DNA of 59,525 nucleotides from NCBI GenBank assembly GCA_008933835.1, contig WBUG01000013.1, positions 1-59,525 of the forward strand, in the 5' to 3' direction. The notes under the pieces are model-generated. The model saw only the letters and a program-made list of their open reading frames with translations, did not search any database and had not been told where the DNA came from. The first letter of the stretch is position 1. Each line of letters opens with the position of its first letter. The DNA comes from Bacteroidota bacterium. Its GTDB lineage: Bacteria; Bacteroidota; Ignavibacteria; UBA10030; UBA8401. The position numbers and the translations under genes were made by a program. Shown here one piece after another: positions 1-59,525 of this stretch.

Positions 1-41
1 TTGCCGGTGCGGCCCCACCGCCCGAGACCGATCAATCGACC

Positions 42-419
42 ATGCCGAGCCGAATCCTGATCGTCGAAGACGACGCCAACATCGAACACCTGGTCTCCTT
101 CAAGCTCAAGAACTCCGGCTTCACGGTCTTCACGGCCAAAGACGGCCAAAAAGCGCTCGACTTCCTCTCCGCCAATTCCGTCGACCTCATCATCACCGAT
201 ATGATGATGCCGGTGATGGACGGAAAGGAGCTCATCCTGCAGCTCAAGAAACAGCCGAAGACCGCCTCCATCCCCACCATCATGCTCACATCGCGGACGC
301 TCGAGAAGGAGATCGTCGAAGCGTTCTCTCTCGGGGTGGACGACTACATCAAGAAACCGTTCAGTCCGCAGGAACTGGTCGCCCGAATCAAGACCGTGCT
401 GGCCCGCCGGGGGCTCTGA
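42..419 (+). CDS. Receiver-domain response regulator (possibly C-terminal part of a larger protein)
   Basis: A single CheY-like receiver domain of 125 residues fills the protein. The acidic pocket is E9-D10-D11, the phospho-acceptor is D53 in TDMMMP, T83 is the switch residue and K105 lies in KKPF. No output domain follows; the stop is 4 nt before the next gene, so it probably signals into the adjacent polysaccharide operon. The start is doubtful: there is no Shine-Dalgarno sequence before ATG 42, and the same frame stays open to the left edge, reading a Pro/Ala-rich linker-like stretch (GAAPPPETDQST). It may therefore be the C-terminal receiver of a longer sensor or regulator that begins outside the window. 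The receiver call is secure; the start is not. Confidence 0.9.
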   Translation: MPSRILIVEDDANIEHLVSFKLKNSGFTVFTAKDGQKALDFLSANSVDLIITDMMMPVMDGKELILQLKKQPKTASIPTIMLTSRTLEKEIVEAFSLGVDDYIKKPFSPQELVARIKTVLARRGL

Positions 420-423
420 CCCG

Positions 424-1602
424 ATGACCCGTTCCTCCGCCCGCACGCGCCACACCCGCGCCATCATCGCCGGCATCGCGGTCGTTCTCTTCGTCCTCTT
501 CATCGCTCCGTACATCCTCTGGCTCCTCACCCCTCCGACGGACCTCGCCGTCGCGGTCATCGACAAGACCGCCGGAAGCGACCTGCAGGAGCACCGTTCG
601 TTCCTCTGGCTGCTCCGTCACTGGAAGTACCGCCATCCGCAGACGGGCGACCTGTACGAACAGGAGGGGGCGTACTACGGCTTCCATCCGGAGGACAGTT
701 CGTACGACCGTCCCGCCGCGCTCCGACTCGACGGGGCGGATGTCGTGTACGTGACCGATACGTACGGCGTCTTCCGCACCTCCGTTCCGCAGGAGGAGTA
801 CGAAGAGCTCCTGCCGGAACGCTTCATTCCCGGCACGCACCTGTACGGCGGGCTGGACAGCACGGAGCTCTCCGCACTGGAATCATACGCCGCCTCCGGA
901 GGGATGCTCATCGGCGAGTTCAACATCCTGCAGGACCCGCAGGAGCGGAGCGCGGAACTGCGCACCCGTCTCGAACGGCTCTTCGGCGTCCGTTCCACCG
1001 GCATCCTCGGACGGTACTACGAGGACCTGACGGACGCGCCGCTCTGGGTGAAGGAGGCGTACGCGCAGCAGGAGCGGACCGCCTGGCGCCACCGCGGGAA
1101 AGGGATCGTCATCACGCACGAACGCCGCCGCATCGGCGGTCATCCCCGCGTGGTGGTGCTCGGTTCGGAGGACCTGGCGTACAGTCCCGTCTTCCTCCGC
1201 ACGACGGACCACTGGTCCGTCCGTCACGCCGGCGACGACGTGCCGTACTTCCATTTCTTCGAGGTGCTCGGGGTGGAACCGGGGGCGCAGGTGGCGGCCT
1301 ACTTCGACCTCCGCTGTACGCAGCAGGGGAAGGAGAAGCTCATCCGCGATTCCATCCCCCTCTCGTTCCCCGCTGTGGTGGCGGAGGAGCGGACAGCGCC
1401 GCGGTTCTACTTTGCGGGGGATTTCGCCGACAACGCGGTGGAACCGTTCCTCGCACACTACTGGCAGGCGGAGGCGATATTCGGCCGAGCGTATTCGCTC
1501 TATTATATTCCGGACCAGACCCGCTACTTCTGGCGGTTCTACCTGCCGCTGATGCGGGACGTCCTGGACCACGCGGCGTCGCGGCGCCGTACGGACGATT
1601 GA
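424..1602 (+). CDS. Membrane-anchored periplasmic protein of unknown family in an exopolysaccharide operon
   Basis: 392 residues. A basic N-terminus (residues 1-12) precedes one hydrophobic segment (about 13-36, ending in APYILWLL), so by the positive-inside rule the remaining ~350 residues lie outside the cytoplasmic membrane. The soluble part has alternating beta/alpha character (for example DLAVAVIDKT, GADVVYVTDTYG, SGGMLIGEFNIL, PRVVVLGSEDL) that loosely recalls a class-I glutamine-amidotransferase-like fold, but I see no Cys-His catalytic pair and cannot name the family. It sits 4 nt after the receiver gene and 13 nt before the HEAT-repeat gene. By position it could occupy the role that PgaB (periplasmic polymer modification) has in PNAG systems, but nothing in the sequence proves enzymatic activity. 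Confidence 0.8.
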   Translation: MTRSSARTRHTRAIIAGIAVVLFVLFIAPYILWLLTPPTDLAVAVIDKTAGSDLQEHRSFLWLLRHWKYRHPQTGDLYEQEGAYYGFHPEDSSYDRPAALRLDGADVVYVTDTYGVFRTSVPQEEYEELLPERFIPGTHLYGGLDSTELSALESYAASGGMLIGEFNILQDPQERSAELRTRLERLFGVRSTGILGRYYEDLTDAPLWVKEAYAQQERTAWRHRGKGIVITHERRRIGGHPRVVVLGSEDLAYSPVFLRTTDHWSVRHAGDDVPYFHFFEVLGVEPGAQVAAYFDLRCTQQGKEKLIRDSIPLSFPAVVAEERTAPRFYFAGDFADNAVEPFLAHYWQAEAIFGRAYSLYYIPDQTRYFWRFYLPLMRDVLDHAASRRRTDD

Positions 1603-1615
1603 CGGGAGCGGCGCC

Positions 1616-2752
1616 ATGTTCTTCCTTTTCGTCCTCATCACCACCTTCCTCGCCCTCTTCCTGCTGGCCACCGGCGCCATCGGTCTGGTGGTGCACAAGG
1701 TCCGCTCCGGATTCATGGAGACGCGGCGATACGCCTATGACATCACCGCCCGGGAGTTCCTGAACGTCTACCTCTTCTCCGACATCGAACCGGACCCCGC
1801 AGAGCAGCCGGAGCTGTACCAGGAACGCCTGCTGCCGCTGCTCGCACAGCTGCGCACCGACCTGCGGCTCCATTCCGCGTCACGGTCGAACCCGCGCCGC
1901 CGTTCGCTGAAGCGGGTCGCGCTCACCCTTTCGTCCGAGGTCATCGGCGAGACGCGCATCCGCATGACGCGGCTCTTCGATCACTTCGGATTCGTGGACG
2001 ACCTCATCCCGCAGCTCGCCGATTCCGCCTGGTGGGTGCGCGCCAACGCCTGCCGCACGGCGGGACTGATGCGCGCCGAACCGGCGCTGCCGCTGCTGGA
2101 GCGGCTGCTGGACGACGAGAACGAGGACGTCCGCATCGAAGCGGCGCAGGCGATGCTCGACATCGCCGGCGTGGCGGGGCTCGCGCCCGTGCTGATGCGG
2201 CTGCGGGAGCTTTCGCTGTGGATGCAGGTGCGCCTGTCGCGCACCGTGCTGGAGTTCCGCGGCGACGCCGTTCCGCACCTGGTGGTCGGTATCCGCTCGG
2301 AGCATCCCCAGGTGCAGGGTTTTTGCATCGACCTGCTCGGGATGATCGGCGACGTCTCCGCGGTGCCGGTGCTGCTGGAGTACATCTCCTTCGAGGTGCC
2401 GGCGGTGCAGCGCAAGAGCCTCATCGCCTTCGGACGCATCGGCGACGAACGCGCCGTGCCGGTCATCCAGCGCTTCCTCGGCAGTGAGGAGCGCGAACTC
2501 CGTCTCGCGGCGGCCCGTGCGGCCGCGAACCTCGCCTCGCCCGCCATCGCGTACCATCTGCACGCCCTGCTGCTGAAGGACGACACCGAGGTGCGCCTCG
2601 CGGCGGCCGAAGCGCTCGCCCGTTCCGGCGAGACCGGCGTCAAGAGCCTCCTCTACGCCAGCCGGGTGGAGGACCGGAGCGTGCGCCTCATCGCGCTGCA
2701 GTTCCTGCACGACCTCGGCGTGGTGCCGTCCGGGGAAGGGGGCGCCGCATGA
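1616..2752 (+). CDS. Membrane-anchored HEAT-repeat protein
   Basis: 378 residues. An N-terminal hydrophobic segment (about 1-27) is followed by a basic stretch (HKVRSGFMETRR), which places the rest in the cytoplasm. From about residue 120 to the end the protein is a series of ~31-residue helical HEAT/PBS-lyase-type repeats, with recurring patterns such as WWVRANACRTAG, EDVRIEAAQAML, AVQRKSLIAFGRIGD and TEVRLAAAEALARSG. A GGGAG Shine-Dalgarno-like sequence at about 1603-1608 supports the start. The stop overlaps the glycosyltransferase start (ATGA), so the two are translationally coupled. HEAT arrays are protein-binding scaffolds. Here it is a good candidate for a regulatory or assembly partner of the synthase, standing where PgaD or a PilZ module would be expected (inference). 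Confidence 0.88.
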   Translation: MFFLFVLITTFLALFLLATGAIGLVVHKVRSGFMETRRYAYDITAREFLNVYLFSDIEPDPAEQPELYQERLLPLLAQLRTDLRLHSASRSNPRRRSLKRVALTLSSEVIGETRIRMTRLFDHFGFVDDLIPQLADSAWWVRANACRTAGLMRAEPALPLLERLLDDENEDVRIEAAQAMLDIAGVAGLAPVLMRLRELSLWMQVRLSRTVLEFRGDAVPHLVVGIRSEHPQVQGFCIDLLGMIGDVSAVPVLLEYISFEVPAVQRKSLIAFGRIGDERAVPVIQRFLGSEERELRLAAARAAANLASPAIAYHLHALLLKDDTEVRLAAAEALARSGETGVKSLLYASRVEDRSVRLIALQFLHDLGVVPSGEGGAA

Positions 2753-4173
2753 ACGGATTCGCGCGCGAACTGCTGCAGACCCTCCTCATTTCGTACTCCG
2801 GCTTCATCGTCGCGTACTTCGTGGCGGTGAACCTCTTCTACTTCTCGATGCTCGCCATCTCGTTCGGCGCCATCGTCCATTACATCCGGCGGCACCTCTT
2901 CTGCGACTACCGCGTCATCATGCAGTCCGAGTTCTCGCCCGCCATCTCCATCATCGCGCCCGCGTACAACGAGTCCGCCACCTGCATCGAGAGCACCACG
3001 TCGCTGCTCAAGCTCAACTATCCGCAGGCGGAGGTCCTCTTCGTCAACGACGGCAGCCGCGACGACACGCTGGCGGTGATGATGAAACACTTCGACCTCG
3101 TCCGCACCGAACGGGCGTACTTCCCCGCCGTACCGACCAAGGCGGTGAAGGGCATCTACGTCTCGCGCCGTGCCGAGTACCGCTCCCTGGTGGTGGTGGA
3201 CAAGGAGAACGGCGGCAAGGCGGACGCGCTCAACGTCGGCATCAACTGTTCCCGCTACCCGCTCATCTGCGCCATCGACGCGGACTCCATCCTCGAGGAC
3301 GACGCGCTGCTGAAGGTGGCCAAGCCGTTCCTCGACGACGAACGCGTCGTCGCCGTCGGCGGCATCGTCCGCATCGCGAACGGCTGCACCATCGATCGCG
3401 GGCGCGTCATCGACGTGCGCCTCTCGCGCCGCGCGCTGCCGTCGTTCCAGGTGGTCGAGTACTTCCGCGCCTACCTCTCCGGTCGGATGGGGTGGGGGGC
3501 GCTGAACGGCCTGCTCATCATCTCCGGCGCCTTCGGACTGTTCCGCAAGGACATCGTGCTGGCGGTGGGGGGCTACAAGCACGACACGGTGGGGGAGGAC
3601 ATGGAACTCGTGGTGCGGATGCACCGCTACTGCTGCGAACGGGACATCCCGTACCGCGTGGAGTTCGTGCCGGACCCGGTCTGCTGGACCGAAGCGCCCG
3701 AATCGCTCAAGGTGCTCGGCCGTCAGCGCAACCGCTGGCACCGCGGACTCCTCGACACGCTCCTCATCCACCGACGGATGCTCTTCCATCCCACGTACAA
3801 AGTGCTCGGTTGGCTCGCGTTCCCGTACTTCCTCTTCATCGAACTTCTCGGGCCGCTGCTCGAGCTCTTCGGGTACATCGCCGTCATCACCGGGTTCGCC
3901 CTCGGCGTCATCAACGTGCAGATCTTCCTCCTCTTCTTCATGGTGGCGGTGGTCTACGGCGTGATGTTCTCCGTCGGCGCGGTCATCCTCGAGGAGATCT
4001 CCTTCCACCGGTACCCGCGGCTGCGGGACCTGGTGAAGCTGCTCGTCTTCGGCGTCATCGAGAACTTCGGGTACCGCCAGATCACCGTCTGGTGGCGCGT
4101 GAAGTCCTTCTGGGACTACTTCCGCGGGGTGAAGAGCTGGGGCGTCATGACCCGCACCGGTTTCAAGAAGTGA
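2749..4173 (+). CDS. Processive family-2 glycosyltransferase (polysaccharide synthase)
   Basis: 474 residues with the full processive GT2 signature: the nucleotide-binding region SIIAPAYNE (about 67-75), D101 in NDGSRDD, the DAD metal motif at D177-D179, GED at 282-284 and the QxxRW motif at 326-330. Membrane segments flank the catalytic domain: one or two near residues 12-46 and several between about 345 and 425. This is the architecture of PgaC/IcaA, NodC and hyaluronan synthases, which polymerise sugars from UDP-sugars and thread the chain through the inner membrane. No PilZ domain is present, unlike BcsA. It overlaps the HEAT gene by 4 nt and is followed by a YaiO-type outer-membrane barrel. 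The UDP-sugar used cannot be read from sequence; N-acetylglucosamine is plausible given the GH20 gene downstream. Confidence 0.95.
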   Translation: MNGFARELLQTLLISYSGFIVAYFVAVNLFYFSMLAISFGAIVHYIRRHLFCDYRVIMQSEFSPAISIIAPAYNESATCIESTTSLLKLNYPQAEVLFVNDGSRDDTLAVMMKHFDLVRTERAYFPAVPTKAVKGIYVSRRAEYRSLVVVDKENGGKADALNVGINCSRYPLICAIDADSILEDDALLKVAKPFLDDERVVAVGGIVRIANGCTIDRGRVIDVRLSRRALPSFQVVEYFRAYLSGRMGWGALNGLLIISGAFGLFRKDIVLAVGGYKHDTVGEDMELVVRMHRYCCERDIPYRVEFVPDPVCWTEAPESLKVLGRQRNRWHRGLLDTLLIHRRMLFHPTYKVLGWLAFPYFLFIELLGPLLELFGYIAVITGFALGVINVQIFLLFFMVAVVYGVMFSVGAVILEEISFHRYPRLRDLVKLLVFGVIENFGYRQITVWWRVKSFWDYFRGVKSWGVMTRTGFKK

Positions 4174-4214
4174 CGCCGCACCGGACCGAACCTGCATCGA
4201 ACCATGGGGACATC

Positions 4215-5486
4215 ATGAAACGCATCCTGCTGACCTTCCTCCTGGCGCTCGTCACCGCCGCGCCGGCGCAGACCTCCTTCGAGGCGATGGACCCGGACGG
4301 ACTCTTCGCGGCCGCCCGGACGCTGGCGTTCGGCGGACAACGCGCACCCGCCCGGGTGCTGCTGCGCATCGCCCTCGCCAAGGCGCCGGAGTACGCCGAC
4401 GTTCGCATCCTGCTCGCCCGCACGTACGCGTGGGACGGCATGCACGATTCCGCCCGCGCCGAGTTCCGCACGGTGCTCTACCGCGAACAGGACAACCGCG
4501 ACGCCCTCCACGGCGCCATCGACAACGAGACGTGGGCCGGAGAACCGCAGAAGGCCGTCGCCCTGTGCGACCGCGCCCTGCAGTTCTATCCGAAAGACAT
4601 CGACTTCCTGCTGAAGAAGGCGAGGCTCCACTTCGACCGGCAGCAGGACCGCGAAGCGGCCGCCGCCCTCAACCGCATCGCCCGTCTGGACCGCACCAAT
4701 GCTGCCGCCGCGGAACTGCGCCAGGCGATGGCGCTCCAGTCCTCGCTCTTCACGGCGGGGGCCGAGATGACCAACGAATCGTACTCCCGCATCTATTCCC
4801 CCATGCGTTACGCCTCGCTCAGTCTCGGCCGCCGTACGCCGTACGGCGCCGTCATCGTCCGCGTCAACGGGGCGTACCGGTTCGGTTCCGGCGGAATGCA
4901 GGCGGAGGTGGACTGGTACCCCGGGCTCGGCGCGGGGATGTACGGCTACCTCAACTACGGCTACTCCGGCAGTCCCCTCTTCCCGATGCACCGCATCGGC
5001 GCCGAGTTCTTCGCGATGCTTCCGGCCTCCTTCGAGGCTTCGGCGGGGGTGCGCGTGCTGGACTTTGAACCGGGCAGCAGCGCCACGATGTACACCGCGG
5101 CCGTCGGATATTACTACGGTAGCTTCTGGGGCTCGCTGCGCGGATACCTCACGCCGTGGGAACATCCTGACGGCTCGAACGAACTCTCTCCCTCCTACAG
5201 CGCGACGGTGCGGTGGTACCAGGAAGGACCGGACGATTTCTTCAGCTTCCGCGCCCAGGGGGGATTCTCGCCGGACCTCCGCCGCATCCAGTCCGGCGCC
5301 GGCATGACCGGTACCGAGCTCTTCCTGCTCGGCTCGCAGTCCCTCACTCTCGGATGGCAATCGCTGGTGACCGACCGGCTTCTGCTGTCGGTGACCGCCG
5401 ACGCCGCCCGGCAGGAACTGAGTTCGCTGCCGGACGAGTACGTCACCGTCGTGTCGCTCACCGCCGGATTCAAAGTGAGGTTCTGA
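4215..5486 (+). CDS. TPR plus YaiO-type outer-membrane beta-barrel protein
   Basis: 423 residues from the ATG at 4215, chosen because it gives a clean signal peptide (MKRILLTFLLALVTAAPAQ). The frame is open much further upstream, but that part lies inside the glycosyltransferase gene. Residues about 25-170 are TPR-like helices (for example PARVLLRIALAKAPEYADVRILLARTY split over two helices). From about 180 to the end, alternating aromatic beta-strands finish in TAGFKVRF, a typical barrel C-terminus ending in Phe. TPR-plus-barrel is the layout of PgaA and of the YaiO family. In this operon it is the likely outer-membrane export pore or periplasmic guide for the polymer made by the upstream synthase (inference from architecture and position). 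Confidence 0.88.
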   Translation: MKRILLTFLLALVTAAPAQTSFEAMDPDGLFAAARTLAFGGQRAPARVLLRIALAKAPEYADVRILLARTYAWDGMHDSARAEFRTVLYREQDNRDALHGAIDNETWAGEPQKAVALCDRALQFYPKDIDFLLKKARLHFDRQQDREAAAALNRIARLDRTNAAAAELRQAMALQSSLFTAGAEMTNESYSRIYSPMRYASLSLGRRTPYGAVIVRVNGAYRFGSGGMQAEVDWYPGLGAGMYGYLNYGYSGSPLFPMHRIGAEFFAMLPASFEASAGVRVLDFEPGSSATMYTAAVGYYYGSFWGSLRGYLTPWEHPDGSNELSPSYSATVRWYQEGPDDFFSFRAQGGFSPDLRRIQSGAGMTGTELFLLGSQSLTLGWQSLVTDRLLLSVTADAARQELSSLPDEYVTVVSLTAGFKVRF

Positions 5487-5489
5487 ACG

Positions 5490-6302
5490 GTGGACGCTCC
5501 GGCTGAACTCACGCTCCGTCCCATCGGCGTCATCCGCACGCCGTACGTGGACCGCTACCATGCGCCGCGGCAGCCCGGAGCGGGGAAGGAACCGGTCGTC
5601 GGCGTCATCGAGCTGCTGCCGGACCGGAACTTCGACCAGGCGCTGGAGGACCTCGAGGGATTCGAGCGCGTCTGGCTCCTCACGTGGTTCCACCGCAACG
5701 ACGGATGGAAACCGAAGGTGCTCCCTCCCCGCAGCGGACGCACCAAGCGCGGCGTCTTCGCCACCCGCTCGCCGCACCGTCCCAATCCTCTCGGACTCTC
5801 CCTCTGCCGGCTCCTCAGCGTGAAGGGGCGCACGCTCACCGTGGCGGACCCCGACCTGCTGGACGGCACCCCGATTCTCGACATCAAACCGTACCTTCCG
5901 TACGCCGAGGCGTTCCCCGAGGCGGAGATCGGCTGGCTCGCCGAGATCGAGGAGGGTGCGGACGCGCCGTTCTCGGTGGAGGTGTCCGCACTGGCGCGTG
6001 AGCAGGCGGAATGGCTCGAACGGCATCACGGCATCCGCCTGCTCGAGCGGGTGGCGGACATCCTCTCCCACGATCCCTTCCCGCACTCCTACCGCCGCAT
6101 CATGGCGGCGCCGGAGGGAGGGTTCGTCATCGCCGCGAAATCATGGAGAGTGTCGTACGTCGTCGACGCGGACCGCGTCGTCCTCACGGCGGTACGGAGC
6201 GGCTATCCGCCGGAGGTCATCGCCGCGCTCGATCCCTCCGTCGAAACGCTCCACCATCAGCAGGCGCACGTCGGGTTCCACCGGAAATGGATGTCCGCAT
6301 GA
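5490..6302 (+). CDS. trmO: TrmO-like tRNA (t6A37) N6-methyltransferase
   Basis: 270 residues starting at a GTG 3 nt after the preceding stop. The N-terminal ~150 residues are a TsaA/TrmO beta-barrel domain: PIGVIRTPY at the start, the substrate/SAM-pocket stretch ATRSPHRPNPLGLS, and DLLDGTPILDIKPYLPY. TrmO uses S-adenosylmethionine to methylate N6-threonylcarbamoyladenosine at position 37 of tRNA-Thr. The remaining ~110 residues (SALAREQAEWLERHHGI onward) form the C-terminal extension seen in bacterial TrmO. The gene is closely packed with the flanking envelope genes, but the function looks unrelated to them. The ATGA overlap with the next gene implies translational coupling. Confidence 0.9.
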   Translation: MDAPAELTLRPIGVIRTPYVDRYHAPRQPGAGKEPVVGVIELLPDRNFDQALEDLEGFERVWLLTWFHRNDGWKPKVLPPRSGRTKRGVFATRSPHRPNPLGLSLCRLLSVKGRTLTVADPDLLDGTPILDIKPYLPYAEAFPEAEIGWLAEIEEGADAPFSVEVSALAREQAEWLERHHGIRLLERVADILSHDPFPHSYRRIMAAPEGGFVIAAKSWRVSYVVDADRVVLTAVRSGYPPEVIAALDPSVETLHHQQAHVGFHRKWMSA

Positions 6303-7120
6303 CGGCGCGGTTCCGTTCGGTCATCCTCGCCGCCCTCGGCACCCTGTCGTTCCTTCCCGCGCAGACCTTCCGCATCGCCGCCGTGCTGCCCGATTCGGTG
6401 TTCGTCCCGTCGTTCGCGGCGGACGCGCATGCGCACCGGATGAACGTCGAGACCATCGAGCTCTCCCGGAACCTCCGCTCTACCATGGGAGCCGCCATCC
6501 CCGTCGTCCGGTTCGACATCGCGGGAACGCCGTTCCTTGCCTCGCTCGGCGCGTCGGTCCATTTCGAACTCCGCCCCATGGGTCAGGCGCACATCGTCTC
6601 CAACGACTACTATGTGGACTATCTCATCCTCGACGCCCGTCTTGCCGGACCGCACCTCCTCCGGTTCGTCACCGGACATACGAGCCACCATCTCAGCGAC
6701 AATTGGTTCGAACGTCTGCGCATGGGGACGGCGGTGCGGTATTCCCGCGATTACCTGCGACTGTTCTATATCTATAATAGAGAGGACGCTTCGGCGCTCT
6801 TCTACGCCGGCGTCGATTACGCCTACATATTCACGATAGGACGCCGAATCAACGAGCCGTTCACGTTCCAGACCGGCGGCGAGGCGGTGCTCCTTCCGCT
6901 GTGGGACCGGGCGGACCTGTACGGCTCCGCGGATGTGAAACTGCGGCAGGAGGCCGGCTTCGCCGCCACGAACACGCTGCAGCTCGGCGTGCGGTATCGA
7001 ACGGCGAACCATCGGTTCGTGCGGCTCTCGGTGCAGGTGCGGAACGGCCTCGATGAACGGGGACAGTTCTTCCCCGCGCACCGCACGTTCGGCACGCTCG
7101 GGCTCTCGTTCGACCTCTGA
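6299..7120 (+). CDS. DUF1207-like outer-membrane protein
   Basis: 273 residues from ATG 6299, which overlaps the trmO stop and gives a good signal peptide (MTARFRSVILAALGTLSFLPAQ). An in-frame ATG at 6287 is a less likely start. The mature protein is rich in amphipathic beta-strands and ends LGLSFDL, as expected for an outer-membrane barrel. The stretch VPSFAADAHAHRMN near the N-terminus and HTSHHLSDNWFERLR in the middle resemble the conserved signature of DUF1207 proteins, a family of unknown function. I have moderate confidence in the family and good confidence in outer-membrane localisation. Confidence 0.72.
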   Translation: MTARFRSVILAALGTLSFLPAQTFRIAAVLPDSVFVPSFAADAHAHRMNVETIELSRNLRSTMGAAIPVVRFDIAGTPFLASLGASVHFELRPMGQAHIVSNDYYVDYLILDARLAGPHLLRFVTGHTSHHLSDNWFERLRMGTAVRYSRDYLRLFYIYNREDASALFYAGVDYAYIFTIGRRINEPFTFQTGGEAVLLPLWDRADLYGSADVKLRQEAGFAATNTLQLGVRYRTANHRFVRLSVQVRNGLDERGQFFPAHRTFGTLGLSFDL

Positions 7121-7123
7121 GTC

Positions 7124-7154
7124 TTGAGTGTCGCCCCGATTTTCCCCATATTCT
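7124..7154 (+). promoter_or_regulatory. Putative promoter for the hexosaminidase gene
   Basis: TTG at 7124-7126 and CATATTCT at 7147-7154 have the same 23-nt start-to-start spacing as the better promoters in this window. The second element deviates at its first base. It lies in the 72-nt gap before the GH20 gene. Confidence 0.35.
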
Positions 7155-7192
7155 CACGTCGCCCCTTCCATCCACCGATCCGGACCACCGCC

Positions 7193-9712
7193 ATGCTACG
7201 CACCGTTCTCCTCCTTCTCCTCTTCGTTTCGTTCATGACCGCACAATCGCGCATCATCCCGGAGCCGCGCCGCTACACCGAACGCAGCGGCCAGTTCAAG
7301 GTCACCTCCTCCGTCCGCCTCATCCTCGGCTCAGGGGGGACGGGGGAGGAGCGCATCGCGGACGTGCTCAACGGAGAGCTCGGCGAACGTGACGGTCTCT
7401 CTCTCAAGGTATCGGCGGAAGGGTCCCTCCGGCGCTCGTCCGGTCCCTTCATCTTCATAGGACGACCCGGCACCCCCATGGCGAAACGCCTGGCGGCGGA
7501 ACGTTCCATGACCCTCACACCGGAAATGAAGGCGGAAGGGTACTGCATCGACGTCGACGCGAAGGGGGCGGTCATCCTCGCCGAGAGCGAGAAGGGATTG
7601 TTCTACGGTGTGCAGTCGCTGTTGCAGATGCTCCGCCGCGACGGACGCGCGCTCTCCCTCCCCGCGGCGTCGGTCTCGGACCACCCGCTGCAGCGGATGC
7701 GCGGCATCTCGGACGACGTCAGCCGCGGGCAGATCTCCACGGTCGAGAACTTCAAGAAGATCGTCCGCTCCTGCGCGCGGTACAAACTGAACGTCTACAT
7801 GCCGTACATCGAGGATGTCTTCCTCTTCAAGAACCATGCGGCGCTCGGCACGGGGCGCGGCGCGCTGACGGCGAAGGAGTGGAAGGAGGTGGACGACTAT
7901 GCGAAGCGGTGGTTCGTCGAGGTCATCCCTGTCTTCGAAACGCTCGGCCACTGGGAGAACATCCTCATCCATCCGGACTACGTGCGGTACGGAGAGTTCC
8001 CGGGCGCGCACACGGTGAACGTGTCGGACGAGAAGGTCTACGCGATGCTGGACGAGATGATCGGCGAGATGGCCGGCGCGTTCAGCTCGCCGTACTTCCA
8101 CATGGCGGCGGACGAATCGTGGGACGTGGGGCTCGGCGCCAACAAGGAGCGCGTGGCGGCCAGCGACCTTGCCACCGTCCACGCCGAACACTACAAGCGT
8201 CTCTTCGCCCTCATCCGCAAGCACGGGAAACGCCCCGTGATGTACGGCGACGTCATCCTCAACCATCCGGACATCCTGAAGAAGATCCCCAACGACGTCC
8301 TCATCGTCGACTGGGCGTACGGCGCGCGCTTCGATTACTCCAGTCCCGAGGTCTTCCGCGCCGCCGGATTCCCGTTCCTCGTCTCGCCGGCGGTCTGGAA
8401 CTTCACCGGCCCCTTCCCGAACTACCTGAACACGTTCCTCAACATCCAGTCCTTCAGTCTGGACGGCTACCGCAACGGTTCGCAGGGCATCATCTGCTCC
8501 AACTGGAACGACTTCGGCGGCGAGGCGCTGCGGGAACTGAACTACTACGGCTATGCATGGACCGCCGAGTGCGCGTGGAACCCCGTCACCGCGGCGCTGG
8601 AGCCGTTCGACGCCAAATTCTTCGGCGGCTTCTTCGACGCCGAACAGGACGAACTCCGGTCCGTCTACGCGCTCCTCGGCTCCCCCGCCAACCAGTACCA
8701 CTGGTACGAGCTGTGGCGCCATCCCATGCTCCCGAACCGCGACGACATGATCTGGGAGAAGCGCCTGCCGCTCGTGCAGCGGATGCAGAGCATCCGCATG
8801 ACCATGCCGTTCGTGCTCGGGCAGCTCGCCGAAGCGGAACAGGAAGTGACCGTGAACCGGAGCCATCTGCAGTACCTCGCCTTCGCGGCGCGCCTCAACC
8901 TCTGGTTCGCCCGGAAGATCGACGCGCAGGAACGCATCCGCCTGGCGCTGAAGGACACCCTCATGGACTCCGCCGCGAAGGGGACCCTCATCGCCGGACT
9001 CTGCGGCGAGGTCACAGCGGACCTTGCGGCAGTGAAGGAGGAGTTCCGCCGCGTCTGGCTGACGACCAACAAGCCGGAGGGATTGGACCTGCTGCTGAAA
9101 CGGTACGACCGGCAGGCGGCGTACTGGAACGAGATGGCCGCGTCGGTCCGCGCCGGCGACTTCGATCTCGACCCGCAGCTCCGCAGCCAGTGGCTCTACC
9201 ACCCGAAGGCGAATCCCCGGAAGAAGGACTCGCTCCAGGTGAAGAAGGCGTACTTCCGCACCTCCGTTCCGCTCGCCCGCAAAGCCGTCCGGTCGGTGAA
9301 GGTGCAGCTGCTCGGCGACACCTGGGCGGTGCTGTACGTGAACGGCACGAAAGCGGCCGAAGTGATGGGACGTCAGTCCCTCTCGCTGCTGGTCGAGAAC
9401 CGCCGTGCGGTCATCGCTGACGTCGCTCCGCTCGCGAACGATTCGCTGCTCGTCCTCGCCGCGGAGGCGCAGAGCTTCTCCGAGACCGGCTCGGGCGGCG
9501 TCAACGTCATCGGCGAGGTGGTGTATGCCGACGGGGCGGTGCAGGAGTTCCGCTCGGATGCGGCGTGGCTCGCTTCGGACACCGCCGCCGCGGGTTGGAA
9601 CACCACTTCCTTCACGCCGCAGGGGTGGCTTGCCGCCGCGCCGAAACCGTACCCGCTGCCGGTCATCGCACCGGACCTCTCCTCCGGCCGAACGAGCTGG
9701 TACGAGCGCTGA
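7193..9712 (+). CDS. Secreted GH20 beta-N-acetylhexosaminidase with C-terminal beta domain
   Basis: 839 residues. ATG 7193 is chosen for the signal peptide MLRTVLLLLLFVSFMTAQ. Residues about 20-165 match the GH20 N-terminal domain (IIPEPRRY, GYCIDVDAKGAVILAE, GLFYGVQSLLQML). The catalytic barrel follows, with RMRGISDD, FETLGHWEN and the Asp-Glu pair of substrate-assisted catalysis at D307-E308 in HMAADESWD. After a helical region, residues about 690-839 form a beta-rich module with a WAVLYVNGTK stretch that looks like an accessory carbohydrate-binding domain. The enzyme should remove terminal N-acetylhexosamine outside the cytoplasm. Its position a few genes after a PgaC-like synthase suggests processing or recycling of an aminosugar polymer (inference). 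It could equally act on peptidoglycan, chitin or glycoproteins. Confidence 0.9.
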   Translation: MLRTVLLLLLFVSFMTAQSRIIPEPRRYTERSGQFKVTSSVRLILGSGGTGEERIADVLNGELGERDGLSLKVSAEGSLRRSSGPFIFIGRPGTPMAKRLAAERSMTLTPEMKAEGYCIDVDAKGAVILAESEKGLFYGVQSLLQMLRRDGRALSLPAASVSDHPLQRMRGISDDVSRGQISTVENFKKIVRSCARYKLNVYMPYIEDVFLFKNHAALGTGRGALTAKEWKEVDDYAKRWFVEVIPVFETLGHWENILIHPDYVRYGEFPGAHTVNVSDEKVYAMLDEMIGEMAGAFSSPYFHMAADESWDVGLGANKERVAASDLATVHAEHYKRLFALIRKHGKRPVMYGDVILNHPDILKKIPNDVLIVDWAYGARFDYSSPEVFRAAGFPFLVSPAVWNFTGPFPNYLNTFLNIQSFSLDGYRNGSQGIICSNWNDFGGEALRELNYYGYAWTAECAWNPVTAALEPFDAKFFGGFFDAEQDELRSVYALLGSPANQYHWYELWRHPMLPNRDDMIWEKRLPLVQRMQSIRMTMPFVLGQLAEAEQEVTVNRSHLQYLAFAARLNLWFARKIDAQERIRLALKDTLMDSAAKGTLIAGLCGEVTADLAAVKEEFRRVWLTTNKPEGLDLLLKRYDRQAAYWNEMAASVRAGDFDLDPQLRSQWLYHPKANPRKKDSLQVKKAYFRTSVPLARKAVRSVKVQLLGDTWAVLYVNGTKAAEVMGRQSLSLLVENRRAVIADVAPLANDSLLVLAAEAQSFSETGSGGVNVIGEVVYADGAVQEFRSDAAWLASDTAAAGWNTTSFTPQGWLAAAPKPYPLPVIAPDLSSGRTSWYER

Positions 9713-9724
9713 GCAAGAATTCCC

Positions 9725-9754
9725 TTGCATCGCATGGGGTTTCTGCGGTATTAT
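9725..9754 (+). promoter_or_regulatory. Putative promoter for the DUF454 gene
   Basis: TTGCAT at 9725-9730 and TATTAT at 9749-9754 are separated by 18 nt, a good sigma-70-like match. Transcription would begin close to 9762, immediately before a perfect hairpin. Confidence 0.4.
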
Positions 9755-9762
9755 GGGAAATC

Positions 9763-9795
9763 GGACTTCCGAAGCCGCACCGGCTTCGGAAGTCC
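9763..9795 (+). terminator. Perfect 15-bp hairpin (terminator of GH20 gene or 5' leader structure)
   Basis: The arm GGACTTCCGAAGCCG (9763-9777) is exactly complementary to 9781-9795 across a 3-nt loop. The following bases (CGTTGTTG) are not a proper T-tract. It sits between the hexosaminidase stop and the DUF454 start, so it may terminate the former. If the 9725 promoter is real, it would instead form the very 5' end of the downstream mRNA. Confidence 0.6.
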
Positions 9796-9808
9796 CGTTG
9801 TTGATGCC

Positions 9809-10231
9809 ATGACCGACGACACCACCACATCCTCGCTCGCCGCAAAGTACCGTCACCGCCCCCTCGTCCGCTGGACGCTGGTCACGGCGGGCACGGTGCT
9901 TGTCGGCATCGGTATCCTCGGCATCTTCCTGCCGCTCCTTCCCACCACCGTCTTCTTTTTGATGGCGGCCTGGTGCTATGCGCACAGTTCACCCGCATTG
10001 TACGACTGGCTCCACCACAACCGATATTTCGGAAAGTACATCAAAGATTACCGCGAAGGGCGCGGCATCACCGTCCGCTCCAAGGTCTCGTCTATCATCG
10101 TCCTGTGGGCCGGCATCCTGTATTCCGCCTGGTCCGTGGAGGGGCTCGTCCTTCGTCTCGTGCTCGCGGCGGTCGCCGTCGGCGTCACGGTCCATCTCGT
10201 GGTCATCCCGACCAGCCGTTCCTCACAATAA
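9809..10231 (+). CDS. DUF454/YbaN-family small inner-membrane protein
   Basis: 140 residues from ATG 9809. A short basic N-terminus leads into hydrophobic segments at about 24-52 (LVTAGTVLVGIGILGIFLP) and two near the C-terminus (IIVLWAGILYSAW and LVLRLVLAAVAVGVTVHLVVI). The block GIFLPLLPTTVFFLMAAWCY, followed by SSPALYDWLHHNRYFGKYI and DYREGRGI, is the hallmark of the DUF454/YbaN family, whose function is unknown. An in-frame upstream reading exists but runs through the hairpin, so the internal ATG is preferred. It is probably transcribed separately from its neighbours. Confidence 0.85.
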   Translation: MTDDTTTSSLAAKYRHRPLVRWTLVTAGTVLVGIGILGIFLPLLPTTVFFLMAAWCYAHSSPALYDWLHHNRYFGKYIKDYREGRGITVRSKVSSIIVLWAGILYSAWSVEGLVLRLVLAAVAVGVTVHLVVIPTSRSSQ

Positions 10232-10272
10232 ACGTTCCGTCCACGCGTCCGTTCTTCACGAAGAGAGGTGCC

Positions 10273-13200
10273 ATGGTCCGCCTGCTGGCTGTCGCCGCGC
10301 TGTGCTGTTCCCTCGCCGCCGCCCAATCCCTCCGTCCCGCGGAAGGGATCCGTTCCAACACGCCGTCCGTTCATGCGCTCACCGGTCTCACCATCGTGCC
10401 CTCCCCCGGCAAACGGGTGGAGAAGGGGACCATCGTCATCCGCGACGGCGTCATCATCGCCGCGGGTACAGGCGTGACCGTTCCCGCCGATGCGCGGGTG
10501 CGGGACTGCCGCGGACTCACCGCGTACGCCGGTCTCATCGACCTCGCCTCCGAGTACGGCATGCCGAAACCGAAGAGCGGAACGCCGCCGGAGCCGAAAC
10601 GGGGGGCGGCCTCCTGGAACCCGAACGTCGCTGCGGACCGCTCCGCGGCGGACGAGTTCCTGCCGGACCGCGAGTCGGCGGAGAAGTACCGCGCGCAGGG
10701 CTTCACCACGGTGGCGGCGCTTCCATCGTCCGGTATCTTCAAAGGCCGCAGCGCTCTGGTGAACCTCGGCGAAGGAACGGCGAACGCCCAGGTGGTGCGG
10801 AAAGAGCTCTTCCAGCACGTCGCGCTGCAGGGCGCGCCGGCGGACGGTTATCCCGGCTCGCTCATGGGACGCATCGCGCTCGTGCGGCAGACCTTCTCCG
10901 ACGCGCAGTGGTACGCCGCCGCGATGAAACGGTACGCCGCCCGGCCCGACCAGCGGCGTCCGGAGGAGGACCGTACCCTCGCGGCGCTCGACGCGGCCGC
11001 TGCCGGCCGGCAGACGGTCGTCTTCGAGACGGGGGACGAGCTCAACGCGCTGCGCGCCGCCGCCGTCGCGAAGGAGTTCGGTCTCACCGCCGTGCTGCGG
11101 GGGAGCGGATACGAGTACCGCCGCCCGGAAGCGCTGAAGAGCGCTGCGCTGCCGGTCATCGTACCGGTCAACTTCCCGGAACCGCCTTCCCTCGGCACGC
11201 CGGAAGAGATCTTCAACGCGGGGTATGAGGAGCTCCGGCATTGGGACTTCGCACCGGAGAATCCCTCCCGTCTCCGCGCCGCGGGGATCACTGTGGCGCT
11301 CACCGCCGCGCAGCTGAAGGACATTTCGAAGTTCCGTTCGATGGTCGCGCTTTCCGTGGAGGCCGGACTCGATCCTGCGGACGCGCTCGCCGCGCTGACC
11401 ACCGTTCCGGCGTCGCTCGCGGGGATGGAGAAACAGCTCGGCACCATCGAAGCGGGAAAGAACGCGAACCTCGTGCTCACGGATGGAGACCTCTTCTCGA
11501 ACGCCGGCATCGTGCGCGAAACGTGGGTGGACGGTCTCCGCTACGAAGTGAAGTCTCCGCCGCCGGACATCCGCGGCACGTGGTCGTTCACCCTGCGCAC
11601 CGGAGCACGCACGGACACAGGTCGACTCGTCATCACGGGCGGCCGGGATGAGCCGGCCGTACAGTTCCGTTCCGGCGCCCTCACGGTCAAAGCGACCGGC
11701 GTCGCTCTTTCGACGAGGACCTTCTCCTTCTCGCTGCAGGGCGATTCGCTCGGTCACCGCGGCGCTCTCCGCTTCTCCGGTCCGGCCGATTCGCTCAGCG
11801 TGAAAGGACTCGCCGCCGTTCCCGGCGGTGCCGATGCGGACTGGAGGATGGAGCGCTTTGAACCGATGCTCCCGAAAAAGGACTCGGCATCGGCCGCCGC
11901 ACCGCTCCGTGCCGCATTGACGCTTCTGGCGCCGGACGGCGCCTTCGGCCGGACCTCGCTGCCGCCGCAGCAGGACCTCTTCATCCGCGGCGCCACCGTC
12001 TGGACCAGCGGTCCGCAGGGAGTGCTGGAGGATGCCGATGTTCTCATCGTCAAAGGGAAGATCGCGAAGGTCGGGAAGGGATTGTCGCCGACGGCCGGTG
12101 CCGTCGTCGTGGACGGAAAAGGAAAGCACGTCACGCCGGGGCTCATCGATGCCCATTCCCATACCGCAGTGACGGGCGGGGTAAATGAAGGGGGCCAGGC
12201 GGTCACGGCGGAGGTCCGCATCGGCGACGTCCTCAATTCGGACGACATCAACATCTACCGGCAGCTGGCGGGCGGACTCACCGTCGCCAACGTGCTCCAC
12301 GGCTCGGCCAACGCCATCGGCGGACAGAACGCTGTCATCAAACTGCGGTGGGGGATGCTGCCGGAACAGCTGAAGTTCGAAGGGGCGCCGCCCGGCATCA
12401 AGTTCGCGCTCGGCGAGAATCCGAAACAGTCCAACTGGTTCGACGCCGCCAATCCGCGCTATCCGGCCACCCGCATGGGGGTGGAACAGCTCATCCGGGA
12501 CGAGTTCACCGCGGCGCGCGAGTACGATGCGGCGGTGAAGGCGAAACCGTCGGCGGACCGCGTCCCCGTCCGGCGCGACCTGGAACTCGAGGCGGTCGCT
12601 GAGATCCTGCGCGGCGAACGTCTCGTGCATTCCCACTGCTACCGGCAGGACGAGATCCTGATGCTGCTGCGCGTGTCGGACGATTTCGGATTCACCATCG
12701 GCACGCTGCAGCATGCGCTCGAGGCGTACAAGGTGGCGGACGAAGTGGCGAAACGGAAGGTCGGCGCGTCGCTCTTCAGCGACTGGTGGGCGTACAAGGC
12801 GGAGGTGATGGACGCCATCCCGTACGCCGGACAATTGCTGCACGACGCGGGCGTGCTCGTCTCGTACAATTCGGACAGCAACGAGATGGCGCGGCGGATG
12901 AACCTCGAGGCGGCCAAGGCGGTCCGCTACGGCGGCGTCAGTGAGACCGACGCGCTCGCCTTCGTCACCATCAATCCGGCCAGGCAACTCCGCATCGACC
13001 GCCGCGTCGGTTCGCTCGAACCGGGAAAGGACGGCGACGTGGTCGTGTGGAGCGGACATCCCCTCTCCACCTTCTCCGTCTGCGAACAGACGTACATCGA
13101 GGGACGCCGGTTCTTCGACCGTGCGGAGGACCTCCGGATGCGGGCGGACATCGCCGCCGCGAAAGCGGAACTGGTGCAGAAGGCGCTCCGCGCCCCGAAG

Positions 13201-13302
13201 CGGGGGAGCGGAGCATCGACGCCGATGCCGCAGCGGAGCAGCGTCTATTCCTGCCACGAAGAGCACGGCGCCGACACGGCCGCCGAACAGGAGGGCCGTT
13301 GA
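10273..13302 (+). CDS. Exported double-domain amidohydrolase-family protein (first domain degenerate)
   Basis: 1009 residues from ATG 10273, which has an AGAGG ribosome-binding site just upstream and a signal peptide (MVRLLAVAALCCSLAAAQ). Two amidohydrolase units are visible. The first (about 30-430) has the small beta sandwich and the closing signature GTIEAGKNANLVLTDGD, but the expected HxH metal site is replaced (AGLIDLASE). A beta-rich linker covers about 430-540. The second unit keeps H628 and H630 in LIDAHSHT, H786/H788 in VHSHCYRQDE, an NSDSNE segment for the catalytic Asp region, and GSLEPGKDGDVVVW. It should be a metal-dependent hydrolase of an imidazolonepropionase/dipeptidase-like type acting outside the cytoplasm. 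The substrate is unknown. The partner gene begins 3 nt downstream. Confidence 0.88.
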   Translation: MVRLLAVAALCCSLAAAQSLRPAEGIRSNTPSVHALTGLTIVPSPGKRVEKGTIVIRDGVIIAAGTGVTVPADARVRDCRGLTAYAGLIDLASEYGMPKPKSGTPPEPKRGAASWNPNVAADRSAADEFLPDRESAEKYRAQGFTTVAALPSSGIFKGRSALVNLGEGTANAQVVRKELFQHVALQGAPADGYPGSLMGRIALVRQTFSDAQWYAAAMKRYAARPDQRRPEEDRTLAALDAAAAGRQTVVFETGDELNALRAAAVAKEFGLTAVLRGSGYEYRRPEALKSAALPVIVPVNFPEPPSLGTPEEIFNAGYEELRHWDFAPENPSRLRAAGITVALTAAQLKDISKFRSMVALSVEAGLDPADALAALTTVPASLAGMEKQLGTIEAGKNANLVLTDGDLFSNAGIVRETWVDGLRYEVKSPPPDIRGTWSFTLRTGARTDTGRLVITGGRDEPAVQFRSGALTVKATGVALSTRTFSFSLQGDSLGHRGALRFSGPADSLSVKGLAAVPGGADADWRMERFEPMLPKKDSASAAAPLRAALTLLAPDGAFGRTSLPPQQDLFIRGATVWTSGPQGVLEDADVLIVKGKIAKVGKGLSPTAGAVVVDGKGKHVTPGLIDAHSHTAVTGGVNEGGQAVTAEVRIGDVLNSDDINIYRQLAGGLTVANVLHGSANAIGGQNAVIKLRWGMLPEQLKFEGAPPGIKFALGENPKQSNWFDAANPRYPATRMGVEQLIRDEFTAAREYDAAVKAKPSADRVPVRRDLELEAVAEILRGERLVHSHCYRQDEILMLLRVSDDFGFTIGTLQHALEAYKVADEVAKRKVGASLFSDWWAYKAEVMDAIPYAGQLLHDAGVLVSYNSDSNEMARRMNLEAAKAVRYGGVSETDALAFVTINPARQLRIDRRVGSLEPGKDGDVVVWSGHPLSTFSVCEQTYIEGRRFFDRAEDLRMRADIAAAKAELVQKALRAPKRGSGASTPMPQRSSVYSCHEEHGADTAAEQEGR

Positions 13303-13304
13303 CC

Positions 13305-14654
13305 ATGAAGACCGTCGAAATGTACATCCATCATCCATCATCCATGTTCCATTCTTCCGTTGTTTTCATCCTCGCTCTCTTCGTTTCCGTCGCATCGGCC
13401 TCCTCTCCCGTTCCGGGAAAGCGGCAGACGCGTCCCGTGGCGCTCGTCGGCGGCACGGTGCACACCGTCGCGGCGGGTGACATCGAACGGGGGACGGTCC
13501 TCTTCGAGAACGGGGTCATCACCGCGGTCGGGGCGTCGGTGACCGTTCCCGCGGACGCCGAACGCATCGACGTCACCGGCAGGCACGTCTATCCCGGGCT
13601 CATCAACGCGTCGTCCGCCGCCGGACTGCAGGAGATCGAAGCGGTGCGCGCCACGGTGGACGTCGCCGAGACCGGTCGCATCAATCCGAACGTTCGGGCG
13701 GAGGTGGCGGTCAATCCGGAGAGCGACGTCATTCCCACCATCCGCGCGAACGGCGTCGCGCTCTCGCACGTGATGCCCTCCGGCGCCCTCATCGCCGGAT
13801 GCAGTGCCGTGATGATGATGGACGGATGGACGAACGGGGAGATGACATTGAAGGCGCCGACCGGAATGGTCGTCACCTGGCCGTCCATGACGGTGTCGCG
13901 CTCTCCGTACGCGCGGCAGAGCGAAGAGGAGCAGCGGGCGGCGGTGGAGCGTTCCCTCGCCGAACTCCGCAACGCGTTCGACGATGCGCGTGCGTACCTC
14001 GCCGCGAAGAAGAACGCGCCGTCGGCGCACCGTACCGACGTGCGGTGGGAGGCGATGGCGCCGCTGTTCGACCGAACGATGCCGCTCATCGTCGAAGCGG
14101 ACGAACTGCAGCAGGTGCAGGCGGCCGTACAGTTCGCACGGGCGCAGAACGTCCGGCTCATCATCCACGGCGGGCGCGACGCATGGAAGGCGGCGCCGCT
14201 GCTCCGCGAGAACGGCGTCGCGGTCATCGTGGGGGCGGCGCATGCGCTGCCGTCGCGCCGCTGGTCCGATTACGACGAACCGTTCGTGACGGCCCGCCGT
14301 CTCGCCGATGCAGGCATCCTCATCGCGCTGGCGGGCGACGGCAACGGCGCGATGATCGAACGCAATCTCGGCTTCCAGGCCGCGACCTCGTCGGCGTTCG
14401 GACTGACGCGGGAGCAAACGCTCCGGGCGGTCACGCTCGACGCCGCCCGGGTGCTGGGCGTGGCGGACCGTGTCGGTTCCATCGAAACCGGGAAGGACGC
14501 AACGCTCATCGTAACGGACGGGGATCCTTTGGAAATTCGCTCCGCGGTGACGATGATGTTTTTACAGGGAAAAACGGTGGAATTGGAGAGCCGGCATACC
14601 CGATTGTGGAAGAAATATATAGAGAAATACCGGCGGCAGGCGGTCGGTCAGTGA
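13305..14654 (+). CDS. Exported amidohydrolase-like protein lacking the canonical HxH site
   Basis: 449 residues from ATG 13305, supported by an AGGAGG-like sequence at about 13290. A start at ATG 13344 would give a cleaner signal peptide (MFHSSVVFILALFVSVASA), so the N-terminus is uncertain. It resembles the first half of the preceding protein: beta sandwich (VALVGGTVHTVAAGDIERG), YPGLINASSAAG where an HxH would normally stand, and GSIETGKDATLIVTDGDPL at the end of the fold. With no HxH it is probably a non-canonical or non-catalytic member that works with its larger neighbour. The large/small pairing of such proteins is, to my knowledge, common in Bacteroidota. Function is not assigned. Confidence 0.83.
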   Translation: MKTVEMYIHHPSSMFHSSVVFILALFVSVASASSPVPGKRQTRPVALVGGTVHTVAAGDIERGTVLFENGVITAVGASVTVPADAERIDVTGRHVYPGLINASSAAGLQEIEAVRATVDVAETGRINPNVRAEVAVNPESDVIPTIRANGVALSHVMPSGALIAGCSAVMMMDGWTNGEMTLKAPTGMVVTWPSMTVSRSPYARQSEEEQRAAVERSLAELRNAFDDARAYLAAKKNAPSAHRTDVRWEAMAPLFDRTMPLIVEADELQQVQAAVQFARAQNVRLIIHGGRDAWKAAPLLRENGVAVIVGAAHALPSRRWSDYDEPFVTARRLADAGILIALAGDGNGAMIERNLGFQAATSSAFGLTREQTLRAVTLDAARVLGVADRVGSIETGKDATLIVTDGDPLEIRSAVTMMFLQGKTVELESRHTRLWKKYIEKYRRQAVGQ

Positions 14655-14910
14655 GACTCTATATATAGAGGCAGAGGGATGCGTTGTTGGGATGAAAGTA
14701 CTTGACTTTATCATGTCGACAGCCTTGGCAAGGGACCCCGGGGGTCATTTTATAATTGTCGAATACTTGACATAAAATAACCATTCCTTTATCTTTCACC
14801 AACATAACATAAACGGACTAACGAACGGGCGTGCCGGAAGACCGCAGGGACGTTAGCGCAGTTGTGTTACATCGCTCTCACTCACCATCTATTCACCAAC
14901 AGGAGGAGTC
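14655..14910. other. AT-richer intergenic control region before the T9SS cargo gene
   Basis: 256 nt without a gene, distinctly richer in A/T than the surroundings. It holds two related motifs, TACTTGAC at 14700-14706 and 14765-14771. The second begins the promoter listed separately. The ~110 nt between that promoter and the start codon form a long 5' leader that ends in a CA-rich stretch and a strong AGGAGGAG ribosome-binding site at 14901-14908. Confidence 0.6.
14767..14797 (+). promoter_or_regulatory. Bacteroidota-type promoter for the T9SS cargo gene
   Basis: TTGACA (14767-14772), then 17 nt, then TATCTTTC (14790-14797). This fits the Bacteroidota -33 TTG / -7 TAnnTTTG consensus except for the final base, and it is the best promoter match in the window. 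Confidence 0.65.
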
Positions 14911-16755
14911 ATGTTTAAAAAAGTTTCTACTCTCTTGCTTGTCGCAGTGTTCGCGTTCTCTGCGATCGGCAACGCCGCTGTCAAGGGCGAGAAGAAGTGG
15001 AAAGAAGCCCCGAAGGGTTCCGAAGTGATGTCCACCGAGACCCCGGCCGTCAGCGTGAAGCTGGCGAAGTCCGTTCCGACGACGGTCCGCGTCACCGCGA
15101 CCCCGGCGGACGGTATCGAAATCGGCAACACCGATTACGATTACGGCTGGAACTCCGGTAGCTCGCGCGGTGTCGCCACGTTCAACAACGGCGCGCAGGT
15201 GCACATGGTCTACAACGACCGCGACCTCGATGCGGGCGCCGCTCCGTTGAATCGCCGCGGCAACAAGTACGTCTTCTTCGATGCCGCGAATCCGACCGCG
15301 TTGGTGAAGGCCTTCCCGCGTCCGCTCGCCACCGGTGCCACCGGTTTCGGCGGTGTTGATGTCATCCCGGCGGGCGCCGGTGCCGGTATCGCCGTGACGG
15401 CGTACCACACCCCGCTCTTCTTCGCCATCGACGGCTCCCCGGGCGGCGGCTCGTTCACCGAGTCGGCCATTCCGGCACCGCTGAACGAAGGCGGTCTTGA
15501 TCCTGAGATCTCGGTCACGAAGGACGGCAACACGCTGTGGTACTCCCACACGAAGAACCGCACGGACTACTACGTGTTCAAGTCGACGGATTTCGGCGCT
15601 TCGTGGACGCAGCCGGACACGCTCATCTCGCACTATACTCCGATCTTCGCGGGTGCGACCGGAGCGAACGACAATCCGGTCCTCACCGCTGCCAATGGTG
15701 ACCTGTACATGGTGACGACCCTTGCCGGTACCGGTGCCGTCGCTCCGCTCGGTTCTGCGCATCCGGATTCTGCGGACCGCGCCGGGTACTTCAAGTCGAC
15801 CAACGGCGGCACGAGCTGGACTTGGACCACCCTCGCGAAGGACGGCGATCCGCTCGTCGTCGCCGCGGGTGACACGGTGTACCTGCTCCTCGAGAACTTC
15901 TCCGGTACCGATGGGGTGGTCGATGGTTCCAACAATCTGCATGTCGTCGCCAACGGCTACTCGCTGAAGGTCATCAACGATTCCACCACCTCCAACCGGT
16001 TCTACACGCTGTACTGGAAGACCGGCATGAGCGGCTGGAAGATCATCTCCGACAAGGCGGTCGGTAACCTGGCCGAGTACGATTCCGCGTACTACCTGTA
16101 CAACGGCAACGCGTTCGGTCATGCCTATCCGACCATCGGCGTGAAGGGCAACAACGTCTTCGCGGCATGGTCGCAGACCCGCTTCAACGCCGGTAAGATG
16201 GATACCGCTGCCGCCGGTGTGCAGTACGACCTGTGGTGGACCAACTCCATCGACGGCGGTGCGTCGTGGTCGAACGTCACCAAGCTGGCCAACTCCACCG
16301 GCGCGCTCTTCGCGACGGTCGGTGAGGAACTGGCGGTGAACGGCGCCAACATCACGGCGTCGCTCGTGTACTACGCCGATACGGCGCGCGGTTCCACCGT
16401 GTTCGACGGCCTCGCCTCGGTGCAGATCCCGGTCATCTTCCGCACCATCACCTGGACCGGTTCGTCGGTCGGCGAGCAGGGCGTCGTGGCGAACAGCTAC
16501 GAGCTCGGCCAGAACTTCCCGAATCCGTTCAACCCCTCCACCAGCATCAACTACACCCTTGGCAAGGCGGAGAACGTCAGCCTGAAGGTGTACAACATGC
16601 TCGGCCAGGAAGTGGCGACGGTCGTGAACGGCCTGCAGAACGCCGGTCCGCACTCCGTGCGGTTCGACGCGTCGAACCTCGCCTCCGGCATGTATCTGTA
16701 CAAGCTCCAGACCGGAAGCTTCTCCGACGTGAAGAAGATGATGCTGCTGAAGTAA
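14911..16755 (+). CDS. T9SS-secreted protein with Asp-box (BNR/sialidase-like) repeats
   Basis: 614 residues. The signal peptide is MFKKVSTLLLVAVFAFSAIGNA. The central region carries at least three Asp-box motifs (STDFGASW, STNGGTSW, SIDGGASW), as in sialidase/BNR beta-propellers. The catalytic residues of a true sialidase are not obvious, so this may be a structural or binding propeller. The last ~85 residues (about 529-614) are a textbook type A sorting domain of the type IX secretion system: ELGQNFPNPFNPSTSINY, then a VYNMLGQEV-type strand, then SGMYLYKLQTG and a basic end (MMLLK). The protein should cross the outer membrane and be anchored or released at the cell surface. It has its own promoter, a strong ribosome-binding site and its own terminator, so it is monocistronic and probably abundant. 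Confidence 0.92.
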   Translation: MFKKVSTLLLVAVFAFSAIGNAAVKGEKKWKEAPKGSEVMSTETPAVSVKLAKSVPTTVRVTATPADGIEIGNTDYDYGWNSGSSRGVATFNNGAQVHMVYNDRDLDAGAAPLNRRGNKYVFFDAANPTALVKAFPRPLATGATGFGGVDVIPAGAGAGIAVTAYHTPLFFAIDGSPGGGSFTESAIPAPLNEGGLDPEISVTKDGNTLWYSHTKNRTDYYVFKSTDFGASWTQPDTLISHYTPIFAGATGANDNPVLTAANGDLYMVTTLAGTGAVAPLGSAHPDSADRAGYFKSTNGGTSWTWTTLAKDGDPLVVAAGDTVYLLLENFSGTDGVVDGSNNLHVVANGYSLKVINDSTTSNRFYTLYWKTGMSGWKIISDKAVGNLAEYDSAYYLYNGNAFGHAYPTIGVKGNNVFAAWSQTRFNAGKMDTAAAGVQYDLWWTNSIDGGASWSNVTKLANSTGALFATVGEELAVNGANITASLVYYADTARGSTVFDGLASVQIPVIFRTITWTGSSVGEQGVVANSYELGQNFPNPFNPSTSINYTLGKAENVSLKVYNMLGQEVATVVNGLQNAGPHSVRFDASNLASGMYLYKLQTGSFSDVKKMMLLK

Positions 16756-16784
16756 GGCGGCCCATCCTCATCCTGTGGTACGAT

Positions 16785-16811
16785 GCCCCCGGACCGAACA
16801 GGTCCGGGGGC
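16785..16811 (+). terminator. Hairpin terminator after the T9SS cargo gene
   Basis: GCCCCCGGACC (16785-16795) pairs perfectly with 16801-16811 across a 5-nt GAACA loop, and GTCCTAAT follows. The stem is strong but the T-tract poor. It lies 30 nt after the stop codon. Confidence 0.7.
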
Positions 16812-16936
16812 GTCCTAATCGTCGCACACGAACGCGTTCCCCTGACACGACACTGACCTTGTCACCACTGCGTTACCCCACAACCCAACGTATGCACGGA
16901 GTCCGTCGCATACCAATTCCATATAGGGAGGTTCTC

Positions 16937-19900
16937 ATGTCTTCACTCCTACGGCCGTTGATCGTCCTGCTGTTGAGCGTGCTGATGATGTCGTCAGCCC
17001 TCGGTGCAAGCAAGATTCGCGGTACTGTCAAAGATAAGCAGTCCGGTGAGCCCCTCATCGGCGCGTCCATCATCATCGACGGCACGACGCAGGGCGCTTC
17101 CACGGACGTGAACGGCGAATACATCATCCTCAACGTGCAGCCGGGCAAGTACACGTTGCGGGCGTCGTACCTCGGCTATCAGACGGTCAGTATCTCCAAT
17201 GTCACGGTGAACATCGACCTGACCACGGAGACGAACTTCGACCTCTCGTCCGAAGCGGTCAGCCTGCAGACGGTCCAGATCGTCGCCGAGGCGCCCCTGG
17301 TCAATAAGAGCGCGACGAACACCGTCGTGCAGTTCAAATCGGACCAGATCGAGAACATCCCGGTGCGCGGCGTGCAGGGGGTCTTCGCCCTCTCCGGCGG
17401 CGTCGTGCAGCAGGGAGGCAACCTCTACGTGCGCGGCGGACGTTCCGGTGAAGTGGCCTACTACGTCGACGGCGTGCTCGTGAACAACCCGATGAACCGG
17501 ACGAGCGCCCTGACCGTCATCAACAACTCCATCGAGGAAGTCTCCGCCCAGATCGGCGGCATGACGGCCGAGTACGGCAACGCCCTCTCCGGCGTCGTGA
17601 ACACCTCCACCAAGATCGGCGCGCCGAAGTACGCCTTCAGCGCGGAGGCGATCACGGACGGGTTCCTCAGCAAGAGCGACAAGTTCCTGAACACGTATTC
17701 GTACGGTCTGAACGAGTATTCGCTCACCGTGAGCGGTCCGGTCATGCCCGGCATGGACAACATCCGCTTCTTCCTCGCCGGCTCGCGCACCTTCAACCGC
17801 AGCGACGCGACGTTCCTCGACGGGTTCAAGTACCCCGTGGCGTTCGATACCACGGACATCACGAACGCCGACTTCGTCGTGACGAACCGCGACAGCATCG
17901 GCGGGATGAAGGCGACCGATGACGGCACCACGGGACGCCGCTCGTACATCGTCGGGCTGCTGAACGGGACCGACCTGAAGGGGGGACGGAACTTCGGCGG
18001 TCTGGCGAACGACTCCTGGAGCATGAACGGCAATCTCTACTTCGACCTGAAGCAGTTCAACGTCAAGATCGGCGGCTCCTACACCGACGGGGAGAGCTTC
18101 GGAAACCTCGGGAAGGCCATCGGCACGTACCGCATCACCAGCGGAACGTTCCGCCCCGGCAAGACCGTGACGACCGACTATTCGGCGTACCTCAACTTCA
18201 CCCACATCCTCGATCCGAAGACCTTCTACACGGTGAAGGGCAGCATGTTCTCGTTCTATCAGGAGCAGGGCGACGGCGTGCTGTTCGAGGATTATGAGAA
18301 TTACGGCAACCCGAACCATCCGGCGAACTCCTACCTCGTCGGCCCGAGCCGTGAACCGAACACCTTCTCCATCTTCGGTATCGCGCTCGCCAGCCCCGGC
18401 TTCATGTCGCAGAAGAACTTCATCAAGGCGTCGCGCAGCAGCGTCTCCGGACGCTTCGATTTCGTGCGGCAGATGAACAACACGTGGGAGTTCAAGGTCG
18501 GCGCGGAACTGCAGCGCTACACCCTCCGCTCGTACAACATCACCGGCTTCTCCCTGTACCGGGCGCGGAAAGAGAACCCCGGCGCCACCGACTGGGCGGT
18601 CTTCAACAAGGCCACCGTCACGTTCTACGGGTACGACATCTACGGCAATGAGTTCGACGGCGGCTCGTTCACCGATAAGACCGGATTCACCGTGCAGCTG
18701 CCGAACGACGGTGCACGGCATCCGATGAACATCGGCACGTACGTTCAGAACAAGTTCGAATTGAGCGACCTCATCCTGAACATCGGCTTCCGGTTCGATT
18801 ACATCGATCCCGGGACCAAGCGCTTCGTGAACGGAGACAACATCGCGCTCACGCAGGCGGACGGCATCTATCTGCTCGCCGACAGCACCATGGCCGACCC
18901 GGACATCACGATGCAGATCAGCCCCCGCATCGGCTTCTCGTTCCCGGTCACGGACAAGACGGTGTTCCATGCCGAGTACGGCAAGTTCATCGCGCAGGCG
19001 GCATTGAACGACCTCTACGATGCGAACACGTCGGCGGCACGGTTCATCCAGAGCGGACTCGCCCGCCAGTTCCCGAACCCGAACCTGCGCCCCGAGCGCA
19101 CCACCGATTACCAGATCGGGTTCCGCCAGCAGGTGGGCGACGTTTCGGCGTTCGACCTCTCCTTCTTCTATAAAGAGACGAAGGACCTCATCGTGATCCG
19201 GCAGGTGTATCCCGCCGCCGGCGCCACCCACTCGCCGTACATCAGCAACGTCAACGGCGACTTCGGTACGGTGCGCGGATTGACGCTGCGCTATGACATC
19301 CGCCGCATCGACCGTGTGTCGCTCAACGCCAGCTACACGCTGCAGAGCGCCATGGCGACCGGCTCGGCCACCGGTACGCACTTCAACATCGCCTGGCAGG
19401 ACGTCAGCGGCCCGAACGGCGAACCGTACTTCCCGGTCATCCCCGCTCCGACCGACTTCGACCGCGTCCACAGCGGTAACGTCATTCTGGACTACCGGTA
19501 CGCCGAGAATGACGGACCGACCCTGTTCGATTCCAAGATCCTCGAACGGGCCGGTGCGAACTTCCTCTTCACCTTCTCGAGCGGCCGCCGCTACACCGAG
19601 AACCAGGTCAGCTCCACCTTCTTCCCGACGAACGCTCCGGTGCCGTACGAGACCATCAACGCTTCGACGGCCCCGTGGAACTATCAGCTGGACATGAAGG
19701 TCAATAAGATCTTCACCGTGACGAAGGGGGTCGACCTCGACGTGTACCTCTGGATCGTCAACGTGCTGAACACCAAGAACATCGTCAACATCTACACGGC
19801 CACCGGTCTGCCGGACAACGACGGCTTCTTCGGCACCGACGCCGGTCAGCAGTACGTCGAGAACAACGGCGCCAACGCCCGCGCGCTCTACGACTACCTC

Positions 19901-19966
19901 GTCGACGCGATCGGGAACTACGGCACGCCGCGTATCGTCCGGCTCGGCGCACGGCTCACTTTCTAA
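16937..19966 (+). CDS. TonB-dependent outer-membrane receptor with carboxypeptidase-like regulatory domain
   Basis: 1009 residues. ATG 16937 has AGGGAGGT upstream and a signal peptide (MSSLLRPLIVLLLSVLMMSSALG). Residues about 25-105 are a CarboxypepD_reg-like beta sandwich (IRGTVKDKQSGEPLIGASI, STDVNGEYIILNVQPGKYT), and about 120-225 are the plug domain (NIPVRGVQGVFALSGGVV, GEVAYYVDGVLVNNP). The rest is a long 22-strand-type barrel with FRPGKTVTTDYSAYLNF, NPNLRPERTTDYQIGFR and an LGARLTF end. It should import a TonB-energised ligand. It heads a tight set with a T9SS-like exoprotein (18 nt downstream) and a PorV-like barrel, and no SusD homologue is present. The ligand is unknown. Confidence 0.92.
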   Translation: MSSLLRPLIVLLLSVLMMSSALGASKIRGTVKDKQSGEPLIGASIIIDGTTQGASTDVNGEYIILNVQPGKYTLRASYLGYQTVSISNVTVNIDLTTETNFDLSSEAVSLQTVQIVAEAPLVNKSATNTVVQFKSDQIENIPVRGVQGVFALSGGVVQQGGNLYVRGGRSGEVAYYVDGVLVNNPMNRTSALTVINNSIEEVSAQIGGMTAEYGNALSGVVNTSTKIGAPKYAFSAEAITDGFLSKSDKFLNTYSYGLNEYSLTVSGPVMPGMDNIRFFLAGSRTFNRSDATFLDGFKYPVAFDTTDITNADFVVTNRDSIGGMKATDDGTTGRRSYIVGLLNGTDLKGGRNFGGLANDSWSMNGNLYFDLKQFNVKIGGSYTDGESFGNLGKAIGTYRITSGTFRPGKTVTTDYSAYLNFTHILDPKTFYTVKGSMFSFYQEQGDGVLFEDYENYGNPNHPANSYLVGPSREPNTFSIFGIALASPGFMSQKNFIKASRSSVSGRFDFVRQMNNTWEFKVGAELQRYTLRSYNITGFSLYRARKENPGATDWAVFNKATVTFYGYDIYGNEFDGGSFTDKTGFTVQLPNDGARHPMNIGTYVQNKFELSDLILNIGFRFDYIDPGTKRFVNGDNIALTQADGIYLLADSTMADPDITMQISPRIGFSFPVTDKTVFHAEYGKFIAQAALNDLYDANTSAARFIQSGLARQFPNPNLRPERTTDYQIGFRQQVGDVSAFDLSFFYKETKDLIVIRQVYPAAGATHSPYISNVNGDFGTVRGLTLRYDIRRIDRVSLNASYTLQSAMATGSATGTHFNIAWQDVSGPNGEPYFPVIPAPTDFDRVHSGNVILDYRYAENDGPTLFDSKILERAGANFLFTFSSGRRYTENQVSSTFFPTNAPVPYETINASTAPWNYQLDMKVNKIFTVTKGVDLDVYLWIVNVLNTKNIVNIYTATGLPDNDGFFGTDAGQQYVENNGANARALYDYLVDAIGNYGTPRIVRLGARLTF

Positions 19967-19984
19967 TCGAGAAGGAACACACAC

Positions 19985-22900
19985 ATGAAGACCCCAACCA
20001 TCATACTTCTTCTCCTTCTGGCCGTGCTGTTCGCTCCGTCGGTGACGGCGGCGAAAAGTCCGGACTCCTACGGAAAGAACTCGCTCCTGAACAAGGCCGC
20101 CATCCAGGAGTGGAAGTTCTTCGACATCAACACCATCCAGGCGACCGTCAACAGCGCCGGTCCGTACTGCGATTATCTCCGCACGAACTCGTCGGGCCTC
20201 TTCTGGCCGAAGGGGACCCCGAAGACCGCCGTGTACACCGCCGGCATGTGGGTCATCGGCAAGCACCGTCCGACCGGCCTGCTCCGGACCGCGGTACAGG
20301 ACTACCAGACCGAGTTCCAGCCCGGTCCGATCCTTTCGACCTATAACACGACGTTGAACAACGTCGCGCCGCTCGGCGATCCGGCCGATCCGACCTATAA
20401 GATCTACAAGGTCCACCGGAAGGATTCCGTCGGTGGGAATGCGGACTACGACAACTGGCCGGGTCAGCTCGGCGCACCGTACGTCGATGTGAACAATAAC
20501 AACACCTGGGACAAGGGGGTGGACAAGCCGTTCCTGTGGGGTGACCAGGTGCTGTGGTGCGTGTACAACGACGGCAATCCCGCTCCGCACAACACCGTCG
20601 GTAAGACCAATCCCATGGGCATCGAAGTGCAGACGACGTACTTCGGCTTCGACCAGCCGGGTGCGCTCGGCAACATCATGTTCATGCGCTGGAAGATCAT
20701 CAACAAGAGCGATGCGGACTACGACAGCGTCTTCATCTCGATGTGGTCCGACACCGACCTCGGTGATGCGAACGACGACATGGCGGCGGTCGATACGCTC
20801 CGCAAGATCGCCTATGTGTACAATTCGGACAACGACGACGGCGGCGCGAGCGGGTACGGCAGCAAACCGCCTGCGGACGGGTTCGTGTTCTTCCAGGGGC
20901 CGCGTGTGAGCGGCGCCGCCGCTGACACCGCCCTCTTCGAAGGAAAGAAGCGTGCCGGCGAGCGGAACCTCCCCGGAACCTCCCACGTCGTGTACTTCAA
21001 CGGCGGCGGCGGCATCGGTTGGAACGACCCGCCGCTCGGCAACGTGGCGTTCGCCGAACAGGCGTACAACCTGCAGAACGGACTCGTCGGCACCACCGGC
21101 GCCCCGTTCGTGAATCCCGACAACAACCTTCCGTCGAAGTTCGTGTTCCCCGGCGACCCCGTGACCGGCAGCGGCTGGACCCACATCAAGACGGCGACCA
21201 CCCAGGACGTCCGTTCGATGATCTCATCCGGTCCGTTCACGCTGGCCAAGGGCGACACCCAGGAGATCGTCGGAGGATTCGTCATCGCCCAGGGAGCCGA
21301 CCGGCTCCAGAGCGTCTCCATCCTCCGTCTCTTCACGGCGGTCGCGCAGGAGGCGTTCGACGTGAACTTCCAGCTCGCGTCCCCTCCGCCGCAGCCTCGC
21401 ATCACGGTCGGAGAGTACTCCAACGAGATCATGCTCAATTGGGGCGATCCGGCGGCGTACGGCGCCACCGAAGCGTATAACTTCGCGGGTGCCGGTAAGG
21501 ACTATAAGTTCGAAGGGTACAACATCTATCAATTGGCCGGACCGAGCCCGGCGAACTTCGAATCGCGCCTCGTGGCCACCTACGACGTCGTGAACGGCGT
21601 GAAGACGGTCGTCGATAACGTCATCGATCAGGAGTCCGGACTCACGCTGCCGAAGCCCATCGTGTTCGGAAACGACTACGGTGTCAAACGCCATTTCCTC
21701 ATCGACAAGGACTACATCAAGGGAGGGAAGCTCATCAACGGCAAAGAGTATTATTTCGCCGTGACCTCCTATGCCTACAATCATGACCCGCTCGGCGTCA
21801 CCTCCGGTATCCCGCAGATCCTGGAGAACAGCAAGTCGGTCTTGACCATCATTCCCCGCGGCATCCCCGCCGGTTCGGAGCTGAAGACCGAGATCAATCA
21901 GTTCCTCTATACGAACAGGAACATCAACGGAGATGATGCGGTGATGCCGCAGGTCATCGACCCGAAGAGCACCACCAACAGTTCCTACCAGGTGATCTTC
22001 GCCGGCGTGGACACCAACGTCACGTCGTGGAGTCTCGTCCGGACCGGACTCGGAGCCGGCGGGAGCGTCGATACCGTGGTGAAGGCGAGCACCAATTTTG
22101 AAGGCGACGATATGTCCCCGCTTGTGGACGGCGTGATGTTCCGCGTCACCAAGCCGAAGGCCGGTCCGCGCCGCGACAGCCAGACACCGCAAGGATATAA
22201 GTTCGTCGTGCCGGGCAACACCGCATCGTGGGTGACGGGCCGTCTCAGCACCGGCGCGGACGCGCTCGGCATCGGGAACTTCGACTCGACGTTGAGCCGC
22301 TCCATCGTGTATCCGCAGCAGGGCAACTTCGTCACCCGCAAGTCGATGGTGGCGCCGAAGGACCTGAAGAAGGTGGAGATCGTCTTCAGCAACACCGCCA
22401 CCCAGAAGGCGTACCGCTATCTCTTCTTCGGCGCGTTCGGTTCGCAGATCCGCGATTCGTCGTTCCTGCCCTTCGTGCGGCACCGTTTGACGAACGGCGG
22501 GTTCAACTACCAGGACTACGTGAACGTTCCGTTCACCGCCTGGGAGGTCGATTCGCTCGACGGCGCTCCGACCCGCCGGCAGCTGAACGTCGGCTTCCTG
22601 GAGTTCAACGACTCCATCTTCGATAAGAACGGCCTCTATATCGGCCGCGGTGCGATCAATGGCCAATGGATGCCCACACACGGCGCCAACGGCGGCACGG
22701 AACTGATGTTCATCTTCGCTTCGGACTACAACGCCGATACGCTCGCACGCTACACCCGCAATCCCGCGCAGCCGGCGAACAACACCCAGTTCCTCAATCT
22801 CCGGACCCAGCTGGACAGCACGGACATGTATTACGCCGTCTGGCTGAAGAAGCGCGACACCCTGTCGACGTTCAAGGAGGGGGAGAAACTGGTCATCACC

Positions 22901-23299
22901 CCGAACTATCCTCTGGTCGCCACCCGTTCGTACGGATTGACCGTTCCGCAGAACGTGAAGAACGACCCCGCACTGATCAAGGAGCAGATCTCCAAGATCA
23001 ACGTCTTCCCGAACCCGTACTTCGCCAACAACCGGGCGGAGACGAACATCTATCAGCGGTTCGTCACCTTCACGAACCTGCCGCAGAAGGCGACCATCCG
23101 GGTCATCAACCTGGCCGGTGAGCGGGTGAAGACGATCAATCACGACAACACGTCGGGCTTCGAGCGGTGGGACCTGCGTAACGAATCGGGTCTCCCGGTG
23201 GCGAGCGGCATGTACATCGCTTTCATCGAGATCCCGGATGCGGGGACCACCACGCTCAAGCTGGCGGTCATTCAGCCCGAAGAACGTCCTGCTCGCTAA
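19985..23299 (+). CDS. Large exported protein with FnIII-like region and T9SS-type C-terminal domain
   Basis: 1104 residues with a signal peptide (MKTPTIILLLLLAVLFAPSVTAA). The N-terminal ~450 residues are rich in Asn/Asp/Gly loops and aromatic beta-strands and belong to no family that I recognise. About 470-620 looks like a fibronectin-III-like domain (NEIMLNWGDP, FEGYNIYQL, GKEYYFAVTSYAYN). The last ~100 residues (INVFPNPYFANN, FTNLPQKATIRVINLAGE, ASGMYIAFIEI) are a T9SS-type sorting module with a degenerate end. It sits between the TonB receptor and a PorV-like protein in one transcription unit. A surface-exposed partner of the receptor is plausible, but the function is unknown. Confidence 0.85.
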   Translation: MKTPTIILLLLLAVLFAPSVTAAKSPDSYGKNSLLNKAAIQEWKFFDINTIQATVNSAGPYCDYLRTNSSGLFWPKGTPKTAVYTAGMWVIGKHRPTGLLRTAVQDYQTEFQPGPILSTYNTTLNNVAPLGDPADPTYKIYKVHRKDSVGGNADYDNWPGQLGAPYVDVNNNNTWDKGVDKPFLWGDQVLWCVYNDGNPAPHNTVGKTNPMGIEVQTTYFGFDQPGALGNIMFMRWKIINKSDADYDSVFISMWSDTDLGDANDDMAAVDTLRKIAYVYNSDNDDGGASGYGSKPPADGFVFFQGPRVSGAAADTALFEGKKRAGERNLPGTSHVVYFNGGGGIGWNDPPLGNVAFAEQAYNLQNGLVGTTGAPFVNPDNNLPSKFVFPGDPVTGSGWTHIKTATTQDVRSMISSGPFTLAKGDTQEIVGGFVIAQGADRLQSVSILRLFTAVAQEAFDVNFQLASPPPQPRITVGEYSNEIMLNWGDPAAYGATEAYNFAGAGKDYKFEGYNIYQLAGPSPANFESRLVATYDVVNGVKTVVDNVIDQESGLTLPKPIVFGNDYGVKRHFLIDKDYIKGGKLINGKEYYFAVTSYAYNHDPLGVTSGIPQILENSKSVLTIIPRGIPAGSELKTEINQFLYTNRNINGDDAVMPQVIDPKSTTNSSYQVIFAGVDTNVTSWSLVRTGLGAGGSVDTVVKASTNFEGDDMSPLVDGVMFRVTKPKAGPRRDSQTPQGYKFVVPGNTASWVTGRLSTGADALGIGNFDSTLSRSIVYPQQGNFVTRKSMVAPKDLKKVEIVFSNTATQKAYRYLFFGAFGSQIRDSSFLPFVRHRLTNGGFNYQDYVNVPFTAWEVDSLDGAPTRRQLNVGFLEFNDSIFDKNGLYIGRGAINGQWMPTHGANGGTELMFIFASDYNADTLARYTRNPAQPANNTQFLNLRTQLDSTDMYYAVWLKKRDTLSTFKEGEKLVITPNYPLVATRSYGLTVPQNVKNDPALIKEQISKINVFPNPYFANNRAETNIYQRFVTFTNLPQKATIRVINLAGERVKTINHDNTSGFERWDLRNESGLPVASGMYIAFIEIPDAGTTTLKLAVIQPEERPAR

Positions 23300-23327
23300 T
23301 CACGTGACCAACGAGGAGAAAACAACA

Positions 23328-24380
23328 ATGAAGCATTTCAAAGCAATTTCCGTAGCGCTGATACTGGCTCTGCTGGTGTCGGTCGCGAACGTGTGGGCGG
23401 GCAACGACAGCAAACGCGGAGCTGCCGGCGGAGTGGAAGTGCTCCTGCCGGTCGGTGCCGGCGGACAGGCCCTGGGCGGCGCGAACCTCGCCAACGTGGC
23501 CGGTGTCGAAGCCATCCACTGGAACCCGGCCGGCGTCGGCCGGATGAACGGTTCCGGTGAGGCCATGTTCTCGCATACCACCTACATCGCCGACATCGGT
23601 TTGAGCTACGGCGCCGTCGCCATCAATACGCAGGGCTTCGGCGCGCTGGCGCTCAGCGTCAAGACCATCGACTTCGGTGCCATCGCCGAGACGAACGAGG
23701 ACTACCCCGAAGGGACCGGCTCGACCTTCTCGCCGGTCTTCTCGGTGGTCGGGCTGACCTATTCACAGTCGCTCACCGACCGCATCTCGGTCGGCGCCAC
23801 GGTGAAGGTCATCTCCGAATCCATCGCCCGCACCTCGGCGACCGGTTTCGGGTTCGACGCCGGCGTGCAGTACGCCTTCTCGCAGGATTCCCCCCTCTCC
23901 GGAGTGAAGTTCGCGGTGGCGCTCAAGAACCTCGGCCCCACGATGAAGTACGACGGCGCCGACCTGGAGCGGAGCGTCGAAGTGCCGAACTCGGCCGCCA
24001 ATGCGCCGACACGGACGCTGCGGTTCTCGTCGCAGGCGTTCGAACTCCCGGCCACGCTGGACCTCGGCATCTCGTACGACCTGAAGCTGATGGATGTCAA
24101 CCGCTTCACCTTCAGCACGATCTTCCAGAACAGCAATTTCGGTTCGGACGAGTACCGCTTCGGTGCCGAGTATGCCTTCGGCGAGCAGATCTTCCTGCGC
24201 GGCGGCTACATGTACGTGCCGAAGTCGGCGAACGACGAAGTGGCGACCATCTTCGGTCTCACGATGGGCGCCGGCGTCAATCTGGACCTCGGCGGCATGC
24301 AGGTTCGGGTCGACTACGCGTACCGCGATACGGAGTTCTTCGACGGCACCAACACCGTCTCCGTACAGCTCGCGTTCTGA
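23328..24380 (+). CDS. PorV/PorQ-family outer-membrane beta-barrel protein
   Basis: 350 residues from ATG 23328, preceded by GAGGAG at about 23313. The signal peptide is MKHFKAISVALILALLVSVANVWA. The N-terminal motif after cleavage (GGVEVLLPVGAGGQALGG, ANVAGVEAIHWNPAGVGR) is the FadL-like NPAG signature shared by the PorV/PorQ family. Long amphipathic beta-strands follow, ending in VSVQLAF. PorV shuttles T9SS cargo from the translocon to the attachment complex; PorQ works with PorZ. The close linkage to a T9SS-type exoprotein suggests a paralogue dedicated to that neighbour (inference). Confidence 0.88.
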   Translation: MKHFKAISVALILALLVSVANVWAGNDSKRGAAGGVEVLLPVGAGGQALGGANLANVAGVEAIHWNPAGVGRMNGSGEAMFSHTTYIADIGLSYGAVAINTQGFGALALSVKTIDFGAIAETNEDYPEGTGSTFSPVFSVVGLTYSQSLTDRISVGATVKVISESIARTSATGFGFDAGVQYAFSQDSPLSGVKFAVALKNLGPTMKYDGADLERSVEVPNSAANAPTRTLRFSSQAFELPATLDLGISYDLKLMDVNRFTFSTIFQNSNFGSDEYRFGAEYAFGEQIFLRGGYMYVPKSANDEVATIFGLTMGAGVNLDLGGMQVRVDYAYRDTEFFDGTNTVSVQLAF

Positions 24381-24402
24381 CCGCGCTCTCCGTTCCCTCG
24401 TC

Positions 24403-24435
24403 AAGGCCCTGTGCTCCCGTCGGACGCAGGGCCTT
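24403..24435 (+). terminator. Hairpin terminator after the PorV-like gene
   Basis: AAGGCCCTG (24403-24411) pairs with CAGGGCCTT (24427-24435) around a 15-nt loop. No long T-tract follows. It ends the TonB/exoprotein/PorV unit. Confidence 0.5.
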
Positions 24436-24462
24436 GCCGTTCCACGACAACACGCCCGACCT

Positions 24463-25308
24463 ATGACGTTCGCATTCCTCACCGTTCTCTGTCTCCTCTC
24501 GGACACCGCGACGGTCCCCGCCGCGGTCAGCGTGCTTTCCGTGCCGGTGGAGGGCCGTTCGCTCGCCGTCTCGGCCTCGGGCGATATCATCACGCTGTCG
24601 TCGAAGGAGGGGAGCGTGACAATGTGGGACCATACCCTCACCGTCCGGAGGACCGCCGGCGGGCGGGGGTGGGGGAACGCGGAGTTCGACCGTCCGACGG
24701 ACGTCGCTTCCTCCTTCCTGTTGAACGTCTTCGTCGCGGACCCGCTCAACCGCCGGCTTCAGCAGTTCGACCGTGAGCTGAACTTTGTCCAGTCCCTCGA
24801 CGCCCGCACGCTGCAGCCGTTGGAGGGGGAATTGCGTCCGCGGGCGGCGGCGGTCATCTCGAACGGTGATGTGTACATCATTGATGAGGCGGAGCGGCGC
24901 ATCGTGGCGGCGGGACGGCGCGGACGCGTCGAGCGGGAGTTCGGCTCCGCGCGCGATGACCGGGCGCGTCTGATCGATCCGCGTGACATCGCCGCGTCTT
25001 CGGACGACCGGTTGTTCGTACTGGACCGGGACCGCGTCGTCGTCTTCGACCAGTTCGGTTCCATCGTCACGATGGTGCCGCTCATTCCCGCGCCGTGGAA
25101 GTCGCTCTCGGTCTCGGGCGGCATCTTCCTCGTCACCGCCGACGACCGCATCCAGACGATGTCCGTGGACGGTTCGTCTCCCCGAACGTTCCTCCGGGCA
25201 TTGATGACCGGTGTCGGGTCGGACGAAGTGCTGATGGACGCCGCGCTCTCCGGCGGCGCGATGTACGTGCTCACCGACCGGTCGCTCCACCGCTGCGACC
25301 TCCGCTGA
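24463..25308 (+). CDS. NHL-like beta-propeller protein, exported
   Basis: 281 residues with a hydrophobic, signal-like N-terminus (MTFAFLTVLCLLSDTATVPAA). The body repeats a ~40-residue propeller blade pattern typical of NHL/SMP-30-like folds: FDRPTDVASSFLLNVFVADPLNRRLQQFD, split into its motif parts FDRPTDVA, VFVADPLNRRLQ, VYIIDEAERRI, IDPRDIAAS and LFVLDRDRVVVFDQFG. The first of these (PTDVA...VADPLNRRLQ) is the classic NHL motif. No catalytic residues are recognisable. It follows the PorV-like gene after a hairpin and precedes cydA. It may be a periplasmic scaffold; the role is unknown. Confidence 0.78.
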   Translation: MTFAFLTVLCLLSDTATVPAAVSVLSVPVEGRSLAVSASGDIITLSSKEGSVTMWDHTLTVRRTAGGRGWGNAEFDRPTDVASSFLLNVFVADPLNRRLQQFDRELNFVQSLDARTLQPLEGELRPRAAAVISNGDVYIIDEAERRIVAAGRRGRVEREFGSARDDRARLIDPRDIAASSDDRLFVLDRDRVVVFDQFGSIVTMVPLIPAPWKSLSVSGGIFLVTADDRIQTMSVDGSSPRTFLRALMTGVGSDEVLMDAALSGGAMYVLTDRSLHRCDLR

Positions 25309-25337
25309 CCTTCGTGGTTTTCTCCGTCATTCTTCCG

Positions 25338-25345
25338 TATCTTAC
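25338..25345 (+). promoter_or_regulatory. Possible -7 promoter element before cydAB
   Basis: TATCTTAC (followed by GG) at 25338 resembles the TATnTTnCGG element found before other transcription units in this window. No convincing TTG element is present at the expected distance. Confidence 0.3.
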
Positions 25346-25363
25346 GGCAGAAAGGGACGCGCC

Positions 25364-26734
25364 ATGGACGTCGAACTTCTCGCCCGTATCCAATTCGCCT
25401 TCACCATCGCCTTCCATTACCTCTACCCGCCGCTGAGCATCGGACTCGGCGTGCTGCTCGTGGCGATGGAGGGGTTGTACCTCCGCACCGGCAACAAGGT
25501 CTACGAACGCATGACGCGCTTCTGGGTGAAGATCTTCGCCCTTACGTTCGCGATGGGGGTCGCCACCGGCATCGTGATGGAGTTCGAGTTCGGCACCAAC
25601 TGGGCCGTCTATTCGCGGTATGTCGGCGACGTCTTCGGCAGCGCCCTCGCCGCGGAGGGCATTTTCGCCTTCTTCCTCGAATCGGGCTTCCTGGCGGTGC
25701 TCGTGTTCGGCTGGGACCGCGTGTCTCCCCGCATGCACTTCTTCTCCACCTGCATGGTCTCCCTCGGCTCCATGATGAGCGCCGTCTGGATCGTCGTCGC
25801 CAACTCGTGGATGCAGACGCCGGCCGGCTTCCGCATCGCGGGGGAGGGGATGTCGGCGCGCGCCGAGATCACCGATTTCTGGGCGATGGTGTTCAATCCC
25901 TCCTCCATGGAACGGCTTGCGCACACACTGAGCGGGGCCTGGCTCGCCGGCGCCACGCTGGTGCTGAGCGTCAGCGCCTACTATCTCCTGAAACGGCGCC
26001 ATACCGACATCGCGCTCCGCTCCATGAAGATCGCAACGGTCTTGCTTGTGTTCGCATCCCTCTTCCAGCTCTTCACCGGCCACCGGAGCGCGGTCGGCGT
26101 GAGCCGGAACCAGCCGGCGAAGATGGCCGCGTTCGAGGCGCATTACGATTCGTCCGCTCCCGCGCCGTTCTACCTCTTCGGATGGGTGAACGAGGAGGAA
26201 CAGCGCGTGAACGTCGGCATCGCCGTCCCGGGGATGCTTTCCCTCCTCATCCACGGCGATAGGACGGCGCCGGTCACCGGACTGAACGCCTTCCCGCCGG
26301 ACGAACGGCCGCCGGTGAACGTCGTCTTCCAGTTCTACCATCTGATGGTCGCATCCGGGATGGCGCTGATCGCATTGGGTTTCCTCTTCGCGTTCCTGTG
26401 GGCGCGGGGCCGGCTCGCCGACCAACGCTGGGCGCTGCGCCTCGGCGTGGCGTCGGTCCTCCTGCCGCAGATCGCCAACCAGGCGGGATGGTTCGCGGCG
26501 GAGATCGGCCGGCAGCCGTGGATCGTGTACGGCCTGCTCCGCACGTCGGACGCGCTCTCGCGCACCGTGACGAAGGAGCACATCGTCTTCTCCCTTGTCC
26601 TCTTCGGTGTCATCTACGCGCTCCTCTTCGCGCTCTTCCTCTTCCTGCTGGACCAGAAGATCAAGCACGGACCCGATGAGCCGGAGGGCATCGCTTCGGA
26701 GTACGAACATCAGAAACAGCTGCTGCACGGATAA
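25364..26734 (+). CDS. cydA: Cytochrome bd ubiquinol/menaquinol oxidase subunit I
   Basis: 456 residues, a polytopic membrane protein with the CydA signatures. The N-terminus ([24 protein letters not shown]) carries the conserved heme His. [12 protein letters not shown] and the downstream Glu-rich helix ([14 protein letters not shown]) hold the proton/heme acidic residues. The quinol-binding loop begins [20 protein letters not shown], and [16 protein letters not shown] is diagnostic. Length indicates the short Q-loop class. The enzyme is a high-affinity quinol oxidase that reduces O2 without pumping protons. cydB follows 9 nt later. The presence of bd oxidase implies microaerobic or fluctuating oxygen conditions. 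Confidence 0.97.
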
Positions 26735-26743
26735 GGAGCGCGC

Positions 26744-27775
26744 ATGGACTTCACCGGACTCGATCTGCCATTCATCTGGTTCATCCTCGTCGGCACGCTG
26801 CTGACGGGCTACGCCATCCTCGACGGCTTCGACCTCGGCGTGGGGGCGCTCCATCTGCTCACGGACACGGACGACGAACGGCGCATCATGCTCAACGCCA
26901 TCGGTCCGGTGTGGGACGGCAACGAAGTATGGCTGGTGACCGGCGGCGGCGCGCTCTTCGCCGCCTTCCCGGCCGTCTACGCGGCGGTCTTCTCCGGCTT
27001 CTACGTCGCGGTGATGCTGCTGCTCGCCCTGCTCATCTTCCGCGCGGTGGCCATCGAGTTCCGTTCCAAACAGCCCGGACGCGCCTGGCGCCGGGCGTGG
27101 GACGCCGCCTTCAGCGCGGCGAGCATCGGCATCGCCCTGCTCATGGGCGTCACGCTCGGCAACATCATCGCCGGCGTTCCCGTCGGACCGGAGCGAGACT
27201 TCACGCTTCCGCTCACCGCGCTGCTCAACCCGTACGCCCTCCTCGTCGGCGTCACCACCGTCGCCCTTTTCATGATGCACGGCGCCATCTATCTCGTGAT
27301 GAAGACCGAAGGGGAGATGCAGCGGCGGGTCCGGGGCTGGGTGAACAACGCCATCATCTTCTTCGTCATCGCGTACGTGACCACCACGATGGCGACCCTG
27401 CTGTACATGCCCCACATGGGGGAACCGTTCAAGGAACGGCCTGCGCTCTTCGCCATCGCGCTGACGGGCATGCTCGCCATCGCCAACATTCCCCGCGAAG
27501 TGCATCACGGCCGCGAGTTCCGCGCGTTCCTGTCGTCCGTCGCCAGCATCGCCAGCCTCATGGCGCTGTTCGCCGTCGGGATGTACCCGAACCTGGTGAT
27601 GTCCACCCTCTCCCCGGCGTACCATCTCACGGTGCGGAACGCCGCCTCCTCCCCGACCACCCTGTCGGTGATGCTCACCGTCGCCGTCATCGGAATTCCA
27701 TTCGTTTTGGCCTACACGGTGGCCATTTACTGGATTTTCCGCGGGAAAGTACGTTTGGATTCGGCGAGTTATTAG
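26744..27775 (+). CDS. cydB: Cytochrome bd oxidase subunit II
   Basis: 343 residues and about eight membrane helices. LPFIWFILVGTLLTGYAILDGFDLGVGALH is the CydB N-terminal signature: the segment GYAILDGFDLGVG is nearly invariant, as are NAIGPVWDGNEVWLVTGGGA and the HGAIYLVMKTEG helix. An AAGGAG ribosome-binding site precedes ATG 26744. It pairs with CydA as the structural second subunit. No cydX-like mini-subunit or cydCD exporter genes lie next to it. Confidence 0.97.
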   Translation: MDFTGLDLPFIWFILVGTLLTGYAILDGFDLGVGALHLLTDTDDERRIMLNAIGPVWDGNEVWLVTGGGALFAAFPAVYAAVFSGFYVAVMLLLALLIFRAVAIEFRSKQPGRAWRRAWDAAFSAASIGIALLMGVTLGNIIAGVPVGPERDFTLPLTALLNPYALLVGVTTVALFMMHGAIYLVMKTEGEMQRRVRGWVNNAIIFFVIAYVTTTMATLLYMPHMGEPFKERPALFAIALTGMLAIANIPREVHHGREFRAFLSSVASIASLMALFAVGMYPNLVMSTLSPAYHLTVRNAASSPTTLSVMLTVAVIGIPFVLAYTVAIYWIFRGKVRLDSASY

Positions 27776-27783
27776 TATATTTA
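27754..27783 (+). promoter_or_regulatory. Putative promoter before the pterin dehydratase gene
   Basis: TTTG (27754-27757), then 18 nt, then TATATTTA (27776-27783), followed by CGG. It overlaps the cydB 3' end. The implied transcript leader before ATG 27795 is very short. Confidence 0.5.
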
Positions 27784-27794
27784 CGGATACGCAC

Positions 27795-28073
27795 ATGGCA
27801 CGCATGAACGAACGGCAGATCGCGGCGGCGCTCCGGTCCCTTCGGGGATGGAAGCGCGACGGCGGCTCCTTCCGGAGGACGTTCCGACGGAAGGACTTCG
27901 CGGCGGCGATGGGCTTCGTGCAGAGCGTCGCCCTGCTCGCGGAACGGATGGACCATCATCCGGACATCGATATACGGTGGAACACCGTCACCCTGGTGCT
28001 CTCCACCCGCAGCGAGGGAGGGATCACCCACCGGGATGTCGACCTCGCCGAACGGATCAATTCACTGTCATAA
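27795..28073 (+). CDS. phhB: 4a-hydroxytetrahydrobiopterin dehydratase (pterin-4a-carbinolamine dehydratase)
   Basis: 92 residues, full family length. The active-site signature is intact: MDHHPDIDIRWNTVTLVLST places the paired His (HHP), then Trp, with a later His and Asp in GITHRDVDLA. The enzyme recycles the oxidised pterin cofactor of aromatic amino-acid hydroxylases and can act in other pterin or molybdopterin contexts. No phenylalanine hydroxylase gene is in the window. ATG 27795 is used; an in-frame ATG three codons later is possible given the short leader. Confidence 0.93.
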   Translation: MARMNERQIAAALRSLRGWKRDGGSFRRTFRRKDFAAAMGFVQSVALLAERMDHHPDIDIRWNTVTLVLSTRSEGGITHRDVDLAERINSLS

Positions 28074-28085
28074 CCAAGGACACCT

Positions 28086-28412
28086 ATGGCCAGCGAACAA
28101 CGCATCGAAACACTGAAGGGGATGCTCGGGAAGGATCCGAACGATGCCTTCTCCCGCTACGCGCTCGCGCTCGAATACGTCGGCATGAGCGACCTCCAGT
28201 CCGCCATCGACGAACTGCGGACCGTCATCGAGAAGGACGCGAAGTACCTCCCGGCGTATCACCAGCTCGGACAGATCTACGGACGGCTCAACCGCACGAA
28301 GGAGGCGAAGCAGACGTACCGCGCCGGCATCGACCTGGCGCAGGAGCTCGGCGAGGAGAAGGAGGCGAAGGAGATGCGCGAAGAGCTGGAAGAGCTCGAG
28401 GACGAGTGGTAG
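28086..28412 (+). CDS. Small TPR protein
   Basis: 108 residues containing about two and a half tetratricopeptide repeats: NDAFSRYALALEYVGMSD, then ELRTVIEKDAKYLPAYHQLGQIY and RTKEAKQTYRAGIDLAQELG in succession. It ends in a strongly acidic Glu-rich helix (EEKEAKEMREELEELEDEW). No signal peptide is seen, so it is cytoplasmic and presumably a protein-protein adaptor. AAGGA precedes the start. It is 12 nt after phhB and 25 nt before pyrE. Partner unknown. Confidence 0.85.
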   Translation: MASEQRIETLKGMLGKDPNDAFSRYALALEYVGMSDLQSAIDELRTVIEKDAKYLPAYHQLGQIYGRLNRTKEAKQTYRAGIDLAQELGEEKEAKEMREELEELEDEW

Positions 28413-28437
28413 CAGCGAACCAATACGACGGGGACCG

Positions 28438-29022
28438 ATGAAACTTCCGAAAGAACAGATTCTGGAGATCTTCCGCGCGACGAACGCCCTCCTGGAAGGG
28501 CATTTCGTGCTCACCTCCGGCCTGCACAGTCCGCAGTACTTCCAGTGCGCCAAGGTGCTGCAGTACCCGAAGTACCTGCACCTGCTCGCGGGGGACATCG
28601 CGGCGCACTATGAGTACAGCGAAGTGGAGCTCGTCATCTCCCCCGCGGTCGGCGGCATCGTGGTCGGCACCGAGGTCGGCCGCATGCTCGGCGTCCGCAC
28701 CATCTTCGCCGAGCGGGAACAGGGGACGATGAAACTTCGCCGCGGGTTCGACATCCGGAAGGGGGAGCGGGTCCTGGTGGTGGAGGACGTCATCACCACC
28801 GGCGGCTCGGTGGAGGAGATCCTCGGACTCGTCCGTGCGGCGGAAGCGCGTCCGGTCGGCGTCGGCTGCATCGTGGACCGCAGCGGCGGCGCCGCGTCGT
28901 TCGACGCCAAGTTCTACTCCGTGATGGAGATGGAGGTCAAGACCTTCCCGGCGGACGCGGTGCCGGACTGGCTGGCCGCCGTGCCCGTCTCGAAACCGGG
29001 GAGCCGTTCGCTGCAGCAATGA
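28438..29022 (+). CDS. pyrE: Orotate phosphoribosyltransferase
   Basis: 194 residues. The PRPP-binding motif VLVVEDVITTGGS is intact, SGLHSPQYFQCAKVLQYP is the N-terminal OPRTase signature and ISPAVGGIVVGTEVGRML is the second substrate loop. It converts orotate and PRPP to OMP in pyrimidine synthesis. GGGGA upstream supports ATG 28438. The stop overlaps the start of the MscS gene. No other de novo pyrimidine genes are nearby, but pyrimidine- and purine-nucleoside phosphorylases elsewhere in the window complement salvage. Confidence 0.95.
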   Translation: MKLPKEQILEIFRATNALLEGHFVLTSGLHSPQYFQCAKVLQYPKYLHLLAGDIAAHYEYSEVELVISPAVGGIVVGTEVGRMLGVRTIFAEREQGTMKLRRGFDIRKGERVLVVEDVITTGGSVEEILGLVRAAEARPVGVGCIVDRSGGAASFDAKFYSVMEMEVKTFPADAVPDWLAAVPVSKPGSRSLQQ

Positions 29023-30179
29023 ACCCATCGTTCTCCTTCCTCATCCCCATGACCGACGAACTCTTCGAACATCTCGTCCGTCTCTTCGGCGGACACGCCC
29101 TCCCGGCCCACGCCCTGCTCGGCGCGGCCGTCGGACTGCTGGTGCTCGCCGGCGGCAAGGCGGTCAAGTTCGTACTGGACAAGGCGGTGCGCCGCATCAT
29201 CTCCCGTACGGAGAACGAGCTCGACGACATCATCCTGGACATCGTCCTCGAACGCCTCATCGCCTTCTCGGGCATCTACGGCCTCTACCTCGGTCTGGAA
29301 GAGGTCCGGAACGGACTGACGAAGGCGCACACCACCCTCACGAAACTGCTGGACTACGCCAACGTCCTGCTGTACCTCGTCGTCGCACTGCTGGTGACCT
29401 CCGTCATCATCAAGATCACCCGCGCCGTCGTGAACAATGTGCTCAGCGGCATCGCCCGGCGCAACAACTACGAGGAGGCGGGCAAGACCCTTCCGCTGCT
29501 CGTCAACCGCGTCGCATCGTTCGTCATCATCGCCGCGGCCGCTATCGTGGTGCTGGACCGGTTCGGCCAGAACATCGGCAGCATCCTCACCATCCTCGGC
29601 GCCGGCTCCCTCGCCCTCGGCCTGGCCGCGCAGGACACCATCTCCAACATGATCTCCGGGTTCATCATCATGATCGACCGGCCGTTCCGCGTGGGGGACC
29701 GCATCCGCATCCCCTCCGGCGAGGTCGGCGACGTGTTCGAGATCGGCCTGCGCAGCACGAAGATCCTCGATTTCGACAACAACCTCGTCATCGTCCCCAA
29801 TAACGAACTGGTGAAGACCCGCATCGTGAACCTCGGCTATCCGCACAACGAAGTGCGCGTCGTCGTGGAGGTCTCCGTCGGATACGGCTGCGATGTGGAC
29901 GAAGTGAAGCGCATCATACTCGCCGCCGCCCGCCGCCATCCCGACGTCCTGAAGGAGCCGGAACCGGAGGCGTACCTGATGAAGCTCGCAGACTGGAGCC
30001 TGTCGTTCTCCCTCTTCTGCCGCGTCGCCGAGTTCAAGCAGCAGTTCAAGACCGCCGAAGCGCTCCGCATCGCCATCTACGGAGAACTGACCGCGCGGGG
30101 GATCGAGATCCCGTTCCCGCAGCAGGTCGTCCACCTCCGCCGCCCCGTTCCCCATGCTTCCCGACGTCGAACGAAGTGA
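29019..30179 (+). CDS. MscS-family mechanosensitive ion channel
   Basis: 386 residues. Hydrophobic helices lie at about 27-55, 75-95, 105-135 and 160-205. The pore-lining helix is the glycine/alanine-rich stretch TILGAGSLALGLAAQDTISN, followed by the MscS beta domain (RPFRVGDRIRIPSGEVGDVFEI, STKILDFDNNLVIVPN) and the C-terminal alpha/beta region. Such channels open under membrane tension and release solutes on hypo-osmotic shock. ATG 29019 overlaps the pyrE stop; an alternative ATG lies at 29050. The 3' end overlaps the NUDIX gene by 26 nt. Confidence 0.93.
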   Translation: MNPSFSFLIPMTDELFEHLVRLFGGHALPAHALLGAAVGLLVLAGGKAVKFVLDKAVRRIISRTENELDDIILDIVLERLIAFSGIYGLYLGLEEVRNGLTKAHTTLTKLLDYANVLLYLVVALLVTSVIIKITRAVVNNVLSGIARRNNYEEAGKTLPLLVNRVASFVIIAAAAIVVLDRFGQNIGSILTILGAGSLALGLAAQDTISNMISGFIIMIDRPFRVGDRIRIPSGEVGDVFEIGLRSTKILDFDNNLVIVPNNELVKTRIVNLGYPHNEVRVVVEVSVGYGCDVDEVKRIILAAARRHPDVLKEPEPEAYLMKLADWSLSFSLFCRVAEFKQQFKTAEALRIAIYGELTARGIEIPFPQQVVHLRRPVPHASRRRTK

Positions 30180-30696
30180 GACGGTCTACCGGGGCGTCAT
30201 CGTACGCCTGAGGCTCGACCATCTCCGCACCCCGTCCGGTGCGTCCGCCGTTCGAGAAGTGGTGGAGCATCCCGGCGGTGCAGCGGTGGTACCGGTCCTC
30301 CCGAACGGCGACCTGCTCCTCGTCCGCCAGTACCGCCACCCGGTCCGGCGCGAAGTGATCGAACTCCCTGCCGGGAAGCTCGACGCGGGGGAGGAGCCGT
30401 TGCGGTGCGCACAGCGGGAACTTCGCGAAGAGACGGGACACCGTTCCGACGACTGGCGTCCGCTTACCGCGATGCTCGCCACGCCGGGCGTGTGCGACGA
30501 GGTGCTGCATCTCTTCGCCGCCCGCGATGTCCGGCCGGACCCCGCGGGACAGGACCTGGACGAGGGGGAATCGTCACTGCGCCTCCTGCGCGTGACGATG
30601 GACGAAGCGCTCCGCATGGTGAAGCGGGGCGAGATCACGGACGGGAAGACCATCGTCGGCATCATGATGCTGAACCAAGGAATGGACGCTCCATGA
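30154..30696 (+). CDS. NUDIX hydrolase, ADP-ribose pyrophosphatase-like
   Basis: 180 residues with a complete Nudix box: the glycine of GKLDAGEEP starts it, and RELREETGH supplies the metal-binding REUxEExG core. LVRQYRHPVRREVIELPAGKL upstream of the box is typical of ADP-ribose/ADP-sugar pyrophosphatases. It should hydrolyse nucleoside-diphosphate sugars to a nucleoside monophosphate and a sugar phosphate. It overlaps the mscS-like gene by 26 nt and the phosphorylase gene by 4 nt, so the three are translated in a coupled fashion. Substrate preference is inferred, not shown. Confidence 0.9.
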   Translation: MLPDVERSETVYRGVIVRLRLDHLRTPSGASAVREVVEHPGGAAVVPVLPNGDLLLVRQYRHPVRREVIELPAGKLDAGEEPLRCAQRELREETGHRSDDWRPLTAMLATPGVCDEVLHLFAARDVRPDPAGQDLDEGESSLRLLRVTMDEALRMVKRGEITDGKTIVGIMMLNQGMDAP

Positions 30697-32018
30697 CCAT
30701 CAACGAGATCATTCGAAAGAAACGGGACGGGGCCGCATTGACGGCGGACGAACTGCAGCGGCTCATCGGCGGGTACGTGCAGGGAGAGGTCCCGGACTAC
30801 CAGATGTCCGCCTTCCTCATGGCGGTCTACTTCCGCGGCATGACCCCCGAGGAGACCGTGGAGTTCACCCGGCTCATGCTCCATTCCGGCGATGTCGTCG
30901 ACCTCTCCGCCGTGCCCGGCGTGAAGGTGGACAAGCATTCCACCGGAGGCGTGGGAGACAAGATCTCCCTGCCGCTCGCACCCGTCGTCGCCGCGTGCGG
31001 CGTGCCGGTGCCGATGATCAGCGGCCGGGGTCTGGGGCACACCGGAGGGACGCTCGACAAGCTCGAGTCCATCCCGGGTTTCCGCACCGACCTCTCCATC
31101 GAGGAGTACAAGCGGGTCATCGCCGAGCTCGGCCTCGTCCTCATCGGCCAGACGAAGGAGATCGCGCCGGCGGACAAGAAGATGTACGCCCTGCGCGACG
31201 TCACCTCCACCGTGGAGTGCATCCCGCTCATCGCCGGCAGCATCATGAGCAAGAAACTGGCGGAAGGGATCGACGCGCTCGTGCTGGACGTGAAGACCGG
31301 ACGGGGCGCGTTCATGTCCACCGAGGAACGCTCGCGCGCGCTCGCCGAAGCGCTCGTCTCCATCGGAACGCGGTTCGGCAAGGAGACCGTCGGTTTCATC
31401 ACCCGGATGGACGAACCGCTCGGGTACGCCATCGGCAACTGGAACGAAGTGGTCGAATCGGCGGAATGCCTGCAGGGGCGCGACGTGCCGGACGTGATGG
31501 AACTGACCGTCGTGCTCGGCGGCGCGATGGTCTGGCTCGGACGGAAGGCCGGTTCGCTGGAGGAGGGGATGGAACGGTGCCGGCAGGCCGTGAAGGACGG
31601 TTCGGCGTACGACCGCTTCCTGCGCCTCGTCCGACGGCAGTACGGCGATCCGTCGTACATCGTCGATCCGTCGAAGTACCGCCGGTCACGGCATACCGAG
31701 ACCGTTTCGGCGCCCGCGGACGGGTACATCGGCTCCATCGACTCGCTCGAACTCGGTTTCACCGGCATCGTGCTCGGCGCCGGCCGTACGAGAGTGGACG
31801 AGGCCGTCGAACCAGCCGCCGGCATCCTGCTCCGCAAGAAATGCGGCGACCCGGTGCGGAAGGGGGAGACCGTCGCGGAGTTCTCGACGGACCGCACGGC
31901 CGCAGTGGACGAAGCGAAACGGCGCATCGAACGGGCGGTCACCGTCACTCCCGCCCGGCCGGAACCGCAGAAGCTCATCCTCTCCGTGGTGGACAAGAAC
32001 GGCGTCCGCCCGTACTGA
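30693..32018 (+). CDS. deoA: Pyrimidine-nucleoside (thymidine) phosphorylase
   Basis: 441 residues, the usual length. The family signature SGRGLGHTGGTLDKLE is intact. The phosphate-binding stretch KHSTGGVGDK and TKEIAPADKKMYALRDVT (catalytic region) are also present, and the C-terminal alpha/beta domain ends in ILSVVDKNG. It cleaves uridine/thymidine with phosphate to a free base and a sugar 1-phosphate. ATG 30693 overlaps the NUDIX stop (ATGA). With Pdp- and DeoA-type enzymes so similar, uridine versus thymidine preference cannot be decided here. A hairpin overlaps its stop codon. Confidence 0.94.
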   Translation: MTINEIIRKKRDGAALTADELQRLIGGYVQGEVPDYQMSAFLMAVYFRGMTPEETVEFTRLMLHSGDVVDLSAVPGVKVDKHSTGGVGDKISLPLAPVVAACGVPVPMISGRGLGHTGGTLDKLESIPGFRTDLSIEEYKRVIAELGLVLIGQTKEIAPADKKMYALRDVTSTVECIPLIAGSIMSKKLAEGIDALVLDVKTGRGAFMSTEERSRALAEALVSIGTRFGKETVGFITRMDEPLGYAIGNWNEVVESAECLQGRDVPDVMELTVVLGGAMVWLGRKAGSLEEGMERCRQAVKDGSAYDRFLRLVRRQYGDPSYIVDPSKYRRSRHTETVSAPADGYIGSIDSLELGFTGIVLGAGRTRVDEAVEPAAGILLRKKCGDPVRKGETVAEFSTDRTAAVDEAKRRIERAVTVTPARPEPQKLILSVVDKNGVRPY

Positions 32019-32038
32019 ACCGCCTCGGTGCGGTTCAG
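32015..32038 (+). terminator. Hairpin overlapping the phosphorylase stop codon
   Basis: CTGAACCGC (32015-32023) pairs perfectly with GCGGTTCAG (32030-32038) across a 6-nt loop; ACGAAAATTACG follows rather than T residues. It separates the nucleoside operon from the metallopeptidase operon. Confidence 0.5.
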
Positions 32039-32050
32039 ACGAAAATTACG

Positions 32051-32058
32051 TATCATTC
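32051..32058 (+). promoter_or_regulatory. Possible -7 promoter element before the metallopeptidase gene
   Basis: TATCATTC followed by GG, resembling the element in front of other units. It is only 3 nt before ATG 32062, which would give an almost leaderless mRNA or imply a later start such as ATG 32116. Confidence 0.3.
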
Positions 32059-32061
32059 GGT

Positions 32062-34335
32062 ATGGTGAGCGTCATCGGTGCCTACGTTCGAACGCCGCGA
32101 ATCCGCATCGCGGCGATGCTGTACTTCCTCCTCGCCGGTCTCCTCACCCGGGTCCCGCTGTTCAACTACCTCGGCTATGAGTTCGCCGCCGCCATGACGG
32201 TCCCTGCCGCGCTCGTCAGCGGCCTGCTCACCCTCGCGTTCCTGGACGAACACCGCTCCCGACCCCTCACGCGGCGCACCTGGCTGTACGTCATCGGCGA
32301 TTACCTTCTCATCAACACCCTGCTGCTCCTCATCCCTCTGTCGGTGATGGCGCTCAACGCGCTCGCGGTGAAGAACTGTTCTCTGCCGGACGGTCTCGCC
32401 CTCTTCCTCCTGCTGCCGATGGTGACGATGGTCTTTTCGGTCGCGCTCGCACTGGTCGTCGGTTCCGTGTTCCGGAGAAAGCGCACGCTCTTCGTCGTGC
32501 TGACCGCCGGCATCCTGCTCCATGTCCCGGCCGTGACGGTCGCCGGTCCCTCGCTGTTCGCCTACAATCCGGTGCTCGGGTTTTTCCCCGGCATCACGTA
32601 CGACGAAGCGGTGGTGGAGATGCCGACACTGCTGCTCTTCCGCGGTCTGACACTCCTGGCGGCGCTCACGCTCATCGCGCTCTTCGCGGCGGGACTCCGG
32701 GTGTGGGACCCCGCCAAGCCGCTGCGCGGTACGGTGTCGGAGCTCGCGGGAACGTTCCGGCAGGAGCGCGTCCTCTGGTCGTGCGTCCTGCTCGGTACGT
32801 CGCTCCTCGTCACGGCGTGGATGTGGCGTTCGCCGCTCGGATTCCAGCATTCCGCCGACGATATCCGGACGATGCTCGGCCGGAGGAGCGCGTCGGAACA
32901 CTTCGTGTTCTATTACTCCGGGGACGACCTCACCGCGGCGGAAGTGCGTCGACTGAAGGACGAAGCGGAGCACCATTGGACGACGGTGGCGGAGCGTCTC
33001 CGACGGCGTACGGCATCGGGACCGATCGACGTCTACCTCTACCCCTCGGCGTCCGTCAAGCGGCGGTATCTGGGGAGCGCCACCACCAACATCGCCCGGC
33101 CGTGGATGAGGGAGGTGCATCTCACCTCCGGCTCGTTCCGTGAATCGTTCCGGCACGAACTTGTCCATGCCGCGGCGGCGGAGTTCGGGTTCCCCCTCAT
33201 CCGCGCGAGCACCCGGATGGGTCTCAACGAAGGACTGGCCGTAGCGGTGGACTGGGAACCGGCGCTCTTCACACCGCATGAGTACTCCGCCGCCCTGCTG
33301 CGGGAGGGGATGCTGGGGGACCCCGCATCGCTCTTCACCCTGACCGGCTTCGGCAGCCGTTCCAGTTCGTACGGATACACCGTGGCCGGTTCCTTCGTCC
33401 GCTACCTCATCGACCGCTTCGGCATCGAGCGGGTGAAGACCGCCTTTCCGAACGGGAATTTCGTCATGGCGTTCCACGAGACCGCCGGAAGTCTGGTGCG
33501 CGACTGGACCGCGTTCCTGAAGACGGTGGACGCCACCCGCATTCCGCCCGAGACCGTCCGGGCGCTCTTTTCGGCCCCATCCATCTTCTCGAAGGAATGT
33601 CCCCGCATCACGGCGGAACGGAACCGTTCCGGAGCCGAAGCGCTGGCGCGCAAGGAGTACGCCGAGGCTGAGCGGTTCTTCCGCGTATCGTACGCCGATG
33701 CGCCTTCGCCGGCGGCGCTGCGCGGCATGATGCTCGCCCTCATCGCACAGGGAAAGGAGCATGATGCGGCGTCCGTGTATGAATCGCTCCCCGCATCCTC
33801 GTGGCTGCGGTCGCATCCCGCTCCCGCGCTGCTCGCCGCCGATGCGCTGCATCTGGACGGCCGTACCGACGATGCCGCCGCGCTCTACCGGCGCGTGGAG
33901 ATGATGATGGTGAGCGACGGGTATGTGGAAGCGGCGGCGCTCCGCCGGTCGTTCATCGAGAACGCGGTACCCGCCGGTACGCTGCGGCGCATCTATCATT
34001 CGGGCGCCGCCGATTCAGCGCTCGTGGCGATGACCGCTGCATCGGTGGGGAACGGGGAAGCATCCCCTCCGTTCCTGTATGCCGGTGCGGCCGCGGCTCA
34101 GCGTTCGGGGAACGATTCCGCTGCGTCGGCATGGTTCGGCAGATTCCTGGCGGCGGTCCCGGCAGGTCCGTTGTCGTATTACGCACGGCTTCGGTGCGGG
34201 GATATCGAATACGAACGGAACGACCTTCAGCGTGCCAAAGCGTGGTACTGGGAGGCGTCGAACCATCTGGTGACCCCCGCTTCCTCCGGGGTGGTCGAGG
34301 AAAGGATCGCACGATGCGACGCCTCCTCCGATTGA
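32062..34335 (+). CDS. Polytopic membrane protein fused to a gluzincin metallopeptidase domain and TPRs
   Basis: 757 residues in three parts. Residues about 15-270 contain seven or so hydrophobic helices reminiscent of an ABC-2-type permease (LYFLLAGLLTRVPLFNYLGY, VIGDYLLINTLLLLIPLSV). Residues about 275-500 form a soluble zinc-peptidase domain of the peptidase-MA type: H365-E366-L-V-H369 as the HExxH site and E390 in NEGLAV as the third ligand. About 525-750 are TPR-like helices (ALARKEYAEAERFFRVSY, RTDDAAALYRRVEMM). The combination predicts a membrane-bound protease at the cell envelope. Start ATG 32062 is uncertain (see the promoter element). The stop overlaps the GWxTD lipoprotein gene by 22 nt. 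Confidence 0.82.
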   Translation: MVSVIGAYVRTPRIRIAAMLYFLLAGLLTRVPLFNYLGYEFAAAMTVPAALVSGLLTLAFLDEHRSRPLTRRTWLYVIGDYLLINTLLLLIPLSVMALNALAVKNCSLPDGLALFLLLPMVTMVFSVALALVVGSVFRRKRTLFVVLTAGILLHVPAVTVAGPSLFAYNPVLGFFPGITYDEAVVEMPTLLLFRGLTLLAALTLIALFAAGLRVWDPAKPLRGTVSELAGTFRQERVLWSCVLLGTSLLVTAWMWRSPLGFQHSADDIRTMLGRRSASEHFVFYYSGDDLTAAEVRRLKDEAEHHWTTVAERLRRRTASGPIDVYLYPSASVKRRYLGSATTNIARPWMREVHLTSGSFRESFRHELVHAAAAEFGFPLIRASTRMGLNEGLAVAVDWEPALFTPHEYSAALLREGMLGDPASLFTLTGFGSRSSSYGYTVAGSFVRYLIDRFGIERVKTAFPNGNFVMAFHETAGSLVRDWTAFLKTVDATRIPPETVRALFSAPSIFSKECPRITAERNRSGAEALARKEYAEAERFFRVSYADAPSPAALRGMMLALIAQGKEHDAASVYESLPASSWLRSHPAPALLAADALHLDGRTDDAAALYRRVEMMMVSDGYVEAAALRRSFIENAVPAGTLRRIYHSGAADSALVAMTAASVGNGEASPPFLYAGAAAAQRSGNDSAASAWFGRFLAAVPAGPLSYYARLRCGDIEYERNDLQRAKAWYWEASNHLVTPASSGVVEERIARCDASSD

Positions 34336-35675
34336 CCCCCCTCATCGCCGCCGCCGTGATGGCGGGATGCGGTACGACGGAATCTCTCCGTCCCTGCCTG
34401 TCGTACGACCGGTTCCACCGCCTCATGGCGCCGTCGTTCACCGCGTACGTGATGCTCACCGCCGCCGGAGAGGAACGGCGCGCCGACCTCTATGTGCAGG
34501 TCCCTTTCTCCCGCCTCCGCTTCGAGCGCTCGGACGGCCGGTTCCAGGCCTCCCTCTCCGTGACGGTCATCGTGCGGGACCGCAGCGGGGCGGTGGTGCA
34601 CTCCCGCGAGCATGACCGCACCGTGACGGCGTCGAACTACGCCGACGCCCATTCGTCACGGATGGAATCGGTGCTGGACCGTGCTGTGCTTCCGCCGGGA
34701 GAGTACGAGGCCGAGATCCAGGCGCGCGATGTCCGTTCACAGCTCTCGTACCGATCCTGGCACCCCTTCTCCGTGCGGGCGGAGATGACGGCCGGTTCCG
34801 TGCTGCTGGTGCAGCGGGCCGTTCAGGACGGGACGATGCTCACGCTCCAGCCGCTCCTTCCGGAGGATGTCTCGGTGGTCCGCGATTCGGTGGGAATGTT
34901 CCAGGAGGTGTACGGCTGTGACCGTGGAGATACCGTAACGGTGCAGGTGCGGTATGTGACCGTACCTGCGGCGGTGAACCGGACGAACGACGGAGGTCCG
35001 GTCTGGTTCCCGCCGTATTCCACCGATGAACAATGTCCGGCCGATTCCGTTCCGGTGACGTCCTCGTTCGATACGGTCGTTGTCGCCGCCGCGTCGGGAA
35101 CGCTCCGTCTGCTGCATTTCTATCAGGGGCCCGCCGCCGGCCACACCACGGTCCGCCGCCGCATCATCCGCCGTTCGCGCGCCGGCATCGATACCGTCGA
35201 ACAATCGTTCCGTTTCTTCCTTCGCGAACAGCGCTACCGGAACAGCGCCTCCGTTCACGAGATCGCGGACGCCATACGGTACATCCTGCGCGGCGAAGAA
35301 CGCGATTCGCTCCTGCGGCTCCCGGAAGGGGAGATGAACGGGTGGATGGAGCGCTTCTGGGCCGAACGGGGGGGACGGCAGCGCCGCACAGAGTTCGAGA
35401 GCCGCGTCGCCGACGCCGTCCGGCTCTTCTCGGAATGCCGGGCGGGGAGCGGCACCCCCATGGGGCTCGTGTACATCGTGTGCGGCGCACCGGACCTCAT
35501 CGACTGCCGCGGCGAACGGGGTGAGAGCTGGTACTACACCGTCGGTGAACGGACATACACCGCGCAGTTCCGTCCGGGCACTTCGGGGACCGGCGGGCGG
35601 TCCTTTGAACTCGTTCCGTACTCGTTGAACGAAGCGTTCTGGCAGTATCATGTGGACCGCTGGAGGAGGCGATGA
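34314..35675 (+). CDS. GWxTD-domain lipoprotein
   Basis: 453 residues from ATG 34314, overlapping the previous gene by 22 nt. The signal peptide ends in a lipobox (AAAVMAGC), so Cys is lipidated after cleavage. Residues about 40-150 form a beta-rich domain (ADLYVQVPFSRLRFER, FQASLSVTVIVRDRSG). The C-terminal third (SVHEIADAIRYILRGEERD, GWMERFWAER, ESRVADAVRLFSE, GAPDLIDCRGERGESWYY) matches the GWxTD domain family, known only from sequence surveys and of unknown function; here GWMER replaces the exact GWxTD tetrad. It probably works with the metallopeptidase encoded just upstream. recD2 overlaps its stop by 4 nt. Confidence 0.82.
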   Translation: MRRLLRLTPLIAAAVMAGCGTTESLRPCLSYDRFHRLMAPSFTAYVMLTAAGEERRADLYVQVPFSRLRFERSDGRFQASLSVTVIVRDRSGAVVHSREHDRTVTASNYADAHSSRMESVLDRAVLPPGEYEAEIQARDVRSQLSYRSWHPFSVRAEMTAGSVLLVQRAVQDGTMLTLQPLLPEDVSVVRDSVGMFQEVYGCDRGDTVTVQVRYVTVPAAVNRTNDGGPVWFPPYSTDEQCPADSVPVTSSFDTVVVAAASGTLRLLHFYQGPAAGHTTVRRRIIRRSRAGIDTVEQSFRFFLREQRYRNSASVHEIADAIRYILRGEERDSLLRLPEGEMNGWMERFWAERGGRQRRTEFESRVADAVRLFSECRAGSGTPMGLVYIVCGAPDLIDCRGERGESWYYTVGERTYTAQFRPGTSGTGGRSFELVPYSLNEAFWQYHVDRWRRR

Positions 35676-37819
35676 ACGAGGCCAATGAACAGACCACGCT
35701 CCGCGCCCATCTCGAGCGCATCATCTACTACAACAACGAGAACGGCTACCTCATCGGCGTCTTCGGAGCAGGGAGGGAACGGCACACCGCGGTGGGATAC
35801 CTCCTGCAGCCGCGGGAAGGGGAGGAATACTCGCTGAGCGGCGGCTGGACCACCCACGCCAAGTACGGCCGGCAGTTCGCCTTCCAGTCCGCCGAGCATC
35901 ATCTTCCGGTCTCCGAAGCCGGCGTCGAACAGTACCTCTCCTCCGGTCTCATCAAGGGGATCGGGCCCGCGCTCGCCTCCCGCATCGTGGAGCATTTCGG
36001 CGCGAAGACCGCCTCCGTCATCAACGACGATCCCGACCGGCTCACGGAGGTGGAGGGGATCGGCGTCAAAAAGCTCGCCGGCATCAAGACGGCGCTCGCG
36101 TCCATGCGCGAGATGCAGGAGACCTTCGTCTTCCTCCGTTCCCACGGACTATCGACCGCCCATTCCATCCGGCTCTACAAGACGTACGGACGGAACGTGG
36201 TCGCGGTGCTGCAGCAGAACCCGTACCAGATGATCGACGACGTGCCGGGGATCGGTTTCATCACCGCGGACGCCATCGCGGCCAAGATGGGGGTGCAGGA
36301 AGAGAGCCTCTACCGCATCACCGCCGGCATCCGGTACGTGCTGGACGACGCCTGCCGTTCCGCCGGCCACTGCTTCGTTCCGAAAGAGGACCTTGCGGAG
36401 CGGGCGTCGCAGCTCCTGCGCATCGACGAAGCGAAAGTGGAGCGGGCGGTCGGACAGGCGGAGGAGAACGGATTCATCGTGAACGTGAACGACCGCATCT
36501 TTCCGGCTCCGCTCTCCGACGCGGAAGAACGGTCGGTGCGCCGTCTCTCCGCGCTGATGCGGAAAGGGGAACGTCCCCTCGACGGCCGGAAGCTGGACGA
36601 CGCCGTACGGCGGGTCGAGAAACGGCGCGGCGTCGACCTGGACCCGAAACAGCGCTCGGCGGTCGTGAGCGCGATGCTGCAGCCGGTCACCATCGTCACC
36701 GGCGGACCCGGCACCGGCAAGACGCTCACCGTCAACGGCATGATCGAACTGGCGGACGAGCTCGGCATGCGGTACGTCCTCTGTGCGCCGACCGGCCGGG
36801 CGGCGAAACGGCTGTCGGAGGTGAGCGGCCGCGACGCGAAGACGGTCCACCGCCTATTGGAGTACGACCCCAACAGCGGCGCCTTCCGGAAAGGCGAGGA
36901 CGATGCGGTGGAGGCGGACATCGTCATCGTGGACGAGATGTCCATGGTCGACATCCAGCTCTTCGCCGCCCTCCTCGATGCCGTGCCCCCCGAAGCGCAG
37001 CTCGTGCTGGTGGGGGATGTGGACCAGCTGCCGTCCGTCGGACCGGGACAGGTGCTGCACGACCTCATCGGTTCCGGCCGGCTCTCCGTCGTGCGGCTCA
37101 CGACCGTGTTCCGCCAGGCGTCGCAGAGCTCCATCATACTCAATTCGCACCGCATCAACAGCGGCGAGGAACCCGAGTACGCCCCCGACTTCCGGTTCAT
37201 CGAGGCGGACCGGCCGGAGGAGATGCAGGAGCACATCGTCGGACTCTGTTCGACCGTGCTCCCGCAGAACCACCGCTACGATCCCTTCACGGACATCCAG
37301 GTGCTCGCGCCGATGAACAACGGTCCCGCCGGCGTCCGGGAACTGAACAAGCGGCTGCAGCAGGTCCTCAACGGCCGCTCGACGGTCGGGTGGCAGGGGA
37401 ACGACCGGCGGTTCCTGGTGCGGGACAAGGTGATGCAGCTCCGGAACGATTATGAGAAGGAGGTGTACAACGGCGACATCGGCACGGTCTCCGGGTACGA
37501 CCGGGAGGAGGGGCGTCTCTTCGTCGAGTTCGACGGGCGGCCGGTGTCGTACGCGTTCGAGGAGCTCGACGCCCTCTCGCTGGCGTACGCCACCACCATC
37601 CACAAGAGCCAGGGGAACGAGTTCGACGCCGTGGTCATCCCGCTCGGGATGATGCACTATATCATGCTCCAGCGGAACCTCGTCTACACCGCCGTGTCCC
37701 GCGCCCGCCGCCATCTTTTCATCGTCGGTCAACGGAAGGCGCTCGCCGCCGCCGTCCGCAACACCGACGCCCGGTGGCGCAACACGCTCCTGTTGCAGCG
37801 TCTCCGGGAAGGACTCTGA
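35672..37819 (+). CDS. recD2: RecD2-type 5'-3' DNA helicase
   Basis: 715 residues. The N-terminal region (about 1-320) has the RecD2-specific OB/helix-hairpin-helix part: SSGLIKGIGPALASRIVEHFG, LTEVEGIGVKKLAGIK. Superfamily-1 helicase motifs follow: Walker A GGPGTGKT (344-351), Walker B VDEMSMVD, motif III VGDVDQLPSVG, and motif VI region TTIHKSQGNEFDAV with YTAVSRAR. It lacks the RecBC partners and is the standalone form implicated in DNA repair and replication-fork processing. The start overlaps the lipoprotein stop (ATGA), although the function looks unrelated. Confidence 0.95.
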   Translation: MNEANEQTTLRAHLERIIYYNNENGYLIGVFGAGRERHTAVGYLLQPREGEEYSLSGGWTTHAKYGRQFAFQSAEHHLPVSEAGVEQYLSSGLIKGIGPALASRIVEHFGAKTASVINDDPDRLTEVEGIGVKKLAGIKTALASMREMQETFVFLRSHGLSTAHSIRLYKTYGRNVVAVLQQNPYQMIDDVPGIGFITADAIAAKMGVQEESLYRITAGIRYVLDDACRSAGHCFVPKEDLAERASQLLRIDEAKVERAVGQAEENGFIVNVNDRIFPAPLSDAEERSVRRLSALMRKGERPLDGRKLDDAVRRVEKRRGVDLDPKQRSAVVSAMLQPVTIVTGGPGTGKTLTVNGMIELADELGMRYVLCAPTGRAAKRLSEVSGRDAKTVHRLLEYDPNSGAFRKGEDDAVEADIVIVDEMSMVDIQLFAALLDAVPPEAQLVLVGDVDQLPSVGPGQVLHDLIGSGRLSVVRLTTVFRQASQSSIILNSHRINSGEEPEYAPDFRFIEADRPEEMQEHIVGLCSTVLPQNHRYDPFTDIQVLAPMNNGPAGVRELNKRLQQVLNGRSTVGWQGNDRRFLVRDKVMQLRNDYEKEVYNGDIGTVSGYDREEGRLFVEFDGRPVSYAFEELDALSLAYATTIHKSQGNEFDAVVIPLGMMHYIMLQRNLVYTAVSRARRHLFIVGQRKALAAAVRNTDARWRNTLLLQRLREGL

Positions 37820-37823
37820 TTTC

Positions 37824-37861
37824 ACCGTACGGTCATCGTACGGTAACATGACGATAACATG
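37824..37861. repeat. Short palindrome and direct-repeat cluster downstream of recD2
   Basis: ACCGTACGGT (37824-37833) is a perfect 10-bp palindrome whose right half recurs as CGTACGGT at 37837-37844. TAACATG then occurs twice in direct orientation (37844-37850 and 37855-37861). It lies in the gap before a tiny ORF and could be a protein-binding site. Confidence 0.4.
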
Positions 37862-37902
37862 CCGTGGGTAGATTACCGCCGTCATCAATGCATGGAGCCG
37901 CC

Positions 37903-37995
37903 ATGGAACTCAAAGAACTCTTCTACATCGCCGCCGCGCTTCTCTTCATCGCCGTCTCGTACTTGGACCGTATGAACGACCAGACCTCCCGCTGA
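37903..37995 (+). CDS. Putative 30-residue single-pass membrane peptide
   Basis: The reading frame ATG 37903 to TGA 37995 encodes MELKELFYIAAALLFIAVSY followed by LDRMNDQTSR. This has the form of a one-helix membrane microprotein: a charged start, about 16 hydrophobic residues and a polar tail. GGAG at 37894-37897 is well spaced for translation. An in-frame ATG at 37888 would add five residues. Nothing else explains the 297-nt gap between recD2 and the HIT gene. I cannot assign a family; coding status is an inference from composition and ribosome-binding site. Confidence 0.45.
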   Translation: MELKELFYIAAALLFIAVSYLDRMNDQTSR

Positions 37996-38054
37996 CTCTC
38001 CTCCGTTCGCCGTTCCGCTGACCGGTGCGTTCGCCGGACAACACCCCTTTGCCG

Positions 38055-38085
38055 TTGCATCCCCCTCGCAACAGTGCTATATTCC
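38055..38085 (+). promoter_or_regulatory. Putative promoter for the HIT/M28 operon
   Basis: TTG at 38055-38057 and TATATTCC at 38078-38085, with the 23-nt start-to-start spacing seen at other promoters in the window. A ~25-nt leader would contain AGGAACG before ATG 38117. Confidence 0.5.
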
Positions 38086-38116
38086 ATCATTTCCACGACA
38101 ACCTTCAGGAACGACG

Positions 38117-38638
38117 ATGGAACGTCTCTTCTCACCATGGCGGTCGCGCTACATCGCCACCTTCAAGAACGAAGCTCCCCGCAGCGGCGAATCGCTCTTC
38201 ACCCGCATCATCCGTGAACGGGACGATGCCCGCAACCTCGTGCTGCAGCGCCGAAAGACCTGTATGGTGATGATGAACCTCTATCCGTACAACAGCGGCC
38301 ATCTGATGATCGTCCCGTACCGGCAGCTGGCCGGTATGCAGGAGCTGACCGTGGCGGAGAATGCGGACATCATGAACGCCGCCGGGGAGATGATCGGCGT
38401 GCTCACGGCCGTCCTCAAGCCCCATGGATTCAATTTCGGCGCCAACCTCGGCCGCGCGGCGGGAGCGGGGGTGGACGATCATATCCATTTTCACATCGTG
38501 CCGCGGTGGAACGGCGACACCAATTTCATGCCGGTGCTCGGCGAAGTGAAAGTGGTGTCGGAAGAGATGCGCTCGCTCTATAAGAAACTGAAGGCGGCCA
38601 TGAAGAAACGCCCGACGGTCCTGAGACGGCGGAAATGA
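38117..38638 (+). CDS. HIT-family nucleotide hydrolase/phosphorylase
   Basis: 173 residues. The histidine triad is intact: HIHFHIVPRW with H122, H124 and H126, preceded by GRAAGAGVDDH and followed by GDTNFMPVLGE. PYNSGHLMIVPYRQLAGMQEL is also typical of the AP4A-phosphorylase/Fhit-like HIT branch. It should act on dinucleoside polyphosphates or nucleoside phosphoramidates in the cytoplasm. The C-terminus is Lys/Arg-rich. The start of the M28 peptidase gene overlaps its stop (ATGA). Confidence 0.92.
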   Translation: MERLFSPWRSRYIATFKNEAPRSGESLFTRIIRERDDARNLVLQRRKTCMVMMNLYPYNSGHLMIVPYRQLAGMQELTVAENADIMNAAGEMIGVLTAVLKPHGFNFGANLGRAAGAGVDDHIHFHIVPRWNGDTNFMPVLGEVKVVSEEMRSLYKKLKAAMKKRPTVLRRRK

Positions 38639-39990
38639 ACCGACTGCTCCTCCTTCTGACCTTCGCCGCGCTGCTCGCTGACGCACAGCCGGCCATGCTC
38701 GACGACGCGGTGCGGTTGAAGGACGCCGCCCTGGACGGCATGACCGCTTTCCCGATGCTGGAGGAGCTCTTGGCGGGCGGTCACCGGTTCAGCGGCAGCG
38801 AAGGATATGAACGGGCGGTCATCTGGGCGGAGAAGGCGATGTCGAAGGCCGGAGCGGATTCCGTGTGGCTGCAGCCGGTCACCGTGCCGCGCTGGGTCCG
38901 CGGAGCGCGGGAACGGAGCGTGATGACGCTCTCAGGGAAACGCCATCCGCTGGCGGTTCGGGCGCTGGGCGGCAGCGTCGGTACCGGTCCGGCCGGAGTC
39001 ACCGGCCGCGTCATCGAAGTCCGTTCGCTCGAAGAGGCGGCCGCGCTCGGACCGCGAGCGAAAGGAGCGGTCATCTTCTATAACCGGGCGTTCGACCGGA
39101 CGAAGGTCAACACCTTCGAGGCGTACGGCGGTGCGGTGGACCAACGGGGACGGGGCGCCATCGAAGCGGCCAAAGTGGGCGCCGCCGCGGTGCTCGTACG
39201 GTCCATGACGAACGCTGCGGACGACGTCCCGCACACCGGTGCCATGCGGTACCATGATTCCGTTCCGAAGATACCGGCCGCCGCCATCGGCGCCGCAAGC
39301 GCCGAACGGCTGAGCCGGGCGCTCCGCTCCGGAACGGAGGTCTCCGTAACGCTCACGATGGACTGCCGCACACTGCCGGACGTGGAGTCCCATTCCGTCA
39401 TCGGAGAGATCCGCGGGACCGAACGGCCGGACGAGGTCGTGCTGCTCGGTGCGCACCTCGATTCGTGGGACCTGGGGACCGGCGCGCATGACGACGGAAG
39501 CGGCGTCGTGCAGTGCATCGATGTGCTGTCGCTCTACCGGCGTCTCGGAATGAGGCCGAAGCGGACGGTTCGGGTGGTCCTCTTCGCGAACGAGGAGAAC
39601 GGCCTGCGCGGTGCGCGCGCCTATGCCGCCTTCGCGGAACGCTCGCCGCAACGTCACATCGCCGCCATCGAGACCGATGCGGGCGGGTTCGCTCCGCGCG
39701 GTTTCACCACGGACGCCGATTCGGTCCGATTCCGCCGGCTGATGGAAGCGATGCCGCTGCTCGATGTCGTGAATGCCGGTTCGCTGCGCCCCGGAAGCGG
39801 GGGAGCGGACGTCGACCAGATCCGGACTCCCGGCATCGTTCATATCGGTCTCCGTCCCGAAGACCAACGGTACTTCGATCATCACCATGCCGACACCGAC
39901 ACCCTTGGCGCCGTCCATCCGCGTGAGCTCCAGCTCGGTTCCGCCGCACTCGCCATCCTCGCTTGGTATATCGCAGAATCCGATCTTTAG
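38635..39990 (+). CDS. Exported M28-family zinc metallopeptidase (carboxypeptidase Q-like)
   Basis: 451 residues with a signal peptide (MNRLLLLLTFAALLADAQ). A protease-associated-type domain (about 110-230) is inserted before the catalytic core. Di-zinc ligands are readable in order: His in LGAHLDSWD, Asp in GAHDDGSG, the Glu pair in ANEENGLRG, Asp in ETDAGGF and His in YFDHHHADTDT. The layout matches plasma glutamate carboxypeptidase/aminopeptidase relatives that cleave dipeptides or N-terminal residues. It is probably periplasmic or secreted and translationally coupled to the HIT gene. Confidence 0.93.
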   Translation: MNRLLLLLTFAALLADAQPAMLDDAVRLKDAALDGMTAFPMLEELLAGGHRFSGSEGYERAVIWAEKAMSKAGADSVWLQPVTVPRWVRGARERSVMTLSGKRHPLAVRALGGSVGTGPAGVTGRVIEVRSLEEAAALGPRAKGAVIFYNRAFDRTKVNTFEAYGGAVDQRGRGAIEAAKVGAAAVLVRSMTNAADDVPHTGAMRYHDSVPKIPAAAIGAASAERLSRALRSGTEVSVTLTMDCRTLPDVESHSVIGEIRGTERPDEVVLLGAHLDSWDLGTGAHDDGSGVVQCIDVLSLYRRLGMRPKRTVRVVLFANEENGLRGARAYAAFAERSPQRHIAAIETDAGGFAPRGFTTDADSVRFRRLMEAMPLLDVVNAGSLRPGSGGADVDQIRTPGIVHIGLRPEDQRYFDHHHADTDTLGAVHPRELQLGSAALAILAWYIAESDL

Positions 39991-40040
39991 ATATTTTTGT
40001 TCGCTAGCGGAACTTTTTCCTGCTGGCGGTAGTTACTTAT

Positions 40041-40071
40041 TTGACATTATATTACTAATTAGTTATATTAG
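40041..40071 (+). promoter_or_regulatory. Promoter of the marR-dioxygenase operon
   Basis: TTGACA (40041-40046), 17 nt, then TATATT (40064-40069, read as TATATTAG in the Bacteroidota form). The second element lies in the centre of the inverted repeat at 40049-40083, so a protein bound there would block transcription. Confidence 0.65.
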
Positions 40072-40083
40072 AATTAGTAATAT
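40049..40083 (+). promoter_or_regulatory. MarR-type operator: perfect 12-bp inverted repeat
   Basis: ATATTACTAATT (40049-40060) and its exact complement AATTAGTAATAT (40072-40083) flank an 11-nt spacer in an AT-rich island of an otherwise GC-rich window. Within the left arm, ACTAATTAGT (40054-40063) is itself a perfect 10-bp palindrome. The site ends 13 nt before the marR start, the usual place for autorepression. Confidence 0.75.
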
Positions 40084-40096
40084 AAAGGCCAAAAGC

Positions 40097-40558
40097 ATGA
40101 AAACAACTCAGAAATACGGAGAAAAGGCAGATATCGCTCTCTCCATGTGGGTGAAACTGGCGAGGGCCACCGATACGGTCGCTATACTCTCCGGCCGTGA
40201 TATCACCCGCTATGGTTTGACCATCCCCCAATTCGGCATCCTAGAGACGCTGGGGCATCTGGGGCCGATGAAGATCTGCGAGATCGGAAAGAAGAAGCTG
40301 ATGACGGGAGGGAATATGACCGTCGTGATCGACAATCTCGAAAAGCTTGGGCTGGTCGAGCGGGTCCGGTCGAAAGATGACCGCCGGGCGACGCTCATCC
40401 AGCTGACCGCGAAGGGTCGGATGAAGTTCGACGAGATCTTCGTTCAGCATGCCCGCTGCGTCGAGGAGCTCGTCTGGTCCGCGCTCGACCGCAGCGAGAT
40501 CGACCAGCTGGCAGGTTTGCTGAGAAAACTTGGAACCGCATTGAAGGACCGGATCTGA
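40097..40558 (+). CDS. MarR-family transcriptional regulator (MhqR-like)
   Basis: 153 residues from ATG 40097. The winged helix-turn-helix is clear: LTIPQFGILETLGHLGPMKI and EIGKKKLMTGGNMTVVIDNL as helix-turn-recognition helix, then the wing LVERVRSKDDRRATLIQLT. Dimerisation helices fill both ends. One Cys (in MKICEIG) precedes the recognition region and another lies in ARCVEEL, but neither is at the OhrR-type N-terminal sensing position. A palindromic operator lies directly upstream, so autorepression is likely. The genes that follow match the content of the Bacillus MhqR regulon (quinone/catechol stress), which suggests the inducer (inference). Confidence 0.92.
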   Translation: MKTTQKYGEKADIALSMWVKLARATDTVAILSGRDITRYGLTIPQFGILETLGHLGPMKICEIGKKKLMTGGNMTVVIDNLEKLGLVERVRSKDDRRATLIQLTAKGRMKFDEIFVQHARCVEELVWSALDRSEIDQLAGLLRKLGTALKDRI

Positions 40559-40602
40559 TCCACCAACCAATCCATCACTCACCATCACAAGGAAGGATTT
40601 CC

Positions 40603-40983
40603 ATGAAGATGTTGACCTCCACCGTCGCCCGCATCCTCTTCGGCGTGCCGTTCCTCATGTTCGGCATCAACCATTTCTTCTACGCGCAGATGATGCAGGG
40701 GATGATCCCCTCCTTCCTGCCGGGCGGCATCCTCTGGATCTACCTCACCGGCGTCGGCCTCATCGCCGCGGCGGTCAGTCTCTTCATCGCCAAGCTCACG
40801 AAAGAGGCGATGATCGGCGTGTCGCTGTTCCTCGTGGCCGCCATCGCGTTCATCCACATCCCCGGTCTCGGCAGTCCGGACCAGGCGGTGATGGAGCGCT
40901 CCATGATGGGCATGCTCAAGGACGTCGGTCTTCTCGGTGCCTCGCTATCGTTCTACGGCCAGTTCGCCCGTCCGCAGGCGTAA
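40603..40983 (+). CDS. DoxX-family membrane protein
   Basis: 126 residues and about four hydrophobic helices. TVARILFGVPFLMFGINHFF at the N-terminus and IPSFLPGGILWIYLTGVGLI are typical DoxX/SURF4-like features. DoxX proteins are linked to thiosulfate:quinone reductase subunits, and MhqP in Bacillus is a DoxX-like member of the quinone-stress regulon. AAGGAAGG just before ATG 40603 is a strong ribosome-binding site. The gene is 44 nt behind marR, across a CA-rich leader. Confidence 0.88.
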   Translation: MKMLTSTVARILFGVPFLMFGINHFFYAQMMQGMIPSFLPGGILWIYLTGVGLIAAAVSLFIAKLTKEAMIGVSLFLVAAIAFIHIPGLGSPDQAVMERSMMGMLKDVGLLGASLSFYGQFARPQA

Positions 40984-41040
40984 GACGTTCATCCGATATT
41001 GGCCACCTGAACCGTCCATTGTATCGAACGACTGTTCACA

Positions 41041-41070
41041 CACAATCACACAATCATCCAATCACACAAT
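41041..41070. repeat. CA-rich imperfect direct repeats before the YceI gene
   Basis: CACAATCACACAATC and CCAATCACACAAT form an imperfect direct repeat (about 41041-41070) built on CACAAT/CAATCA units. It is located in the 105-nt gap between the DoxX and YceI genes and probably makes an unstructured leader. Confidence 0.45.
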
Positions 41071-41088
41071 GTTAAGGGGTTTTGCATC

Positions 41089-41664
41089 ATGAAGCAGCTT
41101 CTTTCTCTTCTCCTCGTCCTCTCCACGCTTTCCATCGCGCAGACCAAGTGGGGCCTGGACCGTTCACACAGTTACGTCAACTTCTCCGTATCGCACATGG
41201 TCATCTCGGACGTCACCGGTACGTTCAAGGATTTTGAAACCGCCGTTGAAGCCGGGAAAGAGGATTTCAGTGATGCGAAGATCAACGTCGCCATCAAGGC
41301 GAAGAGCATCGACACCGGCAACGAAGGGCGTGACCGCCATCTGCGCAGCGCCGACTTCTTCAATGCGGACAAGGACAGTATCGTGACCTTCAAGAGCACC
41401 CGCATCGAGAAGACCGCGGAGGGGAAGTACGCCATCACGGGGGACCTCACCATGCGCGGCGTCACCAGGCAGGTGGTGCTCGATGCGCAGTACAAAGGGA
41501 AGGCGAAGAATCCGTGGGGCAAGACCATCGCGGCCTTCAAGGCCACCGGCAGCGTCAACCGGAAAGAGTTCGGCCTGAACTGGAACAAGGCGCTCGAGAC
41601 CGGCGGCGTGCTCGTGGGTGAGAACGTCGACATCACCATCGCCGTACAGCTCGTCCAGGGCTGA
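41089..41664 (+). CDS. YceI-family periplasmic lipid/isoprenoid-binding protein
   Basis: 191 residues with a signal peptide (MKQLLSLLLVLSTLSIAQ). The mature protein is a YceI-type lipocalin-like barrel: WGLDRSHSYVNFSVSHMVIS, GTFKDFETAVEAG, NEGRDRHLRSADFFNADK, GDLTMRGVTRQVVLD and FGLNWNKALETGGVLVGENV, all family hallmarks. YceI-like proteins bind polyisoprenoids including quinones. Within an operon of quinone/catechol-processing genes this suggests handling of membrane or periplasmic quinones (inference). Confidence 0.94.
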   Translation: MKQLLSLLLVLSTLSIAQTKWGLDRSHSYVNFSVSHMVISDVTGTFKDFETAVEAGKEDFSDAKINVAIKAKSIDTGNEGRDRHLRSADFFNADKDSIVTFKSTRIEKTAEGKYAITGDLTMRGVTRQVVLDAQYKGKAKNPWGKTIAAFKATGSVNRKEFGLNWNKALETGGVLVGENVDITIAVQLVQG

Positions 41665-41704
41665 CGGCCGTACCGAATCCGAAGGGATTGAACGGAGGGA
41701 AACC

Positions 41705-42649
41705 ATGCATCAACCATTGCTCGGCATCCATCATGTCACGGCGCTGGCCGGCGACGCACAGCGGAACATCGATTTCTACGTGCGCGTGCTCGGCCTCCGC
41801 TTCGTGAAGCGCTCCATCAACCAGGACGCCCCGGACGTCTACCATCTGTACTACGGCGACGAGATCGGCAGTCCCGGCACGGCGATGACCTTCTTCCCGT
41901 TCGGCCGTGCGTCGCGGGGACGGAAGGGGAACGGGGAGATCGGACGGGTCGCGTTCGGCGTGCCGACCGCTTCCATGGGATTCTGGGCGGAGCATCTGGC
42001 GAAGCATGGCGTTCCCTTCGACGGTCCCTCCGACCGGTTCGGCGAGCCGGTCATCAGTTTCCCCGATCCCGACGGTATGCTCGTGGAACTGGTCTTCAAC
42101 GACCGCCAGCGGATGAAACATCCGTGGCGGTCGGGACCGGTCCCGGCAGAGCATGCTGTACGCGGATTCCACGGTGTCACGATGTACGTCGCGCAGCTCG
42201 GACCGACCGCTGACGCGCTGACCGGGCATCTCGGTTTCACGAAAGAAGGGGAATCCGGTTCACGCCACCGCTTCGTGATCGGTGCGGAGGCGGACCGGGC
42301 GGCGGTGGACGTCATCGCCGACGCGTCGCTTCCCCCCGCCGGTCCTTCGGCCGGTTCGGTGCACCACATCGCCTGGCGGGTCGCGGACGATGCGGCGCAC
42401 CGCGCCTGGCTCGGCCATGTGCATCAGAGCGGGTTCCACTCGAGCGACATCGTGGACCGGTTCTATTTCCGTTCCATCTATTTCCGGGAACCCGGCGGCG
42501 TGCTGTACGAGATCGCCACGGACGTCCCCGGATTCACCGTGGACGAACCGCTGGAATCGCTCGGTTCCACCCTCGTTCTGCCGCCGTGGTACGAACCGCA
42601 CCGCGCGCGCATCGAACGTGCCCTTCCTCCGCTCACGGTGCCGGTATGA
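41705..42649 (+). CDS. Glyoxalase-fold ring-cleavage dioxygenase (MhqO/MhqA-like)
   Basis: 314 residues from ATG 41705, with GGAGGG upstream. Two vicinal-oxygen-chelate modules are present. The first opens LLGIHHVTALAGD and closes with PDPDGMLVELVFND. The second opens GFHGVTMYVAQ and contains SVHHIAWRVADD and EPGGVLYEIATD. Candidate metal ligands are His in the IHHVTA and VHHIAWR motifs and Glu in LYEIATD. The C-terminal LPPWYEPHRARIERALPPL is characteristic of the MhqO/LinE-like group that cleaves (hydro)quinone rings. The 4-nt overlap with the esterase gene couples their translation. Confidence 0.92.
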   Translation: MHQPLLGIHHVTALAGDAQRNIDFYVRVLGLRFVKRSINQDAPDVYHLYYGDEIGSPGTAMTFFPFGRASRGRKGNGEIGRVAFGVPTASMGFWAEHLAKHGVPFDGPSDRFGEPVISFPDPDGMLVELVFNDRQRMKHPWRSGPVPAEHAVRGFHGVTMYVAQLGPTADALTGHLGFTKEGESGSRHRFVIGAEADRAAVDVIADASLPPAGPSAGSVHHIAWRVADDAAHRAWLGHVHQSGFHSSDIVDRFYFRSIYFREPGGVLYEIATDVPGFTVDEPLESLGSTLVLPPWYEPHRARIERALPPLTVPV

Positions 42650-43347
42650 TGCGTATGCTCACCATACCGTCGGCGGGAACGTCGCATCATGACGGCGGAG
42701 CGGTGCTTGCGTCCGGACCGGAGTTCGTGCGCGCCTCGGCCGCGGCGGTGCTGGTGCATGGGCGCGGCGCGACGGCGGACGGGATGCTCGCGCTGGCGGA
42801 GCATCTCCGGAGGGATGATGTGCTCTTCATCGCACCGCAGGCGACGGGGAACGTTTGGTATCCGTTCCCGTTCATGACGCCGTCCGAGCGGAACGAACCG
42901 TGGCTCACCTCGGCGCTCTCCCGCCTCACCGAAGTCGTGCGCTATGTCGAAGGACAGGGGATCCCCCGCGGCCGGCAGATGCTGCTCGGTTTCTCGCAAG
43001 GGGCCTGCCTCTCGCTGGAATGGGCCGCCCGGAACGGCGGCATCGGAGCGGTCGCCGGCCTGAGCGGCGGACTCATCGGCGCTTCGCTGCGGCGGGAACT
43101 GTACCGGCCTGTGCTCGCCGGCACAACGGTGTTCCTCGGATGCAGCGATATTGACCCCCATATCCCGGAAGGGCGGGTGAACGAAAGTGCGGAAGAGTTC
43201 CGCACCCGCGGCGCCGGCGTCACGGCGCGCATCTATCCGGGCATGGCGCATACCGTGAACCGCGACGAACTCGACGCCGTCGCGGCGCAGCTGGAGCGCC
43301 TCACCGCACGGCGGGACGGAACGACATCGAAGGAGGAAGGACGATGA
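42646..43347 (+). CDS. Phospholipase/carboxylesterase-family serine hydrolase (MhqD-like)
   Basis: 233 residues, alpha/beta-hydrolase fold. The oxyanion region is LVHGRGATADGM, the nucleophile elbow GFSQG has S117, GCSDIDPHIP carries the acid and GMAHTVNRDE the catalytic His. It belongs to the carboxylesterase group that includes MhqD of the Bacillus quinone regulon. ATG 42646 overlaps the dioxygenase stop; ATG 42649 is an equally possible start. It may hydrolyse ring-fission or adduct products (inference). Confidence 0.9.
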   Translation: MMRMLTIPSAGTSHHDGGAVLASGPEFVRASAAAVLVHGRGATADGMLALAEHLRRDDVLFIAPQATGNVWYPFPFMTPSERNEPWLTSALSRLTEVVRYVEGQGIPRGRQMLLGFSQGACLSLEWAARNGGIGAVAGLSGGLIGASLRRELYRPVLAGTTVFLGCSDIDPHIPEGRVNESAEEFRTRGAGVTARIYPGMAHTVNRDELDAVAAQLERLTARRDGTTSKEEGR

Positions 43348-43643
43348 AGACCTACATGGTGGAAGTGCGGCTCCCGTATCAGCCCCCTCCGGAGTTCTTC
43401 GCGCTCATACCGCAGCAGCGTACGGCGGTGGCGGAGCTGCTGACGCAGAGGACATTCCTGAGCTACACCCTCTCCGCGGACCGGCTCACGGTGTGGGTGG
43501 TGATGACGGCCGAGGACGAGACGCAGGCGCGGGAGATCCTCGCACGGCAGCCGATGGACCGCTACTTCTCGTACGGAGCGTTCCGCGAACTGATGTTCCA
43601 CGAATCGGCCGGCGTGATGTTCCCGCAGGTCTCCCTGAACTGA
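43344..43643 (+). CDS. YciI/muconolactone-isomerase-like small protein
   Basis: 99 residues, overlapping the esterase stop by 4 nt with a strong AAGGAGGAAGG ribosome-binding site inside the upstream gene. The fold pattern is ferredoxin-like (MKTYMVEVRLPY, RLTVWVVMTAEDETQAREIL, YFSYGAFRELMF), as in YCII and muconolactone isomerase relatives. No catalytic residues can be assigned. In this operon it may isomerise or bind ring-cleavage products; that role is only inferred from neighbours. Confidence 0.75.
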   Translation: MKTYMVEVRLPYQPPPEFFALIPQQRTAVAELLTQRTFLSYTLSADRLTVWVVMTAEDETQAREILARQPMDRYFSYGAFRELMFHESAGVMFPQVSLN

Positions 43644-43652
43644 CCTTCCGCC

Positions 43653-44471
43653 ATGACGAACGACCTGAAACGGCTCGCGATGGACGGAACGGCGACGGAG
43701 CGTATGCCGCTCCTCTTCGTCGGACACGGCAATCCGCTGAACGCCATCGAAGACAATCCGTTCAGCCGGGCGTGGACGGAGACGGGCGCCGCGCTGCCGG
43801 TTCCGAAGGCCATCCTCTCCGTCTCGGCGCACTGGCTGACGCGCGGCACGCGCGTGCTCTCGGCGGAGCGGCCGCAGACCATCCATGATTTCGGCGGCTT
43901 CCCGCCGGAGATGTACCGTCAGCAGTATCCCGCTCCCGGCGCTCCGGCCATGGCGCGCGAAGCGCAGGAACTGGCGGTGAAGCACCATGTCTCCCTTGAC
44001 GACGACTGGGGATTCGACCACGGCACCTGGAGCGTGCTGATGCGCATGTTCCCGAAGGCGGACGTTCCGGTCTTCCAGCTGAGCATCGATTACAGCCGGC
44101 CGATGGAATACCATTTCGAACTCGGAGAGGAACTTCGGCGTCTCCGCGAACGCGGCGTACTGGTCATCGGCAGCGGGAACATCGTTCATAATCTTTCGGC
44201 GGTGACCTGGCAGGAGAACCGTCCGTACGACTGGGCGCTCGAGTTCGACGCCGCCGTCACTCGGTGGCTGTCGGAAGGGGACCACCGTTCCATCGTCGGT
44301 TTCCAGCGCTTGGGACGCACCGCAGCGATGTCGCATCCCACGTATGACCATTTTCTTCCGCTTTTGACCATCCTCGGGATGGTTCAACCGGACGAAGTGC
44401 CGGAGTTCTTCAATGCCTCTTTTGACATGAGTTCGGTCTCGATGCGTTCCGTGCTCTTCCGTCGGCAGTGA
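43653..44471 (+). CDS. Class III (DODA/YgiD-type) extradiol ring-cleavage dioxygenase
   Basis: 272 residues. The LigB-like fold is indicated by LLFVGHGNPLNAIEDNPFSR at the N-terminus, SVSAHWLTRGT, HDFGGFPPEMY, GFDHGTWSVLMRMFP, GSGNIVHNLSAV and HPTYDHFLPLL. His residues in GHGNP, SAHWL and a later HG/HN motif supply the metal site expected for this class. The enzyme opens catechol rings and is not related in fold to the glyoxalase-type dioxygenase earlier in the same operon, so the operon encodes two independent solutions for aromatic diols. It is the last gene before a strong terminator. Confidence 0.93.
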   Translation: MTNDLKRLAMDGTATERMPLLFVGHGNPLNAIEDNPFSRAWTETGAALPVPKAILSVSAHWLTRGTRVLSAERPQTIHDFGGFPPEMYRQQYPAPGAPAMAREAQELAVKHHVSLDDDWGFDHGTWSVLMRMFPKADVPVFQLSIDYSRPMEYHFELGEELRRLRERGVLVIGSGNIVHNLSAVTWQENRPYDWALEFDAAVTRWLSEGDHRSIVGFQRLGRTAAMSHPTYDHFLPLLTILGMVQPDEVPEFFNASFDMSSVSMRSVLFRRQ

Positions 44472-44496
44472 TGTCCGGCCGCTCTCTGCATGATAC

Positions 44497-44521
44497 AGCC
44501 CGCTCAATGCGGGCTTTTTTG
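44497..44521 (+). terminator. Rho-independent terminator of the quinone-stress operon
   Basis: AGCCCGC (44497-44503), 5-nt loop TCAAT, GCGGGCT (44509-44515), then a run of T. It is a canonical terminator 26 nt after the last stop. Confidence 0.9.
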
Positions 44522-44566
44522 TTTGCGAAATTAGTCGTAGATTCTCAATATTAAGAAAAAGGATGG

Positions 44567-45961
44567 ATGACCTTTTCGCCCGAGACATACAAAGAGATAT
44601 TCTGTTGTCTTCACGATTTCGCGTTCATCATCGATAATCGGACCGGGGTGTTGGATTTCAACAAGAAGGCGGAGCACTCCGACTTCTCGCACACCAATTT
44701 GTCCGATTGCTTCGATGATGAAGGGAAGGAGCTCCTTGCCAGCGCCGTGAAGGGGAACATCCGTTCCTTCCGATGCAATGTGTCCCTCACGGCGGCGCTG
44801 CAGTTCTACACCGAGGTCACCGTCGCACCGCTGCAGCTGAACTCCCACGCCGTCTTTCTCGTCGTCGCCCGCGACATCACCGAACAGCACGACAAGGAGC
44901 TCGACCTGCTCCGCTTTTCCGAGGTCATCCACCGCACCGTCAATCCCATCCAGATCACGAACACCGAAGGGCGCATCATCTACGCCAATCCGGCCTACGT
45001 GAACATCAGCGGGTACTCGCGCGAGGAGCTGATCGGAAAGAATCCGAGCATCCTCAACAGCGGAAAGCACAACAGCGATTTCTGGAAGAGGGTGTGGACG
45101 AAGATCCTCTCCGGACAGCAGTGGATCGGCCAGATCCAGAACCGCCGGAAGAACGGCGAACTGTTCTACACGGAGCTCGTCATCTCGCCCATCGTGGACG
45201 AACAGAAGAAGGTCATCGGGTTCATGGGCGCGCACCGCGACATCACGGAACAGAAGATCCTCGAGCAGCAGATCGTCCGGTCGCAGAAGATGGAGACCTT
45301 CGGCACGCTCGCGGCCGGCATCGCCCACGAGGTCGGCAACCCGCTCACCTCCATCTCCTCCATCGTCCAGATCCTCCAGCGCTCCACCGCCGATGAGTTC
45401 ACCAAGGACAAGCTCGAACTGGTGAAGAACCAGATCAACCGCATCACCAAGATCATCCGGGAGCTCGTCGACTTCTCGCGCCCCTCGCCCCACATCGTGC
45501 AGGACGTGGACGTGAACACGGTGGTCCGCGAGGCGCTCAACATCGTCCAGTACGGCAAGAAGGTCCGCACCATCAAGTTCGCGACCGAGCTCCGGGACGG
45601 CCTCCCGCGCGTGGCGGTGGTGTCGGACCAGCTGGTGCAGGTCTTCCTGAACATCCTGATGAACGCGGTGGACGCCTGCGAGGGACGGCCGGGGACCATC
45701 AGCGTCGCGACGATCCGGAAAGGGGAGGTGGTGGACGTGGTGATGAAGGACACCGGCGTCGGCATCAGCGAGGCGAACCTTCAGAAGATCTTCGACCCGT
45801 TCTTCACGACCAAAGAGGCGGGGAAGGGGACCGGACTCGGGCTCTGGGTGAGCCTCGGCATCATCAAGAGCTTCGGCGGCGATATCCACGTCGAGAGCGA
45901 GGCGGGGAAAGGGACCACATTCATTGTGACATTACCGACGAAAGGCGCGAAAAATGGCTGA
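44567..45961 (+). CDS. Cytoplasmic PAS-domain sensor histidine kinase (NtrB-like)
   Basis: 464 residues without membrane segments. Two PAS-like domains (about 10-110 and 120-240) are visible. The second is typical: NPIQITNTEGRIIYANPAYV, GYSREELIGKNPSILNSGKH and a PAC motif GFMGAHRDITEQK. The HisKA domain has the phospho-acceptor H254 in AGIAHEVGNPLTS. The ATPase domain carries N (FLNILMNAVDAC), G1 (MKDTGVGI) and G2 (GKGTGLGLWVS) boxes. It overlaps the sigma-54 regulator gene by 8 nt, its evident partner. The signal is unknown; with no membrane helix it should sense a cytoplasmic cue. Confidence 0.95.
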   Translation: MTFSPETYKEIFCCLHDFAFIIDNRTGVLDFNKKAEHSDFSHTNLSDCFDDEGKELLASAVKGNIRSFRCNVSLTAALQFYTEVTVAPLQLNSHAVFLVVARDITEQHDKELDLLRFSEVIHRTVNPIQITNTEGRIIYANPAYVNISGYSREELIGKNPSILNSGKHNSDFWKRVWTKILSGQQWIGQIQNRRKNGELFYTELVISPIVDEQKKVIGFMGAHRDITEQKILEQQIVRSQKMETFGTLAAGIAHEVGNPLTSISSIVQILQRSTADEFTKDKLELVKNQINRITKIIRELVDFSRPSPHIVQDVDVNTVVREALNIVQYGKKVRTIKFATELRDGLPRVAVVSDQLVQVFLNILMNAVDACEGRPGTISVATIRKGEVVDVVMKDTGVGISEANLQKIFDPFFTTKEAGKGTGLGLWVSLGIIKSFGGDIHVESEAGKGTTFIVTLPTKGAKNG

Positions 45962-47327
45962 ACGCATCCTGGTGGTGGACGACGAGGAGATCATCCGCGA
46001 ATCCATCGCGATGATCCTGGAGAAGGAAGGGTACAAGGTGGACAAGGCCGAGAACGGCGGGGCGGCGTTCGACAAGGTGTCCGAGACGTCGTACGACCTG
46101 GTCATCACCGACATCGAGATGCCCGTGATGCGGGGGGTGGAGCTGCTCGAGAAGGTGGCCCAGCGTTCGCCGCAGACCTTCGTCATCATCGTCACCGCCT
46201 ACGCGTCCGTCGAGACCGCCGTCGGCGCACTGCGCAAAGGGGCGTACGACTACATCCTGAAGCCCATCGAATTCGACGACCTCCTGTTCCGCGTCCGCAA
46301 GCTGTTCGAACACCGCAACGTGGTGCTGGAGAACGCCCTCCTGAAACAGGAGGTGAACCGGAAGTACGACTTCCACAACATCATCGGCAAGAGCGACGCC
46401 ATGAAGCGGGTCTTTTCGACCATCGAGAAGGTCTCCGCCAGCGACGGTACCGTGCTCGTCTCCGGCAGCAGCGGCACCGGCAAGGAGCTCGTGGCGCGCG
46501 CCATCCACTTCCACAGCGTCCGGCGCAACAAACGCTTCGTCGCCATCAACTGCGGCGCCATCGTCGAGACCCTCTTCGAAAGCGAGCTCTTCGGGCACAA
46601 GAAAGGCTCCTTCACCGGTGCGGTGGGGGACAAGGACGGCGTGTTCAAGGTGGCGCACGGCGGCACCCTGTTCCTGGACGAGATCAGTGAAATGCCGTTC
46701 CAGATGCAGGTGAAGCTCCTCCGGGCGCTGGAACAGCGCGAGATCTATCCCGTGGGGAGCAACGACCCCGTCTCCATCGATGTGCGCATCATCGCCGCCA
46801 CCAACCGCAACCTCAAGGAGGAGATCGCCAAAGGGAAGTTCCGCGAGGACCTCTACTACCGGCTCAACGTGGTGGAGATCCATCTGCCGGAGCTCAAGGA
46901 GCGCATCGACGACATTCCGTTGCTGGTGAACAACTTCATCGCCGACCTCCGCACCGAGATGGGGAAGAACATCAAGGGGATCACGAACCAAGCGATGAAC
47001 GCCCTCATCCGGCATACGTGGAAGGGGCAGGTGCGCGAACTGCAGAACGTGGTCGAACGGGCGATGATCTTCTGCGACGCCGAGTACCTCGACGTCGTGC
47101 ACATGCCCGAGGACCTGCAGCGGCTCGTGGACCCGGCGAAACCTTCGCTGCCGGCGGACACCGTCACGCTCAAGGACGCCGTCCGCAACTTCGAACGGCA
47201 GTTCATCGAATCGAAGCTCCGCGACGCGAACGCGGACAAGGAGCGGGTGGCCGCGGACCTCGGTCTTTCGCTCTCCACGCTCTACCGGAAGATGGAGGAG
47301 CTGCACATCCCGTTGAAGAACAAATGA
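45954..47327 (+). CDS. NtrC-family sigma-54-dependent response regulator
   Basis: 457 residues in three domains. The receiver (1-120) has D9/D10, phospho-acceptor D53 and the [12 protein letters not shown] end. The AAA+ domain has Walker A GSSGTGKE, the sigma-54 contact loop GSFTGA (a Ser variant of GAFTGA), Walker [10 protein letters not shown] and NRNLKEEI. The C-terminal Fis-type helix-turn-helix is in [21 protein letters not shown]. It should activate transcription from -24/-12 promoters when phosphorylated by the kinase encoded just upstream. No sigma-54 gene lies in the window, and I found no clear -24/-12 site near the neighbouring genes. Confidence 0.96.
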
Positions 47328-47403
47328 CACCGCCGGCAGGAGGCCGCGGTCCGCGCGGCGACCGCCGGGCATCCACCGGAACCCCTCACCAAGACAGACC
47401 CCT

Positions 47404-49242
47404 ATGAACGTCCCCGACTACATCCGGCATCCCCGTCTCATCTCCTGGGTCACCGAGGTCGCCCAGCTCACCGCACCGGACGCCGTCCACTGGTGCGACG
47501 GTTCCCAGGAAGAGTATGACCGACTCTGCGAATCCATGGTCGCCTCCGGCACCTTCCGCCGCCTGCACCCAGAGAAGCGCCCCGGCAGCTTCCTGGCGCT
47601 CTCGGACCCGTCGGACGTGGCGCGCGTGGAAGACCGCACCTTCATCTGCAGCCGCCGCCGCTCGGACGCCGGTCCGACCAACAACTGGGTCGACCCGCGC
47701 GAGATGAAGGAGACCCTCACAAAACTGTTCGCCGGCTGCATGAAGGGGCGGACGATGTACGTCATCCCCTTCAGCATGGGTCCGCTCGGTTCTCCCATCT
47801 CCCACATCGGCATCGAACTGACCGATTCGCCGTACGTGGTGGTGAACATGCGCATCATGACCCGCATGGGGCGGAAGGTGTACGACCTGCTCGGCGAGAA
47901 CGGAGAGTTCGTCCCCGCGCTCCATTCGGTCGGCATGCCGCTGGCGGCCGGTCAGAAGGACGTGCCGTGGCCCTGCAATCCCACCACCAAGTACATCGTC
48001 CACTTCCCCGAAGAGCGCAGCATCTGGTCCTACGGAAGCGGCTACGGCGGCAATGCCCTGCTCGGCAAGAAGTGCTTCGCCCTTCGCATCGCCTCGGTGA
48101 TGGCACGGGACGAGGGATGGCTCGCCGAACACATGCTCATTCTCGGCGTGGAGTCGCCGCAGGGACAGAAGACCTACGTGGCGGCCGCGTTCCCGAGCGC
48201 GTGCGGCAAGACCAACTTCGCGATGCTCATCCCGCCGAAATCGTTCAACGACTGGAAGATCACCACCATCGGCGACGACATCGCCTGGATCAAACCGGGG
48301 CCGGACGGGAAGCTCTACGCCATCAATCCGGAGGCGGGATACTTCGGCGTCGCCCCCGGCACCTCCGAAAAGACGAACCCGAACGCGATGGCCGCCATCG
48401 CCCGCAACACCATCTTCACCAACGTCGCCGTGACGCCGGACGGTGACGTGTGGTGGGAGGGGATGACCAAGACACCGCCGCCGCTCCTCACGGACTGGCA
48501 AGGGAAGGAATGGACCCCGGGATGCGGCCGTCCGGCCGCCCATCCCAACGCGCGGTTCACCGCTCCCGCCGCACAGTGCCCTTCCATCGACAAGGACTGG
48601 GAGAATCCCGACGGCGTTCCCATCAGCGCCTTCATCTTCGGCGGCCGCCGCAGCACCACGGTCCCCCTGGTGATGCAGGCGTTCAACTGGAACTTCGGCG
48701 TCTACCTCGCCGCCACCATGGGTTCCGAGACCACTGCCGCCGCCGCCGGCGCGGTGGGAGAGGTACGGCGCGATCCGTTCGCCATGCTTCCGTTCTGCGG
48801 CTACCATATGGCGGACTACTTCAATCACTGGCTGCAGATGGGACGCTCCATCTACAATCCCCCCCGTATCTTCAGCGTCAACTGGTTCCGGAAGGACGCT
48901 GAGGGGAACTTCCTCTGGCCCGGTTACGGCGAGAACATGCGCGTGCTGAAGTGGGTGGTGGAGCGCGTGCACGGCAACGCGTTCGCCATCGAATCGCCCC
49001 TCGGGTGGATGCCGCGGTACGAGGACATGGACTGGACCGGCTGGCACGACATCACCCAGCATCAGTTCTATGAGCTCATGTCCATCGACCGCGAACTGTG
49101 GAAGAAAGAGATCCTGCTGCAGGAGGAGCTCTTCATCCGCGTCTACGACCAGCTGCCGAAGGAGTTCATTCTTATGCGCGAAATGCTCCTCTCGCAGTTA
49201 TGGCGCTCTCCGGAAAAATGGGACATGGAACACGACGCGTGA
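47404..49242 (+). CDS. pckG: Phosphoenolpyruvate carboxykinase (GTP)
   Basis: 612 residues, standard for the GTP-dependent family. The active-site loop [12 protein letters not shown] contains the hyper-reactive Cys and K269. [15 protein letters not shown] and [15 protein letters not shown] are substrate and metal-binding signatures; [19 protein letters not shown] lies in the guanine pocket region. It interconverts oxaloacetate and PEP for gluconeogenesis or, in some anaerobes, PEP carboxylation. It starts 76 nt after the sigma-54 regulator and ends with its own strong terminator, so it is probably a separate unit. Confidence 0.97.
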
Positions 49243-49260
49243 AGGTCCGTTCCCTTCCTG

Positions 49261-49286
49261 AAAAGCCCGGCCCCGCCGGGCTTTTT
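49261..49286 (+). terminator. Rho-independent terminator after pckG
   Basis: AAAAGCCCGGC (49261-49271) pairs with GCCGGGCTTTT (49275-49285) over a 3-nt loop, and the T-tract is part of the right arm. It lies 18 nt after the stop and is a canonical structure. Confidence 0.9.
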
Positions 49287-49540
49287 CATTTCCATTAATA
49301 GGAAACACCCGCCCGGATTCGCAATCCGTATAAATTTCCGCATTAAATCGCCGTATTTCGGCGCGAATTTGAGCTGGCCTGACGGCACAATCTTTGTATT
49401 TTTCGGATCGAAGGAACATTCCGGCGAAGGATGCCGGAGCGTCTCCCTGTGTATGACGGCACGCGGAACCGTGCGCCGGAACATCGGCGAGAGACGGTGA
49501 TGAATGAACGAGCGTGCCGAACCAATCCGGACCTGTGACC
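49287..49540. other. AT-richer intergenic region, probable promoter of the ferredoxin-like/CoA-transferase genes
   Basis: Non-coding as far as I can see. It holds -7-like elements TAAATTTC (49331-49338) and TATTTTTC (49397-49404, followed by GG), and a small 5-bp hairpin CGCCG/CGGCG at 49349-49363. No fully convincing TTG element stands at the right distance from either, so the exact promoter is unresolved. Confidence 0.4.
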
Positions 49541-49807
49541 ATGACAACGATGCTCAGCGATCTGTATAATAAAAAGGGAACGCAGCGGAACGGGCGGTTC
49601 GTCATCCTGCCGAAGTGCAAGGGATGCCAGCACTGCCAGTCCATCGCGCACGACAACATCATTTACGACACCGCCACCGGAAAATGCACCATCTGTGAAC
49701 AGCCGGTGGAGGATGCCGACGTGACCGCGTTCCTGAAAGCGCACTACGGCTGTCCCAACGACGCGTTCCGTGATAAGACCGACGTGTCGGACGAGGCGAT
49801 GGATTAA
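49541..49807 (+). CDS. Cys-rich ferredoxin-like protein with unusual cysteine spacing
   Basis: 88 residues from ATG 49541; a GTG at 49514 would add nine residues. Six cysteines: C26, C29 and C32 form CxxCxxC (CKGCQHC), C49 and C52 form CxxC, and C71 is followed by Pro in YGCPNDAF. A normal [4Fe-4S] ferredoxin has CxxCxxCxxxCP, so here ~38 residues, including an extra CxxC, separate the third Cys from the Cys-Pro. It could carry an iron-sulfur cluster or zinc. It lies 19 nt before the CoA-transferase gene, so electron transfer or a structural role in acetate/acyl-CoA metabolism is possible. No confident family. Confidence 0.7.
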   Translation: MTTMLSDLYNKKGTQRNGRFVILPKCKGCQHCQSIAHDNIIYDTATGKCTICEQPVEDADVTAFLKAHYGCPNDAFRDKTDVSDEAMD

Positions 49808-49826
49808 CCCAGAGACCAGGAAACGC

Positions 49827-51170
49827 ATGCGACGCGCATACCGAAATCATACGCTCAGTTCGTACCCCCGCATCAACTATACGAACGAATACGCCTCCAA
49901 GTGCATCCCGATGGACCAGGCGGCTTCGCTGGTGACCTCCGGGGACAACGTGTACATCAGCGGGAACGCCGCCTCGCCCACCGATTTCATGAAGGCGCTC
50001 GCGAAGCGGAAGGAGGTCCTGACGGGGGTCTCCATCTACCATATCCTGCTGCTGGGGGAGAATCCCATCGCCGACCCCTCGTTCCAGGGGCATATCCAGC
50101 ATGCCGCGTTCTTCATCGGCCACACCGAACGCGAAGCGGTGCTGCGCGGCCAGGCGGACTACATCCCCATCTTCCTCTCCGAGGTCCCGTCGGTCATCTC
50201 CTCCGGCGCCATTCCGATGGACGTGGTCTTCGTCATGGTCTCCCCGCCGGACGAGTTCGGCTTCATGAGCCTCGGCGTGGAATGCGCCGCGTCGAAGTCC
50301 GCCGTGGAGTTCGGCAAGAAGATCATCGTGCAGGTGAACGAGAACATGCCCCGCACGCACGGCGACACGTTCGTGCACGTGTCGGACGTCGACTTCATCG
50401 TGGAGCACGCGCACCCGCTGGTGGAACTGGAGATCCCCGAGTTCACCGACGTGGAGCGCCGCATCGCGCAGTACATCGCCCCGCTCATCGAGGACGGCTC
50501 CACCATGCAGCTCGGCATCGGCGGCATCCCCAATGCGGTGCTCTCCGAGCTCGAAGGGAAACGCGACCTCGGCATCCACACCGAGATGGTGTCGGACGGC
50601 GTGCTGCACGCCATCGAGAAAGGGATCGTCACCAACGCCGCCAAGACCTTCCATCCGAAGAAGGCGGTCGCCACCTTCACGCTCGGCACCCGCCGGCTGT
50701 ACGAGTTCGTCAACGACAACCCGATGTTCGAGTTCCTCCCGTCGGACTACACGAACAATCCCGCCATCATCGCGCGGAACGACAAGATGGTCTCCATCAA
50801 CTCCGCGCTGGAGGTGGACGTCACCGGCCAGGTGTGCGCCGATTCGATGGGACCGGCCATCTTCAGCGGGTTCGGCGGTCAGCTCGACTTCGTTCGCGGC
50901 TCCTCCGCCTCGAAGGGGGGCAAGGCCATCATCGCCCTCCCCTCCACCGCCAAGGACGGTGCCATCACGCGCATCGTGCCGTACCTCAAGCACGGCGCCG
51001 GCGTCGTCACCACCCGCGGCGACGTCCGCTACGTGGTGACCGAGTTCGGCGTGGCCTCGCTGTTCGGGAAGAACCTCCGCCAGCGGGCGGAAGCGCTCGT
51101 CAACATCGCCCATCCGGCGCACCGCGACGAACTGGAGAAGGAAGTGCGAAAACGGTTCGGAGGAAAATAA
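49827..51170 (+). CDS. Acetyl-CoA hydrolase/CoA-transferase (4-hydroxybutyrate CoA-transferase family)
   Basis: 447 residues from ATG 49827. The Cat1/AbfT-type fold is shown by GDNVYISGNAASPTDFMKAL, MQLGIGGIPNAVLSEL, DLGIHTEMVSDGVLHAIEKG (with the conserved region of the catalytic Glu), and GFGGQLDFVRGSSASKGGKA. The C-terminal TEFGVASLFGKNLRQRAEALVNIAHP is also typical. It moves CoA between acetate and another acyl group, or hydrolyses acetyl-CoA, in the cytoplasm. Substrate cannot be fixed from sequence. Its neighbours are a Cys-rich protein, a small helical protein and a universal stress protein. Confidence 0.93.
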   Translation: MRRAYRNHTLSSYPRINYTNEYASKCIPMDQAASLVTSGDNVYISGNAASPTDFMKALAKRKEVLTGVSIYHILLLGENPIADPSFQGHIQHAAFFIGHTEREAVLRGQADYIPIFLSEVPSVISSGAIPMDVVFVMVSPPDEFGFMSLGVECAASKSAVEFGKKIIVQVNENMPRTHGDTFVHVSDVDFIVEHAHPLVELEIPEFTDVERRIAQYIAPLIEDGSTMQLGIGGIPNAVLSELEGKRDLGIHTEMVSDGVLHAIEKGIVTNAAKTFHPKKAVATFTLGTRRLYEFVNDNPMFEFLPSDYTNNPAIIARNDKMVSINSALEVDVTGQVCADSMGPAIFSGFGGQLDFVRGSSASKGGKAIIALPSTAKDGAITRIVPYLKHGAGVVTTRGDVRYVVTEFGVASLFGKNLRQRAEALVNIAHPAHRDELEKEVRKRFGGK

Positions 51171-51188
51171 TTGACGAAGGAATCCACC

Positions 51189-51428
51189 ATGCTCTCCTCG
51201 GACATCGAATCCATCCTCGACGACCAGAAGTCGCTCAGCGCGCTCTCGCTGGAGGTGGAACGGGTGCTCCGTTTCTATGAGGAGCATCCCAACTACCCGC
51301 TGGACATCTCCAAGCTCCGGGCGAAGGTGATGGAAGTGTACTCGAAGGTCAACAAATCCATCACGGATTTGCAGCGCCTGCAGGGGAGCGGCGGTCCGTC
51401 GGCCCACCGGGAGGGTGACGCGTCATGA
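51189..51428 (+). CDS. Small helical protein of unknown function
   Basis: 79 residues from ATG 51189, preceded by GAAGGA at 7-nt spacing; an in-frame TTG at 51171 is a weaker alternative. The sequence is predicted to be mostly helical (SALSLEVERVLRFYEEHP, ISKLRAKVMEVYSKVNKS), with a conserved-looking HPNYPLDI turn, and no signal peptide, membrane segment or metal motif. The stop overlaps the universal stress protein start, so it is co-translated with it. I do not recognise the family. Confidence 0.7.
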   Translation: MLSSDIESILDDQKSLSALSLEVERVLRFYEEHPNYPLDISKLRAKVMEVYSKVNKSITDLQRLQGSGGPSAHREGDAS

Positions 51429-51910
51429 AACTGCGGAAGGTGCTGGTCACCACCGATCTGTCGGACGAGTCGCGCTCCGCCGTCGAGTACGCCGCATGGC
51501 TCGCCGAAGGGCACGGCGCCGAAGTGGTCCTGCTCTACTGCGTGGACAACATCCCGTCCGTCGCCTACCATACGGTGGACCTCACCTTCGACCGGTTCCG
51601 GGAGGAGCTCGTCCGGCAGGAACGCCGGCGTTTGGACGCGTTCGCCGCGTCGTTCGGGAAACGGCTTCCCGTCCCCCTCACGGTGGTGATGACCGAAGGG
51701 AACGCCTCCGCGGCCATCCTCCGTTATGCGGAGAAGCACCGCATCGACCAGATCGTCATGAACACGCACGGCCGCACCGGCATCCAGCATGCGGTGCTCG
51801 GCAGCATCGCCGAAAAAGTGGTCCGGCACGCCCCGTGTCCCGTCACCACAATCCGTTCGGCTTCGCCTCCGCGCCCGCGTTCTTCGGGCAAACGCGTTTC
51901 ATCCCGATAA
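51425..51910 (+). CDS. Universal stress protein (UspA family)
   Basis: 161 residues. KVLVTTDLSDESRSAVEYAA is the family N-terminus, and the ATP-binding motif GRTGIQHAVLGSIAEKVVRHAPCPV is intact, so this is probably the ATP-binding class. A basic, Pro/Ser-rich tail of ~18 residues extends beyond the fold. Usp proteins accumulate in growth arrest and stress. It is coupled to the small helical protein gene and ends at a strong terminator. Confidence 0.93.
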   Translation: MKLRKVLVTTDLSDESRSAVEYAAWLAEGHGAEVVLLYCVDNIPSVAYHTVDLTFDRFREELVRQERRRLDAFAASFGKRLPVPLTVVMTEGNASAAILRYAEKHRIDQIVMNTHGRTGIQHAVLGSIAEKVVRHAPCPVTTIRSASPPRPRSSGKRVSSR

Positions 51911-51930
51911 CATCTCTCCTCCTCCCCCCA

Positions 51931-51961
51931 AATCCCCCGCAGGCTGTTTGTGCGGGGGATT
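51931..51961 (+). terminator. Hairpin terminator after the universal stress gene
   Basis: AATCCCCCGCA (51931-51941) pairs with TGCGGGGGATT (51951-51961) over a 9-nt loop, followed by CCTCTTTTATT. The stem is strong with a modest T-tract. Confidence 0.85.
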
Positions 51962-52037
51962 CCTCTTTTATTCCGCTTTTTCGACCGTTCGGCGCCGTTC
52001 GATACCGGCCGGCCGCCTCCGATTTACGCCCGTCTAA

Positions 52038-52068
52038 TTGTTTTTCGGATGATAAAGAAGTATATTTC
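52038..52068 (+). promoter_or_regulatory. Putative promoter for the yggS operon
   Basis: TTG (52038-52040) and TATATTTC (52061-52068) with 23-nt start-to-start spacing. The transcript would begin about 10 nt before ATG 52085, giving a very short leader. Confidence 0.55.
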
Positions 52069-52084
52069 CGCTTCACCTTGAAGC

Positions 52085-52771
52085 ATGGTCGCCGAAAACC
52101 TTCAATATCTGAGGGAAAACCTCGCGAATACATGTGTTCGCATCGGGAGGGACCCGCAATCCGTTGATTTGATTGCAGTTAGCAAGACCTTTCCGGCTGA
52201 GCGCATCGAAGAAGCGTTAGCGGCCGGACTCACCGATTTCGGCGAAAATTACGTTCAGGAGATGGCGGAGAAACGCAAACAGCTTGACGGGCGCGGCATC
52301 CGCTGGCATTGCATCGGACATCTCCAGAGCAACAAAGTGAAGTACATCATCGACTGGGTCCACCTCATCCATTCGGTGGACAGTATCGCACTGGCGGAAG
52401 AGGTCCAGAAGCGTTCTCTGAAGGCGGGAAAACGGACCGACGTGCTCATCGAGGTGAACACTTCGAGAGAGGCCACCAAGTTCGGCGTGGCGCCGGCGGA
52501 TGCCGAAGAGCTCGTACGCCGCGTCCGCGCAATGCCCGACATCCGGGTGAGAGGGTTGATGACCATCGGTCCCTTCACCGACGACCGCGGACGGTCCCGC
52601 GAAGCGTTCCGGACGCTGCGGACCCTCTTCGACGGGATGAACGCCCGGACCGGGGAACCGATGACCGTCCTCTCCATGGGCATGACGCACGATTACACGG
52701 TCGCCCTCGAAGAGGGGGCCACGATGCTCCGCATCGGCACCGCGCTCTTCGGACCGCGGAGCGCCGCATAA
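52085..52771 (+). CDS. yggS: YggS/PLPBP-family pyridoxal-phosphate homeostasis protein
   Basis: 228 residues, single-domain alanine-racemase-like barrel. PLP attaches at K34 in DLIAVSKTFPAER. Other signatures are FGENYVQEMAEK, WHCIGHLQSNKVKYII, RVRGLMTIGPF and SMGMTHDYTVALEEGATMLRIGTALFGPR. Members bind PLP and buffer its supply and amino-acid/2-oxoacid homeostasis without catalysis. Base composition at the 5' end is slightly less GC-rich than in neighbouring genes. It heads a run that continues with DivIVA, an arrangement often seen for yggS near division genes. Confidence 0.95.
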   Translation: MVAENLQYLRENLANTCVRIGRDPQSVDLIAVSKTFPAERIEEALAAGLTDFGENYVQEMAEKRKQLDGRGIRWHCIGHLQSNKVKYIIDWVHLIHSVDSIALAEEVQKRSLKAGKRTDVLIEVNTSREATKFGVAPADAEELVRRVRAMPDIRVRGLMTIGPFTDDRGRSREAFRTLRTLFDGMNARTGEPMTVLSMGMTHDYTVALEEGATMLRIGTALFGPRSAA

Positions 52772-52823
52772 CCTACGAGCCGCGCCGGACGCTCCGGCGG
52801 ACGACAATCAACCAGGAGGCAGC

Positions 52824-53351
52824 ATGAAGATCACTCCGCTCGACATCAAGAAGCAGGAGTTCAAGAAGGTGCTCCGCGGGTACGACCCCATCGAGGTGGA
52901 CGCGTTCCTCGACACGCTCTCGAACGAGTTCTCCGAGCTGCTGAAACAGTCGAAGGAGCTCCGCGAGGAGTACCTCGAGATGGAGATCCAGCTCCGCGAC
53001 TACCGTCAGAAGGAGCGCGACCTGCAGCAGATCCTGATGCAGGCGCAGGAGACGAGCGCGCGCTCCATCGAGAACTCCCGCAAGGAGGCCGAGCTCATCA
53101 TCCAGGAGGCGGAGCTGAAGGCGAGCCAGATCATCGACCATGCCCGCATGGACGTGATGCGCACCCGCGAGGAGCTGGCGAACCTCCGCGCGAAGAAGGA
53201 GGTGCTCATCAGCCGCCTGAAAGTGCTCCTCAATTCCGAGATCGAGATGATCCGCTCCCTGGAGGCGGACGACGAGGCGCACGGCGGAGAGTCCGCTCCG
53301 GCGCCGGTCCGGGAATCGTTCCGCATCGACGACGTACTGAAGAAACTCTGA
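52824..53351 (+). CDS. DivIVA-domain coiled-coil protein
   Basis: 175 residues. The N-terminal DivIVA signature is [20 protein letters not shown] followed by [15 protein letters not shown] long, charged coiled coil covers about 30-145 ([40 protein letters not shown]), ending in a short tail. AGGAGG precedes ATG 52824. DivIVA-like proteins sense membrane curvature and organise poles and septa. In Gram-negative relatives the role is less clear. The stop overlaps the next start as TGATG. Confidence 0.92.
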
Positions 53352-54172
53352 TGTCACGACTACTGTCCATGATCGACGAGACCGTCTCGTTCCTCCGCAC
53401 CCGCACCGCGGCGCGTCCCGCCGTCGGCATCATCCTCGGCACCGGTCTCGGCGGCCTGGTGAAGGAGATCGCGGCGGAGACGGTGATCGACTACGCCGAG
53501 ATACCGCACTTTCCGGTGTCGACGGTCGAATCGCACAAGGGGAAGCTCATCGTCGGCACGCTCGGCGGCAAGTCCGTCGTGGCGATGCAGGGACGCTTCC
53601 ACTACTACGAAGGCTACACGATGGGGCAGGTCACCTACCCGGTGCGCGTGATGAAGGCGCTCGGCGTGGAGACCCTCCTCATCTCCAACGCGGCGGGCGG
53701 CATGAACCCCCTCTTCTCCAAGGGGGACATCATGCTCATCACGGACCACATCAATCTGCTGGGGGACAATCCCCTCATCGGACCGAACGAGGATACGCTC
53801 GGACCGCGGTTCCCCGACATGTCCGAGCCCTATTCCCGCGAGCTCATCGCCCTGGCCGAGCGCGTCGCGCTGGACCTGAAGGTGCGGCTCCAGAAAGGGG
53901 TCTTCGTCGCGCTCACCGGTCCCACGATGGAGACCCGTGCGGAGTACCGCTTCCTCCGCACCATCGGCGCCGATGTGGTGGGCATGTCCACCGTCCCCGA
54001 GGTCATCGTCGCCGTCCACCAATCCATGCGCGTCCTGGGATTCTCCATCATGACGGACGAATGCTTCCCCGACGCGCTCAAGCCGGTCTCGCTGCAGGAG
54101 GTCATCGCCGTCGCGAACCAGGCCGAACCGAAACTGACCGCGGTCATGAAAGAGGTCGTCACGAGGTTGTAA
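53351..54172 (+). CDS. punA: Purine-nucleoside phosphorylase (trimeric class)
   Basis: 273 residues, the length of the trimeric PNP family. [15 protein letters not shown] is the phosphate loop, [18 protein letters not shown] and [16 protein letters not shown] follow, and [25 protein letters not shown] and [16 protein letters not shown] (with TDECFP further on) define the active site. It cleaves (deoxy)inosine/guanosine to a base and a ribose 1-phosphate in purine salvage. It starts within the DivIVA stop codon and ileS follows 3 nt after its end. Confidence 0.95.
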
Positions 54173-54175
54173 CCG

Positions 54176-57100
54176 ATGTTCAAGGAACTCACCGATAAGA
54201 TCAACTACGCCGACGTCGAGAAGTCGGTCCTGGCGAACTGGGAATCCGGGCGCATCTTCGAAGCGTCCGTCTCCGAACGCGCGGGAGGCCCGGCCTTCAC
54301 CTTCTTCGAGGGGCCGCCGACCGCCAACGGACGGCCGGGCATCCACCACATGATGGCCCGCACGCTGAAGGACGCCTTCTGCCGGTACAAGACCATGACC
54401 GGCCACCAGGTGCACCGCAAGGCGGGCTGGGACACGCACGGTCTTCCGGTCGAGATCGAGGTCGAGAAACAGATCGGCATCAAGCACAAGGACGAGATCC
54501 TCGACTACGGCGTGGAGAAGTTCAACCGGCTCTGCAAGGAGTCGGTGTGGAAGTACAAGGCGGACTGGGAGAAGCTGACGCGGGAGATGGGGTACTGGGT
54601 CGACCTCAACGAACCGTACGTGACGTTCGAGAACAACTACATCGAATCCATCTGGTGGGCACTGAAGCGGTACTACGACGAGGGGATGATCTACCGCGGC
54701 TACAAGATCCAGCCGTACTGTCCGCGCTGCGAGACGCCCCTCTCCTCGCACGAGGTCGCGCTCGGCTATAAGGACGTGAAGGACCCGAGCGTCTATGTCA
54801 CGATGAAGCTCGCGGACGAACCGAACACTTCGTTCCTCGTCTGGACCACCACGCCGTGGACCCTCATTGCGAACGTCGCGCTGGCGGTCCATCCGGACAT
54901 CGACTACGTGAAGGCGGAGCTGCTCGCCGCCGACGGCGAGGGCACGCGCCCGACCGGCACCTTCCTGATCCTCGCCAAGGACCGACTCCCGGTGCTCAAG
55001 GAGAAGTACGCCGTCGTCGCCGAGATGAAGGGGAAGGAGCTGCTGGGCCGTTCGTACGAACGTCTCTTCAACTACCACACCGTCGCGGAGAAGGGATGGT
55101 ACGTGGTCGCCGGGACGTTCGTCACCACGGACACCGGCTCCGGCATCGTCCACATGGCTCCGGCGTACGGCGAGGACGACTACCAGACCTGCCGCGCCCA
55201 CGGCCTGCCGACCATCCATCCGGTGAACAAGTCCGGCGAGTTCGAGGATGCGGTGACCGACTTCAAGGGGAAGTTCGTGAAGGATGCGGACGCCGACATC
55301 GTGCAGAACCTGAAGGAACGCGGCGTCCTGTACAAGAAGGAACAGTACCTGCACAGCTATCCGCACTGCTGGCGCTGTTCGTCGCCGCTCCTGTACTACG
55401 CCCGCACCTCCTGGTACATCAGCACCACGAAGTACGCCCGCCGCATGATCGACCTCAACAAGGAGATCAACTGGATCCCGAGCGAAGTGGGGGAGGGGCG
55501 CTTCGGCAACTGGCTGGAGGAGAACAAGGACTGGGCGCTGTCGCGCGACCGGTACTGGGGCACGCCGCTTCCGATCTGGGTATCGGAGGACGGGCGCGAG
55601 ATGAAGTGCGTCGGCAGCTTCGAGGAGCTCGTCGGCGCCGAATGGCTGGACGAGCAGGGCGGACCGACCGGACGGACCTTCACGAAGGCGGACATCGCGT
55701 CGCTCGACCCGCACAAGCCCACCGTGGACCGCCTCGCGTTCAAGAGGGCCGGCGGAGGCTACCTGAAGCGGACCTCTGAGCTCATCGACGTGTGGTTCGA
55801 CTCCGGCGCCATGCCGTTCGCGCAGTGGCACTATCCGTTCGAGAACCGCCACATCTTCGAATCGTCCTATCCGGCCGACTTCATCTCCGAGGGCATCGAC
55901 CAGACGCGCGGATGGTTCTATACGCTCCACTCCATCGGAACGTTCCTCTTCGACCGACCGGCGTACAAGAACGTGCTCGTGAACGAGCTCATTCTGGACA
56001 AGAGCGGTCAGAAGATGTCCAAGTCCAAGGGGAACACGGTGGACCCCTTCGGCCTCATCGCCCGGTACGGCGCGGACGCCACGCGGTGGTACCTCGTGTC
56101 GCAGTCGCCCGTCTGGCGCCCCACGCTCTTCGACGAGGAGGGCATCGCCGAGGTGCAGCGGAAGTTCTTCAGCACGCTCGTGAACACCTACTCGTTCTTC
56201 GCGCTCTACGCGAACATCGACGGGTTCGAATATACGGGTCCGAGGGTGCCGGTCGAGGAACGGTCGGAGATCGACCGCTGGATCATCTCGTCGCTCCACT
56301 CCCTTGTGAAGGAATACCGCCGGTACATGGAGGAGTACGACCTGACGAAGGCGTCGCGCGCCATCGCGGACTTCACGCTGGACAACCTGTCGAACTGGTA
56401 CGTGCGCCGCAACCGCCGCCGCTTCTGGAAGAGCGAGAAGGGTCGCGACAAGACCGCCGCCTATCAGACCCTGTTCGAATGTCTCGACACCGTCGTGCGG
56501 CTGGCCGCCCCCATCGCCCCGTTCCTGACGGACGAACTGTACCGGAACCTCCATGCGACGTCCGGCGTCTCCGCCCCCGCATCGGTCCATCTGGCGCTGC
56601 TGCCGGTGGCGGACGAGTCCGTCATCGATCCCGCGCTCGAGCGGCGCATGGACCGCGCCATCCGCATCGTCAGCCTCGTGCGCGCCATGCGGATGAAGTC
56701 CAACATCAAAGTGCGTCAGCCGCTGAAGAGACTGCTGGTGCCGGTGAAGGACCAGGCGGACCGTGCGCTCCTCCGCTCGGTGGAGGAGATCATCCTGGAC
56801 GAGATCAACGTCAAGGAACTGGACGCTTCGCTCGACCAGACCATCATCACGTACCGCATCAAGCCGAACTTCCGGACCCTCGGCGCCAAGTACGGCAAGA
56901 CGACCGCGAAAGTGGCGGAGGCGGTCCGCGCCTTCACGCCGGCACAGGTCGCGGCGCTCCGGGCCGGCGGCACCGTCACCGTGACGGTGGAGGGGGCCGA
57001 GGTCGCCGTGCAGCATGACGACGCCGAGATCGTCGCCGAACAGGTCGCCGGCTGGCTCGTGGAGAGCGACGGCGCCGTCACCGTGGCGCTCGATACGGGG

Positions 57101-57379
57101 ATCACGCCCGAGCTGCGCGACGAAGGGTTCGCCCGCGAGTTCGTGAGCCGCGTCCAGAACCTGCGGAAGGACTCCGGGCTGGAGGTCACGGACCGCATCG
57201 CCATCACCTTCGCGGCCGGCAGCGTTCTCTCCGCCGCATTGAACGGCATGGCGGAGTACATCCGGAGCGAAACGCTCGCGGTCAGTCTTTCCGGCGGCGC
57301 CGTCGCCGGGAGCGCGCGGCGGCAGGAGGAGATCAACGGCGAGCAGTGCGACATCGGCATCGAAAAGATCACCCACTAG
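54176..57379 (+). CDS. ileS: Isoleucyl-tRNA synthetase (long, IleS2-like type)
   Basis: 1067 residues, longer than the ~930 of the E. coli form and in the range of the eukaryote-like type 2. The HIGH motif region reads GPPTANGRPGIHHMMART, so His-Ile-Gly-His is represented by GIHH, as is usual for Bacteroidota enzymes. KMSKSKGN is intact. The editing domain (CP1) carries TSFLVWTTTPWTLIANVAL, and the anticodon-binding domain follows SNWYVRRNRRRFWKS. Type 2 enzymes are typically insensitive to mupirocin. It is essential and sits 3 nt downstream of the PNP gene. Confidence 0.97.
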   Translation: MFKELTDKINYADVEKSVLANWESGRIFEASVSERAGGPAFTFFEGPPTANGRPGIHHMMARTLKDAFCRYKTMTGHQVHRKAGWDTHGLPVEIEVEKQIGIKHKDEILDYGVEKFNRLCKESVWKYKADWEKLTREMGYWVDLNEPYVTFENNYIESIWWALKRYYDEGMIYRGYKIQPYCPRCETPLSSHEVALGYKDVKDPSVYVTMKLADEPNTSFLVWTTTPWTLIANVALAVHPDIDYVKAELLAADGEGTRPTGTFLILAKDRLPVLKEKYAVVAEMKGKELLGRSYERLFNYHTVAEKGWYVVAGTFVTTDTGSGIVHMAPAYGEDDYQTCRAHGLPTIHPVNKSGEFEDAVTDFKGKFVKDADADIVQNLKERGVLYKKEQYLHSYPHCWRCSSPLLYYARTSWYISTTKYARRMIDLNKEINWIPSEVGEGRFGNWLEENKDWALSRDRYWGTPLPIWVSEDGREMKCVGSFEELVGAEWLDEQGGPTGRTFTKADIASLDPHKPTVDRLAFKRAGGGYLKRTSELIDVWFDSGAMPFAQWHYPFENRHIFESSYPADFISEGIDQTRGWFYTLHSIGTFLFDRPAYKNVLVNELILDKSGQKMSKSKGNTVDPFGLIARYGADATRWYLVSQSPVWRPTLFDEEGIAEVQRKFFSTLVNTYSFFALYANIDGFEYTGPRVPVEERSEIDRWIISSLHSLVKEYRRYMEEYDLTKASRAIADFTLDNLSNWYVRRNRRRFWKSEKGRDKTAAYQTLFECLDTVVRLAAPIAPFLTDELYRNLHATSGVSAPASVHLALLPVADESVIDPALERRMDRAIRIVSLVRAMRMKSNIKVRQPLKRLLVPVKDQADRALLRSVEEIILDEINVKELDASLDQTIITYRIKPNFRTLGAKYGKTTAKVAEAVRAFTPAQVAALRAGGTVTVTVEGAEVAVQHDDAEIVAEQVAGWLVESDGAVTVALDTGITPELRDEGFAREFVSRVQNLRKDSGLEVTDRIAITFAAGSVLSAALNGMAEYIRSETLAVSLSGGAVAGSARRQEEINGEQCDIGIEKITH

Positions 57380-57391
57380 CAAGGATCCGAC

Positions 57392-57937
57392 ATGGCAAAG
57401 ACGAAGACCGCGGTGAAGAAGAGACCGGCGAAGACGGCGGCGAAGACGAAGGCCAGAAGCCCGCGTCCCTCCGCGGCCCCGAAAGCGGCGGCGAAGAAGG
57501 CGGCACCGGTTCCGGTCAAGAAGAAGCCGGTGAAGGGGTACAGCGCCCGGGAACTGGAGTACTTCCGGAAGATCATCGTGGAGAAGCGGAAGGAGATCCT
57601 CGAGGAGCTCTCCATCCTGAAGGAGAGCATGATGGACGTGACGACCGGCGAGTACGCCAGCGAGAACTCGACCTACTCCATGCACATGGAGCAGGGGACC
57701 GACGCCATGGAGCGCGAGAAGACCTTCCTCTTCGCCTCGCGCGAAGGGAAGTTCCTCAACTACCTGGACGACGCGCTGCGCCGCATCGAGAAGGGGACGT
57801 ACGGGATGTGCCTGGACTGCATCGACGAACCGAAGAACTACTGCAAGACCTGCCCGCTCATCCCGAAGGAACGCCTGGAGGCGGTCCCGCACGCCCAGCT
57901 CTGCGTGGAGTGCAAGAACCGGAAACAGAAGTTCTGA
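57392..57937 (+). CDS. DksA/TraR-family zinc-finger protein with histone H1-like basic tail
   Basis: 181 residues. Residues 1-48 are almost entirely Lys, Ala, Pro and Arg (for example KTKTAVKKRPAKTAAKTKAR), like the tail of histone H1-type proteins. A DksA-like coiled coil follows (ELEYFRKIIVEKRKEILEEL) with the GTYG motif, then a Cys-rich finger: C140/C143, C151/C154 and C171/C174. Ordinary DksA has only two CxxC pairs ~17 residues apart; here ten extra residues insert a third pair. RLEAVPHAQLCVECK is otherwise canonical. It probably modulates RNA polymerase, perhaps with nucleic-acid binding by the tail. Confidence 0.9.
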   Translation: MAKTKTAVKKRPAKTAAKTKARSPRPSAAPKAAAKKAAPVPVKKKPVKGYSARELEYFRKIIVEKRKEILEELSILKESMMDVTTGEYASENSTYSMHMEQGTDAMEREKTFLFASREGKFLNYLDDALRRIEKGTYGMCLDCIDEPKNYCKTCPLIPKERLEAVPHAQLCVECKNRKQKF

Positions 57938-57956
57938 GCGCGGGAAGGCCGTCAGC

Positions 57957-58538
57957 GTGAAAGTACTGTACGTCACCGCGTTCATCGTCCTCGCGGACCA
58001 GGTCACGAAGTTCCTCGTGAAGGGGCTCGTCGTCCCTGCGCTGGGCATCGCCCTGCCGGGGATGCCGCTCGGCAGCTCCGTACCGGTGCTCGGCGATCTC
58101 CTCCGCATCACCTTCATCGAGAACCCCGGCATGGCGTTCGGCATCGAAGTGGGGGGGAAGTTCTTCCTCACCCTCTTCTCCGTCGTCGCCAGCGCCGGCA
58201 TCCTCGGCTACCTCTACCTCATGCGGCGCGAGAACCTCGCGTTCCGCCTTTCGCTCGCCTTCATCCTCGGCGGCGCCGTCGGCAATCTCATCGACCGCGT
58301 CTTCTACGGCGTGCTCTATGGAGAAGGGGACCTGTTCTACGGCAAGGTGGTGGACTTCATCGACGTCGACTTCTTCAACATCGACCTCTGGGGCTTCCAT
58401 CTGAACCGCTTCTGGGTCTTCAACATCGCCGATGCATCGGTCACCATCGGCGTCCTCATCATGCTCATCTTCCACCGTTCCTTCCTTCGCGAGGAGGAGG
58501 GGGTGTCCGCACCGTCCGAGACCTCTCCGGCGCCGTGA
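57957..58538 (+). CDS. lspA: Lipoprotein signal peptidase (signal peptidase II)
   Basis: 193 residues starting at GTG 57957. Four membrane helices can be seen. The two catalytic Asp motifs are GNLIDRVFYG and FNIADASVTIGV, and ENPGMAFGI corresponds to the conserved ENxGAAFG motif. A relatively long loop between the catalytic motifs (FYGKVVDFIDVDFFNIDLWG) resembles that in other Bacteroidota enzymes. It removes signal peptides from lipidated prolipoproteins such as the GWxTD lipoprotein in this window. The order dksA-like, lspA, rluD is a common gene arrangement. Confidence 0.96.
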   Translation: MKVLYVTAFIVLADQVTKFLVKGLVVPALGIALPGMPLGSSVPVLGDLLRITFIENPGMAFGIEVGGKFFLTLFSVVASAGILGYLYLMRRENLAFRLSLAFILGGAVGNLIDRVFYGVLYGEGDLFYGKVVDFIDVDFFNIDLWGFHLNRFWVFNIADASVTIGVLIMLIFHRSFLREEEGVSAPSETSPAP

Positions 58539-58546
58539 GCCCGCTG

Positions 58547-58569
58547 GTCCGGCGGCACGGCCGCCGGAC
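58547..58569 (+). terminator. Perfect 10-bp GC hairpin between lspA and rluD-type gene
   Basis: GTCCGGCGGC (58547-58556) pairs exactly with 58560-58569 over a 3-nt ACG loop. There is no T-tract, and the structure ends 9 nt before ATG 58579, where it could mask the start or act as an attenuator. Confidence 0.5.
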
Positions 58570-58578
58570 GCCCGTCCC

Positions 58579-59525
58579 ATGAAGAACCATTTCATCATCG
58601 ACGTCCCTCCGGGACAGAAGAAAGAACGGCTCGACGTCTACCTGACGTCGCACGTCGAGAACGCGACGCGCACCAAGGTGCAGGAGGCGGTCCGCAGCGG
58701 CGAGATCACCGTGAACGGCGCCGCCGTCAAGCCGAGTTATCCTCTTCAGCCGGGGGACCGCATCGAGGTGCACCTGGACCGGCCCGACCCGCCGGACGTT
58801 AAGGCGGAGCCCATCCCGCTCGCCATCGTGTACGAGGACGACGCCCTGCTGGTGGTGAACAAGCCCGCCGGCATGGTCACCCATCCCGCCTACAAGAACT
58901 ACTCCGGCACGCTCGTCAACGCGCTCATGCATCACGCCGACCGGCTCTCGCAGCTGCACGCCGGGGAGGACGAGGAGTTCGACACGGTGCGCCCCGGCAT
59001 CGTGCACCGGCTGGACAAGGACACGAGCGGACTGCTGGTGGTGGCGAAGGACGAGACGACGCATCAGAAGCTCGCCAAACAGTTCGCCGCGAAGACCTCC
59101 GAGCGGGAGTACCATGCGGTGGTGTGGGGGACGTTCAAAGAGGGGAGCGGCGTCGTCGAGGCGCCGCTCGGACGGAGTCCGCGGGACCGGAAGAAGGTCG
59201 CCGTCCTACCGGACGGAAAGCTGGCCGTGACGGAGTACGAGGTGATCGAGCAGTTCGGCTTCCTGGCGCTCGTGCGGCTGCACCTGCGCACCGGCCGGAC
59301 GCATCAGATCCGCGTGCACATGGCGCACATCCATCATCCGGTGTTCGGCGACGCGACGTACGGCGGACGGGAGACGATGGCGGCGGGGCTCGAAGGGAAA
59401 CGGAAGGCGCAGGCGAAGAACCTGCTGGCGCTCATGCCGCGCCAGGCGCTCCACGCGAAACGCCTCGGGTTCGTGCATCCGGTGACGGGGGAGATGATGC
59501 GGTTCGACAGCGAGCTGCCGGAGGA
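58579..59525 (+). CDS. rluD: RluD/RluA-family pseudouridine synthase, truncated by the window edge
   Basis: At least 315 residues, open at the right edge. An S4 RNA-binding domain covers about 15-75 (RLDVYLTSHVENATRTKVQE, RSGEITVNG). The catalytic domain follows: VVNKPAGMVTHPAY, the active-site Asp in GIVHRLDKDTSGLLVVAK, LRTGRTHQIRVHMAHI and HHPVFGDATYGG. It converts uridines to pseudouridine in 23S rRNA; the exact target sites cannot be inferred, so RluD is the best but not the only name. ATG 58579 is chosen because it starts the domain cleanly just after a hairpin. Confidence 0.93.
   Translation, partial: MKNHFIIDVPPGQKKERLDVYLTSHVENATRTKVQEAVRSGEITVNGAAVKPSYPLQPGDRIEVHLDRPDPPDVKAEPIPLAIVYEDDALLVVNKPAGMVTHPAYKNYSGTLVNALMHHADRLSQLHAGEDEEFDTVRPGIVHRLDKDTSGLLVVAKDETTHQKLAKQFAAKTSEREYHAVVWGTFKEGSGVVEAPLGRSPRDRKKVAVLPDGKLAVTEYEVIEQFGFLALVRLHLRTGRTHQIRVHMAHIHHPVFGDATYGGRETMAAGLEGKRKAQAKNLLALMPRQALHAKRLGFVHPVTGEMMRFDSELPE

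Follow-up and report, generated by a model that had tools for sequence, protein, structure and literature searches.

Five consecutive genes at the left end of the window (the whole 59,525-nt stretch of DNA analysed here, beginning with the first base of its contig) raise the question of whether they encode a Pga-like exopolysaccharide system, as the original prediction proposed, or polysaccharide machinery of another kind. Gene content, conservation, the HEAT–GT2 linkage and fusions, predicted folds, and the absence of a sulfatase, all obtained by computation, indicate that the operon (Table 1) probably encodes a hitherto uncharacterised machinery for the synthase-dependent production of an exopolysaccharide (or surface glycan). 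Its GT2 synthase would be controlled by a receiver together with a HEAT-repeat protein anchored in the membrane.

Table 1. Features of the candidate operon, in window coordinates.
Feature	Position	Strand	Remarks
Stand-alone response-regulator receiver, 125 aa	42..419	+	No output domain; phosphoacceptor residues intact; Response_reg
PER: N-terminal TM anchor and predicted extracytoplasmic GATase1/ThuA-like domain, 392 aa	424..1602	+	AF2 model, Foldseek; widespread family without a Pfam model
Single-TM HEAT-repeat protein, predicted cytosolic, 378 aa	1616..2752	+	HEAT_2; near-invariant GT2 partner
Predicted membrane GT2 polysaccharide synthase, 474 aa	2749..4173	+	All processive-GT2 motifs; subfamily HMM; fold of a family member
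Sulfatase slot, empty here	4174..4214	+	In close relatives, LTA-synthase-like sulfatase and TPR gene, ~800-830 aa
Signal peptide, TPR, and YaiO outer-membrane beta-barrel protein, 423 aa	4215..5486	+	YaiO PF19413, TIGR04390

All five open reading frames lie on the plus strand and are separated by gaps of 4, 13, −4 (an ATGA overlap), and 41 nt; reading of these frames with Pfam and NCBIfam (Pfam E-values of 1.6e-28 for Response_reg, 9e-31 for HEAT_2, 2e-23 for Glyco_tranf_2_3, and 5e-48 for YaiO PF19413) bore out the one tight unit, with these spacings, that had been predicted. The order receiver–PER–HEAT–GT2–YaiO is kept in the close relatives L022 and L028 (two copies of one record) and, with a sulfatase gene inserted between GT2 and YaiO, in L019, L023, and L024; receiver–HEAT–GT2–(sulfatase)–YaiO is the common arrangement in other Bacteroidota. 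The gene preceding the receiver in family relatives is unrelated or on the opposite strand. A chance neighbourhood was ruled out by the conservation of the unit in relatives across several phyla. Downstream of the operon (5490-10231), the window encodes TrmO, an outer-membrane-barrel-like protein, a GH20 beta-N-acetylhexosaminidase, and a DUF454 protein, an order nearly kept in family relatives (L022 and, partly, L019).

The HEAT–GT2 core of this unit has stayed intact in widely differing bacteria, including Bacteroidota, Bacillota, Spirochaetota, and others. In a Bacteroidota sample (294 genomes of the class), a HEAT homologue was found directly upstream of a GT2 homologue, on the same strand, in 21 of the 21 genomes with a close HEAT homologue, the window's own genome among these 21. 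Among 93 loci with enough flanking sequence, representing several phyla, HEAT was adjacent to GT2 in 83 and fused to it in nine (92/93); the co-occurrence elsewhere on which the original prediction depended was thus found as a conserved neighbourhood. Some of these loci were found via PER; loci L135–L166, mostly chosen by GT2 alone, presented the same HEAT linkage. The fusions are single polypeptides of ~1,015 aa, eight from Spirochaetota and one from a clostridial MAG. The sole exception among the 93 loci, L061, has no HEAT gene directly before GT2; this locus also encodes, on the minus strand (11183-14464), a sulfatase with an N-terminal part scoring on the HEAT profile. A Deinococcus plasmid carries genes for a TPR/GH-A-like protein, HEAT, and GT2 side by side. 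Because several further HEAT proteins are encoded in the window genome, the pairing with GT2 is not for want of alternatives. In the window, the HEAT gene lies directly upstream of a GT2 of the subfamily, with a 4-nt overlap, and thus forms a HEAT–GT2 unit as defined here (HEAT directly upstream of, or fused to, a subfamily GT2). The HEAT protein carries a TM segment at residues 1–19 with basic residues after it, a charge pattern suggesting that the protein faces the cytosol.

The window GT2 contains the motifs NDGS, ENGGKAD, DADS, GED, and QRNRW, and therefore the D, DxD, GED (TED), and Q(R/Q)xRW elements of a processive membrane GT2 synthase; the full motif set claimed for this protein was thus confirmed. 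Its fold was taken from a model of a spirochaete HEAT–GT2 fusion (L056; pLDDT 83, pTM 0.77), for which hyaluronan synthase was the best structural match, followed by BcsA and chitin synthases; this model comes without inter-domain error values, so that no HEAT–GT2 contact is claimed from it. On a profile of the subfamily, members scored 544–736 bits, as compared to 131 for E. coli PgaC, 61 for YaiP, and 39 for BcsA. The gap between the lowest member (544) and the non-members (147 and below) was used to delimit the subfamily because the GT2 tree presented very long outgroup branches, with root and monophyly without support. Motifs, subfamily profile, and fold predict an enzyme of the polymerising membrane type (HAS/BcsA/chitin synthase fold), with processivity predicted by structure and motifs. 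Clustering with non-polymerising glycosyltransferases, which the original prediction had named as evidence against itself, was tested and did not occur; a non-polymerising enzyme was rejected on the motifs and the HAS/BcsA/chitin-synthase-like fold. Subfamily members were found in 71 of 296 sampled Bacteroidota genomes (about a quarter), as well as in Bacillota and Spirochaetota. The chosen loci come from 36 genomes or records (35 PER-bearing genomes and the Deinococcus plasmid), of which 35 have the GT2 and one, a PER genome, lacks it.

PER presented no match over any cut-off in Pfam and NCBIfam, and a sequence-profile search of the PDB yielded chance matches only. An AF2 model of the window PER (pLDDT 91.8, pTM 0.91) had GH42 enzymes, ThuA-like proteins, and GATase1-like proteins as its best Foldseek matches in the PDB (E about 1e-4, TM-scores 0.30-0.35); because these TM-scores are low, the confidently predicted GATase1/ThuA-like fold is assigned as a broad class. 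Cys is absent among the conserved residues of the family, making an amidotransferase triad unlikely. The charge pattern around the TM segment (residues 14–32) suggests that PER faces outward. PER relatives include 178 in species genomes (Bacillota, Spirochaetota, Bacteroidota, Acidobacteriota, Gemmatimonadota, and others), as well as some in archaeal MAGs; none were found on viral contigs. The archaeal occurrences (L105 and L084; Methanomicrobia and Methanofastidiosia) reflect either transfer or a binning error, and the L105 genome also holds a GT2 of the HEAT-linked subfamily. PER was present in 11 of 296 Bacteroidota genomes, every one of which also has the GT2 (found in 71; P = 8e-8, with genomes counted regardless of shared ancestry). 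Many Bacillota and Spirochaetota have PER joined to a further domain, which gives weak Pfam hits to GH113, GH72, and GH2, all families of clan GH-A; PER thus likely acts on the emerging glycan, by binding or cutting. No match to this GH-A-like domain was found in the window's own genome. PER genes are located apart from HEAT–GT2 in L025 (9669-10847), L043, and L163, with a GT2 elsewhere in those genomes; PER may have a wider role.

The sulfatase of the relatives is a membrane protein with a sulfatase fold; it belongs to the LTA-synthase/phosphoethanolamine-transferase type, carries TPRs at its C-terminus, and is fused to GT2 in L146–L149 (other Bacteroidota); sulfatases of this kind are polymer-decorating enzymes. 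The gene is absent from the window genome, where a whole-assembly search matched TPR stretches only, and its absence could mean that the system is degenerate here. The last gene of the operon encodes the sole YaiO domain of the window genome (TIGR04390, 143 bits against a cut-off of 32; PF19413, 164 against 24), with a small barrel domain of about 240 aa. We know of no export function for E. coli YaiO. Gram-positive bacteria have no outer membrane, and the Gram-positive family members are without any outer-membrane protein. In the window organism, the polymer may be exported through YaiO.

The receiver keeps E9/D10, D53, T83, and K104 (a Pfam match with the conserved Asp/Thr/Lys phosphosite), and a stand-alone receiver occupies the same slot in L019–L024 and many Bacteroidota. 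A REC domain was found within 6 kb in 75 of 92 loci; the position of the receiver varies, and some loci (L110 and L154) have none. In many relatives, a GGDEF–receiver protein fills this slot; in several Bacillota this protein retains an intact GGEEF, and in Spirochaetota it has no GGDEF motif. Elsewhere, a stand-alone receiver is located beside a hybrid kinase/Hpt protein, and histidine kinase/Hpt phosphorelay genes occur at several loci. Receivers, GGDEF–receivers, and kinase/Hpt neighbours together suggest that phosphorelay input is general in the family and that c-di-GMP likely plays a part in some of its members. The proposal that a receiver replaces c-di-GMP control may thus hold for part of the family at most; other members have the GGDEF–receiver protein in the slot, some with an intact GGEEF. 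In spirochaetes, at L056 and further loci, the HEAT–GT2 fusion is preceded by a regulator (5116-6894 in L056) that combines a flavodiiron-type ODP domain, a degenerate GGDEF domain, and a receiver.

In the Pga system, PgaC requires the small membrane protein PgaD and c-di-GMP, and in the Bcs system cellulose is modified by the phosphoethanolamine transferase BcsG (PMC8461298). A systematic survey of synthase-dependent exopolysaccharides lists five (cellulose, acetylated cellulose, PNAG, alginate, and Pel); the HEAT–GT2 unit is not among them, and the survey text mentions neither HEAT nor YaiO (PMC7112194). Membership tests, which covered Pga and Bcs, suggest that the unit works like these systems yet belongs to neither. 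It resembles PgaABCD (PNAG, E. coli) in its nearest curated GT2 family, a TPR and beta-barrel protein, an extracytoplasmic processing protein, and a membrane partner of the GT2, but has HEAT for PgaD (an analogy of position only), a GATase1-like protein for the deacetylase/glycosidase, and a receiver, to which relatives add the sulfatase-like enzyme. Bcs shares a HAS/BcsA-type membrane synthase and, in BcsG and the TPR-barrel exporter, functional analogues; membership was rejected because the window GT2 scored 44.5 bits against a CelA cut-off of 699 and the unit is without PilZ, BcsB, and BcsZ, having a HEAT partner instead. In E. coli yaiO-yaiX-yaiP-yaiS, the YaiO barrel also adjoins a GT2; however, YaiP reached only 61 bits on the subfamily profile, and that cluster lacks HEAT, receiver, and PER and has the deacetylase YaiS and the acyltransferase YaiX instead. 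Hyaluronan synthase (Chlorella virus, Xenopus) provides the closest solved fold of the GT2 half but is a single-protein system without HEAT, receiver, or exporter.

It is highly improbable that the operon is a divergent but genuine Pga/PNAG operon with PgaB and PgaD drifted beyond recognition. While, among curated models, the PgaC/IcaA equivalog TIGR03937 fits the GT2 best, and both a TPR-barrel protein and a downstream GH20 beta-N-acetylhexosaminidase are present, the GT2 scored 141.5 bits against a cut-off of 422, the TPR porin scored 14.4 bits against 367 on the PgaA equivalog TIGR03939, and E. coli PgaC falls far below subfamily members on their own profile. Moreover, PER has no deacetylase domain, PgaB being a periplasmic polysaccharide deacetylase/glycosidase, and HEAT is a predicted cytosolic repeat protein, unlike the small two-TM PgaD; with the PgaC, PgaA, and PgaB tests all failing, Pga membership was rejected. 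Of the Pga-like division of labour originally proposed, a synthase-dependent unit of GT2, extracytoplasmic protein, TPR-barrel, and HEAT partner, conserved elsewhere, stands, and the observation is stronger than claimed; the slot-by-slot reading is partly right, as a one-to-one match to the Pga slots was not found. In particular, PER is not a deacetylase of the PgaB type, given its predicted fold, and the usual modifying enzyme of the family is the LTA-synthase-like sulfatase.

Somewhat less remote, though still unlikely, is that the product of the GT2 is not a free exopolysaccharide but an anchored polymer of teichoic-like or glycolipid nature (phosphoglycerol-decorated), with YaiO as an outer-membrane anchor or remodeler and not a pore. 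The LTA-synthase-like sulfatase in relatives' operons, including its GT2 fusions, and the Gram-positive members without outer-membrane proteins fit this reading; however, the sulfatase is missing from the window, the predicted GT2 fold is that of a synthase/translocase, and BcsG, of the same general enzyme type, decorates the secreted polymer cellulose, so that the enzyme class does not decide between the two. Doubtful, but to be taken more seriously than either, is a role of HEAT and receiver as a scaffold for assembly or positioning that carries no signal, with expression, or c-di-GMP elsewhere, controlling synthesis. As scaffolds, HEAT repeats are generic; the receiver is variable in position and absent at some loci, and GGDEF partners occur in many lineages; against this stand the frequency of REC domains near the loci, the phosphorelay genes beside the receiver at several of them, and the intact phosphosite of the window receiver.

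A polysaccharide system is favoured by the GT2 motifs and fold, the HEAT linkage, the PER–GT2 co-occurrence, the sulfatase in or fused to the unit, and the PER–GH-A-like fusions. In this exopolysaccharide system, the GT2 would polymerise a nucleotide-sugar at the cytosolic side and push the growing chain through its own membrane channel. HEAT, with a single N-terminal helix as its membrane anchor and with cytosolic repeats, and presumably in direct contact with the GT2, would be its obligate partner, and the phosphorylated receiver (in other lineages, the GGDEF–receiver protein) may act via HEAT, switching synthesis or localising it. On the outer side of the membrane, PER with its anchor and its GATase1-like domain would bind or process the nascent chain, which the sulfatase-like enzyme of relatives would decorate; the YaiO protein would carry the chain to the outer membrane by way of its periplasmic TPRs.

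A search of mainly open-access literature found no description of a HEAT–GT2 or YaiO–HEAT system and no paper tying a HEAT-repeat protein to a polysaccharide synthase. As far as the open literature shows, the family is undescribed; it would be a widespread variant of polysaccharide secretion by a synthase, one that has a HEAT protein as near-invariant partner. A bolder and less likely reading is that HEAT serves as an allosteric adaptor through which the phosphorylation state of a stand-alone receiver reaches the synthase directly. The GT2 polymerase would then be under post-translational phosphorelay control, with no c-di-GMP, in a HEAT–GT2 machine shared by Bacteroidota, Bacillota, Spirochaetota, and others. 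Culturable hosts are available for seeking a new surface polymer and for testing receiver-driven control of a synthase.
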